A DNA stretch of 64,000 bases from Pyropia haitanensis. Its lineage: Eukaryota > Rhodophyta > Bangiophyceae > Bangiales > Bangiaceae. Below the pieces are notes generated by a model. It worked only from the letters and a program-made list of their open reading frames with translations, did no database searches and was not told the origin of the DNA. Below, piece by piece: positions 1 to 64,000 of this stretch. Numbering within the stretch: the first letter of the stretch is position 1; each line of letters starts with the position of its first letter. The position numbers were made by a program, and so were the translations under genes. The stretch lies in assembly GCA_008729055.1 (NCBI GenBank), contig SDUX01000005.1:608801-672800 (forward strand). Direction: 5' to 3'.

Positions 1-3000
1 CGGACAAGGGCCGCAGAACGGCCAATAACGCTACAAGCGGGTCCGCCGCTGCCCCGCCCGCGCCGCGCCCATCCGCCGCCCCGCCCGTGCGGCCGTTCCA
101 GTCGATCCGCGGCCACCGTACGTGGGCCGCGGTCCGGAACGGGTGGCACGGGCGCCCGCGTATCCACTGCCACGTGCGCCAGCCGAGGTTGGCCGCCGCC
201 GTCACGTCGCGGTTCACCATCCCTCGGGCACACGTCGGCTCCACGCAAACCTTGACGCACCTCACCACCGCCTTGCGGTCCGCCCGAAAGACCGGGCCCG
301 CGTGCGGCCGCGGGTTTGCAGCCGCCCGTGCCGTCGCGGCGTTCTCCGCCTCGGCGCGGCACGCCGCCCGCCGGCGGGCGTACCGCACCGGCGCGCTGCG
401 GTCCCACCACCCGCGCTGCACGCCGCTCGGCCGGCCGGTGCGGCCGCGCACGCCACGGCGCCGCCCGCACACGCGCGTGCCGCGGGGCACTTGCGGCGGA
501 GACGCGGGCGTCGGGAACACCAGCGCCAGCCGCGTGTGGCAGCCGTCGCAAGCTGCACTCGTGTTGCGCTCGGGCACGTCCACCGTCCAGCACAGGTGGC
601 GCAGGCGACGCGTCAGGTGCAACGCCCCGCCGCGCGTCGCAGCGTCGCCAATCGCCACCGCCACGACAGCCCCATCCACCACACGGCGTAAGCGGCCGCC
701 GGTCAGTTCGCGCGCCACCTGCGCAGCAAACCTCCCGCGCTGCAGCACTGCGTGCAGCCGCGCCGTACGCAGACCGCGCGTTCCCTCCGCGCCCCACAGG
801 TCTCCGTACAGCGCCTGCGTGCGGGCGGCCAGCCACGCGCGCGACGCGACGCGCACCGCTTCTGGGTCTGCCACGGAAATCGAAGCGTGCTCGGTCACTT
901 GCTCGGGCGTCCGCACGCCCGCAGTGTCACCCAGCTGCGTGATGCGCTCCACAGCCGCCGCGCGATGGGCTGCCACCGCGCGCGCCGTCATGCCATTGCC
1001 ACACGCCACATGATACCGGCCCCGTGACAGTTTGTACACGTCGCCCGCAGGGGGGGGGGCACCGTGCCCGCGACTGGCGTGCGTCGCCGCGCGTACGCGG
1101 CCGGCCAGGCCACGCAGCGCAGCCGCGTACGCCTCCGCCGCAGTGCAGTCAGCCTCCATGGCGCCCGCACGGTCCACTCGGTACGCCTCCAAGGGCGCGC
1201 GGCCGCCGTCGACGTCGGCCGCCACGACCCCGCGCGTCGACCGCGGAAGGCACGCCCTTGCCACGCGCACCGCCGCGTGCCGAGGCACGCGCCACCGGCG
1301 GCGCCCGGTCGCCGCCAGCAGTCCGCCCACGGCGGCGCAGAGCTCGACGCGGCCGTCTCGCCGTGCACGCCGCGCGGGGCCACGCACGCGGCGCACACAG
1401 CGGCGCGTTGCGTGCCTCTCGTCAGCGACCGCCATCGCGCCGGGCGCTGCGGGCGCGGACGGGCTGCCCCGACTGCCGGGCGATCGTGCGGTACGCGCTG
1501 CCGCAGTCGCTTGCGACGCAGCCGCACTGCCGTCGCGGGTCGTCCCGCCCCCAGCCCCCGCCACCTCTTCGACACGCCGCCGCTGAGCTGAGGGTGATCG
1601 CGCACCCGTGTCTTCTCCCGCCCTCGGCCGCGTACGGCGCTTTCCAGTGCGCCCGCGGGGTGCCTGCAGCGGTACCACCGCCGGTGCGATCCCGGCCGCC
1701 GCGTCGGCCGCCGCCTCCACCGCCGCCGTAGCCGACGCAGAGAGGCCGGTCACACGCGTCACAACGGCGTCGACCGCCAATGCGGCTCGCAGTAGCGCGT
1801 CATTGGCCACCAGCCGCGCGCGCTCCAGCCGCTGCGCCCAGATTCGAGGGCGCGGTGCCCACGCGGCGGCCTTTGGGCCACTTGACACCGCCGTCAGGAC
1901 CGCGCGGACGCCGGGATCCGCCGACACAATCGTGAGCGTCTTGACATCAGCCACCAGGCAACCCTGCTTCTCCAGCTGTGTCGTTGGCGAGCCCGCCAGC
2001 CGCGGACGCACGCGCGCACCATCACGCCGCCGCGTCGCTGCCGCCACGTCGGACGCCTCCGCTTCCGCAGGCGTCGCCGGGCGCGACACAGAGAACGCCA
2101 CGCAAACGCCGTCGGTTGTCAGGTTTGCTCCGACAACGCGTGTGCCTCCCGCAAGTGGCGGGCCTGGCAGTCGCGCCGCGAGCGCGGCCGCGCCCGACTT
2201 TTTTACCGCCGCCCGCCACTCCTTGTCGCCCACGCGCAGGCCGTTCACCAGGCGGCTGAGGCGCGCCCTTGTCAGCGTGCCGTGCATGTGCAGCGGTGCG
2301 GCCTTGCCGGGGATGAGCGCGAAAGGCCGGCGCACTTCCTCCTGCTGCACGGCCAGCAGGAACGGAGTGTACGCCCACCACCGCGACGACACTGCCGCGG
2401 CGCCGCCGGTTGGGAAGAGCGCCGCTGGCCCTGAGGCCGCCTGCACGGAGGCGCTGCCGGTGTGGGCCGCCGGTGGCCCCTCTCCCGACGTCGTGGGCTG
2501 CACCCGCCCTCGCAGCGCCGCAATCGAACCCAGCACGGCTGTTCGTGCCGCAGCGTCAGGCACCGCCGACTCGAACCTGGTCGCCGCAGCCCCAGTCGGC
2601 GCGTCCAGAGCGCGCGCAAAGCACCAGCACGCGGTTGCAAACACGCCGCGTCGCCCGTCGCTGCCCCGCGGGCCAACGGCCGCGGGCGCCCCGTCCGTCA
2701 CCTTGCCCGCCAGGCCCCGGAGCGCGCGCTCGACGCGCGCCGCCGTTGTGCGCGCGAACCGCGTGACCGTGGGCGTCCACTGCGCGCGGTCATTCTTCCC
2801 CGGCAGGTGCTCGTGGCACGGCGCGTCCAGCGCGGGCGCGAGGTCCGTCAGCGCTGTTTGCGTCGCAGCCACCAGGGCGGGTACCGCGCCGCGCACGCGC
2901 GCCCCGGGGGGCGCGACGGCAGGCAGCACCAACCTCGCGTACGCAGGGCCGCTCAGCTTGTTCTCGCGTGCCCGCCCACACGCCGCGCACTCGACCGTCC

Positions 3001-4153
3001 TTGGCAGCGTACCGCCTTCCGCACCACGGCAGCTGACCGCGTTACTGGCCCAGTGCCAATAGTCGGTCCAGCCCGCGGGCGTCGACGGGAGCGCGCCTGC
3101 CCAGCCCGCCGCCCCGACCGCGGCGTACAGGCGGTGGGCGGTGTTCAGCCACAGCAGGCGCAAGCTAAAGTCGAACTGCGTATGGTGGCGCGACACGGCC
3201 TCAAACTCCGCGCTCAGCGCCGCGGATGTTGCCGCGCACGCGGCCGCGGCCGCCGGCAGCGGCGGCGGCTCGGCCGGAGGCGCCAGCGCGCGCACAAGCA
3301 CCGTCAGCGGCACCGTCACCGTCGTCGTCACGGTCGCACGGTTCGCGTACGGGTCCGTCACAGCCGGGTCTTCGCCGCGGTCGTACACGTGCGGGTTCGT
3401 CGTACCGCCGAACGCTTTCGCAGGGCACGCCGCCGACCTCGTCGCGTGCGCTCGGCTCCGGCAGCGCGCGCAGGCGCGAGGGAGTCTTTCTACGGCGGTG
3501 CCCGCGCTCGTGACGCCCGCCGCGGCCGACCATCGCTTCTCGACGTCGGCAGAGCGGCGCGGGAGGCCGCGCGCCGTGCCGCTCACCAGCGGTGCCGCCC
3601 GCGTCGCGCGAAAGGCCAGCCGCGACGCGGCGTCCCCGTCGTGCGCCCGCGCGTGCACCCACGCGGTCGCTGTGGCCACCGCAGCCGCTACGGCTTCTGC
3701 GACCGCGTCAGCCGTCGTCAAAGCCGCGGTTCGCAGCGCTGCCTCCGAGGTCGTGCGGGGGACGGCAGCGGTACCGCCGGCGGTCGCCGCCGACGGTCGC
3801 GGCGGGTCAGAGGGCGCGTCAGCGGCCGCGTCGACGGCGCCCGACGCGGCGCGCAGCGCGTTGATGACAGCAACGAGGTCTGCTTCGGGAGTGCCATCGC
3901 GCACCGCGGTAGACACCGCCGTGACGTGCGCCAACACCCTCTTCAGGCGCCACCGCTTGATGCACAATGCCTCCAGCATGAAAGTGCGCTCGTCAGGTGG
4001 CGGCGCTTGCGCCGACCGCGGGGAACTGTCAGGCGCGGCACTGCCCGCGGCCACGCCCGATGCGGCGGTCGACATGGCGTCCTCCTCCGCGTCGCTGCCG
4101 TCCCCGCCATCGATGTCACTACCGTAGTCTGATGGCGTAAACGCCTCCATCAT
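1..4153 (-). CDS. Fanzor (eukaryotic TnpB-like RNA-guided nuclease), 3' end outside window
   Basis: The frame is open from tandem ATGs at 4153/4150 to the left edge, at least 1,384 codons, so the C-terminus is missing. It has the RuvC signature of Fanzor/TnpB proteins, which cut DNA guided by an RNA encoded beside the gene. RuvC-I is ADPGVRAVLTAV with Asp746 (codon 1916-1918), after a beta block containing VVGANLTTDGV. RuvC-II is VPERNTSAACDGC with Glu1195 (569-571); Cys1202 and Cys1205 start a zinc ribbon that continues at Cys1299, Cys1303 and Cys1308. RuvC-III is NRDVTAAANLG with Asp1316 (206-208). The N-terminus is acidic. A knuckle-like C-x2-C-x4-H-x6-C sits at 228-243 and another CxxC at 389-392. 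All three catalytic acids are present. Oddities are great length and a 449-residue Ala/Arg-rich stretch between RuvC-I and RuvC-II, partly perhaps disordered. The family call is firm; activity and the host element's ends cannot be judged because the 3' side is outside. Confidence 0.85.
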   Translation of the reverse strand, partial: MMEAFTPSDYGSDIDGGDGSDAEEDAMSTAASGVAAGSAAPDSSPRSAQAPPPDERTFMLEALCIKRWRLKRVLAHVTAVSTAVRDGTPEADLVAVINALRAASGAVDAAADAPSDPPRPSAATAGGTAAVPRTTSEAALRTAALTTADAVAEAVAAAVATATAWVHARAHDGDAASRLAFRATRAAPLVSGTARGLPRRSADVEKRWSAAAGVTSAGTAVERLPRACARCRSRAHATRSAACPAKAFGGTTNPHVYDRGEDPAVTDPYANRATVTTTVTVPLTVLVRALAPPAEPPPLPAAAAACAATSAALSAEFEAVSRHHTQFDFSLRLLWLNTAHRLYAAVGAAGWAGALPSTPAGWTDYWHWASNAVSCRGAEGGTLPRTVECAACGRARENKLSGPAYARLVLPAVAPPGARVRGAVPALVAATQTALTDLAPALDAPCHEHLPGKNDRAQWTPTVTRFARTTAARVERALRGLAGKVTDGAPAAVGPRGSDGRRGVFATACWCFARALDAPTGAAATRFESAVPDAAARTAVLGSIAALRGRVQPTTSGEGPPAAHTGSASVQAASGPAALFPTGGAAAVSSRWWAYTPFLLAVQQEEVRRPFALIPGKAAPLHMHGTLTRARLSRLVNGLRVGDKEWRAAVKKSGAAALAARLPGPPLAGGTRVVGANLTTDGVCVAFSVSRPATPAEAEASDVAAATRRRDGARVRPRLAGSPTTQLEKQGCLVADVKTLTIVSADPGVRAVLTAVSSGPKAAAWAPRPRIWAQRLERARLVANDALLRAALAVDAVVTRVTGLSASATAAVEAAADAAAGIAPAVVPLQAPRGRTGKRRTRPRAGEDTGARSPSAQRRRVEEVAGAGGGTTRDGSAAASQATAAARTARSPGSRGSPSAPAAPGAMAVADERHATRRCVRRVRGPARRARRDGRVELCAAVGGLLAATGRRRWRVPRHAAVRVARACLPRSTRGVVAADVDGGRAPLEAYRVDRAGAMEADCTAAEAYAAALRGLAGRVRAATHASRGHGAPPPAGDVYKLSRGRYHVACGNGMTARAVAAHRAAAVERITQLGDTAGVRTPEQVTEHASISVADPEAVRVASRAWLAARTQALYGDLWGAEGTRGLRTARLHAVLQRGRFAAQVARELTGGRLRRVVDGAVVAVAIGDAATRGGALHLTRRLRHLCWTVDVPERNTSAACDGCHTRLALVFPTPASPPQVPRGTRVCGRRRGVRGRTGRPSGVQRGWWDRSAPVRYARRRAACRAEAENAATARAAANPRPHAGPVFRADRKAVVRCVKVCVEPTCARGMVNRDVTAAANLGWRTWQWIRGRPCHPFRTAAHVRWPRIDWNGRTGGAADGRGAGGAAADPLVALLAVLRPLS

Positions 4154-5485
4154 CGGCACGGTAGCGTTTTTGTGGGGGCCGCCGAGCCAGTCGCGCGCGT
4201 TGCGAACGCGGTGTCCGCGTCGGTGACGCCGTTTGTCTGATGCGGTGCGGCACGACCGCGATTCGGACCGCGACAGCGCGCAAGGCAGCGCCTGAAGACG
4301 TGCGCGGCGCTGTGGGCCTCGCACGAGTGGTCCATACTGGGAGCGACAGCGCCTGTGCCGCGCCTGGCGACGTTGGTGGGGGTGGGCGCGCTCTTTGGCC
4401 TGGCTTCCCCGAGGTGCGCCGCTGAGATCACAAGTCGGACCTCCGAGCTCAGCCTTCCCGCTAAGGCAACCGGTCAGGTCCTGAGCTTCGTACAAGACAG
4501 ACCGACCAGTGGAGTTGTCCCGTATCCACAGGCTCGGGTCGCATGGACGCACGAGGGCCCGATTTCATCGCACCAATAAAAATCGAGGAGGGGACGATGC
4601 GTGGTGCAACTGATGGATGGGGGCGCGAGCTGTCGACCGCTCTCAGCCGCAGCCTGAATGTAGCGGCGCACAGCGCTCGGGCTTGAAACAGCATCAGCCA
4701 GTAGAATCTCTGGGATACACAACTTACAGCTGTTTTCCATCGCTGTCAAGCTTCGTGAAAAAATCACTTCAAAACTGGGATAGATGGATACATTTAGCAG
4801 TGTTATCTCTTGGACGGATGTACTTTGGAACGCGAGGGGACTGCAGATGTCCCACTCTTGGGCTTTCAATTTGTCATGTACGTAAATACTGGTTTTGGTG
4901 TAGATGCTGCGGTGAGGACACTCGCCGGTTGGGGGCGTCTGCCTGCTGCGACAGCAGTGCGCCGAAGCACAAGGGACTGGTAACGGCTACCAGTGCGCAC
5001 AGGCCGGCACGCGGCCGCCGGCCAATGGGAGTTGGGTGTCGATAGCGCTAGCGGCTGGCGGCGGGGGGCAGCGGCAACCGGCAGGGGTTGGGGTTGGTGG
5101 CGGGCGGCGGCCGCCGCTGCCGGAGAGGTTGGGGCGGGAGGGGCCGGCGCCCGCCGGCAGCATCAGTCACCGCTGGGTTGGAGCGCGGCGATTCGCAGCA
5201 CTACTGGCCGAAGGGGAGCGTCGACGGCTGCTCGTGCGGTGGCTGCTTCTCCAGTCAGCCGCGGAAGGGGCAATCCCTTGAAGCATGAACGAATCAATAA
5301 AGGAGACAGCTTGATAAGCCCAACATCTGAGCGAACTTACGTACTCATGGGCGACATCGACTAGAGTCATGAACCTTTGAAGCTGTAACGAAAATATGAC
5401 AGCTCGTCGGGGGTTAATCGAGTTTCATTTGTAATGTCCTATTCAAAACTCAGAACGCGTGTGTGCTTGGGACGCGAGCCTATTA
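4154..5485. other. Spacer upstream of the Fanzor gene
   Basis: No gene is recognised here. Base composition drops to roughly half GC around 4690-4900 and 5280-5480, with GC-rich CGGCGG patches at 4990-5240. It should contain the promoter of the minus-strand Fanzor gene. Short open frames exist on both strands, but none shows a domain or sensible composition. Confidence 0.4.
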
Positions 5486-6042
5486 GGGCACGTCCACCAA
5501 TGTCGATATTCGCCGATATTCGTGCCACGTAGGAAAAACGTGGCGCGTCGGGCCAAACGTGGCACTGATGCGGTCGTTCATCAATGTCAACGAGCTATCC
5601 CGGCCTAAAACGAACCCCCCTCAGCGAATAGACTTGACATAAGTGACGACATAACTTCCTCTCCGTACCCTGACGTCTGTTAGCTCCAGAGCTATCGCCG
5701 GGCCAAAACAGGGTGTTTTGGCCGAGCGATAGCCCTGGAGCCAACAGACCTTACCAATTGCCAGGGCGATGATTGGCTGAGAGCGTGCCACGTGTGGGCA
5801 TCATTTCGACAGTGTGATAGTGGAGAGTTGTCAACACCAACGGCCTGGAACGAAGACGACGAACGGACCCTTGGTTTGGAAGGTAGCCTGTTGGTAGCCC
5901 CCGTCTCCACCGTAAGTCCACTTCACGTGCTTCGCCTGATAGCTCGCCGATAGCCCGACCACCCAGACGCTGCCACGTATGTACACGTGGCGTCTTAAAA
6001 CGACTCATTTAAGACTGATAGCCGACATTGGTGGACGTGCCC
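5486..6042. mobile_element. PIF/Harbinger-type MITE, 557 bp
   Basis: The ends are perfect 20-bp inverted repeats, GGGCACGTCCACCAATGTCG, flanked by the direct repeat TTA at 5483-5485 and 6043-6045. A 3-bp TTA duplication is typical of PIF/Harbinger elements. The repeat shares the core TCCACCAATG with the 19-bp ends of the two large Harbinger copies in this window. No coding capacity is seen, so this would be a non-autonomous relative mobilised in trans. Its centre carries a 73-nt near-perfect hairpin (5676-5748). Confidence 0.8.
5676..5748. repeat. Internal hairpin of the MITE
   Basis: Two 35-nt arms (5676-5710 and 5714-5748) are inverted copies with four mismatches, separated by a GGG loop. 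It could be a nested palindrome or the remnant of a small element inserted inside the MITE. Confidence 0.75.
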
Positions 6043-6136
6043 TTAACACTGGTGTGGGTTCGATTCCAGGCATGCGACAGCGAATTTTGCAGGATTTTCA
6101 AGGCGATTTGCACAACACGTCGAACGAGTAGTAATA

Positions 6137-6897
6137 GAGAGTTTTGGCAAGTAATCCGACGGTCGCTTTCGACTGTATCTCGACGGAATCTGGAAAGAGT
6201 CGAGATACCGTTTTTTTTCTACCGTCGCGGACTCGAACGAGTTTTGGCAAGTAACTTTCCTGTAACGCGACAGTCCTGTACAAGAACGGAACAGAAGGCG
6301 AGGCGCGCCACCACCAAGGCAGTGACGCAGCACGTCATTGCGATCGCTTCCACCAGTGGGACGCCACAGCCGGCGCGGCTTCTTGGTCGCCGATTCAGGG
6401 ACCCCACCAGTAGACGGCCGGTCCCGCCTCGAGGACGCAGACGACGCATCCTCTGCAGGTGTGGTAGGGCTCGGGGATGACATATTCGGCACGACGTGGA
6501 GGCAGCACAAGGCCAACAAAGGGGGGAGGGTGGGTGCAAGGGGCTGGGAAAAAGGCGCGCAACACGACAACGATCGGCCCGCTTGGCCAAGCCCACTGAC
6601 ACCACGGACAGACCACCTGTCCCTCAGCGCCAGCCAAGCTGCGTCCAATGTACCAGAAATGGTTGTACCGGCATATGGCGGCCCAAACCACCCGCCTTTG
6701 GGGCCTCTCACGCGCGACACGTGGCTGAAAGGTACAGCTTTTCTTCAACGCGATCCACCCGGGCCCGACTGTACATCCCGAGAATACCGTCGGGGACGGT
6801 CGGAAAATCCTGTATCTCGACGGTAGCTCTGAAACGTGGCGCAATGTACAGTCGAGATACCGTCGAAACAACAGTCGAGTTACTTGCCAAAACTCTC
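6137..6897. mobile_element. Short inverted-repeat element (MITE-like), 761 bp
   Basis: The ends are 18-bp inverted repeats GAGAGTTTTGGCAAGTAA, flanked by the direct repeat TAATA at 6132-6136 and 6898-6902. Sub-terminal segments at both ends also share imperfect CGACGGTATCTCGAC-like motifs in several orientations. It has no convincing coding sequence. The superfamily is unclear because the duplicated bases (TAATA, or AAT within it) fit no single class well. Confidence 0.65.
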
Positions 6898-6902
6898 TAA
6901 TA

Positions 6903-6962
6903 TCCCAGTAGTACTACTGGTGAGTGGTGGCATCCCAGTAGTACTACTGGTGAGCGGTGGCA
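6903..6962. repeat. Two 30-bp tandem copies carrying a 16-bp palindrome
   Basis: Two head-to-tail 30-bp units differ at one base. Each contains the perfect palindrome CCAGTAGTACTACTGG. The pair lies directly beside the right end of the 761-bp inverted-repeat element. Confidence 0.8.
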
Positions 6963-7255
6963 TCCGTGAGCCGTGCCACGCGTGAATGCGAGAAGTACAA
7001 CTCGACTGGATCGTTGCCAGGTTAACTATTAAGAATTCTTCGATGGAATTGTTTCATGATTTTATCAAGTCCGCACAGTTCCATAGAACACGTTGAAGTT
7101 TGGTGTACCCGCGTCCGCCTCATTGCCCTGTGCCGCGCCCCGCCCTCGTCCCGCCCCCTTGCCGGCCGGCGCCAGCAGTCCACGTCCGAGAAAGGGTTAA
7201 GCGCTGCAAGTAAGTATGGATTGATGGAAGTAAGGTTGGCAACCCACAACCCGCG

Positions 7256-7740
7256 ATGAGGTTACTTGAAGGGTCCAGACGTACTCGTACCTGGATACTC
7301 GGTCGCGGGTTGCCGCCACGTCGGCACGTTGTCCCATCGTGCACCAAGGTCGTTTCGCTCAGCTCCGTTTTCTCCTCTCGGCAGGCGTCGGGCGGCTCTC
7401 CTGTTTGCACCAGCACTCGCCCAGCACTCCCGGGGCCGCCATTTCTGTCGTCGCCGCGCCAGCGGCGCACCGCCCGGGCAGTGGCGGCGGCGGCGGCCTC
7501 GGCGCCCGCACCGGCGGCGCGGCGGCCGCCGCCCTCCGCCAAATCTGGTGCGTGGCCGCTCTGGGCGCGCGTGGTTGCGCTGCTGGCCGCTTCCGCGCGG
7601 CGTTTGTCGCGGGAGGCGACGGCTGTAGAGGCGGACCAGGGGGAAGGGGCGCCGAGGGGGGAAGGGGGGGGGGGGGGGGAGGGGGGGCGGTGACCGTACG
7701 CATCGTTGGCGAATGGGTGCGGGATACGCTGTTGGGAGGG
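7256..7740 (+). CDS. Possible 5' part of a CCA-adding enzyme-like gene (tentative)
   Basis: An ATG at 7256 opens an Arg/Ser-rich leader that could be an organelle transit peptide, followed by a helical segment around PLWARVVALLAASARRLS (about 7560-7620). After a G-run, a second frame reads VTVRIVGEWVRDTLLGG (7690-7740). This resembles the R-h-x-G-G-x-VRD-x-LLG motif at the start of the catalytic head of tRNA CCA nucleotidyltransferases, with Glu for one motif Gly. The DxD and later motifs expected next were not found in any frame. It could be a decayed fragment, a homopolymer-broken gene or chance similarity. Confidence 0.25.
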
Positions 7741-8340
7741 GCGGCGGAGGGGGGGGGGGGGCGGCGCGACGGCGGCGGCGGTGGTGGTGGCGGGGCGGGC
7801 GGCGGCGGCGGCGGCGGCCTTTCTCCGCGGCCGCCTCGGCGTGTCCCTCCGCCACGCGGTGGCGGTGGCGGCCGCGCACGGGGCGGCGGCGGAGGTGGCG
7901 GCGGTGGCGGCGACGGCGCCTGTGGCGGCGGCGTCTGCGGAAGACGCGGCGGCGGCGGTAGCGGGGGCGGCGGCGGCGGCTGGTGCGGCCACGCGCGGGA
8001 AGGTACATGGCGGCGCCGCCGCCGGTGGGGTACCGGCCCGAGGCGGAGGCGGCGGTGGCAGCGGCGGCGGCGGCGGCGGTGGCGGTCGCAGTGGGCCCCG
8101 CCGCGGTGGCGGTGGGAGGGGAGGTCCGTGGAAGTGAGAATGCTGCGGAGGAGTTCCCGCTTCGGGAGCGAGGCGGGGCAGGAGGGGAGGGGAGGGGCGC
8201 CGGGGGGGGGATCCGCCTCTACGGTGGGAAGGTAGCACAGGCGTTCGAGCATCCACGACAGTAGCGGAGGCCGCTGCCGCCGTCGCCGGCGGCGGACGTA
8301 TGGGCGGCCTCCCCGGAGACGGCGGGGGGGGGCGGCCAAG
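7741..8340. other. G-rich Ala/Gly-coding-like stretch, no gene recognised
   Basis: Long GGC/GCG runs leave several plus-strand frames open. One reads as an Ala-rich helical segment around 7830-8000. No domain is recognisable and the frame cannot be fixed because of repeated G homopolymers. Confidence 0.3.
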
Positions 8341-8645
8341 GCAGGGACCCCTCCCCCCCCTCCGCGTGAAGCCCCCGTCCCCCCGCGTCGTCGCCCCCCC
8401 ACCCCCCGCGTCAGCCCCCCCCCCCCGCCCGCGTCGCACCCCCCCCTCCCCCCCGCATCATCTTCCACCCTCCCCTTCTCTCCCACGCCCCCCCCCCCTG
8501 AGCTCCCCCCGCCCCCCCCCACCGTACCGTCACGGCGCGTCGGCCACGGCCACCACGCACCCTACCCCCACCACGGCCGCTACCCCCCCCCCCATACCAC
8601 CCACCGCAACACCCCTCTCCGGGTTACGGCCCCCCCGGACCCCGC
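8340..8645. other. C-rich pyrimidine tract
   Basis: About 300 bp of C runs broken by single bases on the plus strand, just ahead of an ATG at 8690. The same arrangement (C-rich leader, then G-rich coding) precedes the starts at 16067, 22927 and 57896, so this may be a 5' leader. Confidence 0.5.
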
Positions 8646-8689
8646 CCCCGGCACCCGACGGCGCCAGCGCCGCCCCGATGTGCTCGATG

Positions 8690-9286
8690 GCGGGCGGGGC
8701 GGCGGGGGGGGTCGCCGCCGCCGCGCCGGAGCTCGTCGATGGTCTCGCCGTCGCGGCGGCCGCCCCGCTGGGGACGCCCGCTCGGGAGGAGGAGGTCGCC
8801 GCAACGGCCGCGGTGGCAGGGGCGGTGGAGCGGCTGGCGGCCGCGTCGCCGGCGGCGACGGCGGCCGAGGCAGCCGCCGCGGAGCTCCCGCCGCTCGTCG
8901 CCCACCCGCCGGCGCGCCGGGGGGGGGGGGGGCGGGGGGGGGGGGGGGGGGGAGGGAATGTGACACGCGGCCGGGGAAGGGCGCCGCCAAGGGGGGGGGG
9001 GCGGGCGTGCCGGGCTCCTCAACGCTGCGAGGGCGCGGCGAGCGCAAAGACGATGGGGGGGGGGGGGAAAGACGGCCGAGAGCAGAGCTGTGCACGCCCC
9101 CCCCCCCCCCAATGGCCAGAACCAGCGATTGCCTTGGTGCAGACAATGCCAGCAGACCAGCCTACGCGGGAGCCTCGTGGCACCGTGAAGTCGGCTCGTC
9201 GCACATGTTGGACACCCGCCACACCCCGGGCTCCACAGCGGGACTGGAGGGGTCATGTTCCGATGTACGGCCAAATCCTTTGCTAA
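8690..9286 (+). CDS. Putative Ala-rich protein, unrecognised
   Basis: The open frame from the ATG at 8690 starts with an amphipathic Ala/Val/Glu-rich segment (roughly the first 70 residues, including PELVDGLAVAAAAPLG), then collapses into Gly runs at a long G homopolymer (8925-8955). The first part looks like coding DNA with GC-biased third positions; the rest may be in the wrong frame. No function can be assigned. Confidence 0.3.
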   Translation, partial: AGGAAGGVAAAAPELVDGLAVAAAAPLGTPAREEEVAATAAVAGAVERLAAASPAATAAEAAAAELPPLVAHPPARRGGGGRGGGGGGGNVTRGRGRAPPRGGGRACRAPQRCEGAASAKTMGGGGKDGREQSCARPPPPQWPEPAIALVQTMPADQPTREPRGTVKSARRTCWTPATPRAPQRDWRGHVPMYGQILC

Positions 9287-10247
9287 TATGGACTTGAATC
9301 AGCTGGTCCCCTGACGCTTAGAGGCCAGATCCCAGGGGACCAGGGGGGGGGCCGATTCCAGGCAATCCAGGGGGGGGGGTGGTCCCCTCAGGCCGAGTGG
9401 ATACTGCTTCCCCGTCCCGCGAGGGGCGGCGAGCCGGCAAATTGTGTACGAGGCGAACTACTTTCGAACACGCCTGTTCAAGGGTAGTTGGCCAAACGAT
9501 GCCACACGCACAATGGGCAGGCTGTCGCCTCCTCATTTCTTTCGGCAATAATTTCTACTGACTGTCAGGTACGTGCAAGCCGCGAGCCCCCCCCCCCCCT
9601 CACAGCACCCCCCCCGCCTAGACGCGCGCCGCCCAATCTCCCCCCCCCACCATTGACCGCCCCCCGCCGCGTCGCACCCACGCCCGCCGCAGGCGGCAGC
9701 CTGGCACGCGCGCGCGGCGGCCAGACCGGCCGGCCCCGTTTGCGGGGCGCCGCCGGCCGCCCCCCCCCCCGCGCGTCGGCCCCGCCTCCGCCGCCTCCTC
9801 CCCTCCCCCCGCTCCCCTTCCCGTTGGCAGACCCCCACCGGGTGCGGCCAGCGCATCTGGCGTCGGCGCCCCCTCCCCCCGCCGCCCCGGCCGCGCGTCA
9901 CGCCGTCACGGACGCGGCCGGCGGCGCGTCGTCCCCCCCCCTACCCCCCCCCCCCCCCTCCCCCCCACCCCTCCTCCCCCAACCACGCGGTGCTTGCCGC
10001 GAGCGCTCCCCCCCCCCCCCCTCCCCCCCTAGACCCTGCAGGCACGCAGCCTTGCAGGTGTTGGACGCGGCGAGGCCCGCCCGCACCGCCGCTGCTGCCG
10101 GGGCCTTGGCCGCGCGCAGGCGCGCGGCGGCGGGTGGCGGGAGGCCCTATGACGCGCGGCGTGTGGCGGCGCCGCTGGTGAGGTCTGGCCGACGCGCCCG
10201 CCGCCCCTGCTGTCGCCGCCCGCCGCCCACCCCCCGCCGCCTGCCGC

Positions 10248-10293
<46 letters not shown>

Positions 10294-10620
10294 TCCTGTC
10301 GCTGTCGCTGCCGCCGCGGTCGGCCGTGGCACCCTCTGCCCCCGCACAGCGGCCGGCAGGTGGGGTGCTGGGTGGGTGGGTGGGTGAGGCGGGACCTACG
10401 ACCCGGCCGCCCGTGGCACCGCCGCCGCCGCCCAGCGCGCGTGCCGCCTGGCGCTGGCTGTCTGCGCTGCCGCAGCCTGCCCCTACGTGCCTGCCAGACG
10501 TCGGCCGTGGTCTGGCCACCACCCAAGCCAGGGGTGGCCCCGAGGGGCGGGGTTACAGACGTACGGGGGTGGGGGGGGCGGCGAAGCGGGGAGAGGGGGG
10601 TTGAGTAGAGAGGGCTAACG
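9287..10620. other. GC-extreme region without a recognised gene
   Basis: 9290-9580 is mixed sequence with short G runs. 9580-10030 is dominated by C runs. 10240-10300 is a (CCG)n stretch. A plus-strand frame around 10050-10180 and another ending near 10600 look weakly protein-like, but no domain or consistent frame can be defended. Confidence 0.35.
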
Positions 10621-11054
10621 TCTGCATGGGTCGCAGCCTGCCTGCTTTGGTGTGACCGGGGGGGGGGGGGGGGGGGGAGGGGGGGAGGGTGGAGGGCAGC
10701 TGCTCACCCCGCCTGCGCCCTGCCGGCTGACCTGGCCCCCTCTGTTTTTTTGTGGTGGTGCTGCCGCGCGGGCCACCCGGCTGCTGCCCCTCGTGGGTGG
10801 GGCGTAGGGTTGGCCGTCGGCCGACGCGAGTTCAGCCTCCCCCGGGCCGCCCATTCCGCCCCTCCACCTCTCCCCACATGAGGTGGGCATATCAGGGGGG
10901 CGCCGATTGTCAGCAGCCGCGGTCGGCGGCGCCGCCACCCCCCCCACGCTGCCGCCCTCCACCCCCCCTGCTGCCGCCGCCGCCGCGGCTACCGCCGCCG
11001 CCGCCGCCGCTGTCGCCGCCGCCGCCGCTGTCGCCGCCGCCGCCGCCGCCGCCG

Positions 11055-12524
11055 TCACGCGGGCCGCCCCGACGCGGGCCGCGGTGCCGCGGGCGGGGCG
11101 GCACCGCCGCGAGCGGGCGACCGGGCGGCCGCGAGGCGGTCGGCGTGCGCGGCCGCGGCGCGCGGCGCGCGGCGCCGCCCGCCACGGCGCGCCGCCCGCG
11201 GGCGGCGGGCGGGCACCGCCGCGGGCGCCGCCCGCAGATCCGCGCGCGGCCGCCGGCCGCACCCCCCCGCGCGCCGGCGGCGCCACGCGCCCGCACGGGG
11301 CGCGCACACGCACGCCGCCGCGGGCGCCTCCAACCCCCCCGCCCCCCCGCCCGGTGGCGTCCCCTCGCCCGCCGCCCCCAGCGCCGCCGCCACCCGCCCG
11401 ACCACCGGCGGCACGTCGGCGGCGGGGGCCTCCCCCCCACCCGCGGCCGCCGCGGCGGCGCCCCCGCCGGCGGCGGCCGCCGCGTCGGCCAGGGCGGCCA
11501 CCCCCCGCGCGACGGCGCGCCACCCGTCGGCGGGGCCCGCCCCCCCCCCGCCCGCGCGCCCGGCGCCACCCCCGCCTCCAGCGCCGCGAGGCCGGCGGCG
11601 GCCAGCGGGCGCCCGCCGACGGCCACCCCCGCCAGCACGTCCGCGGCGGCCGCCACCGCCACGCCACCGCCGCCCCGGCCGCCGCCACCGCCGCCGACGC
11701 CGCCGCCGCGGGCTGCGACGGCCGCCAGGGCGGCCACCGCCGCGGCGGCGGCGGCCACCGCGTACGCCCCGTCCGCGGAACCCGCCGCCACCACCGCCGC
11801 GACGGCGCGCAGCGACGCCGCCACCGCCGCGGGCGGCGGTGGGGGCGCCCCCCCCGCCGCCGCCGCCGACCGCGCCACCGCCGCCGGCAGCCGCAGGTCC
11901 GCCCCCGCGTAGTACACCACCGGCGCGAGGGCGTCGGCCCAGGTGGCGGCGGCCGCCGCCGCCGCCGTCGCGCCCTCCCCCCCCCCCCCTTCCCCGCCGC
12001 CGCCGCCGCCGCCGCGCGGCGGACCAGCGCAGGCAGCGCGGCGGCGTCGGCGGCGGCGGTGGCGGCGGCGGCGGCGCCCCCCCGGGGCGCTCGCGCCAGC
12101 ACCGCGGCGGCGAGCGCCGCCCACGCGGCCCCGTCGGGGGTGGCGGCGGCGACCGCCACGCGCGGCACCACCGCCGCCACCCGCACGGCGGCGGCGGGCG
12201 GCAGCGCCGCCGCCACCGCCGCCGCCGCGGGGGCGGCGTCGCTTCCACCGCCGCCGCCGCCGCCGACGCCGCCGTCGACGCCGCCACCGCCCGCCGCCGC
12301 CCCCGCCGCCCCCGCCCCCGCCCCCGCCGGCAGCAGCAGCGCCGCGACGAGGCGGCGGCAGGCGGCGCCGCCGGCGGCGGCGGGCGGGGCGGCCGCCCAG
12401 GCGGCCGCCCAGGACGCCACCGGCGCCGCGCTCACGAGCGGCGACAGGTGCGCCGCCGCCGCCACGAGCAGCGCCGCCGCGCGCGCAAGCGGCGGCTCCC
12501 CCGCGCCCGCCGCTACCGCCGGTC

Positions 12525-12555
<31 letters not shown>

Positions 12556-13310
12556 TCCGCCGGTGGGGGTGCGCAGCGCGCGCCCCCCCACCGCCGCCAT
12601 CACCGACGCGTCCAGCACCGCCACCGCCGACGCGGCCACGACCGCCCATGCCGATGGGGCGCGCGCCACCCCCCCGCCCACCCCCGCCGCCGCCGCCACC
12701 ACCGCCGCCCCCGCCCGCCCCCCCCCCCTGGCCCCACCGGCGGCCGCCGCCGCGGGCGCTCCCCCCCCCCGCCCCCCCCCCCCCCCCCCCGCCCCGGGGG
12801 GCACCGCCCGCAGCCACGCGGCCAGCCCCAGCGCGACCGCCCCGTCGGCGGCGCGGCGGAGGGCGGGCACCCCCCCCCCCCCCCCCCCCCCCCGCCCCCC
12901 CCCCCCCCGGCGGCGCCCCCCGCCAGCGGCGCCGCCGCGACCACCGCCGGCAGCAGGGCGGCGCCGACCGCCGCGGCGGCGCCGGGCGGCGCCGCGACCA
13001 GCAGCCGCGGCAGCGCCGCAAACGCGTCGGCGGCGGCGGCGAGGGCGCGCGCGCGGGGGAGGGCGTCGGCGGGGTCCCCGGCGGGCGTCGCCTCCCCCCA
13101 CACCGTGCGGAGGGTGGCCGCCAGGCCCGCCGCGTCCGCGACGGACAGGGCGGCGGCGGCGGGCGGGAGGGCGCCCCCGCCCCCGTCGCCGCCCCCGCCG
13201 CCGCCGCACCTACCACCACCACCGCCGCCGCCACCGCCGTAGCCGCCGCCGCCGCCTCCGTGCCACCGCGCGGCGGCCGTGCGCAGCGTGTACACCACGC
13301 GGGATGACGG
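11055..13310 (-). CDS. Probable Ala/Leu-rich helical-repeat protein, frame-broken
   Basis: Minus-strand translation gives a run of Ala/Leu/Val helices interrupted by Gly runs, for example LSVADAAGLAATLRTVWG (about 13100-13160), VALGLAAWLRAVPPG (near 12800), LARAAALLVAAAAHLSPLV (near 12450) and WADALAPVVYYAGADLRLP (near 11900). This resembles HEAT/ARM-type alpha-solenoids, but no family was recognised. The convincing segments lie in different frames and each switch falls in a C/G homopolymer. Either the assembled run lengths are wrong or the gene is decayed. The limits are approximate; the start is probably near 13310 or further upstream. Confidence 0.45.
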
Positions 13311-14950
13311 AGGGTGAGGCAGGCAGGGGGGGCAGCGGGCGGCAGTGGCGGCGGTGGCGGGGGCCACGCCTGTGAGTCCCGGGGCGCGGTGGGGAGTGGC
13401 ATGGTGGTGCACGCCAGGGGAGGGTGGGGGGCCGCTAAGCAGGGGGCAATGGGGGGAGACGCCCCCGCGCTCCGCCCCGCCGCCGCCGCATGCCAGTGGT
13501 GATGCCGGCTGCGGCGGCGGCGGCGCGGCGCGAGGTCGTTCGCGGCGCGGCGTGCGTCGCCGGCTGGGTGGCGGCGCCTGTGGCTGGCGGTGGGGGCGCA
13601 GCCGCCGCCGTGAAAGCTCGCGCGGTTGTACGTCTTGCCGACCACCACGAAAGCCACGGACCGCACCCGCAGCACGTCTCCCACCTTTCTTCCCCAGCCC
13701 CCGCCCCCCCCCCTGTGCGGTTTGCCCCATCCCACTGGCCGCCAAATCCAGGCCGCCCAAATACCGCTAAAACGGGGCAGGAGAGAGGGCCGTTCCAAGA
13801 CTCTGATTGGTCGAAGCCTCGGCACGGACGCAGAGCTGCATGTGCGTGCCGTGCCGAGCCTTGAATACGGGCTGGGAACGGGTCGAATGGAGCCCGCATG
13901 CGATGGTGGCAGGACCGTGCCGCGATACATCAGGTATTCCTGGGCCGTACTTGCGACCCCCCTCGCGGGTCAAACATATGACAGCTTATTCGTCACATGC
14001 CGTCACAAGCCTGGGTACTTGAAGACCCCCCCCCCGTGCCGGCCGTGGAGGGGGCACTGTCTGCGTTGCTAGCGGTGCCCTGTGCTGTGGGGACGGGACG
14101 CTCGCCGCATCCGCCGCAGGCTAGGCGCGCGCGGTGGCGGAGACCGTTTGGAGCGCTGACTGAAGCGCGGACTGGGCACTCGCGCGGACGCACTCGCCAG
14201 CATATGTAACAGAGAATCCGCATTCACGGGACTGGGATTATCGAATAGGGCCCTGGGGAAGGACCGCCCTGGCCGGGCTGAGCCGGTACGGAAGGGGAAC
14301 GCCAAAACGGGGGGGGGGGGGGGCCGCCTGCCTGGTGCGGGGGGGGAGGGGGGCCGAGGGGCGCAGCGGCGCCAGCCGTGGCGGGGAGAGGGGCGGGAGG
14401 CCCCGTGCCGCCACCGCCATCGCCGCCGTCGCCGCCACCGCCGCCGCCGCGGCCGCCGCCGCTACCGCCGCCGCTTGAACTGCGGCACCGACGCCGGCCG
14501 CGCGCCCGCCCCCGCCCGGCGGCTCATCGCCACTCCACGGCGGCGACGGAGGCGGCGACGGCGGCGGCGGCGGTGGCTGCGGCAGCGGCTCGTGGTTGCG
14601 CCGCGGCAGCAGCATGCCGGGCGGGCACGCCTGGCGCCGCCGCCGCCGCCGCTGCGGCGCCTGCTGCAGGGGGGGACATTCCCCGGCCAGCGCCGCCCGC
14701 CGCCGCGGGCGCGTCGCCGGCCGCCGCCAGGTGTCTCCCGGCGGCGGCGTCCTCCCCCCCCCCCCAAGCGGGCTTCCGCCGCTTCCCCCCCCCCGTCCGC
14801 CCGAAGGACGGCAACGACGACGGGCACAAGCGACGGCACTACGTCGGAGCGGCAGCCGGCAGCCAGTCTCATCCGCACGGTGCACTTCGGAGGGAACAGC
14901 AGGCCGCAACTTGTTCTCATAATTTCCGATGCGGCAGCCCGCGTTAGCTA
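13311..14950. other. Region without a recognised gene
   Basis: 13310-13640 is G-rich and may hold the 5' end of the minus-strand helical-repeat gene. 13640-14230 is of ordinary composition with no clear frame. 14290-14790 is CGG/GCC-rich, with open frames on both strands that give only Pro/Arg/Ala low complexity. Confidence 0.35.
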
Positions 14951-15600
14951 TGGCACGTCCGCTAAAAATGGGACACTCAGAGTTTCCTACGACAATCTTT
15001 GCCCCAGTGAACTCGCGACGTCAGGCACCCAATCAATTCTCTGAGGGACGAGCTGCGCTGATCTCCAGATCGAATGATCAGCGCCACGGGAACCTTGGGT
15101 GGTCCGATTTGGGACCGGTGTCGGTCCTTCGGACAATCGATCATCGAGACCAGTCAGATCAAGGTCGATTCCTGTTTGTCAAGCCAATGAGATGCGTCCA
15201 CGCTGCGCTGTTAGCCTCGCTACTGATTCTGTGTTCAGAAACAGGCGCCACGTTGGCCACTCGACCGCAATAGTTTCTGAAAAGAATGGCCTCCAGAGCC
15301 CTCTATAATGAGCCAGAGTGTGGCCACCCGCTCCCACGGCCTCTATTCGGGCTCCCCTAGCTCGTCTAGCAAATTGTTTCTCAAAAGTTTGACTCCAAGA
15401 CTAAAAGCACACCCGAGCCGACCCCTGAGAGGCACGTCAGGCGCCCTTTGGACGTCAAATTAGGGGCAGTCGGTGTCGTGATCGCACTCGAGTTGGCCGA
15501 CCAGAGCAGAAGTTTGATTTCATGCATCGATTGCACCACTCAGATGGGATGGGAGTTTCCCAGACAAACACCGCGTGTCCCATTTTTGGCGGACGTGCCA
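14951..15600. mobile_element. Inverted-repeat element, about 650 bp (MITE-like)
   Basis: The ends are inverted repeats beginning TGGCACGTCCGC and continuing to AAAAATGGGACAC (about 26 bp, one mismatch), flanked by TA at 14949-14950 and 15601-15602. A TA duplication would fit a Tc1/mariner-type element. The interior is AT-richer than its surroundings and has no convincing gene. Confidence 0.55.
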
Positions 15601-16066
15601 TAATAAACTCTCACGGTCGTTTCGAAACTTTGTGGGGGGACCGGGCTAATCCTGGGGGGACCGGGGGGACCCCCCTCAAATGAGCATTCCAGAGGGGTGC
15701 CGGTCCCCCCACGTCGAATGAGTGTAGCTTCTACCGCCAAAGCGGTGACGGCGAAACAACTTTCCGTTCTGGGTGTGGGCCGAACCCAGCCACCAACCGT
15801 ACTGGAATTTGGCGTGTGTACGGTACGAATCCGGCACCCATTGGTGGGGGATCAGTCTTGACCACGGACCACCACCGCTGTGACGACGGCGGCCACCGTC
15901 GTCCGCATACCTCTCCCACGACGCCCTCCACTCTTCTTGGCGTGGCGTTATCCCCCCTCGCGAGCCCTTCCCCTCCCCATCAACCCCCCTGCTCCTCCCC
16001 CCCCACGCTGGGCTATCGCGACTGCGGCCTGCAGCTGTCCCCCCCCCCACCCCCCCGCCGACGACC

Positions 16067-17489
16067 ATGGCGGACCCCCCCCCGCCCTCCAAGCCGCCCA
16101 CCGTCAAGCCCGAGCCCGCCTTCCTCCCCCCCCCGCCGCCCCCCCGACCCCCCCCCCCACCGCCGCCACCCCACCGGCACCACCAGCCGCAGATGGCACC
16201 CCCTCCCCCTCCCCCGCCGCCACCCCCGCCGCCACCCCCGCCGGCGGCGGCGGCGCGCCCGCGCAGCCCCCCCCTACTTCGGCCACGCCGGGGGTGGCGG
16301 CCGCGGCGGCGGCGGGAGCGGCGGCGGGCGCCCCCCCCCCCCCGTCGCGGGCGGCGACCCCCCATTTCACCCCCGTCATTGCACGGCGGCGCAAAAAGCC
16401 GCGCGCCGCCGCCGCCGGCGCCGCCGCCTCCCGCGGCGCCGACGGCCTCGGCCGCGGCGGCCTCGCCGCGGCGGCCGCCTCCCGCGGCGGCGCGTCGCGA
16501 GGCGGCAGCCGCCCGCGTGGGGGGGGGGGGGACGGGGGGGGGGGGGGCGGCCGCCACGTATGGGGGACACGGGCTCGGGCTGGGGCAGCTGGCGCCGGGC
16601 TCGCGGCCGGGGGGGGGAGCTCCGCGGCGGGCGGCAGTGGCGGGAGTGGGGGGGGGAGCAGCGTCACCATTGGGGGGGTCGGGTCGGTCGCCGCGGGGGG
16701 GGTGGGGGAGGGGGGGGGGGGGGGGCGTCGTCGTCCCGGTTTAGTGGCGATGGCGTGGATGGTGGCGGTGGGGGTGGTGGGGGGGAGGGGGTGGGGGGGG
16801 CGGCGGGGGGGGTGTCAAGGCCGAGGACCGCGACGCGGACGCGTTTGGCGCGCCGCCCGGCGGGTATGGCGACGACGATGGCGATGGCGGCACGGACGAG
16901 GAGGAGGACATGGCCGCGTTTGCGCGGGGCGGGCGCGACGCGCTCGCCGGGGGGCGGGGGGGGGTGGGCGGCAGCGTCACCCGGGATGGGGTGCTGCTGC
17001 CGGTGCGGCTGCCGCTGTTTGCGAGCGCCGCCGCCGCCGCCGCCGCCGAGGCGGCGGCGGCGGTGGGGAGCGTCAAGGCCGACGCGGATGCGGCCACGGC
17101 TGGGGATGGGGTGGTGCCGATGAAGGTGGAGGCGGCGGCACCGCCGCTAAAGATGGAGGGCGTGACGCCCGCGGCGTCCAGGGACGCTGCCGCCGCCGCC
17201 GCGGCGGCGGCGGCCGCGGCGGCGGCCCCGGCGGCGGCGGCCGCGGCGGCGGCCCCGGCGGCGGCCGCGTGGGACGGCCCCGGCGTGTACCCAGCCGGCT
17301 CGGTCGCGGCGCGGCTGCTCACCCCCGACGCGGTATCGGTCGTGCAGCTGCCGTCGGTGCTGCCGTTGGTGCAGACCGACCGCCGCCGCCGCCGGGCAGC
17401 GCCGCCCACCGCGGCGGGGGGGGCGGGGGGGGGCGGAGCGGTGGTGAAAGGCGAGCCGGGCATGCCGGCCGCGGCGCGGCCGCCGTCGG

Positions 17490-17524
<35 letters not shown>

Positions 17525-18130
17525 GGCGGGGTGGCGGGGGCGGTGGCGGGGGCGGACCCGGCGCCCGACGCCAACGCGGATGACCCGTACGGGACGGTGC
17601 GGGGGCAGCGCGTGGCGGGCGGCCTCGACACGGACCTGCGGTATCCGGTCGGCACGACGACCGCCGCGGCCGCCGCTGCCGGCAGCAGCGGTCGGGCGGC
17701 CAAGGCGGAGCCGCTGCTCGCCAAGTCGCCCACCCGCCGTGGCGGCGGCCGCGGCGGCGGCAAGGGCGGCGTCAAGGAGGAGGACGCGGTCCTGCCGCTC
17801 GCTGCCGCCGCCACTCCCGACGGCGGCGGCGACGCGGACGCGGACGCCGACGGCGGTGGGGGTGCCGCCGCGACCGGCGGCGCCGCCGACCCGCGCTACG
17901 TCCGCGCCGGCACGCTGCGCGTGCACGCGTCGGGGGCGGTGTCGCTCGCGTTTGCCAATGGCGTGACGCTCGACGTGCGGTCGGGCGCGGCGGTCGCGTT
18001 TGCGCAGCAGCTGCTCGCGGTGGACGAGACGGAGGGGGTGGCGTGGGAGCTGGCGCCGGCCGTGGCGGGCCGCTACGTCGCGTCGCCGAGCGTCGAGTCG
18101 GTGCTGGAGGCGCTGCAGCTGGGCGGGTGA
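16067..18130 (+). CDS. RPC4: RNA polymerase III subunit RPC4 (POLR3D/RPC53 family), with frame breaks
   Basis: RPC4 is a Pol III-specific subunit that with RPC5 forms a TFIIF-like subcomplex acting in initiation and termination. The C-terminal domain is clear in the frame ending at 18130: VRAGTLRVHASGAVSLAF, then LDVRSGAAVAFAQQLLAVD, matching the conserved beta-strand block of PF05132. Upstream in the same frame is an acidic stretch ending GGTDEEEDMAAF (about 16870-16920), usual for the family. A basic patch, HFTPVIARRRKK (about 16370-16410), resembles the N-terminal RPC4 motif but lies in another frame. The ATG at 16067 gives MADPPPPSKPPTVKPEP. The pieces are joined across C and G homopolymers and an in-frame stop at 16742-16744. 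Identity is firm for the C-terminus; the exon structure is not. Confidence 0.75.
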
Positions 18131-20237
18131 TGGCCGCCGCGGCGGGATGGGGGGGGGGGGGGAGAAGGTCGAGGTGAGCGGGGGGGGGCGGGGTGGAGCG
18201 TGGGCTGGGGGGGGGAGGATCTGCACCCAGACTGCCTTGCACATGGCAACGCTGGACTGCTTGACCTTCCATGCCAACACGCTCCTGTACACGTGCCCTC
18301 TGCGTGCTGTCGTTCAGGGCCGTCGGGAAACACTGCCGCGCGTACTGATTGTCGCGCCGCACCTGTTCACGGCGACCATTCTCTAGGTGGCAGGCTGCGT
18401 ACAAGCTCACGAGTTCAAACTCATGTGACTTGGCTACACGGAGAGGGGTGACAAGAGGGCGGTCGAACGGCGTCGCCTGTGTCGAGGCACTTGGCGGGAG
18501 CAAGACGCTGAGTGGGTGCATGGGACGGTAACAGAAGAGACGGTGTTGTACAAGTGCGCCTCCGGGTTTCCCACGTGTTTTCGCAAAGCTCAAACCGACA
18601 AGCACGATGATGTAACGTCCATTTAAAGAGACAACATGACCAAGCCGTAGAGCCATCCCACACCACAAGGCCACAGAGAGCCACAAACAGAATCCCAAAG
18701 CATCATCCCAAAGCATCATCCCAAAGCATCACACACACCTTGTTCGCAGCCGGCAGCCTCCGACCCGCGTCCCACACGTCGGCACCACGCGATCCGCACG
18801 GACAACGCAACCAACGGAAAACAGCACAAGACAAAAGCACCACGTCAGGGGGTGGGGGAGCGTGTAGGGGTCGCTGCGCGAACGCAAACGACCCCACGGT
18901 CATAAATTGAGGCCCCGGGTGACGCCAGAGACGACCCCGCAGGGAATCCAGCCGCAAAACGGAACCTGCCGGATGGGGCCGCAGCGGGAGCCAGGCGCGG
19001 GACGGCAGCCCCCCGACCGCCGTGCCCCCGCCCGAAGGAGGAAAGCACGACGGACCGGGGAAACCACCGCCCGGCCCTTCCCCGCCCGCCCCCCGACGTG
19101 CAATGGCCGTGCGGTGCCCTGGCCGCCGACCGTAGGTAGGGTGGCCGGCGACTGGCCCAGGTAAGTTGCCGGACGCGGGCGGGCAAGGGAGAACGCCGCC
19201 GTGGTGGCTTTTATACACCCACCCCCCCCCCTCACGGCCCGCCGCCACCAGCCCAAAGCGAGCGCGCGCCGTCGCAAGCGTGGCGAGCGCGGCTGGCGCG
19301 ACAGCGGCGCTCTCGGGTCGTGGCAGCTCCGTGGCAGCGAGCCATTGGATGGTGGAGGCCTGGGCCGCCACCGGCCGTGCTGTCCGAATCGATTTGTGGT
19401 GGCGGATGGATCGAATCTGCCCACGCCAAGACCAGCTGCTTCCAATTATACATGTCAAGTACACATCATAGGACACAGGTGTCGTCCTGCAACAGAAGAG
19501 CAGTCAAGAATCGAGGTGGGGCGTGGCACAACGGCATGGGGGGGCTATTTCAATGTTTGCTGCCTCGCGAGACACACCGACAGGTGCCGATCAGATGGGA
19601 GACCCGTCTGGCGGCCGGCGTGTGGCGATGGATGGCTCCGACGCGGCGGCTCTAAATCTCGTATATCCATCACGAGACACACCCACAAGCCGTGGCCCAC
19701 ACGCCCGCCTCAAGAATTGAGCGCGGGTGGTGGTCCACACGGGGCCCTCCACACCGCCTGGCGTGGCGGAGGCGCCGGCAGCTGCGGCCTTGCCAGCCAC
19801 AGGTGGTGGGGGGGGAGTCGCTGGCTCGGTCCGCCGCGGCGCATCCGCCTCTCCCTCCCCGCTGCTGCAGCTGCGAGCGCCGCGTTTTGCGGCACCGACA
19901 GCGCTTTCGCGGTCAGGTCCGTATCTATCTGCCGCGGGGAGGTGTGCTCGTCTGGTCACCCGTCCGGGTCTTTGCGGCCTCGCGCGCTGACGCGCGCGCT
20001 CTGACGTGCGTCATCACCTGCGCAGCCTCGCGCCGCTGCGCCAGCCACAACCTGTCGTCGCCGCCACCTTTCCGCCATTGCGTCGTCCACCACCAGCGTC
20101 TGCATCTTCTTTGTTTCTTTTGTTTTTGCGTCGCTGGTCTCCACCCTGGGCTGGTGTGGTAGTAGCGTGTTGTTCCATTACCATCTGTGTTTCGCTGCCG
20201 CCTCCGCCGCCGCCTGCTACAACCGCCACCGCCGACC
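18131..20237. other. Intergenic region, no gene recognised
   Basis: 18240-18830 is ordinary-composition sequence downstream of RPC4 with a short tandem repeat. 18840-20200 has moderate GC and open frames on both strands, none with a recognisable domain. A pyrimidine-rich stretch at 20080-20235 leads into the ATG at 20238. Confidence 0.4.
18692..18730. repeat. 13-bp tandem repeat, three copies
   Basis: Three perfect head-to-tail copies of ATCCCAAAGCATC. Confidence 0.9.
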
Positions 20238-21880
20238 ATGGCGCCCCCCCACCGGTGGCCACTGGCCGGGGTGGCCGCGACCCCCCCGCCGCCGCGGGTG
20301 CTCCTCGCATCGGCGACGGCGGCGCCGGAGCTGCCCCCCCCGCCGGTGGGGGTGCGCGTGCCCACGCGGCAGGCGGTCAACCTGCTCGTCGCGGGCAATG
20401 GCGGGGAGGTGGACCCGCAGGGGCTGGGGGGGGGGATTGGCGGCTGGCGCAGCTGGGGGCTGGGAGGGGGGTTGTTCCCGGCGGTGTTTTCTTTGGGGCG
20501 TACGTTTTTCCTTGCACTCTGTTTTCGAGGGGTCGCGGTGGGAGGGGGAGAGGGAGGGAAGCGGAGGTCAGGGGGTGGCGCGAGACCCGCATAGGCTGTG
20601 CCTGTAGGCGTTCGCTGACCTTCTTGATGCCTTCCTCTCGGCGCTGTTCGGACTTACCCGCATGCCGGTCGCGTCGACTCTGTTGGACTGGCGGCTGCTT
20701 GCCGTCGCGTCGACTGTGGTTTACCCGGCCCCCCCGCCTCTCATCGTCTTGCTGCACAGTCCAAGCGGCCCCCCCGCGGCCGGCGCTGCTGTCGGCGCTC
20801 TCCCTCCCACCCTGGTCCCCCGCGCAGCGGCGGCGGCACGCCCCCGGCCCGTCCTCGTGGGCGGGACAACCAGGGTGGAACCCGACGGGCGCCGCGTCGC
20901 TGAGCGTGCGCCTCGCCGAGCTCGGCGCGCGCATCGCGGGGCGCCGGCCGGTGCCCGCGGGCTCTGTCAAGGTACGCTTTCTTTTCCTGGATGCTTTTGT
21001 GCTCGGTTTTCGAGCGATAGGATGGGTACCGTGCGCGAAAGGCGCACCCGTTGCGGGCAGGCCGCCTGCTTGCGGGGGCGCGAAGGGAAAAGCCGGCCGC
21101 TGCCCCTTTTTGGTCTTGACCGTGCTTGCCTGGTTCTCCTTTATTGTCTTTTGCCGTCAGGGGTGCCGGCTGGCGGACGCCCGCAGCAGCCACGCTAACC
21201 CATCAGCTCGTCTGTTTGCCCCTGTTTTGTCTTCTGTTTTCTCCCCTCGGCCGGTCCGACCCTCGCTCTCACGCACCCCCCCCTCTGCCCCCGCAACACC
21301 CACACAGTTCCACGCCACCGCCCGCACAGACGGCATCCGCGCCGTCGGCTTTGACATTGACCGCACGCTGCCGCTGCCGGCGGCGGCGCACCTCCCCCAC
21401 CCCCCTTGGCGGTCCCGGTCTGCGTCGCTCCCTCCGCCCTCGTCCCCTCCGCCCTCCCCCCCCCAGCGGCGGCGGCGGCGCTGGTTCCATCTGCCACCCC
21501 TCCCCCGCCGCCTCGCCGCCCTTGGCGCCTCGACCCGCCTCTACGCGCACGTCCGCTACCGTGCCGTCGTCATCCCCGCCGCGTGGGGCCTCCCCCCCGA
21601 CGTTGCGGCGAGCCTGTCGCTCGCACCCGCCGCGACGCCCGCCGTGGACGCCGCCGCCGAGGTGGTGGACGCCGCCGCCGCCGCCGCGGGCGGCGGCGGC
21701 AAGGCGTGCCGCGCCGCGCCCGCGGCGCCGCCACCCGCGTCGGTGCTGCCGGTGGTGGACGGCGGCCACGTGGTGGGGGTGGTGTCGGGCGAGCCCGACG
21801 CGGACCGCTCGTGGACGACCGTGTCGTCGTTTGGGGTGCAGCACGTGGTGCGGTGGGGGCGCCGCGCGCGGGGGGGGTGA
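20238..21880 (+). CDS. Unidentified protein with an intron at 20972-21307
   Basis: An ATG at 20238 follows a C/T-rich leader. The clearest coding segment is LSVRLAELGARIAGRRPVP before a donor AAG|GTACGC at 20971/20972. It is rejoined after a pyrimidine-rich acceptor CACACAG|TTCCAC (21307/21308) to FHATARTDGIRAVGFDIDR. Later segments include TRLYAHVRYRAVVIPAAWG and GEPDADRSWTTVSSFGVQ, before a stop at 21878-21880. The intron is 336 bp and phase 0. The first part (20238 to about 20440) is in a different frame, so at least one more intron or a frame error lies before 20900. I do not recognise the family. Confidence 0.5.
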
Positions 21881-22926
21881 GCTTGCGCGCGGGCGTGACG
21901 GCGGATGGGGAGTTTGTGTATGGGGCGCGGCTGTTTTAGGCCGCGGAGGCGGGGGGGCGCCGTGTGGCATGGGGTCGGTGCCCGCTGTGTATGGTGCTGT
22001 GCTCGTCTGCGTAGCCACTGCTTGCGGGCGGCACCATCGCCTGCCATAAAGTGAAACTGGGGGGTGCCTCTGCCGACGGGCGCCGCTCCCCTGCCACAGG
22101 CACTGCCGCACGGCGGCCGGGGCGGTGCCCCGCCCGCCATCCAGACCCAGCCACCCTCCGTCACCCGCGAGTCCCCCCCCTACCATCCCCACGCCGCTCC
22201 CACCACCCGTGCCCCCACGGCCACCGCCGCCGCTGCTCCCACTGCCGCCGCCACCACCGCTACCACCACCACCGCTACCGCTGCCGCCACTCCCACCGCC
22301 GCCGCCGCCGCCACCGCCACCGCCTCTGCCGCAGCGCCCCCGCCGCGCCCGCCCACCATCCCCCGTCGGCCACCCAACCCTACGCGGCCGCGCCGTACCG
22401 CACGCGCGACGCGCGGCGGCTGCCTCCCCCGCGACGGTTGGCGGATCCGCGGCGGCTGCCGCCCCCGCGACGGTTGGCGAGCCGCGCCGCCCGCGGAACC
22501 GTGCGGGCGGGCGCACGGCGCCGCGGCCGGGGCGTGGCGGGGCGCCCGCCGCCCGGCTGGCTGCCGCCGCCCCGAGACCGCGGAGATCCCGGCGGGGCGG
22601 CCCGCCCACGTGGCGGCGCTGGCGGCGGTCGTGGCCACCTCCAGCAAGCACCCCACCGGGATCTTGGCAGCTCCCACGTCGGACCGCCCCCTCCCGTCCC
22701 CCCCCCCCACGCGCCACCCGCCTCGCGTCCGCCCCGCTCGTCTCCCCTGCCCGTCCCCGCCCGTCTCGTCCGCCCGTCCCTCCCCGCCGCTCCGCCCCCC
22801 CTCCATTCCGTCGTCTGGTACCCAGCGCTCCCGGCCCTCCCCTCCCCCACCGCACACTCTCATCGCTCGCACCCCCCCCCCCTCCATCCGCCCGCTTCCC
22901 TCCTCCCACCCCACCGGTCCGTCGCC

Positions 22927-24271
22927 ATGGCCGCCGCGTTTGTCGCCCCCGCCGCCGCCCTGCCCGGCCGCCCCCTCCGCCGCCGCCACCTTGCCGGCCA
23001 CACCCCACGGGCGGCGCCCGCCGCCCGCCACGCGCGGCGGGTGCCCGTCGCGTCCCGGCCCGACGCCGGCGGCGGCTCCGCCCCCGGCCGGTCGGGCAGC
23101 CCGCCGCCGTCGTCGCCGTCGTTGCCGCCGCCGTCGCTGTTGCGACCGTCGCCGCCACCGCCACCGCCGTCGTCGCCGCTGCCGCCGCCGCCGCCACGGT
23201 CTGTGGCGGCGGCGGCGGCGGCGGCGGCGGCGACCGCCGCGTCGGCGGCTGCCGCCGCCCTACGCGCGGCGGTGCTGCCGCCGCCGGTGGCGGCCGCCGC
23301 CGCGGGCGCCGTGGCCGCCGCGGCTGTGGCGGCCGCGGTGGGGGGGGGGTGCCGCCGACGGGGGGGGGGGGGGGGGGGTGCCGCCCGCCGTGGCCGCCGA
23401 GGCGGGCAGCGTCATTGGCCAGATCCCAACGTCGGGGCTGCTGTTCAAGGACTCGATCGTTGTGCACGTGCGTTGGGGGGGGGAGGGCGGGGCGGGGGGG
23501 GAGGGGGGGGGTGCGCCGGGGTGGCAGTCGCCTGGGTGGTTGGGGGGGGGGGAGCGGGGGGGTGGGGGGGTTTGGGGGGGAAGGGGTGCGGCGGCCGAGG
23601 TACGGCGTGGGGTGAGCGCTCGTGGCGTGGTGGCCTGGCGTGTGTGCTCGCTGGGGTGGCGGGGGGAGGGGTGGCTGGGGTGGGGCGGCTGCGCTGGCCT
23701 GTGGTGCTGACCATGGACGCGACCTGGTCGCGCCAGTTGTGCGCTTGCTTTGTCTGTATCGTGCGCGACGCCCCTGTTTTTTGCCCCTCCGCTGCCACTC
23801 TTCTCATTTTCGCGCCCGTGGCCGCGGACGGTTGTTCCACCCCCTCCCCGTCCCCCTCCCCCCATTGGTACCTATGTGCCCCCCACCGTTCACCCCGACC
23901 CGCAGGCGGTGGACGACCCCAAAATCAGCGGCGTCCGCCTCTTTGTCGCCGACGCGTCCCGCCGCGTGACGGACCGGCTGGCCAACCCGCTCGGGCAGGA
24001 CCCCGGCAGCGCGGCGGTGTCGTGCCTCAAGACGGGCCACGCGGCGGTCGTTGCCGGCTCCGCGCCGAGCACCGCCAAGGAAGGGGAGGAGGTCTTTACC
24101 GAGGCGCGCTCCTTTGGCTGGGCCAACAAGAGCGTCCGCGTGGTGCGCCTGTTTGACCCGGCCGCCCGGTCGGTGGTGTACGTCAGCTTCTCGAGCCGCG
24201 TGCTCGACACCAAGGACGACAACCGCAGCCGCTTTGCGAGCAGCGTGTGCGCGATTCAGTTGGACGAGTGA
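22927..24271 (+). CDS. creA: CreA-like protein, probably plastid-targeted, two exons
   Basis: Exon 2 (23906-24271) and the end of exon 1 give a complete CreA domain (COG3045/PF05981): IGQIPTSGLLFKDSIVVH joined to AVDDPKISGVRLFVAD, then LGQDPGSAAVSCLKTG, GEEVFTEARSFGWANKS, VRVVRLFDPAARSVVYVSF and a final AIQLDE. Bacterial CreA is a small exported protein of unknown biochemical role. The intron runs 23468-23905 (CAC|GTGCGT to CGCAG|GCGGTG). The ATG at 22927 opens an Ala/Arg-rich N-terminus (MAAAFVAPAAALPGRP) suited to a plastid transit peptide. Between about 23340 and 23390 the frame must shift by one base inside G runs of 10 and 18, so run length there is suspect. A C-rich leader (22680-22925) precedes the ATG. 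The family call is strong. Confidence 0.82.
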
Positions 24272-25216
24272 ACCGGGGCGGGGGGGGGGGGGGGGGGGAG
24301 CAGCGACCGGAAGGGATAGAGGAAGGGGGGCGGAGGGGGGCGGCTGCGTTGAGCGCGTTGGTGTTTGGGTGTCGTGGGCGGCGGCGGCCGGCCGGGCGCG
24401 CTGGGTGCAGACCACCACGACGGCATTCGCCAGCGGCGCTTGTGCCTTGTGTCCCCCCTTCCTGGTGCTCCGTGTGGTACCGTCGTCGGTTGCTGGCGCA
24501 ACACCAGCTGTTGTGTCGGGGCTGCACCCCTCATCGCTGGTGCTGGGTGGACCCTGGTGCGCGGCGAGCCGCCGCCACTCCCGACGCTGGTGCGGCTCCC
24601 CCTTGCCGCGCCCGACGACGCCCTGCCATGAGAGCGTGTGCTGGCGTCCTCCCCATCCCCCTCGGGGGCAGCGCCCCCCCCCTGCGCCCACCCAGTGGGC
24701 AAGGGCGTCCAAGCAAGCACCACACCCCCACTCTTCTGTACACCCCCACGCCGCTCTCCCCCCCCCCCGCCTGCCCCTCATATCGCCTGAGCACGGCGGC
24801 TGCCCCCACCAGAGGGCCTTCTACCGCCGCCGTCACGGCCACCATCGCCGCTGCTGGCGGCGGCGCGAGTGCTCAGCAGACCCCCCCCCCATCCCCCCCC
24901 CGCTGCCGCCCCCGCAGCCACCACCCCCCCAAAGGCTTCCACAGTCCACCCCGCTGCCGCCCCGCTCGCTCCGCTCGACGGTGGACCACAACGCCGACGG
25001 CGGCGACGGCGGCGGCGACGCCGGGGGGACGCCGGGGGGAGTCGCCCCCGCCGCCGCCGGCCACGCGGCGCCGCCGACCGCCACCGCCACGGGCGAAACT
25101 CGCAGCGGCGACGCCGCCGACGCGCAGTCGCCACTGTGAATAATTAAGCGGATAGATCGGTCGCTTGGAGCACATCCAACAATGCCAGGATGGTCGCGAA
25201 TACGTACACGTGGCTC
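24272..25216. other. Low-complexity spacer, no gene recognised
   Basis: It holds a G-run cluster just after the CreA stop, ordinary sequence at 24400-24650, then C-runs and GCC repeats to 25140. Open frames on both strands give only Pro/Ala/Arg low complexity. The left Harbinger copy begins at 25220. Confidence 0.35.
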
Positions 25217-25219
25217 TCA

Positions 25220-25238
25220 GAGTGTTTCCACCAATGCG
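25220..25238 (+). repeat. Left terminal inverted repeat, left copy
   Basis: 19 bp, identical to the other three ends of the two Harbinger copies; TCA duplication at 25217-25219. Confidence 0.92.
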
Positions 25239-25439
25239 AACGATCTGCCTACCATCTCACAGGCAACTTTCGGAATATTCATTTGAGCGTCCACGTGGCT
25301 GCTGAATGTCGTCTCCGCCAATGGGAGCGCAGCACGGGCAAACGGGAGTCCGGTGGCGGCCAGATTCGGGCCTCCGATTCGGTTTCAGCCCTCAATGGAG
25401 TTGAGGTAGTTGAATCTAACTCTCGAGTGCCACGTACAC

Positions 25440-25519
25440 AAACGAGATGGTCATGACCATCTCGGAAACGATCTAGGGGGGGGTAGATCGTTTCCGAGAT
25501 GGTCATGACCATCTCGTTT
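25440..25519. repeat. Sub-terminal hairpin, 36-bp perfect arms, 8-G loop
   Basis: Arms 25440-25475 and 25484-25519 are exact inverted copies. Each contains the 20-bp palindrome GAGATGGTCATGACCATCTC. The right Harbinger copy has only a single such palindrome at the matching place (about 57298-57320). Related ACCATCTCA motifs lie next to both terminal repeats, so these may be transposase or Myb-protein binding sites (inference). Confidence 0.85.
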
Positions 25520-26612
25520 CGGGTTATGGGAAGGTATATTGGGCTAGAATGGGGTCTAGAACGGGACATTGGAGACATCCTCGAAAGTTTTTGGGTGCAA
25601 CCCGAAAGCCGCACGGCGGCCGCTCGTCCCGTGCGGAGGTCCCGCGCCGCGGGGTGCCGGCAGGCCCGTCGCCACGGTTGCTGTGGCGGGCCAGTCGCCA
25701 CGGCTGCTGTGGCGCCTCGCGCCTGTCACACATTCGCGCCCGTCGCAATCCGCGGGCGGCGCCGGCAACCCCGCCCGAGGCGTGTCCCCGTGTGCATCGG
25801 GGCCGGCGGGAATGGCACCAGAGAGGGGGGCGGGGCAGGGGTGGCGACAAGCGGCTGTGCTGCGGCGAGGCAGCATCGGCCGCGGCCCCGCGCGAGAGGC
25901 CCGTTCAGGGGCGTGGCGAGCGGGGGCGGGCTGTGGGGGGGGGGGGGTGGGGAGCCTGCGGCCGCGGCGTGTCGGCCGCGGCCCGACCCAGGAGCATCAT
26001 TTCCGGACGTGTGGGGGGGGGGGACGCCCCTACGGGCGCGTGCGGCGGGGGTGGCAACCAGCGGCCGTGCCGTGTCGGCCGCAGCCCCGCCGGAGAGCAT
26101 CGCTCTGAGTGGTGTGGGGGGGGGCGGGCGTCACGTGGGAGGCGTCCGGGGGGGGGGTGGCATGGAGCGGCCATGGCGCGGCCGAGCAGTGTCGGCCGCC
26201 CCCGCTCGAGCGCTGCTCAGGTGGTGTGGGAGGGGAGGGTGGGGGGCGGCAGGGGGGTATTGTGGGGGTGCCGGCTCACGAGGGCCGCAACGTGGCGGCC
26301 CGCATATCCCCCCCCCCACCCTCGACCCTGTTTCGCCCGTGCCTGGTGTGGGGGGGGGGGAATGGGTGCCACTGGGTGCATGGCGTGTACCGTGTGGCAC
26401 GCGCAGCGCCGTTACCCGGTCGCCGTCGCCGTCGTCGCGACCATCCCCATCGCCGGCACCGCCGCGATCACCACCATCCCCACCACCACGACGGACACCA
26501 CCGCCGCCACCGCAGCCGCCATCACCACCTGCACGTGAGTGGCACTGTTTTGTCGCCTGCGGCGCTATCGTCAACGTGTCGGCCGCCCTGTTTTCGCCCG
26601 AGGGGCCACGCC

Positions 26613-28352
26613 ATGGACCCGCCCCTCCCCGCCGTCGATCGGGAGGCGTGGGAGGTGTCTGAGGGGTCGGCCGACGAGACGCGCGCCGCTGTGCTCGCGT
26701 CACAGCTCTCTCTTCGGCGGCGGCGACACTACGTGGCGCTGCTGGGCGCCGTGGCGCGGCGCCGACGTCGCGGCGGGTCCGTCCCCGGCCGCCGGCCCAA
26801 CCGGCCGCGTGGTTTCGATGCGGGCTTCCATAGCATTCTTCGTGACTACTTTGGCGTGGACGGGTGCCCGCCTGTGTACGGCGAGGCAGATTTTGAGACG
26901 CGCTTTCGTGTGCCCCGGAATGTCTTTATGGAGATATACGACGACGTGAAGGATCTTCCCTACTGGAAGCGGACGGTCAACGCAACTGGGCAGCCACAGG
27001 CGCATGGACTGCAGAAGGTGGTGGCTGCCTTTCGCGTGCTGGCGTACGGCGAGGCCGCTGATCGGCCTGACGAGTACCTGCGCCTGGCGAAGTCAACAAC
27101 GGCGGTAGCGACGCAGATGCTAGTCGACCACATCGTGGACAACTACGAGTGCTCTTACTTGCGGCCACCCACTCTGCAGGAGCTGGCCCACATCCTCGAC
27201 CGTAACGCGGCACGGGGCATGCCAGGCTGTATGGGCAGCATTGACTGCTCTCACTGGGCCTGGCGCATGTGCCCCAAAGCGCTTGCAGGACAATACCAAG
27301 ACTACAAGAAGCGACGCTCTGTGGTCATGGAGACGGTTTGTGATGAGGACCTTTTCATCTGGCATTTCTTTGTTGGCCCGCCTGGGAGCCACAACGATCT
27401 CAACGTGTGGGGCCAGTCCCCGCTGTGTATGGACATTACCAGTGGACAGTGGCCCCCGGACATGTTTGAGTACACACTGAACGGCCGGACCCGTCGCTTA
27501 CTGTACTATTTGGCCGACGGTGTTTATCCCCATTTTCCTTTCTTTGCCCGACCCTTCTCCCGCGCCGCCAACAACTCCCTGAAACGTCGCACGTACAACC
27601 GCCTGCAGGAAGCACTTCGAAAGGACGTGGAGCGCCTGTACGGCGTGCTGACCGCGCGGTTCCACATTTTGCTCCGGCCTGCCAAATTCCACTCTGTCGA
27701 CCGCATTGTCCGCACTGCCAAAGCTGTGGCCATCCTGCACAACATGGTCGTCATTAACCGTCGGGACGGGTATCTCTCTCGGCGCCGCATCGGCGATGCT
27801 TTTGGTGAGCCGGGCGCCGCGGCCTCGACGTTGGCCGCGGCAGCTGCAGCAGCGTTGGCGGAGGCCGCGGGGAGTGCCGCCCTGGCGGCGGGCCCAGCCG
27901 GTGGGTCTGGCGGAGGTGGGGTGGGGGCGGCCGCGGGGAGTGGCACCCTGGCGGCCGGCCCAGCCGGTGCGTCTGGCGGAGGTGGGGGGGGGGCGGCCGC
28001 GGGGAGTGGCACCCTGACGGCCGGCCCAGCTGGTGCGTCTGGCGGAAGTGGGGGGGCGGCGGCCGCGGGGAGTGGCGCCCTGGTGGCTGGCACGCCGTGT
28101 GGACCTGTCGGTGCTCGTGGCGCGGGACGGGTGGTCGCAGGCGGTGGATCTTTAGGTGGACGCGGAGGAGCTGAAGCAGTCGACGGTCGTGGTTGCCGTT
28201 CAGGCCACCCTGACGACATGCAGCGGTTGTCCGGCCTGCGGAGCCCGACGGAGCATGAGCGCTTGCGGGAGGACCTGGTGGAGCACATCTGGGCGCATAG
28301 GAAGAACGCGCTCGCGCCCTACCTCCATCGACACGACGACCTCATGCGTTAG
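26613..28352 (+). CDS. PIF/Harbinger DDE transposase (PF04827-like), 579 aa
   Basis: This catalyses cut-and-paste transposition of the element. The domain matches the plant transposon protein / HARBI1 family. The first acid is Asp211 in GCMGSIDCSHWAW, the second Asp262 in GPPGSHNDLNVW, and the third Glu340 in QEALRKDVERLYGVL. LADGVYPHFPFF (Asp302) and AVAILHNMVVINRR are also family motifs. About residues 425-495 are a Gly/Ala-rich linker made of three roughly 63-bp tandem repeats. The C-terminus ends with a family-like helix, HERLREDLVEHIWAH. The ATG at 26613 was chosen because the second copy opens at the same codon; the frame extends further upstream here, but without conserved sequence. 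It converges with the Myb/SANT gene; stop codons are about 610 bp apart. Confidence 0.92.
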   Translation: MDPPLPAVDREAWEVSEGSADETRAAVLASQLSLRRRRHYVALLGAVARRRRRGGSVPGRRPNRPRGFDAGFHSILRDYFGVDGCPPVYGEADFETRFRVPRNVFMEIYDDVKDLPYWKRTVNATGQPQAHGLQKVVAAFRVLAYGEAADRPDEYLRLAKSTTAVATQMLVDHIVDNYECSYLRPPTLQELAHILDRNAARGMPGCMGSIDCSHWAWRMCPKALAGQYQDYKKRRSVVMETVCDEDLFIWHFFVGPPGSHNDLNVWGQSPLCMDITSGQWPPDMFEYTLNGRTRRLLYYLADGVYPHFPFFARPFSRAANNSLKRRTYNRLQEALRKDVERLYGVLTARFHILLRPAKFHSVDRIVRTAKAVAILHNMVVINRRDGYLSRRRIGDAFGEPGAAASTLAAAAAAALAEAAGSAALAAGPAGGSGGGGVGAAAGSGTLAAGPAGASGGGGGGAAAGSGTLTAGPAGASGGSGGAAAAGSGALVAGTPCGPVGARGAGRVVAGGGSLGGRGGAEAVDGRGCRSGHPDDMQRLSGLRSPTEHERLREDLVEHIWAHRKNALAPYLHRHDDLMR

Positions 28353-28369
28353 AGCCTGAACGGCGTCGT

Positions 28370-28406
28370 AAAGGTTTTTTTTTTCCCTGACGGGTTTTTT
28401 TTTTCC
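28370..28406 (+). promoter_or_regulatory. Poly-T 3' element after the transposase
   Basis: AAAGG, a T run, CCCTGACGGG, another T run and CC, starting 18 bp after the transposase stop. An inverted counterpart follows the convergent Myb/SANT gene (28904-28938). Both are kept in the second transposon copy. A role in 3'-end formation is inferred from position only. Confidence 0.6.
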
Positions 28407-28903
28407 TCATATCCCTCGTTTGGAGAGTACCGCCGCTGCGGCCAAGCTGTAGTATCTCCGCCTTGGGGCCGGCAGCGGCCGCAAAAATGGCGGGGCCGGG
28501 CCGGGCGGCTACTCGCCCCGCCGCTCACTTGGCGTGCGGGGCGGCCGCACAGCCGCGGCTGCCCGCCCACGCCCAACCCACGCCCCGTCCTCCCCGCGGC
28601 CGGTGGCGGCCGCCATCGTGGGATGCTCAGGTGCGGCCTGCTGCGGCCGGCCGCGTCGCCACTCGCCGCGCCGCTCGCTGAGCGCGCGGCGCGGCCGCAC
28701 TGGTGGCGCTGCTAGGCCGCGCCGCACCCCGCCGGCCCCGGTGCTGTTTTTCGCATGTGGGCGTGGATGGTCTAGTGCGGCCGCTGCGAGAGCGAGGCGT
28801 GCGTGGTTTTATGTTCGGCGTTGTCCACGCCGAGTGTGTGCATCCTCGCCGACTTGGCCCTCTCCGTTTCTTGCTGTCATCATCGTGGCTGCAAAGTGCT
28901 TAA
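28407..28903. other. Spacer between convergent transposon genes
   Basis: GC-rich, with several GTGCGGCC / GCGGCCGC motifs between 28500 and 28790. No gene is seen. Confidence 0.5.
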
Positions 28904-28938
28904 GGAAAAAAAACCCCGGAGGGAAAAAAAAAACCTTT
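28904..28938 (-). promoter_or_regulatory. Poly-T 3' element after the Myb/SANT gene
   Basis: On the minus strand it reads AAAAGG, T run, CCCTCCGGGG, T run, CC, starting about 26 bp after the Myb/SANT stop. It is the near-inverse copy of the element after the transposase. Confidence 0.6.
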
Positions 28939-28963
28939 TATGTATCGCTCGTCTGCCAAAGCG

Positions 28964-31327
28964 TCACAGGAACAAGTCGTCGTCGTCCTCGTCCTCTTCC
29001 AGCTCTTTCACTTTGCCGATGAGGAGGCCAAACTCGTCGTCATCATTGATGGCTCCAGTGTCCGCGTCCGGGTCCTGCTCAGCGTCTTCATCACCTTCCC
29101 CGTCAGCTTCCTCCTCGTCCGCATAGCTCTCTCCAGATCCCGATGAAGGAACTGTCGGTGCGAGGCGAGGGGCCATCCACCTTGGCCCCTTCCCCTTAGA
29201 GCTTCGCTGCGTCGCACATTGAAGCTGCTTGTCGATTTGGGCGCGACGACCGTCGGACAGCAACGCGGCCGCAGCGCGTCCACCGCCCGCGGCCGTCAAG
29301 GACATACGTGGATGGGGCGCAATGGCCACCGTGCCTATCCCTGCTGCTTCTGCACGCACCGCCGTGGACGCACTAGGGCTTGAAGTCCCCGCCGGCCGCG
29401 TTGAAGTCGGCCGCGCGGCCGCCGCGGCAGGTACAGCACCTCTGGCTGCCCGCGGCGGCTCCACGGGCGGCCGTCCCCACACCACAGCAGGCAGCGACGA
29501 AGATGACGTCGCTGGAGTGGGTTCCAATGGACGCCAATTCAGTACCGGCGCAGCGCGTCCCGTGCGCGGGAGGGCAGGGCGAGCCACAGCCGCGATAGGA
29601 GGGGAAGAGCGGCCGCCAGACGGTCCCGTGACCACGACCGCATCGGTCCCGCCGGTGAGCGTGGTTGCGGCGGCAGGACCGGCCGCGGGGGCGGCACAGG
29701 TAGTCGGCGCGGCCGTCGTCGCGGCCGCGTCGCCGCCTCTCCCCGGACCGCCACCACCCTCCGACATGCCCCCCAGCAGCGACATCCGCTCTGCCGCACC
29801 ATCTTCTCCAGCCCCGTCCTCAGGTTCCTCCTCGCTGCCATCTGCGGCTGCCCATAACCTCCCCTCCGCACCACCACCAGCGGCGACGGCCGGTCCATCA
29901 GCCGTACCGTCCGCGGCGGCCGCCTCCGAGGCGGCCGGAGCTGCCTGCGCGGCCAAGTGCGCTGCGATAAGCTCATCCGCGCGCTGGGCGAGAAAGTTGC
30001 GAAAGCGCGGCTCGTCGCGGATGGCGGGGGCCGACAGCGTCGCTATCAGGTTTCTGTCGCTCGCCGCCCGAGCAATGACCTTGAGCGCCTCGGTGTTGGC
30101 AATGCCCTCATTCGCAAAAGCTTTGTCCCTTGCAGCCTGCGCCATCCGGTTCAGGGTCGCCCGCGTGCCCAGCGGCCGCTCGGCAAAGGTCGCCGGCCGC
30201 TGACGCTTGCCCGGCGTCAGACCATCCGTCGCTTCCGAGCCGGCGCCGTCCGTTGCCGCGCTGGCGACGCTGGCTTCGCCTGCGCCAGCGGCCGCTCCCA
30301 CCGGCGGGCCGTCCCCGCGGGCCCGCCGTCGGCGCGCCTCTTGGGCGGCCATGGCGGCCGCCCCGCTATACTTGTCTGAAACCTTGAGCACCCGCCAGCA
30401 GTTCATCCAGTACTCCGCTCTTGACTCGGGTGACTTAAGCCTCGGGTGGGGAACGTACTTCCCCATTCTGATGGCCTCGTACACATCCCGCTTCTCGTAG
30501 GAGGCCATCATGGCCAGCTCCATGTCGGCCTCCGATGGGTTGCCAGTCAGGTCGAGGCTCTCCACGTGCACACGCGCGCACACCAGGCGCATGACCTTCT
30601 CATTCAGCTTCTGGTAGTATCGCTGCACGGCGGCGGCCTCGCGGACAACCCTAGTACCGAGGCCGCCATCACCGGCCTGTGCGGCAATGCGGTCCATACG
30701 CGCCTGGAAGTTGGCCGTCACAGCAGCAAAAAACTCCTTGCCCTTCTGGTCGGTACCCACCACAGCATCCTCAGACACCTCCAGCCACGCCGCACTCAGC
30801 TGTACGCGCTCGACGGCGGAGTAGGGGACCCCGTTGGTGTGGATGCGAGGTCCCACTCCAGCTCGAACGCCCTCCGCGCCGCGGCCGCCGCCGCGGCCGC
30901 GTCCTCGAGCGACTGCAGCTGTGGTGGCGGCCGCTGAACCTCCTCCGCGGCCGTGGACGCCTCTTCCGCCTCGGCCGCGACGCCCGGCGCTGGGTCGCGT
31001 GCGGGCCCCGGCGGCTGCTGCGGCGGCCTCTCCGTCGGGGTCGCCGTCACCATCGGTGAGGCCGTCGCCGTCCCCGTTGCGGGCCGTGCGGCCTCCCGCG
31101 GGCGGTGGCCGACCGCCTCGTCCGCTCGGTCCTCCGTCACGGGACGCCCCGCCACCTCGGCGGCGCCGTCGGCCACGCGCCGGGGCAATCTCGGGGGTGC
31201 TGTACCCGGCGGAACTCGCTGCCCCGCTGCCGTCGCTGTCGTACCCGGAGCAGGTCCCACTGCCGCTGCTGCCAACCTCGTCGCGGCTGCTCCGCCCCCC
31301 TCTGGCGGTGGGAGGGGACGGGAACAT
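28964..31327 (-). CDS. Harbinger accessory Myb/SANT-like protein, up to 787 aa
   Basis: PIF/Pong/Harbinger elements encode a second protein with a Myb/SANT trihelix domain that binds DNA and assists the transposase in the nucleus. Here the domain is at about residues 168-275: VQLSAAWLEVSEDAVVGTDQ, then KGKEFFAAVTANFQARM, then YYQKLNEKVMRLV. Next come a charged helical region (residues 280-430), an Ala/Pro/Ser-rich linker and a very acidic C-terminus with long Glu/Asp runs. The ATG at 31327 gives an acidic Ser/Gly/Arg-rich N-terminus. The frame is open much further upstream (to 34906), but there it runs through the 87-bp repeats in what looks like the wrong frame. It overlaps the Cys-rich ORF by 532 bp. 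Confidence 0.82.
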   Translation of the reverse strand: MFPSPPTARGGRSSRDEVGSSGSGTCSGYDSDGSGAASSAGYSTPEIAPARGRRRRRGGGASRDGGPSGRGGRPPPAGGRTARNGDGDGLTDGDGDPDGEAAAAAAGARTRPSAGRRGRGGRGVHGRGGGSAAATTAAVARGRGRGGGRGAEGVRAGVGPRIHTNGVPYSAVERVQLSAAWLEVSEDAVVGTDQKGKEFFAAVTANFQARMDRIAAQAGDGGLGTRVVREAAAVQRYYQKLNEKVMRLVCARVHVESLDLTGNPSEADMELAMMASYEKRDVYEAIRMGKYVPHPRLKSPESRAEYWMNCWRVLKVSDKYSGAAAMAAQEARRRRARGDGPPVGAAAGAGEASVASAATDGAGSEATDGLTPGKRQRPATFAERPLGTRATLNRMAQAARDKAFANEGIANTEALKVIARAASDRNLIATLSAPAIRDEPRFRNFLAQRADELIAAHLAAQAAPAASEAAAADGTADGPAVAAGGGAEGRLWAAADGSEEEPEDGAGEDGAAERMSLLGGMSEGGGGPGRGGDAAATTAAPTTCAAPAAGPAAATTLTGGTDAVVVTGPSGGRSSPPIAAVARPALPRTGRAAPVLNWRPLEPTPATSSSSLPAVVWGRPPVEPPRAARGAVPAAAAARPTSTRPAGTSSPSASTAVRAEAAGIGTVAIAPHPRMSLTAAGGGRAAAALLSDGRRAQIDKQLQCATQRSSKGKGPRWMAPRLAPTVPSSGSGESYADEEEADGEGDEDAEQDPDADTGAINDDDEFGLLIGKVKELEEDEDDDDLFL

Positions 31328-34300
31328 GGCGGAACGGTTGGCGCTGCTGCTACTGCTGCAGGTGGCGCTGCCGCAACCGGCGGTGGCGCTTGCGGGGGAT
31401 GACGGGCCCGGCCCGGGGAGCAAGCAGGGGGAGTCGGTTCCCCCCGCTCTCCAGATGTTGTCACCGCCGCGGGGCCGGAGGGCGTCGCGGCCGGCGCAGG
31501 CAAGTTGCTCAAGAATGGCTGCGGTCGTGGGCCGGTGTCGCTCGGCCCACCCGGGCGCGGCTGCTCGGCGCTTGGCTGCTGCCCGCTGTACGAGCTCGGC
31601 AGTTGCGGGCCGCTTGGCGGAATGCCCCCGCGCGGTGCCGGGGACGGCAACGACCTCGGCTGTCCGCCCGCCGTCGCAGAAGACGACGGTCGGTTGGCCG
31701 CCTCGCCACCTGCCTGCGGCCGCGCCTGCCCGCGAGGGCTCGGCGGCCGCTGCTGCTGCTCGTTGCGTAGTCCGCTTGGCCCCGCCTGGCCGTCGCCTAG
31801 CGGCGGCGGCGCCTGGCGCCGCGGGCTCGGCTGCCCCTCCCACTCCTCGCCGCCCCTCCCGCTCGGCCCCGCTTCGCCACCGCCCAGCGGCGGCGGAGTG
31901 CGTCGACGTGGGCTTGTCGGCCGCTGTTGCCGCTGGTGGCCCCGCCCGCTCGGCCCCGCTTGGCCGCCACCCGATGGCGGCCAAGCCTGCTCGCGTGGGC
32001 TCGGCGGCCGCTGCTGCTCCTGGTTGCCCCACGTGCTCGGCCCGGCCTGGCCGCCGCCCAGCGGCGGCGGTGATTGACGGCGTGGGCTTGGCGTCCGCAG
32101 CTCCCGCTGGTTGCCCCACCCGCTCGGCCCCGCTTGGCCGCCGCCCACTCGCGGCGGCGTCTGACGGCGCGGGCTGCGCGCCGGCTCCTCCTGCTGGTTG
32201 CCCCACCCGCTCGGCCCCGCTTGGCCGCCACCCGACGGCCACCACGCCTGCCCGCGAGGGCTCGGCGGCCGCTGCAGCTGCTGGTTGCCCCACCCGCTCG
32301 GTCCCGGTTGGCCGCCACCCGACGGCCACCACGCCTGCCCGCGAGGGCTCGGCGGCCGCTGCAGCTGCTGGTTGCCCCACCCGCTCGGCCCCGCTTGGCC
32401 GCCACCCAGCGGCGGCGGTGATTGACGGCGTGGGCTGCGCGCCCGCTGCTGCTGCTGGTCTGCCCACCCGCTCGGTCCCGCCTGGCCGCCACCCGACGGC
32501 CGCCAAGCCGGCCCGCGAGGGCTCGGCGGCCGCTGCAGCTGCTGGTTGCCCCACCCGCTCGGCCCCGCTTGGCCACCGCCCAGCGGCGGCGGTGATTGAC
32601 GGCGCGGGCTCCGCGCCGGCTCCTCCTGCTGGTTGCCCCACCTGCTCGGCCCCGGTTGGCCGCCACCCGACGGCCACCACGCCTGCCCGCGAGGGCTCGG
32701 CGGCCGCTGCAGCTGCTGGTTGCCCCACCCGCTCGGCCCCGCTCGGCCGCCGCCCAGCGGCGGCGGCGTCTGACGGCGCTGGCTGCGCGCCCGCTGCAGC
32801 TGCTGGTCTGCCCACCCGCTCGGTCCCGCCTGGCCGCCACCCGACGGCCGCCAAGCCGGCCCGCGAGGGCTCGGCGGCCGCTGCCGCTCCTGGTTGCCCC
32901 ACGTGCTCGGCCCGGCCTGGCCGCCGCGCAGCGGCGGCGGCGTTCGACGGCGAGGGCTTGGCGTCCGCAGCTCCCGCTGGTTGCCCCACCCACTCGGCCC
33001 CGCTTGGCCGCCGCCCACTCGCGGCGGCGTCTGACGGCGCGGGCTGCGCGCCGGCTCCTCCTGCTGGTTGCCCCACCCGCTCGGTCCCGGTTGGCCGCCA
33101 CCCGACGGCCACCACGCCTGCCCGCGAGGGCTCGGCGGCCGCTGCAGCTGCTGGTTGCCCCACCCGCTCGGCCCCGCTTGGCCACCGCCCAGCGGCGGCG
33201 GTGATTGACGGCGTGGGCTGCGCGCCCGCTGCAGCTGCTGGTCTGCCCACCCGCTCGGTCCCGCCTGGCCGCCACCCGACGGCCGCCAAGCCGGCCCGCG
33301 AGGGCTCGGCGGCCGCTGCCGCTCCTGGTTGCCCCACGTGCTCGGCCCGGCCTGGCCGCCGCGCAGCGGCGGCGGCGTTCGACGGCGTGGGCTTGGCGTC
33401 CGCAGCTCCCGCTGGTTGCCCCACCCGCTCGGCCCCGCTTGGCCGCCGCCCACTCGCGGCGGCGTCTGACGGCGCGGGCTGCGCGCCGGCTCCTCCTGCT
33501 GGTTGCCCCACTCGCTCGGTCCCGGTTGGCCGCCACCCGACGGCCACCACGCCTGCCCGCGAGGGCTCGGCGGCCGCTGCAGCTGCTGGTTGCCCCACCC
33601 GCTCGGCCCCGCTCGGCCGCCGCCCAGCGGCGGCGGCGTCTGACGGCGCTGGCTGCGCGCCCGCTGCAGCTGCTGGTCTGCCCACCCGCTCGGTCCCGCC
33701 TGGCCGCCACCCGACGGCCGCCAAGCCGGCCCGCGAGGGCTCGGCGGCCGCTGCCGCTCCTGGTTGCCCCACGTGCTCGGCCCGGCCTGGCCGCCGCGCA
33801 GCGGCGGCGGCGTTCGACGGCGAGGGCTTGGCGTCCGCAGCTCCCGCTGGTTGCCCCACCCGCTCGGCCCCGCTTGGCCGCCGCCCACTTGCGGCGGCGT
33901 CTGACGGCGCTGGCTGCGCGCCGGCTCCTCCTGCTGGTTGCCCCACCCGCTCGGTCCCGGTTGGCCGCCACCCGACGGCCACCACGCCTGCCCGCGAGGG
34001 CTCGGCGGCCGCTGCAGCTGCTGGTTGCCCCACCCGCTCGGCACCGCTTGGCCGCCGCCCAGTTGCGGCGGCGATTGACGGCGCGGGCTTGGCCGCCGCT
34101 CCTGCTGCTGGTTGCCCCACCCGCTTGGTCCGCCCTGGTTGCTGCCCCACAGTTCTCGTCCACGGAGGCCGCCGTCCTGCGGCCTCGTGATGCCCGCCAG
34201 GTCCTGCCTCGGTGGGCGAGCCGCCCAGGGGCAACGACAGGTCCAGTGGCACAGTCCGTGGCGATGCCCCGCGTGCTCTGCCAGGCGACACTGCCAGCAC

Positions 34301-34608
34301 AGGCGCCGGAAGCCTCGGCGCACCTGTGTGCGCGACAGCTCCGCAGACTGACCCCACCAGCGGTTTGGTGCCTGGCCCGCGGGCGGTCGAGCGGCCCACG
34401 GGCACCCGCACCTCCACTGACAGAGCGGGTACTCCGGGCCCGTCACCTGCGCCCGGTGACAACGGGCGCAGAGGGCTCGGCAGCCACGGCGATGCTGGTC
34501 CTTGCTTATCTGCCGCGGCGGGGGCCCACCTCCCGGTGGCAGGCCCCTGCCAGGTCCGTCCTTGGACGGCCCACTGCGTCCTTGGTCCCCTCCGTCGCTC
34601 GCCGTCAT
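30796..34608 (-). CDS. Harbinger Cys-rich, tandem-repeat protein, 1,270 aa (overlapping ORF)
   Basis: The ATG at 34608 sits in a CACAATGA context. Residues about 40-130 hold a duplicated Cys/His unit: LCARCHRAQ...CQWRCGCPWAARPP and LCWQCRLAE...CHWTCRCPWAARPP, a probable metal-binding pair. The bulk is about 27 copies of a 29-residue repeat centred on AGPSGWGNQQ and PPSPRG, encoded by the 87-bp array. The end is Pro/Ala-rich. It overlaps the Myb/SANT gene in another frame. It could be a separate gene or a 5' exon spliced or frameshifted into the Myb/SANT frame; I found no clear GT-AG pair in the overlap. The duplicated Cys unit and repeat composition favour this frame as real. No known domain was recognised. 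Confidence 0.6.
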   Translation of the reverse strand: MTASDGGDQGRSGPSKDGPGRGLPPGGGPPPRQISKDQHRRGCRALCARCHRAQVTGPEYPLCQWRCGCPWAARPPAGQAPNRWWGQSAELSRTQVRRGFRRLCWQCRLAEHAGHRHGLCHWTCRCPWAARPPRQDLAGITRPQDGGLRGRELWGSNQGGPSGWGNQQQERRPSPRRQSPPQLGGGQAVPSGWGNQQLQRPPSPRGQAWWPSGGGQPGPSGWGNQQEEPARSQRRQTPPQVGGGQAGPSGWGNQRELRTPSPRRRTPPPLRGGQAGPSTWGNQERQRPPSPRGPAWRPSGGGQAGPSGWADQQLQRARSQRRQTPPPLGGGRAGPSGWGNQQLQRPPSPRGQAWWPSGGGQPGPSEWGNQQEEPARSPRRQTPPRVGGGQAGPSGWGNQRELRTPSPRRRTPPPLRGGQAGPSTWGNQERQRPPSPRGPAWRPSGGGQAGPSGWADQQLQRARSPRRQSPPPLGGGQAGPSGWGNQQLQRPPSPRGQAWWPSGGGQPGPSGWGNQQEEPARSPRRQTPPRVGGGQAGPSGWGNQRELRTPSPRRRTPPPLRGGQAGPSTWGNQERQRPPSPRGPAWRPSGGGQAGPSGWADQQLQRARSQRRQTPPPLGGGRAGPSGWGNQQLQRPPSPRGQAWWPSGGGQPGPSRWGNQQEEPARSPRRQSPPPLGGGQAGPSGWGNQQLQRPPSPRGPAWRPSGGGQAGPSGWADQQQQRARSPRRQSPPPLGGGQAGPSGWGNQQLQRPPSPRGQAWWPSGGGQPGPSGWGNQQLQRPPSPRGQAWWPSGGGQAGPSGWGNQQEEPARSPRRQTPPRVGGGQAGPSGWGNQRELRTPSPRRQSPPPLGGGQAGPSTWGNQEQQRPPSPREQAWPPSGGGQAGPSGRGHQRQQRPTSPRRRTPPPLGGGEAGPSGRGGEEWEGQPSPRRQAPPPLGDGQAGPSGLRNEQQQRPPSPRGQARPQAGGEAANRPSSSATAGGQPRSLPSPAPRGGIPPSGPQLPSSYSGQQPSAEQPRPGGPSDTGPRPQPFLSNLPAPAATPSGPAAVTTSGERGEPTPPACSPGRARHPPQAPPPVAAAPPAAVAAAPTVPPCSRPLPPPEGGGAAATRLAAAAVGPAPGTTATAAGQRVPPGTAPPRLPRRVADGAAEVAGRPVTEDRADEAVGHRPREAARPATGTATASPMVTATPTERPPQQPPGPARDPAPGVAAEAEEASTAAEEVQRPPPQLQSLEDAAAAAAAARRAFELEWDLASTPTGSPTPPSSAYS
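31755..34135. repeat. 87-bp coding minisatellite, about 27 units (left copy)
   Basis: Head-to-tail units of 87 bp, for example CTGGTTGCCC starting at 32281 and again at 32368. Since 87 is a multiple of 3, copy number can change without shifting frame, and all three minus frames stay open through the array. The right transposon copy has only about 7 units, accounting for nearly all the length difference. Confidence 0.9.
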
Positions 34609-34906
34609 TGTGACCAGCAGGAGACAAAGGCAGCACAAGATGCGTCTCGCGGTCCGACAGCGAGGGGGACAGGGGCTCGTGCCGGCCTGGCCGCCGATAT
34701 CCGCCGGCGAGAGTTGGGTCTGACGGCTGAAGGCGGCCGGCGTCGCGGCCGCCGGTCATAGCCGCTCGACGTCCCGGGTGCGCGATGGATGCGCTCGCCC
34801 AAAAAGAACGAACCGGCACTGCTGTGGGGAGCGATCCCCCCCTACCTCTCGCCACAGCACGAGAGCCCGAGATGCGGCCGCCAGCGCATGTTGCGCGCGG
34901 CCACAC

Positions 34907-37478
34907 AGCGGGAAGAAATCAGCCAAGTGTCGCCCGAAACAGCCACCAACAGCACGTACTCCACAGCGGCGCGCGCGACCATACAGAGCGCGACCCGTTC
35001 TGGGCGGCCGCACGTAGACTCGCGGTCTGGACGACAGCGGCACTAGCCGTGCGGCCGCCCAGAATCCAGGGGAGAGCCGCCTCCACCCGTGCGGCCGATG
35101 CCAGGGGGGATGGTCCCCAGCCGCGTCGACAGTAGGGCCGCCCCGAAAAAAGATACACCAGGCGCGAAAACCGTGCGGCCACGGAGACGATGCGAGGGAA
35201 GACGGCCCCTCCCCGGCACGGCCGCGAACAGTGCACACGCCCCTCCGGAAGAGGGGGGGCGGCGACGAACCGCGGCCGCCGTGCGGCCACGAGGGACGCA
35301 CGGGAGTGGCCGCAACGCGGCCGGTGTGCCACCAAAGACCCGCACGACGGCGGGGCGGTGCGGCCGTCACTCGCCCGTACGGCGAAGCGGCCGGATCGAA
35401 GGTGCCGGGGAGACCAAGGCGGTGCGGTGACCCCTGCCTCGCCGGCGGCCCCTCCCCGTAGTGGAGGGGGGGGGGCCTGGCCGTCGACGGCCACAGTCGC
35501 TCCGCCGGACCCTATTGGGTCACACGGGCGGGGCCCCCAAGTGGCAAACGCCCCCTCCTCGCGCGGGGGGACCGTGCGGCCGACTGCTGCCGCAGCACAA
35601 TAGAGTTGGGGGGGGGGGGGCACGAGCACGCGGACGACCAACGCGGCGCAGGCCGCGATGCAAGGAGGGGCACAGATGGCGACGCGCAACCCCTCCTCGA
35701 GCGGGGCGCCCGTGCGGCCGACTGGTGTGGCCGCACAATTGAGGGTGGAGGCGGGGGTGGACGAGCGTGCCGGCGACCAATGCGGCGCAGGTCCCGACGC
35801 GGGGAGGGGCACAGACGGCGACGCGCACCCGCTCCTCGTGCATGGCGTCCGCGTGCCCGCCTGGTGGTGCCACAAAAGGGGGTGGCACAGCCGAGTGTGT
35901 GGTGGAGTGTGGTGTCGGATGTCAAATGCAAATCGCACGGGGCCCGCACGATGAGTGGCCCCCAAGCGCAAAGCACCGATTGGCTGGTGTGCGACGGTCG
36001 TGCGGCTCGCGACAGCGGACAACAGTATGGGGGGCACATAGACGGAGGGACACCCCGGCTGCATCTGGCGCACAGGCCGACGCCAAAATCAATCTGCCCC
36101 CCCTCCTCTTCGAGGCTGTGCGCCTCGCACGCGATTGGCGCGCCGCATGACTGCGCCCGTCGCGACCCCACGCGTGGGGGGGAGAGGCGGGGCTGCGGGC
36201 TGGCGCGGGGGAGCGCTGTGGCCCCGCGTGGGACGCGGGTGGTGAACTCGGTATACGTAGCATGGCGAGGTCGCTCGCCGCGGGAGGGGGCGCCAGCCAA
36301 AGGAGGGCGGGCGTTTCAGAAACCAACTGACACGCTCAAACCGGCCTCCCAATCGAAGAACAGGGCGGAGGGGGCCGCGCCTCCTCCTGCGGGCGAGTCC
36401 AACGACCACCCCCGGCATGCGCCTGTGCGGACAGTCCGGCACGGAGTGCCCCCTACCGTGCCCTGTCGGCGGCGGCTTCGCCGACGCCCTCCCTTCGGCG
36501 CCACGCGCACTGAACACGTGGCTGGAGGAACATATTAACGCAAAGCGCGCCGTAGGGACCACGAAAACAGTACCATTCGAAACTGCCGCTGACAGGCGAC
36601 GTACGTCGTCCGCCACGTTCGCGAGCGCAGTATCCGGCGAAGGGGGGGGGGGGGAGGAGGGGGCGCGGGATCCGAATGCGGGATGCTCGGATCGACCAGG
36701 ATCCGCGTGCGTTGGCGCAAGGGACGGCGGCGAGGCCCGGTGGAGGAAGCTGGGCGGGGACCATCCGCGCTTGACAGCACGCTGAGGCAGGGGGGGGGGC
36801 GGCACCATAGGACATGCCCCCGCGTCTCGCGACGGCCACGACAGAAACACACCCAGAGGCAACCTACGCAACGCCAACGAGAGACGAGAAACCAGTTGAC
36901 AGTCTCCCCACCTGTCGTCCATCCAGCACACGGAGCCACGTGATTGGCCACCTCGACGAAACAGCAACAAAAACACAGAAGTTGGCCCTACTTGCACCTA
37001 TGACTGCATGAATGTCGCATATGACACAGGAATATAGGGCAAAAAAAGTCCCAACGTGGCACAAAATGGGCCCAATCCCGGCCAAAGCGGCCCCATTCCT
37101 CCAAAGCATTGGCCAAACGTCCCGATACTGACTGGGTTTGTCGTGCGTGTCACGTGATTTACGGACCAGAATCGAGTGCCGCCGGCATGTTTCGACTGCT
37201 GCCCGGCTCCGAGACGGGGGCTACCGCATATTCTCGCTTCCGTATCCATTTCGTGCAATCCCAGAGCGAAACACGACGATCCGGAGCCATATCGACGTTC
37301 TTGTACAGGACTCTTTCCCGTAACCGAGAGGACAGGCTGGCGACTGGTAAAAATCATGTAGCCCCCGTCTTTGCACAACTACATTACGAACATCGAGAGC
37401 CGCCGCTCTCAGCCAGTCACAGACGCGCACGTGGCGTTTGAAAATTCATACGGCCCTGAGATGGTCATGAGATGGTAA
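34907..37478. other. Non-coding flank of the left transposon copy
   Basis: 2.6 kb between the accessory genes and the right terminal repeat. 35000-35740 is dense in GTGCGGCC. 36300-37440 becomes AT-richer. Frames are open on both strands, but no ATG-initiated frame with a recognisable domain is found. It should hold the promoter of the minus-strand genes. Confidence 0.45.
35004..35735. repeat. Cluster of about nine GTGCGGCC motifs
   Basis: GTGCGGCC or its complement recurs near 35006, 35049, 35090, 35173, 35283, 35364, 35573, 35714 and 35729. The same cluster exists in the right copy (about 48740-49480). These are candidate binding sites for a transposon-encoded DNA-binding protein (inference). 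Confidence 0.6.
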
Positions 37479-37497
37479 CGCATTGGTGGAAACACTC
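37479..37497 (-). repeat. Right terminal inverted repeat, left copy
   Basis: Perfect 19-bp inverted copy of the repeat at 25220-25238; TCA duplication at 37498-37500. Confidence 0.92.
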
Positions 37498-38202
37498 TCA
37501 TATTTGCTGGATGGGGTTCGAACGCTCAGCAGTCAATACAAACGGCCGCATGACGCCCCAGCGGCAGGCCATATATGACGAATCTGATTCATATATATTT
37601 AGTCAGTACTCTGCATATTCGGATCGCAGGATGGGGTTGGTCTCTCCTGCGCCCCATTTTGTGTGAGAATGGGGAGCGAGCGGGACCATCCCCATCCTGT
37701 TGGCGACCTGTGAAACGAAATCGGACCAATGGGGTGACTGAAACGTGGCTGTGGACGGTCGCGGGCTCGCATCCCAGCTGCTTCTCTGATCCCGATTTGA
37801 AGCTACATTCGAGGAATGGGGTTGGGTTTTTGTTCTCCCACCGGCGTGAACCCATCCTTCCGCATTTTCGGCTAGTCTGCGCCGCGTTCTATACAAGTCC
37901 TGCAAGACCGGTTGGGGCACGCCCCAACAGAAATGGGCATCCAACCAGAAGCGCGCACGTGTTCGCTGAAATGAATCATTTGACCGTTGGTCCCGACGTT
38001 GCTGGATGTGCTCTAATAACCATCACAGCGGGAGCGGCGCCTGCGATTAACAGTCTGGACGCCCACTGCAACACGCCGCCAGCCACCACCAGCGGCAAGA
38101 GCCGCCCAACACTCTTGAAACAGCAGGAAACCAGTAGCAGGGAAAAAACAAACAAAAAGAAATGACGGCGGCGGCGCCACCACATACCGTCCCCCCCCAC
38201 CG

Positions 38203-38400
38203 ACATGCAGGTCCGCCGCCACACCCTCCCCCCACCCCACTACCGTCCCCCCCCCCCCCCCCTACCGTCACCCCCCCCCTCGCATGCAGCTCCGCCGTCA
38301 CACCCGCCCTCCCCCCCCTACCGTCGCGCCCCCCAACCTTACCGTCTCCCCCCCCCCCCGCATGCAGCTCCGCCACGACGCCCCCCCCCACCGTCACCAC
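38203..38400. repeat. Imperfect 79-bp tandem repeat in a C-rich tract, three units
   Basis: CATGCAGCTCCGCC-like blocks recur at about 38203, 38281 and 38360, separated by C runs. Confidence 0.65.
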
Positions 38401-38484
38401 AGGCGCTCCGCCGCAATCGCCCCACACCCACATCTGCCGATCTCCACCCGCGTCGTCCCCCCACTCTCGTCACCGATGTCGTCG

Positions 38485-38770
38485 TCCTCGCCCCGCTCGA
38501 CGACGACACCAGCGGCGACAACGACACCAACTTCGACGACGACACCAACGGCGACGACGACACCAATGGGCACGACGAAACCAACGGTGAGGACGACACG
38601 AACGGCGACGACGACGACGGCCGCGACGGCGACGCGACGACGGTGGTAACGTCGACGACGGTGGCGGCGGCGACGACGGTGGCGGCCGCGACGACGGTGG
38701 CGGCCGCGACGACGGTGGCGACGGCGACGACGGCGGCGGCGGCGATGACGGTGGCGACGGCGGTCGATCA
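38485..38770. repeat. GAC-rich simple repeats
   Basis: 18-bp units of the type GACGACACCAACGGCGAC (38500-38615), then GACGACGGTGGCGGC-type units (38630-38760). All frames are open through it; no gene is inferred. Confidence 0.8.
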
Positions 38771-40117
38771 ATCCGCCACCACACAAGAATTTGCGCAGAT
38801 CTCAATACAGTGGCCCGCCACTCGAGTGCTTCCATTGTGTGGCTGTCCATTGCTTTACCGACAGATCACCATGAAAAAAGTGATGTACACCAGAACATCT
38901 CAAAGTAGCACATCCCATACAGCAAGGGGCCGTTGGGAATGCCCCGCAATCGATCGACAAGCCGGGGCCGACAGGGAATCTGGCACTTGGCGCAGACAGC
39001 AGTGTGCTCCTATGAGGACGGTGGTCCATGATCCTGGTCCACTGCGTTGACCAGAAGTCCGGAAGAAGCGCCAGCCAGACCTGCGAGACCACGTTTGTGA
39101 CGCTGAGGATGGCATTTGATTGGTCAGTGGTACGTATGAGACTGAGTGGGCCACCTGAGACTGTCCGGTTGCTGTCCTGTTCGCTCCAAACACCCCGACC
39201 CGCAATTTTTCGGAAAAGCACGATATGCGGCTCCGTGCGCTTCCGGCCATACTGAGGTTGCTCGTGACCGAGGATCGCCAAGAGTGCTATAGGCAAAAAG
39301 CAAGAAAACGGGGAAAAATCGGCGTCTATCATGCCGTGAGCGGGGGTGTGCAAGAGCTTGCACGGCCCGGATCCCACCAGAAAGCAAGAAATTGTTGACA
39401 GGCTTCAAGCAGTGCTGCGCAGGGCGCGACGGAAAGCGTACTTGATCCCACGCCAGATCTTTTGTAACACCGGCCTGTCTGACATGGCAAGTCTTGCGAG
39501 TTATATCGGCCACGTGCGAGACGAAATTAGGGTGGAAAAACACTTCGCTGATGGAATGCGGGCTCCGGGGCGCCCGGCACCCTGAAATGCACACGCGAAA
39601 AAAGAGGCATGAGGGACGCGGTTCGCGACGACAGCCGATGACAGAGCAGGCAACCGGGCGCTTCGTGCCCGCGGGTACCAGCTAGTCCCCCGACGTCTTG
39701 GGGTTTGACACCACTGCGCCGCGTCGCGTGTGCGCCTACCTGGCCATCGACTGCGAGGCGCTCATTATTCAAGCGGTGCAAGAACGAGCTGTACCTGTCA
39801 TGGCTGGCAGCGGCGTGTCGGCGCCGTGTTTTCGTGCCCCTTCTGGAGGACGGCTTTTACGTGGGTCTCTGCCTCCTCGATTTTCCGCCGTTTCTCTGCA
39901 ACCCCATCCCCTCGGCCGCCGTCCCTGTCTCGTGGAGGTGCCCGCGCAGTATCGCCTGTTCCGGCCGAGTTTCTTTTTCTCTCTCTGGCGCACTGTGCCT
40001 CCTCGAGGCGGTAGACTTCTGTCTCAGCTTCCTACTCCTGCAACCATCTTCGCATCTGGCGCGGACGGTGGTCTTGGAGATGCACCACCGGCGGCTGGTG
40101 GTCGGCTTGCGTCGCTC

Positions 40118-42934
40118 ATGGCGCAGCTGAGCGGCACGGAAGATGAGCTGGCGGCAGTGCGAAAGGAGACTGCGGACGTGCTGTCGGAGAAGAGGGCCCT
40201 GGACGGCAAGATAGACGAAATCAGCCAGCAGCTGAAGCAGGCCAGTCTTGACCAGGACGAGAAGGCCATCGGTCGAGCAGAGAAGCTGGTTCTCCTCGAA
40301 GACAAGAAACTTGTCATCCTCGTGCTCGCCGATTTGCGCTCGAAGGCTAGAACGCTGGACGCCCAGATCCTGCAGACGAACAACCGGATAGCAGAGATTA
40401 ACGACAAGATGGCGGAGGAAGTCGACGCCGTGCTCGCTGGCAGGCCAGTGGAGACTATGCTGCGGCGCCTTCGCCATTTTGACGAGACGCGCTTGGCCCG
40501 ACCTCCGACGTCGCTGCTCCAAGCCAAGCCACCCTATGACCCCGCTGCCTCCTCCCCCATGGTCGACCGCGACGCGACCGTCGTCGGCGCCTGGTACTAC
40601 CTCACCCTGGGCCGCTCCCTGCCCAAGATCAACGCCCGGTCAGAGGCGCGAGATGCCACCAACGATGGCGCTGCGTCCGAGGGTAGGAGCCTACCTGGGG
40701 CATGTGCAACACCAAGGTCAGATGTTCGGACCATTGGGCTGTTGGCATCAAGTGCTGGTTGTGGCAAGACCCACGTGGGCATGGACGTGTGGTACTTTAA
40801 GGACAAGCTGAACAAGGAGAAGTTTGACCGTGCTCGAACGGCTGCTGGAGTTCGAGATGAGGAGTGGGCGTCTGTCAAGAAGAGTGCGAAGGCGATGTCT
40901 GTCTGCTGCATCAATTTCAACGGCACGTCCGCGTGGAGCGAGGATGACCACGAGATGGTGAAGTACAGCCCCTGGTACAAGAAGACCTACGACGGCGACA
41001 AGAACGACGCAGTTGGCGGCAAGAGCGATGTCGGCACGGGCGATGCAGCTGACGGCAAGGTCGGCGTGGACGGCGGGACGGGTGATGCGGCCGGCAACCA
41101 GGGCGGTGCACTTCGGGAGCGGAGGCGTGTCCAAGGCAGCAAAGCGCCCGACAAGTGGGCCGAAGCTCACCTGTTGCCGCTATACCTGCGTGCGCTCTGG
41201 TGCATGATGTACCAGGCGTCTTTGCCGTACCCAGACTTGGCTGCGCTTGTGAAGGAGCGTATTGAAGGGGGCTACACGTCGGCGCGCACTGTGTTGGCGG
41301 AAGCACGGCGCGTTTTGCGGGTGCACAACCTCGCCATCGTGGTGGATGAGCTCACTATGGCCGGCGAGTCTCTTGGCGACCGTGAGCTGTCAGAGCTGTA
41401 CCGGCACGTCATCTGCACGTGGACCAACGGTGGTCGTGCGAAGGTCATCTTCCTGTCGCTGTCCTTTGACTTCATTGCTGTGGAGCGGCGTGGGGGCAGG
41501 CAGGTCGAAGTTGCGCGGAACGGTCGAGTGGACGAAGATGTGCTTCTCCGCACGAGTGGCTTGCGTAGGCAAGGGTCTCCTTGGAGCATCACGGTCTTTG
41601 AAACTCTCCTTCCTCCGACTGAGGACGAGCTCTATGCTCTTCTGCTACCTCTTTGCCTACGTCGGGAGGTGAAGGGTGCGAGGTCGGTCAAGAAGTCGAG
41701 GATCGTGGACCCTGCGCTCTGTGCCCGTGCGCTTGCTGCGGTCAGCGGTGGCCACATGCGTGCCTTCTCGTACATGCGAGACAGGATGGAGCGCGTCGTG
41801 TCCGTGGTTCCCTTTTGGGATCTTGTGCAAGGTGCGTCCTCTGATGCGGGATCAACCACGTCGGTGGAGGCGCTGCTGGAGAACACTGTCTTCTTCCCAG
41901 CCCTACTTGTGGCTGGCCTAGTGAACTGCACGGTTCAGGGGGCTGCTCGACTGCAGCCTTTCCAACGTGTACCGGTTCCAGAGGGCTTGTGCCAGACTTG
42001 GGACGACAGCATCCGCAACTTTGTGCTGATCGGCAGTGCGTCGCCAAGCGGGGACTACGTCACGCCGTACCTTGTACCTGCATTCCTGCTGGCCCTAGCG
42101 AGGCAGTGGCGTGTCTTGACAGAGCGGTCTTCTGGGGTCGTGGCGCCGCTCATACCGTGCATCCTGGCTGCTTGCTCCCGGTTTGTGGCTGCCGCTCGCC
42201 AGCCCAACCCTGCCGATGGATGGGAGGTCGCCTGCTTCTGGGGTGAAGTTCTCCTTAGCCGGCTGCGCTGTGGAGCAGCCGCGCACCTTCAGGGTGCAGC
42301 TGGTGTGAGAGGCGTCCGCGACTACTCGCAAGTGTCGCTGCTTGAACTCTATCCAAGCTGCTCACAGCTGGAAGCAGTCCCAAGCCAGCATCCGCTGCTG
42401 ACCGATGTACTTGTGGACGCAACGGTAGCGCTGGAGAACCGGGACGCGGAGCTAGAGCACCTGAAGCGGATGCCACTGGAGGAGGTGCTGCAGCTGCCGA
42501 AGGAGCGTTTGGTGCGCGAGGGGTTTATGATGCCTGAGAACCACCCGTCGTTCGACATGATCCGCTTCTTCCTTGTCGTGGAGGACGGTCGGCAGGGCGT
42601 GACTGCCCGAACCGATGGGGTCGTGGCTGTTTGCCTGTCTTCCAAGTCAACATCCAGCGTGACAGCAACACTCCCATTGACTGCGGAGGTCAACAAGCCC
42701 CGGAGCCTGTTAGCGGGGACGTTTGGAAACGACATGTGGTCGCGCTGGTGTGACCATACGGTCCACGTCACCGTGACGAACTATCGTCGGCCCTTGTCCC
42801 CGACCAGGTACCTTGCGAAAGGCACTGGCGAGAGCACTATTGTTGTGTCCTATGACCAGTTGGATGACTACTACGGCGGAACGCTTGCACGTTTCGTGAA
42901 GGCAGCGCAGGCGATGCACGGCACTAGAGTGTGA
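40118..42934 (+). CDS. P-loop NTPase with nuclease-like C-terminus, Crinkler/RHS-type, 938 aa
   Basis: Residues 5-105 form a coiled coil (for example KIDEISQQLKQASLDQDEK). A P-loop SSAGCGKT is at 211-218, a P-loop form without the usual leading Gly/Ala. Walker B is NLAIVVDE with Asp410-Glu411. The C-terminal third includes YSQVSLLELYPSC and SFDMIRFFLVVED (Asp813), then VVAVCLSSKST (Lys843), which looks like a PD-(D/E)XK-type core. NTPase plus restriction-like nuclease is the layout of Crinkler/RHS-type (CR) proteins, a class found in oomycetes, fungi, trypanosomes and algae and linked to effectors and transposons. The tail aligns with the gene at 63108-64000. It is intronless with ordinary codon use, unlike the GC-extreme neighbours. 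The ATG at 40118 precedes the coiled coil; 39800 (1,044 aa) is the alternative. Family placement is inferred from motifs. Confidence 0.65.
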   Translation: MAQLSGTEDELAAVRKETADVLSEKRALDGKIDEISQQLKQASLDQDEKAIGRAEKLVLLEDKKLVILVLADLRSKARTLDAQILQTNNRIAEINDKMAEEVDAVLAGRPVETMLRRLRHFDETRLARPPTSLLQAKPPYDPAASSPMVDRDATVVGAWYYLTLGRSLPKINARSEARDATNDGAASEGRSLPGACATPRSDVRTIGLLASSAGCGKTHVGMDVWYFKDKLNKEKFDRARTAAGVRDEEWASVKKSAKAMSVCCINFNGTSAWSEDDHEMVKYSPWYKKTYDGDKNDAVGGKSDVGTGDAADGKVGVDGGTGDAAGNQGGALRERRRVQGSKAPDKWAEAHLLPLYLRALWCMMYQASLPYPDLAALVKERIEGGYTSARTVLAEARRVLRVHNLAIVVDELTMAGESLGDRELSELYRHVICTWTNGGRAKVIFLSLSFDFIAVERRGGRQVEVARNGRVDEDVLLRTSGLRRQGSPWSITVFETLLPPTEDELYALLLPLCLRREVKGARSVKKSRIVDPALCARALAAVSGGHMRAFSYMRDRMERVVSVVPFWDLVQGASSDAGSTTSVEALLENTVFFPALLVAGLVNCTVQGAARLQPFQRVPVPEGLCQTWDDSIRNFVLIGSASPSGDYVTPYLVPAFLLALARQWRVLTERSSGVVAPLIPCILAACSRFVAAARQPNPADGWEVACFWGEVLLSRLRCGAAAHLQGAAGVRGVRDYSQVSLLELYPSCSQLEAVPSQHPLLTDVLVDATVALENRDAELEHLKRMPLEEVLQLPKERLVREGFMMPENHPSFDMIRFFLVVEDGRQGVTARTDGVVAVCLSSKSTSSVTATLPLTAEVNKPRSLLAGTFGNDMWSRWCDHTVHVTVTNYRRPLSPTRYLAKGTGESTIVVSYDQLDDYYGGTLARFVKAAQAMHGTRV

Positions 42935-44513
42935 CTGACGACGTCGTCAAGAGTAGGTGCGGCGGGACTGCGGCGCTGGCAGCGGTGGTGTGGGATGGGC
43001 TGTGGGCGGGCGGGCTGCCCTTTATGCCGGATGCGCCAGTGTTCACCGCGCTCTTGGCCGCCGCTGCCTAGGCAGCAACGGCAGCAGGCGGTGATGGCGG
43101 TTGCAACGGCAGTGGCGAGGGTGGCGACAAGCTTGCACTGTGGGTGGCTGCGGCGGCAACGCTCGAGGCGGGGCTTACGCCTCGGGCCGCGCCGCCTCCA
43201 CCGCTGGGCCACGCGCTATGGTTGTGGCTGGCCGACACGCGGGTGGGTTTGGGGAGGGGGGGGTTTACGTGCCGCCGCCGGCAGCCGCCGCCGGCAGCCG
43301 CCGCCTACGAGACGGCGCACGCTCGCTTGTGGGGGGGTATCGACGGGCAGCCCGGTGCTGTTGACAGCAGGTGTGGCGGCAGCGGCGGCTTCGTTGTTGA
43401 CCTTGAGGGGGGCGGGGGGTGCGACCGGCGGTGAAGCGGCCGTTATCGAGTTGTCGGCTGCCGCCGGTGACACGTCCATGCCGCGCACCGCGCTTCGCAC
43501 GCTGGCGGCAGTGGAGGCGGGCGGCGGCCCCGGCGGCCCCCATCTTCCCTTTCCCCCTCTGTTGCCGTCACCGCCGCGCCGGTTGGTGGCGTTGCGCCCA
43601 CCAGGAGCGCACCTCAACGCGGCGGCGCCGCTGACTGCGGCGTTGTTGGGCGTCGTGGCTGCGGCGCTGACGGGCGAGCCGGGGGGGGTGCTCGAGGGGG
43701 GGGTCGCCGCGGCCGCCGCCGACTATACCGTCGCTGTGCCCCCCGCGGGGGGGGCGGGGGGGAGCGGGCCCGCCGCCGCCGCCACCATCGCGCCCGCCGT
43801 AGCGGCACTTGTTGGCCAGCTGGCGGGGCTGCCGGTGGGCGTTGCGGGGCGGGGCGCCTCGCCGCCGCCGCCGCGGGGCTGCCGGTGGGGGATCTGGCCG
43901 AGGCGTCCGCCGCGGTGGGCGGAGGGGGGGGGGGTGGGGGGGGGGGACCCCACCGATGAGGTGCTGCGGGAGCTCCGTCGGATGCGGCTGGTGCGGGGGG
44001 AGGGGGAGGAAGCGAGGGGGGGGGTGGTGCCGGCGGCGACAGCGGCGCCCGCCGCGTGCGGCGCGGCCCCCCTGGCCGACAGGGTCCGCCCGCCTCCCCA
44101 GTCGCCCTTTACCCCCCCCCCCGACCTCTTTGCCGGCGTCGTTGGCATGGCGGCGACCAAGGCCGCGCTGCTGGCCGCCCTCTTCTCGGAGTGCACCGGC
44201 ACGTGGGGCTGCTGAGGGAGCACCCGCCTGGCGGCCGGGTGCGGGGGAAGGAGGAGGGGGGAGGCGCCGACGAGGAGGCGGCGGAGGCGGAGGCTGCGGC
44301 GGCGGCGGCGGCGGCAGCGGCGGCGGATGTGGCGGTGGCGACGGCGGTGGGGGCGGGAGGGGCGGGGGGGAGGGTGCGCCTCGCGTCCGGTGCCGCCGCG
44401 GACCTCTCCGCGGTGATCCGTCCGTGGCCGACGCTGTCCGCCGCGGACGCGGCGGTCGTTGGCCGCCGCGCCCTGCTCGGCGCTGCACTGCGCGCGCGGG
44501 GCGGAGCGGCGGG

Positions 44514-44594
<81 letters not shown>

Positions 44595-45009
44595 CGACAC
44601 CGCGGCCGATGTGGAGGCCGCGGCCGACACAGCAACGACGGCGGCAGCGGCAGCAGCGTGGCCGGGAGTGCATGATGGACGGGGTCGCGGCGCCTCCCCC
44701 TCGCTCGCCCCAGCCGCCCCCCCGCTGCTTGTCTCGCGTGCCGATGTGGCCGCCGGGCTCACGGCGACGGCGCCGAGCGTCGCCGCCGCCGACGCCGCGG
44801 CTGCCGCGGCGTGGGCGCCCCAGCGCTTTGGTTGGCGCCGGGGGGGGGGAGGCGCCGGCTGGCACAGCCGCACCGAGGGGGAGCGCCGGCTGGCGGCGGC
44901 GGCCGCCGCCGCCGCCGCCACCGCCACCGATGACGCTTCCTGCCGAGGCGCGGAGCGCGGGGGATCAGCGTCCACGAGCTGCTCGGCAGCGGCGCCGCCG
45001 CGGCGGACT

Positions 45010-45041
<32 letters not shown>

Positions 45042-46160
45042 ACGCCGCCTCCACCGCCAACCGTGGCCCCGCCGGCCGCCGCTGCCCCCGATTCGCGGTC
45101 GGCTGGCGGCGGCCGTGCCGGCGCACCCGCGGGCGGACCTCCCGGCGGCACCCCCGCCCCCCCCGCGTTGGCGGCCCCGCCTGCGGGCGTGCCCGCTGCG
45201 GCGCCCGCCCCCTCCCTGCGCGCCTCTGTCCTCCCAACTGCGCACACACGTCCACCCACCCCCCCCGCGGCCGAAGCCGCGGCGCCGGCCGTTGCGGCTG
45301 CCGACGAGATCGCGCGGTTGCGCGCGGAGCTGCTGGGCGGCGCCGGCGCCGGCAGTGGCGGCGGGGTGGGCCGAGCCGGCGCCGGGGCGGCGGCGGCCCC
45401 CGCCCCCGCACCCGTGTCCCCCCCGCCACCGCACCGGCACCAGCCCTGGCCATCCCGTACGCTCGAGGCGCGCGGCGGGGTAAGGCCGTCGCCGCGCCCA
45501 CCGACACCGCCACCGCCCTGGCCGCGTGGGCGGCGCGGCTGGCCGCCGTCACCGCCGCCGACCGCGACTGTGGGGGTGGGGGGGGGCGCCGAGGGCGGCG
45601 GCGGGGGAGGCGGCGGCAGCGGCGGCGCCGCCGGGCAAGGCGACGACGACGTTCGCAGGGCCGCCGCCGCCCTCACGTTTGACGCCGGCGGCCGGGCGGC
45701 GGAGGAGACGGCGGGCGGCGACGACGACCATGCGGTGATTGACCTGCGGGAGCTGCGCGGGCGACACGGTGGCGGCGGGGGGGGGGAGAGCAACTGCGGC
45801 GGCAGCGGCGCCGCCGGGTGGAATGGCGGCTGGGGGGGCGAGAGGGGTGGGCGGGGGTCGGCCGGCCCCCCACACCAGGGCCGCCACGCCCGTGGCAGCG
45901 GAGACGGCGGCCGGCCGGCGCGGGCGGCGGGCGGGGGGCGGGCGGGACGGGCGTCGGGAGGGCGGCCGCCCGCCGCGGGCGGCGGCGGTTGCCAAGCGGT
46001 CCACCCCAGACGCGGGCGGCGGGCACCCCGCGGCGGCGCGCCTGCCCGGGCGGCAGCCGCGGGAGGCGGCGGCGGCGGGCTCGCCGCCGCTGCCGGCCGC
46101 GGGGGGGGGGGTCCCCGCCGCCCGCGCAAAACAAGAAAAGGAAACCTGTGGAAGACCCAA
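42935..46160 (+). CDS. Ala-rich, frame-broken coding region (one or more genes), unrecognised
   Basis: Plus-strand segments look like GC-biased coding sequence but change frame repeatedly at G runs. They include AATLEAGLTPRAAPPPPLGH (about 43150), PRTALRTLAAVEAGG (43480), PPPDLFAGVVGMAATKAALL (44120), LLVSRADVAAGLTATAPSVA (44725), ISVHELLGSGAAAAD (44968) and HAVIDLRELRGRH (45730). The 44120 and 44725 pieces faintly resemble flanks of AAA+ ATPase modules, but no Walker motifs lie between them, so no function is given. (GCG)n runs at 44515-44600 and long G runs make the model unreliable. Limits are approximate. Confidence 0.35.
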
Positions 46161-46979
46161 ATTGAGGCCAGGACGAGGGAAAGAAAAAAAGACACGGACA
46201 CTGCGACGCACCGCACCAGCCCGCCGTTTCCGCACTCCCCCTCCGCGCTCACCTCCTCACCACTCTATCCGGCCCACTTCCCTCCACTCGCACACAACAA
46301 CCCAAGAGCAGGTGGCGGCTGCCGCCCGCGGGACGGACCGCTGCGCCACCGTCGCGGACCACGACGACCGCAACCACGCGTGGCTCAGGGAGGACGGCCA
46401 GCGACCGCCCGCCAGGTAAGCACGAGGAAGACAGCGCCGCCCATGCCACCGCCCCAGAGCCAACGGTGGAGCGTGGCAGCACCGCAGGCTGCCGCCGTCA
46501 GGAAGGAATCTTGGCGTGGTAGCGGGCGGGGGGGAAGTGGGTGGCCCGCTGGGGGGAAGGGAGCTGGGAGGGGAACGGCCCGCTGAAGGCAGCGCCACGG
46601 AGGCGGAGGACTGCTGGAAGGTGGCGAAGTACGGTGGAGGGGGTGGCGGAGGACGGCGGGGTGGGGGTGAGCAATGACGACGGCGGGACGAAGATGGGGG
46701 TGGAAGCGACGGCGGTGGTGGAGGACTGTGCGGATCGGGGGAACGTCGGGGGAATCCACCAGCAGTCAATAATGTTGGGACCGACACAGCCAGGGGCAGC
46801 TTCTCAGCCACAGGCTGGAGATCACGGTTACTTGGGTGTCACAAAATATCTTGTACATCGTGAGCTGAATTGTAGTTTGAGAATAGGACGCTCGGATGGA
46901 GCACCAAAGCGAGATGCACAGACGACGAGCATCAAGACGCCACCAAGTGGCGGCGCGCGCGCGAAGGGCAAGGAGAACC
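46161..46979. other. Spacer before the right transposon copy
   Basis: Mixed composition, becoming AT-richer from 46780. No gene is recognised. Confidence 0.4.
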
Positions 46980-46982
46980 TCA

Positions 46983-47001
46983 GAGTGTTTCCACCAATGC
47001 G
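46983..47001 (+). repeat. Terminal inverted repeat of right copy, left side
   Basis: 19 bp, identical to the other ends; followed by ACCATCTCA motifs. Confidence 0.92.
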
Positions 47002-49853
47002 TTACCATCTCATGACCATCTCAGGGCCGTATGAATTTTCAAACGCCACGTGCGCGTCTGTGACTGGCTGAGAGCGGCGGCTCTCGATATTCGTAATGTA
47101 GATGTGCAAAGACGGGGGCTACATGATTTTTACCAGTCGCCAGCCTGTCCTCTCGGTCACGGGAAAGAGTCCGGTGCAAGAACGTCGATATGGCTCCGGA
47201 TCGTCGTGTTTCGCTCCAGGATTGCACGAAATGGATACGGAAGCGAGAATATGGGGTAGCCCCCGTCTCGGAGCCGGGCAGCAGTCGAAACATGCCGGCG
47301 GCACTCGATTCTGGTCCGTAAATCACGTGACACGCACGACAAACCCAGTCAGTATCGGGACGATTGGCCAATGCTTTGGAGGAATGGGGCCGCTTTGGCC
47401 GGGATTGGGCCCATTTTGTGCCACGTTGGGACTTTTTTTGCCCTATATTCCTGTGCCAGATGCGACATTCATGCAGTCATAGGTGCAAGTAGGGCGAACT
47501 TCTGTGTTTTTGTTGCTGTTTCGTCGAGGTGGCCAATCACGTGGCTCCGTGTGCTGGATGGACGACAGGTGGGGAGACTGTCAACTGGTTTCTCGTCTCT
47601 CGTTGGCGTTGCGTAGGTTGCCTCTGGGTGTGTTTCTGTCGTGGCCGTCGCGAGACGCGGGGGCATGTCCTATGGTGCCGCCCCCCCCCCTGCCTCAGCG
47701 TGCTGTCAAGCGCGGATGCCCCCCGCCCAGCTTCCTCCACCGGGCCTCGCCGCCGTCCCTTGCGCCAACGCACGCGGATCCTGGTCGCTCCGCGCATCCC
47801 GCATTCGGATCCCGCGCCCCCTCCTTCCCCCCCCCGCCCTTCGCCGGATACTGCGCTTGCGAACGTGGCGGACGACGTACGTCGCCTGTCAGCGGCAGTT
47901 TCGAATGGTACTGTTTTCGTGGTCCCTACGGCGCGCTTTGCGTTATTATGTTCCTCCGGCCACGTGTTCAGTGCGCGTGGCGCCGAAGGGAGGGCGTCGG
48001 CGAAGCCGCCGCCGACAGGGCACGGTAGGGGGCACTCCGTGCCGGACTGTCCGCACAGGCGCATGCCGAGGGTGGTCGTTGGACTCGCCCGCAGGAGGAG
48101 GCGCGGCCCCCTCCGCTCTTTTCTTCGATTGGGAGGCCGGTTTGAGCGCCCGTCCTCCTTTGGCTGGCGCCCCCTCCCGCGGCGAGCGACCTCGCCATGC
48201 TACGTATACAGAGTTCACCAACCGCGTCCCACGCGGGGCCACAGCGCTCCCCCGCGCCAGGCCACAGCCCCGCCTCTCCCCCCCACGCGTGGGGTCGCGA
48301 CCGGCGCAGTCATGCGGCGCGCCAATCGCGTGCGAGGCGCACAGCCTCGAAGAGGAGGGGGGGCAGATTGATTTTGGCGTCGGCCTGTGCGCCAGATGCA
48401 GTCGGGGACTCCCTCCTTCTCTGTGCCCCCCATACTGTCGTCCGCTGTCGCGAGCCGCACGACCGTCGCACACCAGCCAATCGGTGCTTTGCGCTTGGGG
48501 GCCACTCATCGTGCGGGCCCCGTGCGATTTGCATTTGACATCCGACACCACACTCCACCACACACTCGGCTGTGCCACCCCCTTTTGTGGCCCCACCAGG
48601 CGGGCACGCGGACGCCATGCACGAGGAGCGGGTGCGCGTCGCCGTCTGTGCCCCTCCCCGCGTCGCGACCTGCGCCGCATTGGTCGCCGGCACGCTCGTC
48701 GACCCCCGCCTCCACCCTCAATTGTGCGGCCACACCAGTCGGCCGCACGGGCGCCCCGCTCGAGGAGGGGTTGCGCGTCGCCATCTGTGCCCCTCCTTGC
48801 ATCGCGACCTGCGCCGCGTTGGTCGTCCGCGTGCTCGTGCCCCCTCCTTCCCCCAACTCTATTGTGCAGCGGCAGCAGTCGGCCGCACGGTCCCCCCGCG
48901 CGAGGAGGGGGCGTTTGCCACTTGGGGGCCCCGCCCGTGTGACCCAATAGGGTCCGGCGGAGCGACTGTGGCCGTCGACGGCCAGCCCCCCCCCCCTCCA
49001 CTACGGGGAGGGGCCGCCGGCGAGGCAGGGGTCACCGCACCGCCTTGGTCTCCCCGGCACCCTCGATCCGGCCGCTTCGCCGTACGGGCGAGTGACGGCC
49101 GCACCGCCCCGCCGTCGTGCGGGTCTTTGGTGGCACACCGGCCGCGTTGCGGCCACTCCCGTGCGTCCCTCGTGGCCGCACGGCGGCCGCGGTTCGTCGC
49201 CGATCCCCCTCTTCCAGAGGGGCGTGTGCACTGTTCGCGGCCGTGCCGGGGAGGGGCCGTCTTCCCTCGCATCGTCTCCGTGGCCGCACGGTTTTCGCGC
49301 CTGGTGTCTCTTTTTTCGGGGCGGCCCTACTGTCGACGCGGCTGGGGACCATCCCCCCTGGCATCGGCCGCACGGGTGGAGGCGGCTCTTCCCTGGATTC
49401 TGGGCGGCCGCACGGCTAGTGCCGCTGTCGTCCAGACCGCGAGTCTACGTGCGGCCGCCCAGAACGGGTCGCGCTCTGTATGGTCGCGCGCGCCGCTGTG
49501 GAGTACGTGCTGTTGGTGGCTGTTTCGGGCGACACTTGGCTGATTTCTTCCCGCTGTGTGGCCGCGCGCAACATGCGCTGGCGGCCGCATCTCGGGCTCT
49601 CGTGCTGTGGCGAGAGGTAGGGGGGGATCGCTCCCCACAGCAGTGCCGGTTTGTTCTTTTTGGGCGAGCGCATCCATCGCGCACCCGGGACGTCGAGCGG
49701 CTATGACCGGCGGCCGCGACGCCGGCCGCCTTCAGCCGTCAGACCCAACTCTCGCCGGCGGATATCGGCGGCCAGGCCGGCACGAGCCCCTGTCCCCCTC
49801 GCTGTCGGACCGCGAGACGCATCTTGTGCTGCCTTTGTCTCCTGCTGGTCACA
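47002..49853. other. Non-coding flank of the right transposon copy
   Basis: Counterpart of 34.6-37.5 kb, with the GTGCGGCC cluster at about 48740-49480. One small difference is about 20 bp present at 36310-36335 in the left copy and missing near 48145 here. No gene is recognised. Confidence 0.45.
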
Positions 49854-51926
49854 ATGACGGCGAGCGACGGTGCGGACCAAGGACGCAGTGGGCCGTCCAA
49901 GGACGGACCTGGCAGGGGCCTGCCACCGGGAGGTGGGCCCCCGCCGCGGCAGATAAGCAAGGACCAGCATCGCCGTGGCTGCCGAGCTCTCTGCGCCCGT
50001 TGTCACCGGGCGCAGGTGACGGGCCCGGAGTACCCGCTCTGTCAGTGGAGGTGCGGGTGCCCGTGGGCCGCTCGACCGCCCGCGGGCAAGGCACCAAACC
50101 GCTGGTGGGGTCAGTCTGCGGAGCTGTCGCGCACACAGGTGCGCCGAGGCTTCCGGCGCCTGTGCTGGCAGTGTCGCCTGGCAGAGCACGCGGGGCATCG
50201 CCACGGACTGTGCCACTGGACCTGTCGTTGCCCCTGGGCGGCTCGCCCACCGAGGCAGGACCTGGCGGGCATCACGAGGCCGCAGGACGGCGGCCTCCGT
50301 GGACGAGAACTGTGGGGCAGCAACCAGGGCGGACCAAGCGGGTGGGGCAACCAGCAGCAGGAGCGGCGGCCAAGCCCGCGCCGTCAATCGCCGCCGCCAC
50401 TGGGCGGCGGCCAAGCGGGGCCGAGCGGGTGGGGCAACCAGCCGCTGCAGCGGCCGCCGAGCCCTCGCGGGCAGGCGTGGTGGCCGTCGGGTGGCGGCCA
50501 ACCGGGGCCGAGCAGGTGGGGCAACCAGCAGGAGGAGCCGGCGCGCAGCCCGCGCCGTCAGACGCCGCCGCGAGTGGGCGGCGGCCAAGCGGGGCCGAGT
50601 GGGTGGGGTCACCAGCGAGAGCTGCGGACGCCAAGCCCTCGCCGTCGAACGCCGCCGCCGCTGCGCGGCGGCCAGGCCGGGCCGAGCACGTAGGGCAACC
50701 AGGAGCGGCAGCGGCCGCCGAGCCCACGCGAGCAGGCTTGGCCGCCATCGAGTGGCGGCCAAGCGGGGCCGAGCGGGCGGGGCCACCAGCGGCAACAGCG
50801 GCCGACAAGCCCGCGTCGACGCACTCCGCCGCCGCTGGGCGGTGGCGAAGCGGGGCCGAGCGGGAGGGGCGGCGAGGAGTGGGAGGGGCAGCCGAGCCCG
50901 CGGCGCCAGGCGCCGCCGCCGCTAGGCGACGGCCAGGCGGGGCCAAGCGGACTACGCAACGAGCAGCAGCAGCGGCCGCCGAGCCCTCGCGGGCAGGCGC
51001 GGCCGCAGGCAGGTGGCGAGGCGGCCAACCGACCGTCGTCTTCTGCGACGGCGGGCGGACAGCCGAGGTCGTTGCCGTCCCCGGCACCGCGCGGGGGCAT
51101 TCCGCCAAGCGGCCCGCAACTGCCGAGCTCGTACAGCGGGCAGCAGCCAAGCGCCGAGCAGCCGCGCCCGGGTGGGCCGAGCGACACCGGCCCACGACCG
51201 CAGCCATTCTTGAGCAACTTGCCTGCGCCGGCCGCGACGCCCTCCGGCCCCGCGGCGGTGACAACATCTGGAGAGCGGGGGGAACCGACTCCCCCTGCTT
51301 GCTCCCCGGGCCGGGCCGGTCATCCCCAGCAAGCGCCACCGCCGGTTGCGGCAGCCCCACCTGCAGCAGCAGCAGCAGCGCCAACCGTTCCGCCATGTTC
51401 CTGTCCCCTCCCACCGCCAGAGGGGGGCGGAGCAGCCGCGACGAGGTTGGCAGCAGCGGCGGTGGGACCTGCTCCGGGTACGACAGCGACGGCAGCGGGG
51501 CAGCGAGTTCCGCCGGGTACAGCACCCCCGAGATTGCCCCGGCGCGTGGCCGACGGCGCCGCCGAGGTGGCGGGGCGTCCCGTGACGGAGGACCGAGCGG
51601 ACGAGGCGGTCGGCCACCGCCCGCGGGAGGCCGCACGGCCCGCAACGGGGACGGCGACGGCCTCACCGATGGTGACGGCGAGCCCGACGGAGAGGCCGCC
51701 GCAGCAGCCGCCGGGGCCCGCACGCGACCCAGCGCCGGGCGTCGCGGCCGAGGCGGACGAGGCGTCCGCGGCCGCGGAGGAGGTTCAGCGGCCGCCACCA
51801 CAGCTGCAGTCGCTCAAGGACGCGGCCGCGGCGGCGGCCGCGGCGCGGAGGGCGTTCGAGCTGGAGTGGGACCTCGCATCCACACCAACGGGGTCCCCTA
51901 CTCCGCCGTCGAGCGCGTACAGCTGA
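49854..51926 (+). pseudogene. Cys-rich repeat protein of right Harbinger copy, nonsense-broken
   Basis: The ATG at 49854 and the duplicated Cys unit match the left copy. The 87-bp array has only about 7 units. A TAG at 50691-50693 replaces the Trp of a repeat unit (TGG to TAG), truncating the frame at 279 codons. The frame then stays open to the homologous end at 51926. If the true product is a different frame, this stop would be silent. Confidence 0.6.
50320..50970. repeat. 87-bp coding minisatellite, about 7 units (right copy)
   Basis: Inverted counterpart of the 31755-34135 array with about 20 fewer units. Confidence 0.85.
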
Positions 51927-53758
51927 GTGCGGCGTGACTGGAGGTGTCTGAGGATGCTGTGGTGGGTACCGACCAAAACGGCAAGGAGTTTTTTGCTGCT
52001 GTGACGGCCAACTTCCAGGCGCGTATGGACCGCATTGCCGCACAGGCCGGTGATGGCGGCCTCGGTACTAGGGTTGTCCGCGAGGCCGCCGCCGTGCAGC
52101 GATACTACCAGAAGCTGAATTAGAAGGTCATGCGCCTGGTGTGCGCGCGTGTGCACGTGGAGAGCCTCGACCTGACTGGCAACCCATCGGAGGCCGACAT
52201 GGAGCTGGCCATGATGGCCTCCTACGAGAAGCGGGATGTGTACGAGGCCATCAGAACTGGGAAGTACGTTCCCCACCCGAGGCTTAAGTCACCCGAGTCA
52301 AGAGCGGAGTACTGGATGAACTGCTGGCGGGTGCTCAAGGTTTCAGACAAGTATAGCGGGGCGGCCGCCATGGCCGCCCAAGAGGCGCGCCGACGGCGGG
52401 CCCGCGGGGACGGCCCGCCGGTGGGAGCGGCCGCTGGCGCAGGCGAAGCCAGCGTCGCCAGCGCGGCAACGGACGGCGCCGGCTCGGAAGCGACGGATGG
52501 TCTGACGCCGGGTAAGCGTCAGCGGCCGGCGACCTTTGCCGAGCGGCCGCTGGGCACGCGGGCGACCCTGGACCGGATGGCGCAGGCTGCAAGGGACAAA
52601 GCTTTTGCGAATGAGGGCATTGCCAACACCGAGGCGCTCAAGGTCATTGCTCGGGCGGCGAGCGACAGAAACCTGATAGCGACGCTGTCGGCCCCCGCCA
52701 TCCGCGACGAGCCGCGCTTTCGCAACTTTCTCGCCCAGCGCGCGGATGAGCTTATCGCAGCGCACTTGGCCGCGCAGGCAGCTCCGGCCGCCTCAAAGGC
52801 GGCCGCCGCGGACGGTACGGCTGATGGACCGGCCGTCGCCGCTGGTGGTGGTGCGGAGGGGAGGTTATGGGCAGCCGCAGATGGCAGCGAGGAGGAACCT
52901 GAGGACGGGGCGGGAAAAGACGGTGCGGCAGAGCGGATGTCGCTGCTGGGGGGCATGTCGGAGGGTGGTGGCGGTCCGGGGAGAGGCGGCGACGCGGCCG
53001 CGACGACGGCCGAGCCGACTACCTGTGCCGCCCCCGCGGCCGGTCCTGCCGCCGCAACCACGCTCACCGGCGGAACCGATGCGGTCGTGGTCACGGGACC
53101 GTCTGGCGGCCGCTCTTCCCCTCCTATCGCGGCTGTAGCTCGCCCTGCCCTCCCGCGCACGGGACCCGCTCAGCCGGTACTGAATTGGCGTCCATTGGAA
53201 CCCACTCCAGCGACGTCATCTTCGTCGCTGCCTGCTGTGGTGTGGGGACGGCCGCCCGTGGAGCCGCCGCGGGCAGCCAGAGGTGCTGTACCTGCCGCGG
53301 CGGCCGCGCGGCCGACTTCAACGCGGCCGGCGGGGACTTCAAGCCCTAGTGCGTCCACGGCGGTGCGCGCAGAAGCAGCAGGGATAGGCACGGTGGCCAT
53401 TGCGCCCCATTCACGTATGTCCTTGACGGCCGCGGGCGGTGGACGCGCTGCGGCCGCGTTGCTGTCCGACGATCGTCGCGCCCAAATCGACAAGCAGCTT
53501 CAATGTGCGACGCAGCGAAGCTCTAAGGGGAAGGGGCCAAGGTGGATGGCCCCTCGCCTCGCACCGACAGTTCCTTCATCGGGATCTGGAGAGAGCTATG
53601 CCGACGAGGAGGAAACTGACGGGGAAGGTGATGAAGACGCTGAGCAGGACCCGGACGCGGACACTGGAGCCATCAATGATGACGACGAGTTTGGCCTCCT
53701 CATCGGCAAAGTGAAAGAGCTGGAAGAGGACGAGGACGACGACGACTTGTTCCTGTGA
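51395..53758 (+). pseudogene. Myb/SANT protein of right Harbinger copy, two nonsense codons
   Basis: Colinear with the intact gene at 28964-31327. TGA at 51935-51937 replaces Trp181, and TAG at 52121-52123 replaces Glu243, both inside the Myb/SANT domain. The remainder, including the acidic tail, is open to 53758. A product would lack the DNA-binding domain. Confidence 0.85.
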
Positions 53759-54369
53759 CGCTTTGGCAGACGAGCGATACATAAAAGGTTTTTTTTTTCC
53801 CTCCGGGGTTTTTTTTCCTTAAGCACTTTGCAGCCACGATGATGACAGCAAGAAACGGTAAGGGCCAAGTCGGCGAAGATGCACACACTCGGCGTGGACA
53901 ACGCCGAACATAAAACCACGCACGCCTCGCTCTCGCAGCGGCCGCACTAGACCATCCACGCCCGCATGCGAAAAACAGCACCGGGGCCGGCGGGGTGCGG
54001 CGCGGCCTAGCAGCGCCACCAGTGTGGCCGCGCCGCGCGCTCAGCGAGCGGCGCGGCGAGTGGCGACGCGGCCGGCCGCAGCAGGCCGCACTTGAGCATC
54101 CCACGATGGCGGCCGCCACCGGCCGCGGGGAGGACGGGGCGTGGGTTGGGCGTGGGCGGGCAGCCGCGGCTGTGCGGCCGCCCCGCACGCCAAGTGAGCG
54201 GCGGGGCGAGTAGCGGCCCGGCCCGGCCCCGCCATTTTTGCGGCCGCTGCCGGCCCCAAGGCGGTGATACTACAGCTTGGCCGCAGCGGCGGTACTCTCC
54301 CAACGAGGGACATGAGGTTAAAAAAAAACCGTCAGGGAAAAAAAAAACCTTTACGACGCCGTTCAGGCT

Positions 54370-56173
54370 CTAACGCATGAGGTCGTCGTGTCGATGCAGG
54401 TAGGGCGCGAGCGCGTCCTTCCTATGCGCCCAGATGTGCTCCACCAGGTCCTCCCGCAAGCGCTCATGCTCCGTCGGGCTCCGCAGGCCGGACAACCGCT
54501 GCATGTCGTCAGGGTGGCCTGAACGGCAACCACGACCGTCGACTGCTTCAGCTCCTCCGCGTCCACCTAAAGATCCACCGCCTGCGACCACCCGTCCCGC
54601 GCCACGAGCACCGACAGGTCCACACGGCGTGCCAGCCACCAGGGCGCCACTCCCCGCGGCCGCCGCCCCCCCACTTCCGCCAGACGCACCAGCTGGGCCG
54701 GCCGCCAGGGTGCCACTCCCCGCGGCCGCCCCCCCCCCACCTCCGCCAGACGCACCGGCTGGGCCGGCCGCCAGGGTGCCACTCCCCGCGGCCGCCCCCC
54801 CCCACCTCCGCCAGACGCACCGGCTGGGCCGGCCGCCAGGGTGCCACTCCCCGCGGCCGCCCCCCCCCACCTCCGCCAGACCCACCGGCTGGGCCCGCCG
54901 CCAGGGCGGCACTCCCCGCGGCCTCCGTCAACGCTGCTGCAGCCGCCGCGGCCAACGTCGAGGCCGCGGCGCCCGGCTCACCAAAAGCATCGCCGATGCG
55001 GCGCCGAGAGAGATACCCGTCCCGACGGTTAATGACGACCATGTTGTGCAGGATGGCCACAGCTTTGGCAGTGCGGACAATGCGGTCGACAGAGTGGAAT
55101 TTGGCAGGCCGGAGCAAAATGTGGAACCGCGCGGTCAGCACGCCGTACAGGCTGTCGACGTCCTTTCGAAGTGCTTCCTGCAGTCGGTTGTACGTGCGAC
55201 GTTTCAGGGAGTTGTTGGCGGCACGGGAGAAGGGTCGGGCAAAGAAAGGAAAATGGGGATAAACACCGTCGGCCAAACAGTACAGTAAGCGACGGGTCCG
55301 GCCGTTCAGTGTGTACTCAAACATGTCCGGGGGCCATTGTCCACTGCTGATGTCCATACACAGCGGGGACTGGCTCCACACGTTGAGATCGTTGTGGCTC
55401 CCAGGCGGGCCAAAAAAGAAATGCCAGATGAAAAGGTCCTCATCACAAACCGTCTCCATGACCACAGAGCGTCGCTTCTTGTAGTCTTGGTATTGGCCTG
55501 CAAGCGCTTTGGGGCACATGCGCCAGGCCCAGTGAGAGCAGTCAATGCTGCCCATACAGCCTGGCATGCCCCGTGCCGCGTTACGGTCGAGGATGTGGGC
55601 CAGCTCCTCCATAGTGGGTGGCCGCAAGTAAGAGCACTCGTAGTTGTCCACGATATGGTCGACTAGCATCTGCGTCGCTACCGCCGTTGTTGACTTCGCC
55701 AGGCGCAGGTACTCGTCAGGCTGATCAGCGGCCTCGCCGTACGCCAGCACGCGAGAGGCAGCCACCACCTTCTGCAGTCCATGCGCCTGTGGCTGCCCAG
55801 TTGCGTTGACCGTCCGCTTCCAGTAGGGAAGATCCTTCACGTCGTCGTATACCTCCATAAAGACAATCCGGGGCACACGAAAGCGCGTCTCAAAATTTGC
55901 CTCGCCGTACACAGGCGGGCACCCGTCCGCGCCAAAGTAGTCACGAAGAATGCTATGGAAGCCCCCATCGAAACCACGCGGGCGGTTGGGCCGGCGGCCG
56001 GGGACGGACCCGCCGCGACGTCGGCGCCGCGCCACGGCGCCCAGCAGCGCCACGTAGTGTCGCCGCCGCCGAAGAGAGAGCTGTGACGCGAGCACAGCGG
56101 CGCGCGTCTCGTCGGCCGACCCCTCAGACACCTCCCACGCCTCCCGATCGACGGCGGGGAGGGGCGGGTCCAT
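54370..56173 (-). pseudogene. Transposase of right Harbinger copy, frameshifted and active-site altered
   Basis: The ATG at 56173 and catalytic region are colinear with the left copy. The first two acids are kept (GSIDCSHW; GSHNDLNVW), but the third reads RKDVDSLYGVL: codon 55154-55156 encodes Asp where the left copy has Glu340. The Gly/Ala linker has four tandem units (54650-54900) against three in the left copy. A change in G-run length shifts the frame, so the conserved C-terminal helix (ending at 54370) is in a different frame from the catalytic part, whose own frame stops at 54548. The frameshift could be an assembly error in a homopolymer; the substitution could not. Confidence 0.82.
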
Positions 56174-57523
56174 GGCGTGGCCCCTCGGGCGAAAACAGGG
56201 CGGCCGAAACGTTCACAATAGCGCCACAGGCGACAAAACAGTGCCTCTCACGTGCAGGTGGTGATGGCGGCTGCGGTGGCGGCGGTGGTGTCCGTCGTGG
56301 TGGTGGGGATGGTGGTGATCGCGGCGGTGCCGGAGCGAGAGATGGACGCGGAAGCAGTGCCGGCGATGGGGATGGTCGCGACGACGGCGACGGCGACCGG
56401 GTAACGGCGCTGCGCGTGCCTCACGGTACACGCCATCCACCCAGTGGCACCCATTCCCCCCCCCCCCACACCAGGCACGGGCGAAACAGGGTCGAGGGTG
56501 GGGGGGGGGATATGGGGGCCGCCACGTTGCGGCCCTCGTGAGCCGGCACCCCCACAATACCCCCGTGCCGCCCCCCACCCTCCCCTCCCAGACCACCTGA
56601 GCAGCGCTCGAGCGGGGGCGGCCGACACTGCTCGGCCGCGCCATGTCCGCTCCATGCCACCCCCCCCCCGGACGCCTCCCACGTGACGCCCGTTTCCCCC
56701 ACACCACTCAGAGCGATGCTCTCCGGCGGGGCTGCGGCCGACACGGCACGGCCGCTGGTTGCCACCCCCGCCGCACGCGCCCGTAGGGGCGTCCCCCCCC
56801 CCCCACACGTCCGGAAATGATGCTCCTGGGTCGGGCCGCGGCCGACACGCCACGGCCGCAGGTTCCCCACCCCCCCCCCACAGCCCGCCCCCGCTCGCCA
56901 CGCCCCTGAACGGCCCTCTCGCGCGGGGCCGCGGCCGATGCTGCCTCGCCGCAGCACAGCCGCTTGTCGCCACCCCTGCCCCGCCCCCCTCTCTGGTGCC
57001 GTTCCCGCCGGCCCCGATGCACACGGGGACACGCCTCGGGCGGGGTTGCCGGCGCCGCCCGCGGATTGCGACGGGCGCGAATGTGTGACAGGCGCGAGGC
57101 GCCACAGCAGCCGTGGCGACTGGCCCGCCACAGCAACCGTGGCGACGGGCCTGCCGGCACCCCGCGGCGCGGGACCTCCGCACGGGACGAGCGGCCGCCG
57201 TGCGGCTTTCGGGTTGCACCCAAAAACTTTCGAGGATGTCTCCAATGTCCCGTTCTAGACCCCATTCTAGCCCAATATACCTTCCCATAACCCGAAACGA
57301 GATGGTCATGACCATCTCGTTTGTGTACGTGGCACTCGAGAGTCAGATTCAACTACCTCAACTCCATTGGGGGCTGAAACCGAATCGGAGGCCCGAATCT
57401 GGCCGCCACCGGACTCCCGCTTGCCCGTGCTGCGCTCCCATTGGCGGAGACGACATTTAGCAGCCACGTGGATGCTCAAATGAATATTCCGAAAGTTGCC
57501 TGTGAGATGGTAGGCAGATCGTT

Positions 57524-57542
57524 CGCATTGGTGGAAACACTC
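57524..57542 (-). repeat. Terminal inverted repeat of right copy, right side
   Basis: 19 bp, perfect inverted copy of 46983-47001; TCA duplication at 57543-57545. Confidence 0.92.
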
Positions 57543-57724
57543 TCAGTCCAACGTGGGCTGGAAGAGCACCGTGAGCACACGTCCATGGGCCTTCCCCAAA
57601 CACTTTGGCCTCAGTCCCACGGGAAGCGCCGCCATCAAAGGTGCGTATGCTGGTCACTCAGTGGTCCAAATCCTGCCTGAGGACATCTACTGCAGTGCCC
57701 CGGTGTCACTCACAAGAGCATACA

Positions 57725-57890
57725 TACATCGGCCCCCCCCCCTCCCGGTGGACACACACCCTCCCCCCCCCCCCCCCCCCGCGCTTTTCCTCCCCCCCGC
57801 CTCCCCCCACCATCCGACCCCCGCCCCTTCCCCCCCCCGCACACACACCCGCGTCCCCCCCACCCCCTCCTTTAGCCACTAGACCCACCC
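57725..57890 (+). other. C-rich leader before the sigma-factor start
   Basis: Almost pure C with scattered T, A and G, ending a few bases before the ATG at 57896. Probable 5' leader or core-promoter region, of the same type as upstream of 16067 and 22927. Confidence 0.5.
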
Positions 57891-57895
57891 ACACA

Positions 57896-59204
57896 ATGGC
57901 GGCGTACGTGGCCCCCCCGGCGGCGCCCCCGCGCCGCCCGCCGCCCGCCTGGACGGCGCCCGCCAAAGAGCCCCGGCCCCCGCCCGCCGGCCGCCGGTGC
58001 GCGCCGCGGCGGTGGCGGCGGCGGCGGCACGGCCCGCCCGGCGGCGGGCGGCCACCGCCACCGCCACCGCCACCGCCGCCGCCGCTGCCGCCGCCGCCGC
58101 CGCCGCGGTGGTGCCACCCCTGGCATGCCCGCTGCCGCACGTGGCCGTGGCCCCATCCTGCCCGCTGCCCGTGCTGCGGCGGGGGGGGGGGTGGGGCGGG
58201 GGGGCGCGTGCCGCCGCCGCCGGCGGTGAGGGTGGCGCCGGCGGTGGCGCCGGCGGCAGCGGCGGCGGCACCGGCGGTGGCGGTGGCGAGCCCGGCGGTG
58301 GCGGCGGGGGCGGGTCTGACCGGGCGGGGGGCCCCTTCTCGGTCGCGCCCCCGCACCGCCCTGCTGGCAGCGGCAGCGGCGGCAGCGGCAGCGGCGGCAG
58401 CGTTGCCGACGCCGACGCCGGCAGCCGCCCCCATCCCGCGGCCCGTCAAGGTGTCCCGCTCCAGCCCCCGCCGGCGGGCCGCCCCCCCCCCCCCCCCCCC
58501 CCACCCCCCCCCAGCGCGGCGGCGGCGGACCCGCCCCCCCCCCCCCAAGCGTGGCGCCCCCCCCCCCCCTTCCCCCCCCCCCACGCCGTTCCCCTTTACC
58601 CCCCTCCCCCGGCTGGCGGTCCCCTCCAGTGGCCGCGTCGGCGGCGGCGGGGGCGGTTCCGCCGAGGCCTCTGGCCTGGCCGCCTACATGCGGGAGGTCC
58701 GCTCCGTCTCGATGCTCGACGACGCGGAGCTGGGGAGCCTCGCCGCGGCGGTGGCCACCCTCCTGGCCTGGCAGCGCTCGCGGGACGCCCTCGGGGAGCG
58801 TCTCGGGCGGCCGCCGTCGGCCGACGAGTGGGCGGACGAGGTGGGGGAGGCCCGGTCGGGCTTCCCCGCCGCCCTCGCGCGGGTGACGGCCGCGCGGGAG
58901 CGGCTGGTGGCTGCCAACCTCCGCCTCGTCGCGTCCATTGCGCGGCGGTATGACTACCAGCGGACGCGCATCTCGGGGGGGGGGGGGAAGCAGGGGGGGA
59001 GGGGGGGGAAGCCCCGGTGGCGGCAGTGGTGGCGGCGCCGGGTCATGGGCGGGAGGAGGAGGAGGAAGGGTGGGAGGCATGGCCGGCGTCGCCGCGGGTG
59101 AGCCCTATGCCGGCGGCACCGGGCTGGGGGGCGGCGGCACCCGCTCCGCGTGGCGGTCGGTCAGCTCGGGGCTGACGCTCGCGGACCTGGTGCAGTCGAC
59201 GTGA
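57896..59204 (+). CDS. Plastid sigma-70 factor, truncated after region 2.2
   Basis: Nuclear genes of this kind give the plastid bacterial-type RNA polymerase its promoter specificity. The ATG at 57896 (ACACAATGG) opens MAAYVAPPAAPPRRPPP, a plausible transit peptide, then a long low-complexity region. From about 58670 the sigma-70 core is clear: LAAYMREVRSVSMLDDAEL (region 1.2), then LGRPPSADEWADEVG and RLVAANLRLVASIARRYD (region 2.1). After a G-rich insert of about 180 bp, which must change frame, GLTLADLVQ (59160-59195) matches the start of region 2.2. A TGA follows at 59202-59204. Regions 2.3-4, which bind the -10 and -35 boxes, were not found downstream. Either an unseen intron starts here or the gene is truncated. 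Confidence 0.75.
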
Positions 59205-60860
59205 CAACAAGTCAGAATCATTGAACCTGCACAGCAAAAAAAGCAGGGGCAGCACGGGCAATAACGCAGTGCAAGGAGCAAGAAAGCGCACGACTGGCAG
59301 TCTCCAACACCATCATCCACAGCTCCGCTTTGGTGTGGCCTCGGATAACGCGCGCTCGGCGACCAGAGGATGGAAGCGCCCGACAGTTGGCACGGCGTGC
59401 CGACGGTGCACGGCCCGCCGCCCGCCTCTGCCGCCCCGCCGCAGACGCGCCGCCAGCAGCAGCGCCCGCTCCATCCACAATGGCAGCATCGCGTGCGGCC
59501 CGGTGCCGGCGGCAGTGACGGCGGCAGCGCCGCCGGTGCGCTCCGCGACGGCACCCATCTTGTGCAGCGCTCACACCTCTGCCGCGACAGCGGCGGGTGC
59601 AAGTGCTCGCAGCCGCCGCGCCGGTCACCCAGCCGCCACCCGGGGGGCGGAGCGTGACCGGGGCGCCCCCACCAAAGGACGCGCCAACGGCAGCACGGGA
59701 CAGCCGTGCGGACACGCCCCGCCGGCCGCGCACGCGCGGGCGGTAGTCCCGACCGCGGCCAAGTGGCCAACAGTCATCGCCCAGAGCGGCATCAGCGGCG
59801 AGACGCCCACCGAGGCGCTGACAGCACGAAGCAGGGGGGGGGGTGCGCCAACGCCCCGCCCCTAGTTGGCAGCCGCCGCCGACTCGTCAGGTCGGGCGCC
59901 ATCGGGGGGAGGCGGCCCATCCACGGCGGGGAGGGCGCCGAGAGAGAAGGCCGCGACAGGTCGCCGCTGGCAACGCCCGCACGCTGCACCCGCCACAAGC
60001 CACCCCCGCGTCAGCGTCCTTGGCCGGTGGGAAGGGGCCGCCGGAACAGTCGGGCCACCCCCCCCCCCCCTTGCCGGCGCAAAGGTGGCGGGGCCCGGGG
60101 GGTGGCGGGCCCGCCAGGACCGCCCCGCTTCGGTGCCGCCGCCCCGAGGTCGCCCCCGTACACCGGGCGCGTCCCGCCTCGCCAGCCGGGCCGTTACCCA
60201 CAAGGCGGCCGCCCCCCGCCGCCCTGCCGACGAGGGCGCGGGGCGGGAGGGGGCAGGGCAGACCCCGCCCGGGCAGGCACGGACTGGGGGAGTGGGGAGA
60301 CCACCCCCGGCCGGACAAAGCCGCCCCTACTCGCCGCCGCCGCCGCGGTGGGCACCCGCTGCCGCCGCCGCTGCCGCGTCTGCCGCTACGTTCCCCCCCC
60401 CGCCGCCCCCCCTCCGCCGCACACCCCCCAACGTTAGTACTGCCAGCAGGGAAGGAATGGCGAGTATGTCCCACCCCCCCCCACCCCCCTCCGCCACCCC
60501 CAGCCGTTGCCCCATATCCAGCCCCCGACCGGCCACCATCAGACAAGGCAGCGGCGGGGGGCCCCGTCAGGGCCTGCGGGCCCCCCGCTCGTTGAGTGGA
60601 GGGACCCGACCACCCCCCGCCGCGGTCGTCCCTGTCCGTGTCGTCGCCCGCCCCCCCCCATGCCTCCCAGGGCGGGCCGCGGCCCGCCTCGCCCGCCGCC
60701 ACCGCCACCGCTGCCCGTCCGGCCCCCCGCCCCAGCCGCCCCCCACCGCCCGCGGAGGTGGTCCACCGCCGCCAGAGAGAGCGCGCCGCGCCCCGGCCAC
60801 CCCGACCGATGAAGCGGCGACGCGGGGCGGCCCCGCGGCGGCGCGAGCCGTCCCCACGCC
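59205..60860. other. Region without a recognised gene
   Basis: 59205-59340 is ordinary sequence; the rest is GC-rich with C runs. Frames are open on both strands (plus strand to 59865, minus strand through most of it), but neither shows a domain. No continuation of the sigma factor was found. Confidence 0.35.
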
Positions 60861-63060
60861 CCCCCCCCCGCCGCGTGCGACAGGGGCGGGTGAATGTTTC
60901 CCTGGAGCCGCTGGCGGCGGCGGCGGCAACCGCCGCCGCGGGGGTCCCCCGCCCCCGCCACCACCGCCTCCCGGTTCGGGCCGCCGTCGCGTGCCGCGCA
61001 GCGGCGGCCGCCGCCGCCAATGCCGCCCCCGCCAGGCACTCGAGGAGGGCGCGGACCACGGCGGCGACGCGGGCTCCCGCCTCCGCGTCTGGCCCCGCTG
61101 CCAGAACGGGGGCCACGACCACCGTCGCAAGGGCAATGTCGGGCGCCACACCCGGCGCCCGCGCAGCAGCCGCCGCCGCCGCCGCGGCAAACGCCACCGT
61201 CGCGGCCCGCCCCGAGTCGGCATCATCGTCAACGCCGCCGCACCCGGCCACGGCGGGGCTCACCGCCACGGCGCCGGCGAGGAGGAGGTCCTTGAGCGCC
61301 CCCGCGAGCGCCGCCGGCAGATCGCCGCCGCGGATGTACCTCGCGGCGGGGGGGGCGGGGGCGCGGGTGGGGATGGCACCCGCCGCCGCCTTCCGCGGCG
61401 GGCACCACCACCGCGGGCAGACCCAGCGCGGCAACGGCGGTCGACACCGCCGCCGCGATCGCCCGCAGCATTGCCCCGCGATCACGGTCGGCGGGGCCGC
61501 CCTGGACCGGGCTCCCCCGCCCCTGGTCCCCCGGGCGGGACGCCCTACATACCCCTCTCCCTGAGCGCCGCCCCCCTCCGTCAGCGCCGGCAGCAGCAGC
61601 GCCGTCGCTGCAACGGCCTCCCCCAGCCCCGTCGACGACACGGCCATGGCCACCGCGGGTGGGCACCCGGGTATGAAGGTCCCCCCTCCGGTCCCGACGC
61701 CGGGCCATGTGCGGGCGGGCCTGCCGGCGCCCGCCCCGCCCGCCTCCCCCAGCCCCGCGGGGGGCAGCACAAAGACGGGGTCCCCAAACGCGGCGCCCGC
61801 CCCGGCAGCCACCGCCCGCGCTGCGGCGGCCGCTACGCGGGCCCAGAGGGCGGGCAGCGCCGCCGCCGCCACCGCCGACGGGGGCGCCTCTACAGGGACG
61901 CCCCCGCCAACATCCCCCCCCCCACCCCCCCACCGTCACCGGCACCATCAGCCGCCGCGGCCTCCACCCCCCCCCTCCCCGCCCCCTTTTCCCCCAGCCG
62001 CGCCGCGTCGGCGGCGGCACCCAGCGCCTCGAGCAGCTGCCTCCGCCCCGCCGCCCGCCCCCACAGCAGGTTGAACCCCACGATGGCGGCGACCAGCGCC
62101 GCCGACATGGGCACCCCGCCGGCGACAGCGGCGACAAGCGCCACCCCCGCCACCCCCGCCGCCGCCTGCCACCGGGCCAGGCGACACAGCAGGACCAGGT
62201 AATACACGGGCACGCGCCCGCGCCGGGGGCGCCCGCGGCATCGGGTGCCTCACCAACAAAACGGCGGCGCCGCACCACCCCGAGGGCCCACAAGGCCCTC
62301 CGTGTGCCGCCGCTGCCGACGCGATGGTACTCCCACCCCCGCCCCCGCCCCCGCCCCCGCCCCCGAGGAGGGGAGTGACAGGGGCGGCGCGTGCCGCCAC
62401 CCCCTCCCCGCCCACCCCCACTCGACCCGCTCCGCCGCCGCCCCCGCCGCGAGTGGCGACAACACGTCGGCGGCGGCCACCCGCCACCCCGCCGGCGCGT
62501 CGGGCGCCGCCGCCCAGCACCGCAGGCCGGGCGGGGTAGGCCGCGAATGCCGTGGCCACCACCCCCGCCGCCCCGTCAAGGGGGGTCGGCCTGGTATCCC
62601 CGCCCTTCCCCGGCCCCTCTCCGTCCCCATCCCGGCGCACCTGCTGCCACAGCCCGTCCGCGGCGGCGGCGTCGCCCCCAATGGAGCGCGCGACGAGGCG
62701 GGAGACGGCATCCAGCTAGGCGCCGCCCAGCCGCCAGGGAGGAAAGCCAAAGAGGAAGGCCCGCGTCAGCACCCACAGCACGGGCCGCACGGCCACGGCG
62801 GGGAGGGGGAGGGCGATTGTGGGGGAGGGGGGGAGGAGGGGGGCACGCCCCACCCGCCGCCACCACAACTGCCACCGTCACCACCACCGCCGCCGCCGCC
62901 TCCGGGGTGCACCGCCGCCGCATCGGCGGCGGCGTCGACCAGCCCCCTCAGCGCCTACACCGCATCCGCCCGTAGAGCGGCGTTCAGGTGCGCCCGCGCG
63001 ACGGCCCCGCCGTTGTCGCCGTCGCCGCCGTCGCCGCCGTCGCCGCCACAACCGCGTACC
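60860..63060 (-). CDS. Probable membrane-like protein, frame-broken, unrecognised
   Basis: Minus-strand segments look like coding sequence with hydrophobic helices: VRPVLWVLTRAFLFGFPP (about 62740), LDAVSRLVARSIGGDAAA (62680), VYYLVLLCRLARWQAAAG (62190), GVPMSAALVAAIVGFNLLWG (62090), LPAALAGALKDLLLAGAVAV (61290) and DIALATVVVAPVLAAGP (61110). They lie in several frames separated by G/C runs, and a TAG interrupts near 62716. It may be an organelle or ER membrane protein; no family was recognised. The 5' end probably lies near 63050, just downstream of the stop of the nuclease-like gene at 63108. Confidence 0.4.
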
Positions 63061-63107
63061 CATCTGGTGGGGTGGGGCCCGCGCTTCCGCCACGCCGCCA
63101 TGAAGCC

Positions 63108-64000
63108 TCACTTAGAGAAGACGTCCTGCCCGCTTACAAGTGCAAGGAGTCTGCCCAAGCTGTACACCGTCCTTCCCAAGAGCAGCGGAAGGTCCGTCCG
63201 GGTCCGGATGATGGTGCGCTCCGTCCACGCGCCGGCAGCTGGATGCTCGTTCTTGTCAGGCTTGGTCAGCTCGTTGTCAACTAAGTGCAAGTAGCAAGAG
63301 CGCGGCAGCCAATAGTCGTACTCGTCCTGGCCGCCAAACAGCTCCACCAGCTTGGACTCATCCTTGTGCAGCTTCCGCAAAATGGTTACCGGGTTGCTGT
63401 CTGGCAGGGCGGTGGCGCCACGCTTCTTGGCCTGGACCCAGACTGCGACCGGACCGTCTGGCCCCACGAGGAAGAACACGCCGTCAAGCTTGAAGAAGTT
63501 GTTGGGCAAAAGGAACACCGTCCTCGACGCGTGCTTTGGGGAGCTCCGCGCATGCCGCAGAAGATCCATCACAGCATCTGACCGCCCAGTGTTGTTGCCC
63601 TTCTGGCCAGCCAGCCGCCGTACCTCCTTGTGCGCGACCGAGGCGTTCACGGGCACGTCCCGCACAACGCGGTTCTCGCCGACGTAGGCGGCACCAATCC
63701 CAAACAGCTCCAGCAGGGTCACGGAAGAGTAGGCCGTTGGGAATCGGGCACGGCAAATGGAGCGCAGGTACTCGGAGTACATGACCAGCTCTTCCGATCG
63801 GGCGCCGATCAGCGTCTTGCGGACCGTCTCCGGGGAGGGCGAGGCGTCATCCAGGTCAATCGGGTCGCCCTCGGCCTGCTCAACGACAACGTCGACAACC
63901 GTCCTCAACGCATCCATAAGGGCAGAGGGTGTGCACTCGGCGGTCACGCCTGCAACGGCGTCCAATCCAGTCAAATCCGGCACAAAGGTCTTGTCGCCCC
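63108..64000 (-). CDS. CR-type nuclease-like protein, C-terminal part (5' end outside window)
   Basis: The frame is open from the right edge to a TGA at 63108-63110, giving 296 residues; no start is visible, and the first in-frame Met codons are internal. The core FKLDGVFFLVG followed by VAVWVQAKKR gives Asp-x16-Gln-x-Lys, the layout of the PD-(D/E)XK nuclease active site in its Q-x-K form, as in Crinkler/RHS-type proteins. Upstream, SSVTLLELFGIGAAYVG and VRDVPVNASVAHKEVRRL align with YSQVSLLELYPSC and LTDVLVDATVALENRDAEL of the 40118-42934 gene, so the two are paralogues. Codon use is ordinary compared with the GC-extreme DNA next to it. Confidence 0.65.
   Translation of the reverse strand, partial: GDKTFVPDLTGLDAVAGVTAECTPSALMDALRTVVDVVVEQAEGDPIDLDDASPSPETVRKTLIGARSEELVMYSEYLRSICRARFPTAYSSVTLLELFGIGAAYVGENRVVRDVPVNASVAHKEVRRLAGQKGNNTGRSDAVMDLLRHARSSPKHASRTVFLLPNNFFKLDGVFFLVGPDGPVAVWVQAKKRGATALPDSNPVTILRKLHKDESKLVELFGGQDEYDYWLPRSCYLHLVDNELTKPDKNEHPAAGAWTERTIIRTRTDLPLLLGRTVYSLGRLLALVSGQDVFSK

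Follow-up and report, generated by a model that had tools for sequence, protein, structure and literature searches.

Most Fanzor1 proteins are 600-700 aa long (PMC11423790), and for the Fanzor1/TnpB superfamily PMC3627910 gives the spacing D-x(125,275)-[TS][TS], together with a C4 zinc finger that is compact. The Fanzor1 of Guillardia theta, GtFz1, has an omega-RNA of 150 nt (PMC11423790), which overlaps the end of the ORF (PMC10432273). In the Spu-1 elements of Spizellomyces punctatus (SpuFz1), the ORF is followed by a 3' noncoding RNA region extending to the right end, and the variable flank is used as guide; ghost loci devoid of the ORF are also known (PMC10432273). The red alga Cyanidioschyzon merolae harbours CMe-1A, a Fanzor1 element of ~3 kb present in ~150 copies with ~80% identity to the consensus (PMC3627910). 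In addition, PpFz1 of Parasitella parasitica carries the FRI insertion, an extra domain of ~100 residues in the RuvC part, which its authors found only in Parasitella and Rhizopus (PMC11423790).

Here we examine a Fanzor-like locus in a stretch of 64,000 nucleotides from the red alga Pyropia haitanensis, hereafter the window. A sequence-only reading of its first 4153 positions had proposed a minus-strand Fanzor gene that would normally lie within a transposon, with a guide-like RNA overlapping or following its 3' end just past the left edge.

A conserved minus-strand ORF

The proposed frame is real. It starts with an ATG at window position 4153 and runs on the minus strand (4153 to 36), covering residues 1-1372 and breaking off within codon 1373. 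Two database proteins match it, at 80% and 50% identity, and this genome also holds a second family that is ~50% identical to it, as well as uninterrupted gene copies. A protein search with family B returned P0002 and P0003 again and no further proteins. Family A proteins are 1,394 aa long. Codon alignment of the families gave pN < pS (omega 0.48 over 1,262 codons), and the three antisense frames of these alignments carry 3 to 19 stops each, in keeping with the proposal that the plus-strand frames are antisense shadows.

Long frames without family matches are common in this DNA, reaching 1,980 aa. Since the DNA is ~75% GC and this 1,980-aa frame without a Pfam match lies in the same window, frame length alone is not evidence; as judged from the sequence comparisons, it is conservation that is the evidence for a real ORF.

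RuvC residues and a split zinc ribbon

The RuvC and zinc-ribbon motifs named in the sequence-only reading, catalytic acids included, are present at the residues it gave. All lie on the minus strand, and invariance was counted in an alignment of seven proteins, one of which (P0003) lacks the last part. The RuvC-I motif DPG (residues 746-748, window 1910-1918) aligns with the DPG of GtFz1, and D746 is invariant in 7/7. The candidate catalytic glutamate E1195 (569-571), just ahead of the zinc ribbon, is likewise invariant (7/7) and aligns with the glutamate in the GtFz1 sequence VPEHYTSQEC. From alignment and motif spacing, the first half of the ribbon (TS-x-x-C-x2-C, residues 1198-1205, 539-562) would provide C1202 and C1205, and the second cysteine pair C1303 and C1308 (230-247). 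Between them lies an arginine-rich stretch of 97 residues (248-538) in which C1229 and C1265 are invariant. The RuvC-III motif NRD (residues 1314-1316, 206-214) is found in 6/7 proteins, P0003 being without this end.

The superfamily order D - [TS][TS]-x-x-C-x2-C - C-x4-C - RD is thus found as D746, E1195, TS1198-1199, C1202, C1205, C1303, C1308 and RD1315-1316. The published spacing and compact finger are not: D and TS are separated by 451 positions in family A and 417 in family B, versus 125-275, and the cysteine pairs lie 97-98 positions apart. Two regions hold large conserved inserts, namely the ribbon itself and the interval separating RuvC-I from RuvC-II.

Profile, structure-database and fold searches

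The HMM search suggested in the sequence-only reading gave weak results, with no whole protein above the Pfam or NCBIfam curated cut-offs. For the zinc-ribbon profile PF07282 (curated cut-off 26.3 bits), the whole window protein gave no match and the whole family B protein 14 bits. The ~97 residues that divide the zinc ribbon hide the protein from ordinary family searches. When most of this insert was removed, with a splice chosen by eye, PF07282 became the sole Pfam match, at 25.5 bits for family B (E 1.5e-5; 0.8 bit below the cut-off) and 18.5 bits for family A (E 0.0022). A genome-wide search with PF07282 found nothing, though uninterrupted genes exist in the genome.

Against the PDB, the spliced zinc-ribbon profile matched only GtFz1, with an E-value of 0.091 that is not significant alone. 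With a longer core, the GtFz1 RuvC-I DPG aligned in the same order, but Pumilio ranked above GtFz1. PADLOC ranked GajA above Cas12f. AlphaFold models had mean pLDDT values of 32.8 (residues 200-1384) and 35.1 (residues 1041-1365), too low to read a fold. Two degenerate-DNA scans of viral contigs with Fanzor1 references revealed no Fanzor: the first gave eight loci, in which a motif scan found only one unrelated protein, and the second none. The assignment to Fanzor rests on the motifs, the insert-removed search, the GtFz1 match and the predicted 3' RNA described below.

A multicopy element and its interruption in the window

The ORF is carried by a multicopy element of ~14.6 kb whose near-identical copies have sharp ends and differing flanks, as for a mobile element. 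Its window part spans 36-15731 on the minus strand. The 5' terminus (GAAGCTACACTC..., 15700-15731) contains a subterminal repeat, GTGGGGGGACCGG, at 15700-15712, and the 5' border, at 15731, is common to the 14 ends that were fetched; GAAGC at this border is found in 15/15 ends. The 3' end is the same in 8/8 copies, and the DNA beyond it differs in 8/8. Two nested insertions lie within the window part, at 5486-6042 (small and absent from other near-identical copies) and at 6133-6901 (a genome repeat of ~765 bp). The nested DNA at 5485-6898 is thus two insertions and not one, separated by 94 bases that are native to the Fanzor element.

A search of the element revealed no transposase. The tyrosine recombinase expected of a Crypton or similar element was not seen either, as none of the 10 PF00589 matches in the genome falls in the mapped copies; a many-intron gene could escape such a search. 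Nine joined flank pairs were used to look for an empty site and none was found, so that the TAM stays a guess. Only one flank recurred, and this is a short repeat that itself ends beside the junction.

In the window copy, the frame remains open to the left edge and its stop ends 107 bases beyond it, for a total of 1,419 codons. From codon 1373 on, the frame previously assigned to Fanzor is in fact the end of a foreign insertion starting at window position 35. This insertion (15,194 bp, C6:593642-608835, ends TGTAGCGTT and AACGCTACA) contributes window positions 1-35, cuts the ORF in codon 1373 and is flanked by a 5-bp duplication, the left copy of which, CCGCT, occupies 36-40. Window position 29 was taken as the true 3' end of the element and then as a truncation; comparison with another copy (L054) shows an interruption instead. 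The same copy allowed us to locate the 3' end: the last ~250 bases of the window copy lie past the insertion, at C6:593389-593641. Extending the contig leftward recovered both the stop of the interrupted frame and the 3' end of the element, with the foreign insertion between the ORF and the RNA end. The transposon with a guide-like 3' RNA stands as far as a transposon-like element and, in intact copies, an RNA-like 3' end are concerned; its placement just outside the window does not, since another element sitting in codon 1373 has put the RNA end 15 kb away. With its codon 1373 cut and its RNA end so distant, the window copy is probably not a working unit.

A 3' end with predicted RNA structure

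In intact copies, the stop codon is followed by ~180 nt of noncoding DNA with covarying helices that end at the element border. Among eight 3' ends, 18 pairs show changes on both sides, compared to 10.5 +/- 2.0 after shuffling (0/500 as high), and the covariation spans seven helices, G-U pairs included. The hairpin pattern occurs 35 times (reversed control: 0), 25/35 next to a coding match. Rfam gave no match. At the sequence level, the succession of stop, ~180 nt of helices up to the border and variable flank is that expected when a Fanzor omega-RNA is followed by its guide.

Alternative explanations and proposed mechanism

Could the 3' fold be a transposition end recognised as DNA, next to a protein that is still Fanzor-like? 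The terminal hairpin does overlap a subterminal inverted repeat, GTGGGGGGACCG, but covariation over seven helices with G-U pairs exceeds what a terminal repeat needs, and Fanzor systems, as published, have a 3' RNA that takes its guide from the flank (PMC10432273); we hold this explanation to be unlikely. The two large conserved inserts, of the ribbon and of the RuvC-I to RuvC-II interval, would suit a protein that descends from Fanzor but has lost its cutting activity; its RuvC core would persist to bind DNA under RNA guidance or to regulate transposition, and the inserts would carry the present function. The invariance of D746 and E1195 and the retention of NRD speak against such a loss, which appears quite improbable. 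That the frame is a chance product of GC-rich DNA with look-alike motifs, as the abundance of long frames here might suggest, is contradicted by conservation (homologs, invariant motifs, pN < pS) and is hardly credible.

We consider it likely that the locus encodes an oversized Fanzor1 relative on a multicopy element, acting as an RNA-guided DNA nuclease; its omega-RNA would be issued from the 3' end of the element, with the adjoining DNA providing the guide. The protein would adopt a RuvC fold and bind the transcribed 3' end, and the DNA flanking this end would serve as guide. The enzyme would then cut the unoccupied site, possibly with GAAGC at the 5' border as TAM, and repair from the occupied chromosome would keep or spread the element. 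The initial Fanzor interpretation thus holds for the RuvC and split-zinc-ribbon protein, its transposon-like element and the guide-like 3' RNA, though not for the position of the RNA end in the window copy.

Significance

No paper on a Bangiales Fanzor appeared among the titles and opening lines of abstracts of the open-licence literature. A eukaryote-wide Fanzor survey reportedly published in 2023 may list such genes. The chances seem evenly balanced that giant Fanzors of double the usual size form a lineage in bangiophyte red algae, in which a conserved insert, rich in arginine and bearing cysteines, interrupts the zinc ribbon; they would have a multi-helix omega-RNA of ~180 nt, elements of at least 14 kb and GAAGC as TAM, and be unseen by the standard zinc-ribbon profile. 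If so, eukaryotic RNA-guided nucleases would span a wider range of sizes and architectures than is known, a large conserved insert could be accommodated in the zinc ribbon next to the catalytic site, and the omega-RNA model would be backed by covariation. Such systems, to which the standard profile is blind, would be undercounted; the empty genome search is a concrete blind spot in Fanzor counting.

Comparison with known Fanzor systems

With GtFz1 (PDB 9cer, 9ces, 9cet), TVPEHYTSQECPSC aligns to TVDVPERNTSAACDGC and the NRN region to NRD, with E-values that are not significant. The third site is NRD here and N in GtFz1, and the ribbon is split, unlike that of GtFz1. The GtFz1 omega-RNA, of 150 nt and overlapping the ORF end, is comparable to the candidate here, the ~180 nt that follow the stop. 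Family A proteins (1,394 aa) are about double the length of most Fanzor1 proteins. Compared by description, the locus resembles CMe-1A as a many-copy Fanzor1-type element in a red alga, and differs from it by its length and near-identical copies. Likewise by description, the FRI of PpFz1 and the insert found here are both of ~100 residues, the latter lying inside the zinc ribbon. As in Spu-1, the ORF precedes a noncoding 3' region ending at the element end, followed by a variable flank, and ghost loci without ORF are a further likeness; Spu-1 is a ~2.1-kb locus with a 638-aa protein and 30-nt terminal repeats, whereas the present element is ~14.6 kb with short subterminal repeats. Taken together, the sequences suggest an oversized, insert-bearing Fanzor1-like lineage, a variant of the known Fanzor type.

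Coding capacity and families of the Fanzor-like ORF

The minus-strand gene proposed at the left edge of the window by the sequence-only reading was recovered as an open frame, which begins with an ATG at window 4153 and runs open to the left edge; its Fanzor-like part covers window 36-4153. Leftward extension of the contig, also suggested there, led to a stop ending 107 bases outside the window and to a total frame of 1,419 codons. Frame length is no evidence here, because a 1,980-aa frame without Pfam match also occurs. The coding status of the ORF is supported by sequence conservation, both in database proteins (P0002, 80% identity; P0003, 50% identity) and in two families in the same genome. 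The database relative P0005 (I4F81_012934), an uncharacterised protein of Pyropia yezoensis, is 99% identical in the best local alignment, which makes a bangiophyte red alga the probable host; public annotation seems to splice the continuous ORF into a 636-aa protein lacking blocks of it.

The genome assembly searched (53 Mb, 136 contigs) contains at least 59 DNA matches of the ORF, a lower bound, scoring being limited to the best candidates. Family A comprises the window copy and, among the matches listed, five matches of at least 3.4 kb at 98-99% identity. Four copies show 85% DNA identity to the window ORF over the last 1.4 kb and ~68% upstream. L012 and L013 encode 1,394 aa with no stop inside. 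Another family, B, shows ~66% DNA identity and has stop-to-stop frames of 1,380-1,440 aa in five of the eight copies fetched (L025, L026, L027, L028, L031). Between A and B, omega is 0.48 over 1,262 codons. Residues 579-1345 give 0.46, and values for single parts lie between 0.24 and 0.89, with the maximum in a 45-codon stretch around RuvC-III.

Copies L019-L022 are >99% identical to L012 over the last ~441 bp, 85% in the ORF and ~68% further upstream (DNA level), which we would read as a 3′ end that was recombined or converted. The family B copies L024 and L030 share 50 bp of upstream DNA, which meets the ORF at a different position in each; they resemble internal deletion derivatives.

Protein identity

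The candidate RuvC catalytic residues D746 and E1195 and the cysteines C1202 and C1205 are invariant in 7/7 aligned proteins, a set that includes two rows from family A and three from family B, near-identical in each case. The NRD of RuvC-III is kept in six, P0003 being without that end. The cysteine pairs of the split zinc ribbon (C1202/C1205 and C1303/C1308) are 97-98 positions apart. In the HMM search proposed by the sequence-only reading, whole proteins passed no Pfam or NCBIfam cut-off; PF07282 was seen for family B alone (E 0.05-0.057). When most of the zinc-ribbon insert was left out, using a splice picked by eye, PF07282 was the sole Pfam match, with E 1.5e-5 and 25.5 bits (cut-off 26.3) for family B and E 0.0022 for family A. 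A longer spliced core matched PF07282 in 3/5 members (best E 0.0002) and DUF5937 in 1/5 (E 0.023).

A PDB search with the spliced ribbon profile returned one match, Guillardia theta Fanzor1 (GtFz1; E 0.091). With the longer core, the top match was Pumilio (E 0.16), followed by GtFz1 (E 0.68), whose DPG was aligned in order. In NCBIfam, the spliced ribbon matched two TnpB models and Cas12c, all below cut-off (E 0.015-0.21), and PADLOC ranked GajA top and Cas12f next. Passages of PMC11423790 on Fanzor1 structures place the glutamate after the fifth strand and before the zinc ribbon and give N as the third residue of GtFz1. Because the motif spacing differs from that published for Fanzor1 and PF07282 stays below its curated cut-off, the ORF is filed as a putative Fanzor1-like variant rather than a canonical Fanzor1.

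Element borders and the interrupted window copy

The RNA-coding 3′ end had been expected just outside the window. It lies farther away: the matching 3′ end is at C6:593389-593569 (C6, the window's contig), beyond a foreign insertion of 15,194 bp (C6:593642-608835; L001, L054) that starts at window 35, within codon 1373, and is flanked on both sides by CCGCT (L054). This inserted element has 9-bp inverted ends, TGTAGCGTT and AACGCTACA, and a 5-bp duplication; Pfam searches on two of its frames gave no match. Continuation of the ORF frame into the insertion is chance. The window copy of the Fanzor-like element is broken; uninterrupted copies are present elsewhere in the genome.

Eight copies (L012, L013, L014, L018-L022) continue past the window junction through the stop and ~180 nt of noncoding DNA to a sharp end, GGTCCCCCCACAGCGGTAAGC, beyond which the DNA differs in 8/8. 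In 23 ends, which represent this element type and a related one, GGTAAG is followed by C (19 ends), T (three) or G (one); L059 and L060 (other ending, one common flank) and the degraded L073 were left out of the count. At the opposite border, which lies sharply at window 15731, GAAGC, belonging to the element or to target DNA, is found in 15/15 ends, preceded by a purine in all and followed by TACACTC in 14. The remaining 5′ end, L041 (C9:4233376-4233675), reads AGAGCTC at this place. AGAGCTC also follows the 3′ end of L021 (C9:4356001-4366000), ~131 kb apart on the same contig and strand, a pattern that looks like an exchange of coupling sequences or an element of very large size.

Two small insertions, at window 5486-6042 and 6133-6901, are absent from other copies, and without them the element (window 36-15731, minus strand) measures about 14.6 kb. 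The second is a nested ~765-bp repeat with many 98-100% copies genome-wide. Between window 4474 and 15044, nested DNA included, ten frames gave a single weak Pfam match (E 0.23). A tyrosine recombinase was sought, and none of ten genome matches fell inside the element copies mapped here. These PF00589 phage-integrase-like loci (C93, C9:2603510, C10:1186515, C8:3031402, C3:6621051 and others), including four in frames of roughly 1,400-1,650 aa, are possibly other recombinase elements. Elsewhere in the window, a 541-aa minus-strand ORF (54548-56173) is identified by its Pfam matches (PF04827 Plant_tran, E 1.2e-55; DDE_Tnp_4, 1.5e-11) as a DDE transposase of the Harbinger type.

A predicted structured RNA at the 3′ end

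Eight distinct 3′ ends were aligned, and RNAalifold predicted 55 pairs, with 92.8% of cells able to pair. Two-sided changes affected 18 pairs, compared to 10.5 ± 2.0 in shuffles (0/500 as high); slid versions had 1-10. The sample is limited to eight sequences, of which three are close, and the structure was derived from the same alignment. Further pair types gave a weaker contrast (41 vs 36.0, 15/500 as high). Single-fold z-scores were -2.82, -2.55 and -1.71, and the long-range closing helix was not seen in the lone fold of family B. In the predicted structure, the stop codon is covered by helix 1, and helix 5, which encloses a GGGG/CCCC hairpin, closes at the element border.

Genome-wide, 35 occurrences of the hairpin pattern were counted (reversed control, 0). 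Sorted by reading match lists against each other, 25 occurrences adjoin a Fanzor coding match and nine do not; the other belongs to the interrupted window copy. Two of these nine adjoin 5′-arm sequence, as ORF-less deletion derivatives would.

Proposed mechanism and relation to known Fanzors

Beyond the sequence anatomy, we infer the following mechanism. Most likely, the 3′ end of the element would be transcribed together with a short stretch of flank, and this transcript would load the Fanzor-like protein and guide it to the identical sequence on an unoccupied chromosome. The target would lie beside a TAM at the 5′ border, GAAGC being a possible TAM; cleavage followed by repair would then retain or copy the element.

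Fanzor1 is already known from a red alga (Cyanidioschyzon CMe-1A, PMC3627910). The passages of PMC11423790 on protein size give 600-700 aa for most Fanzor1, with the FRI insertion as exception, whereas the family A protein here has 1,394 aa; literature passages on Fanzor1 yielded no description of a relative that has this length and a split zinc ribbon. At published Fanzor loci, the omega-RNA, a guide-bearing RNA, derives from the 3′ end with the variable flank as guide, ghost loci are described, and the GtFz1 omega-RNA overlaps the ORF end (PMC10432273). The element described here resembles these loci in its 3′ end, predicted to be structured and followed by a variable flank, in hairpins without ORF and in a predicted helix over the stop codon.
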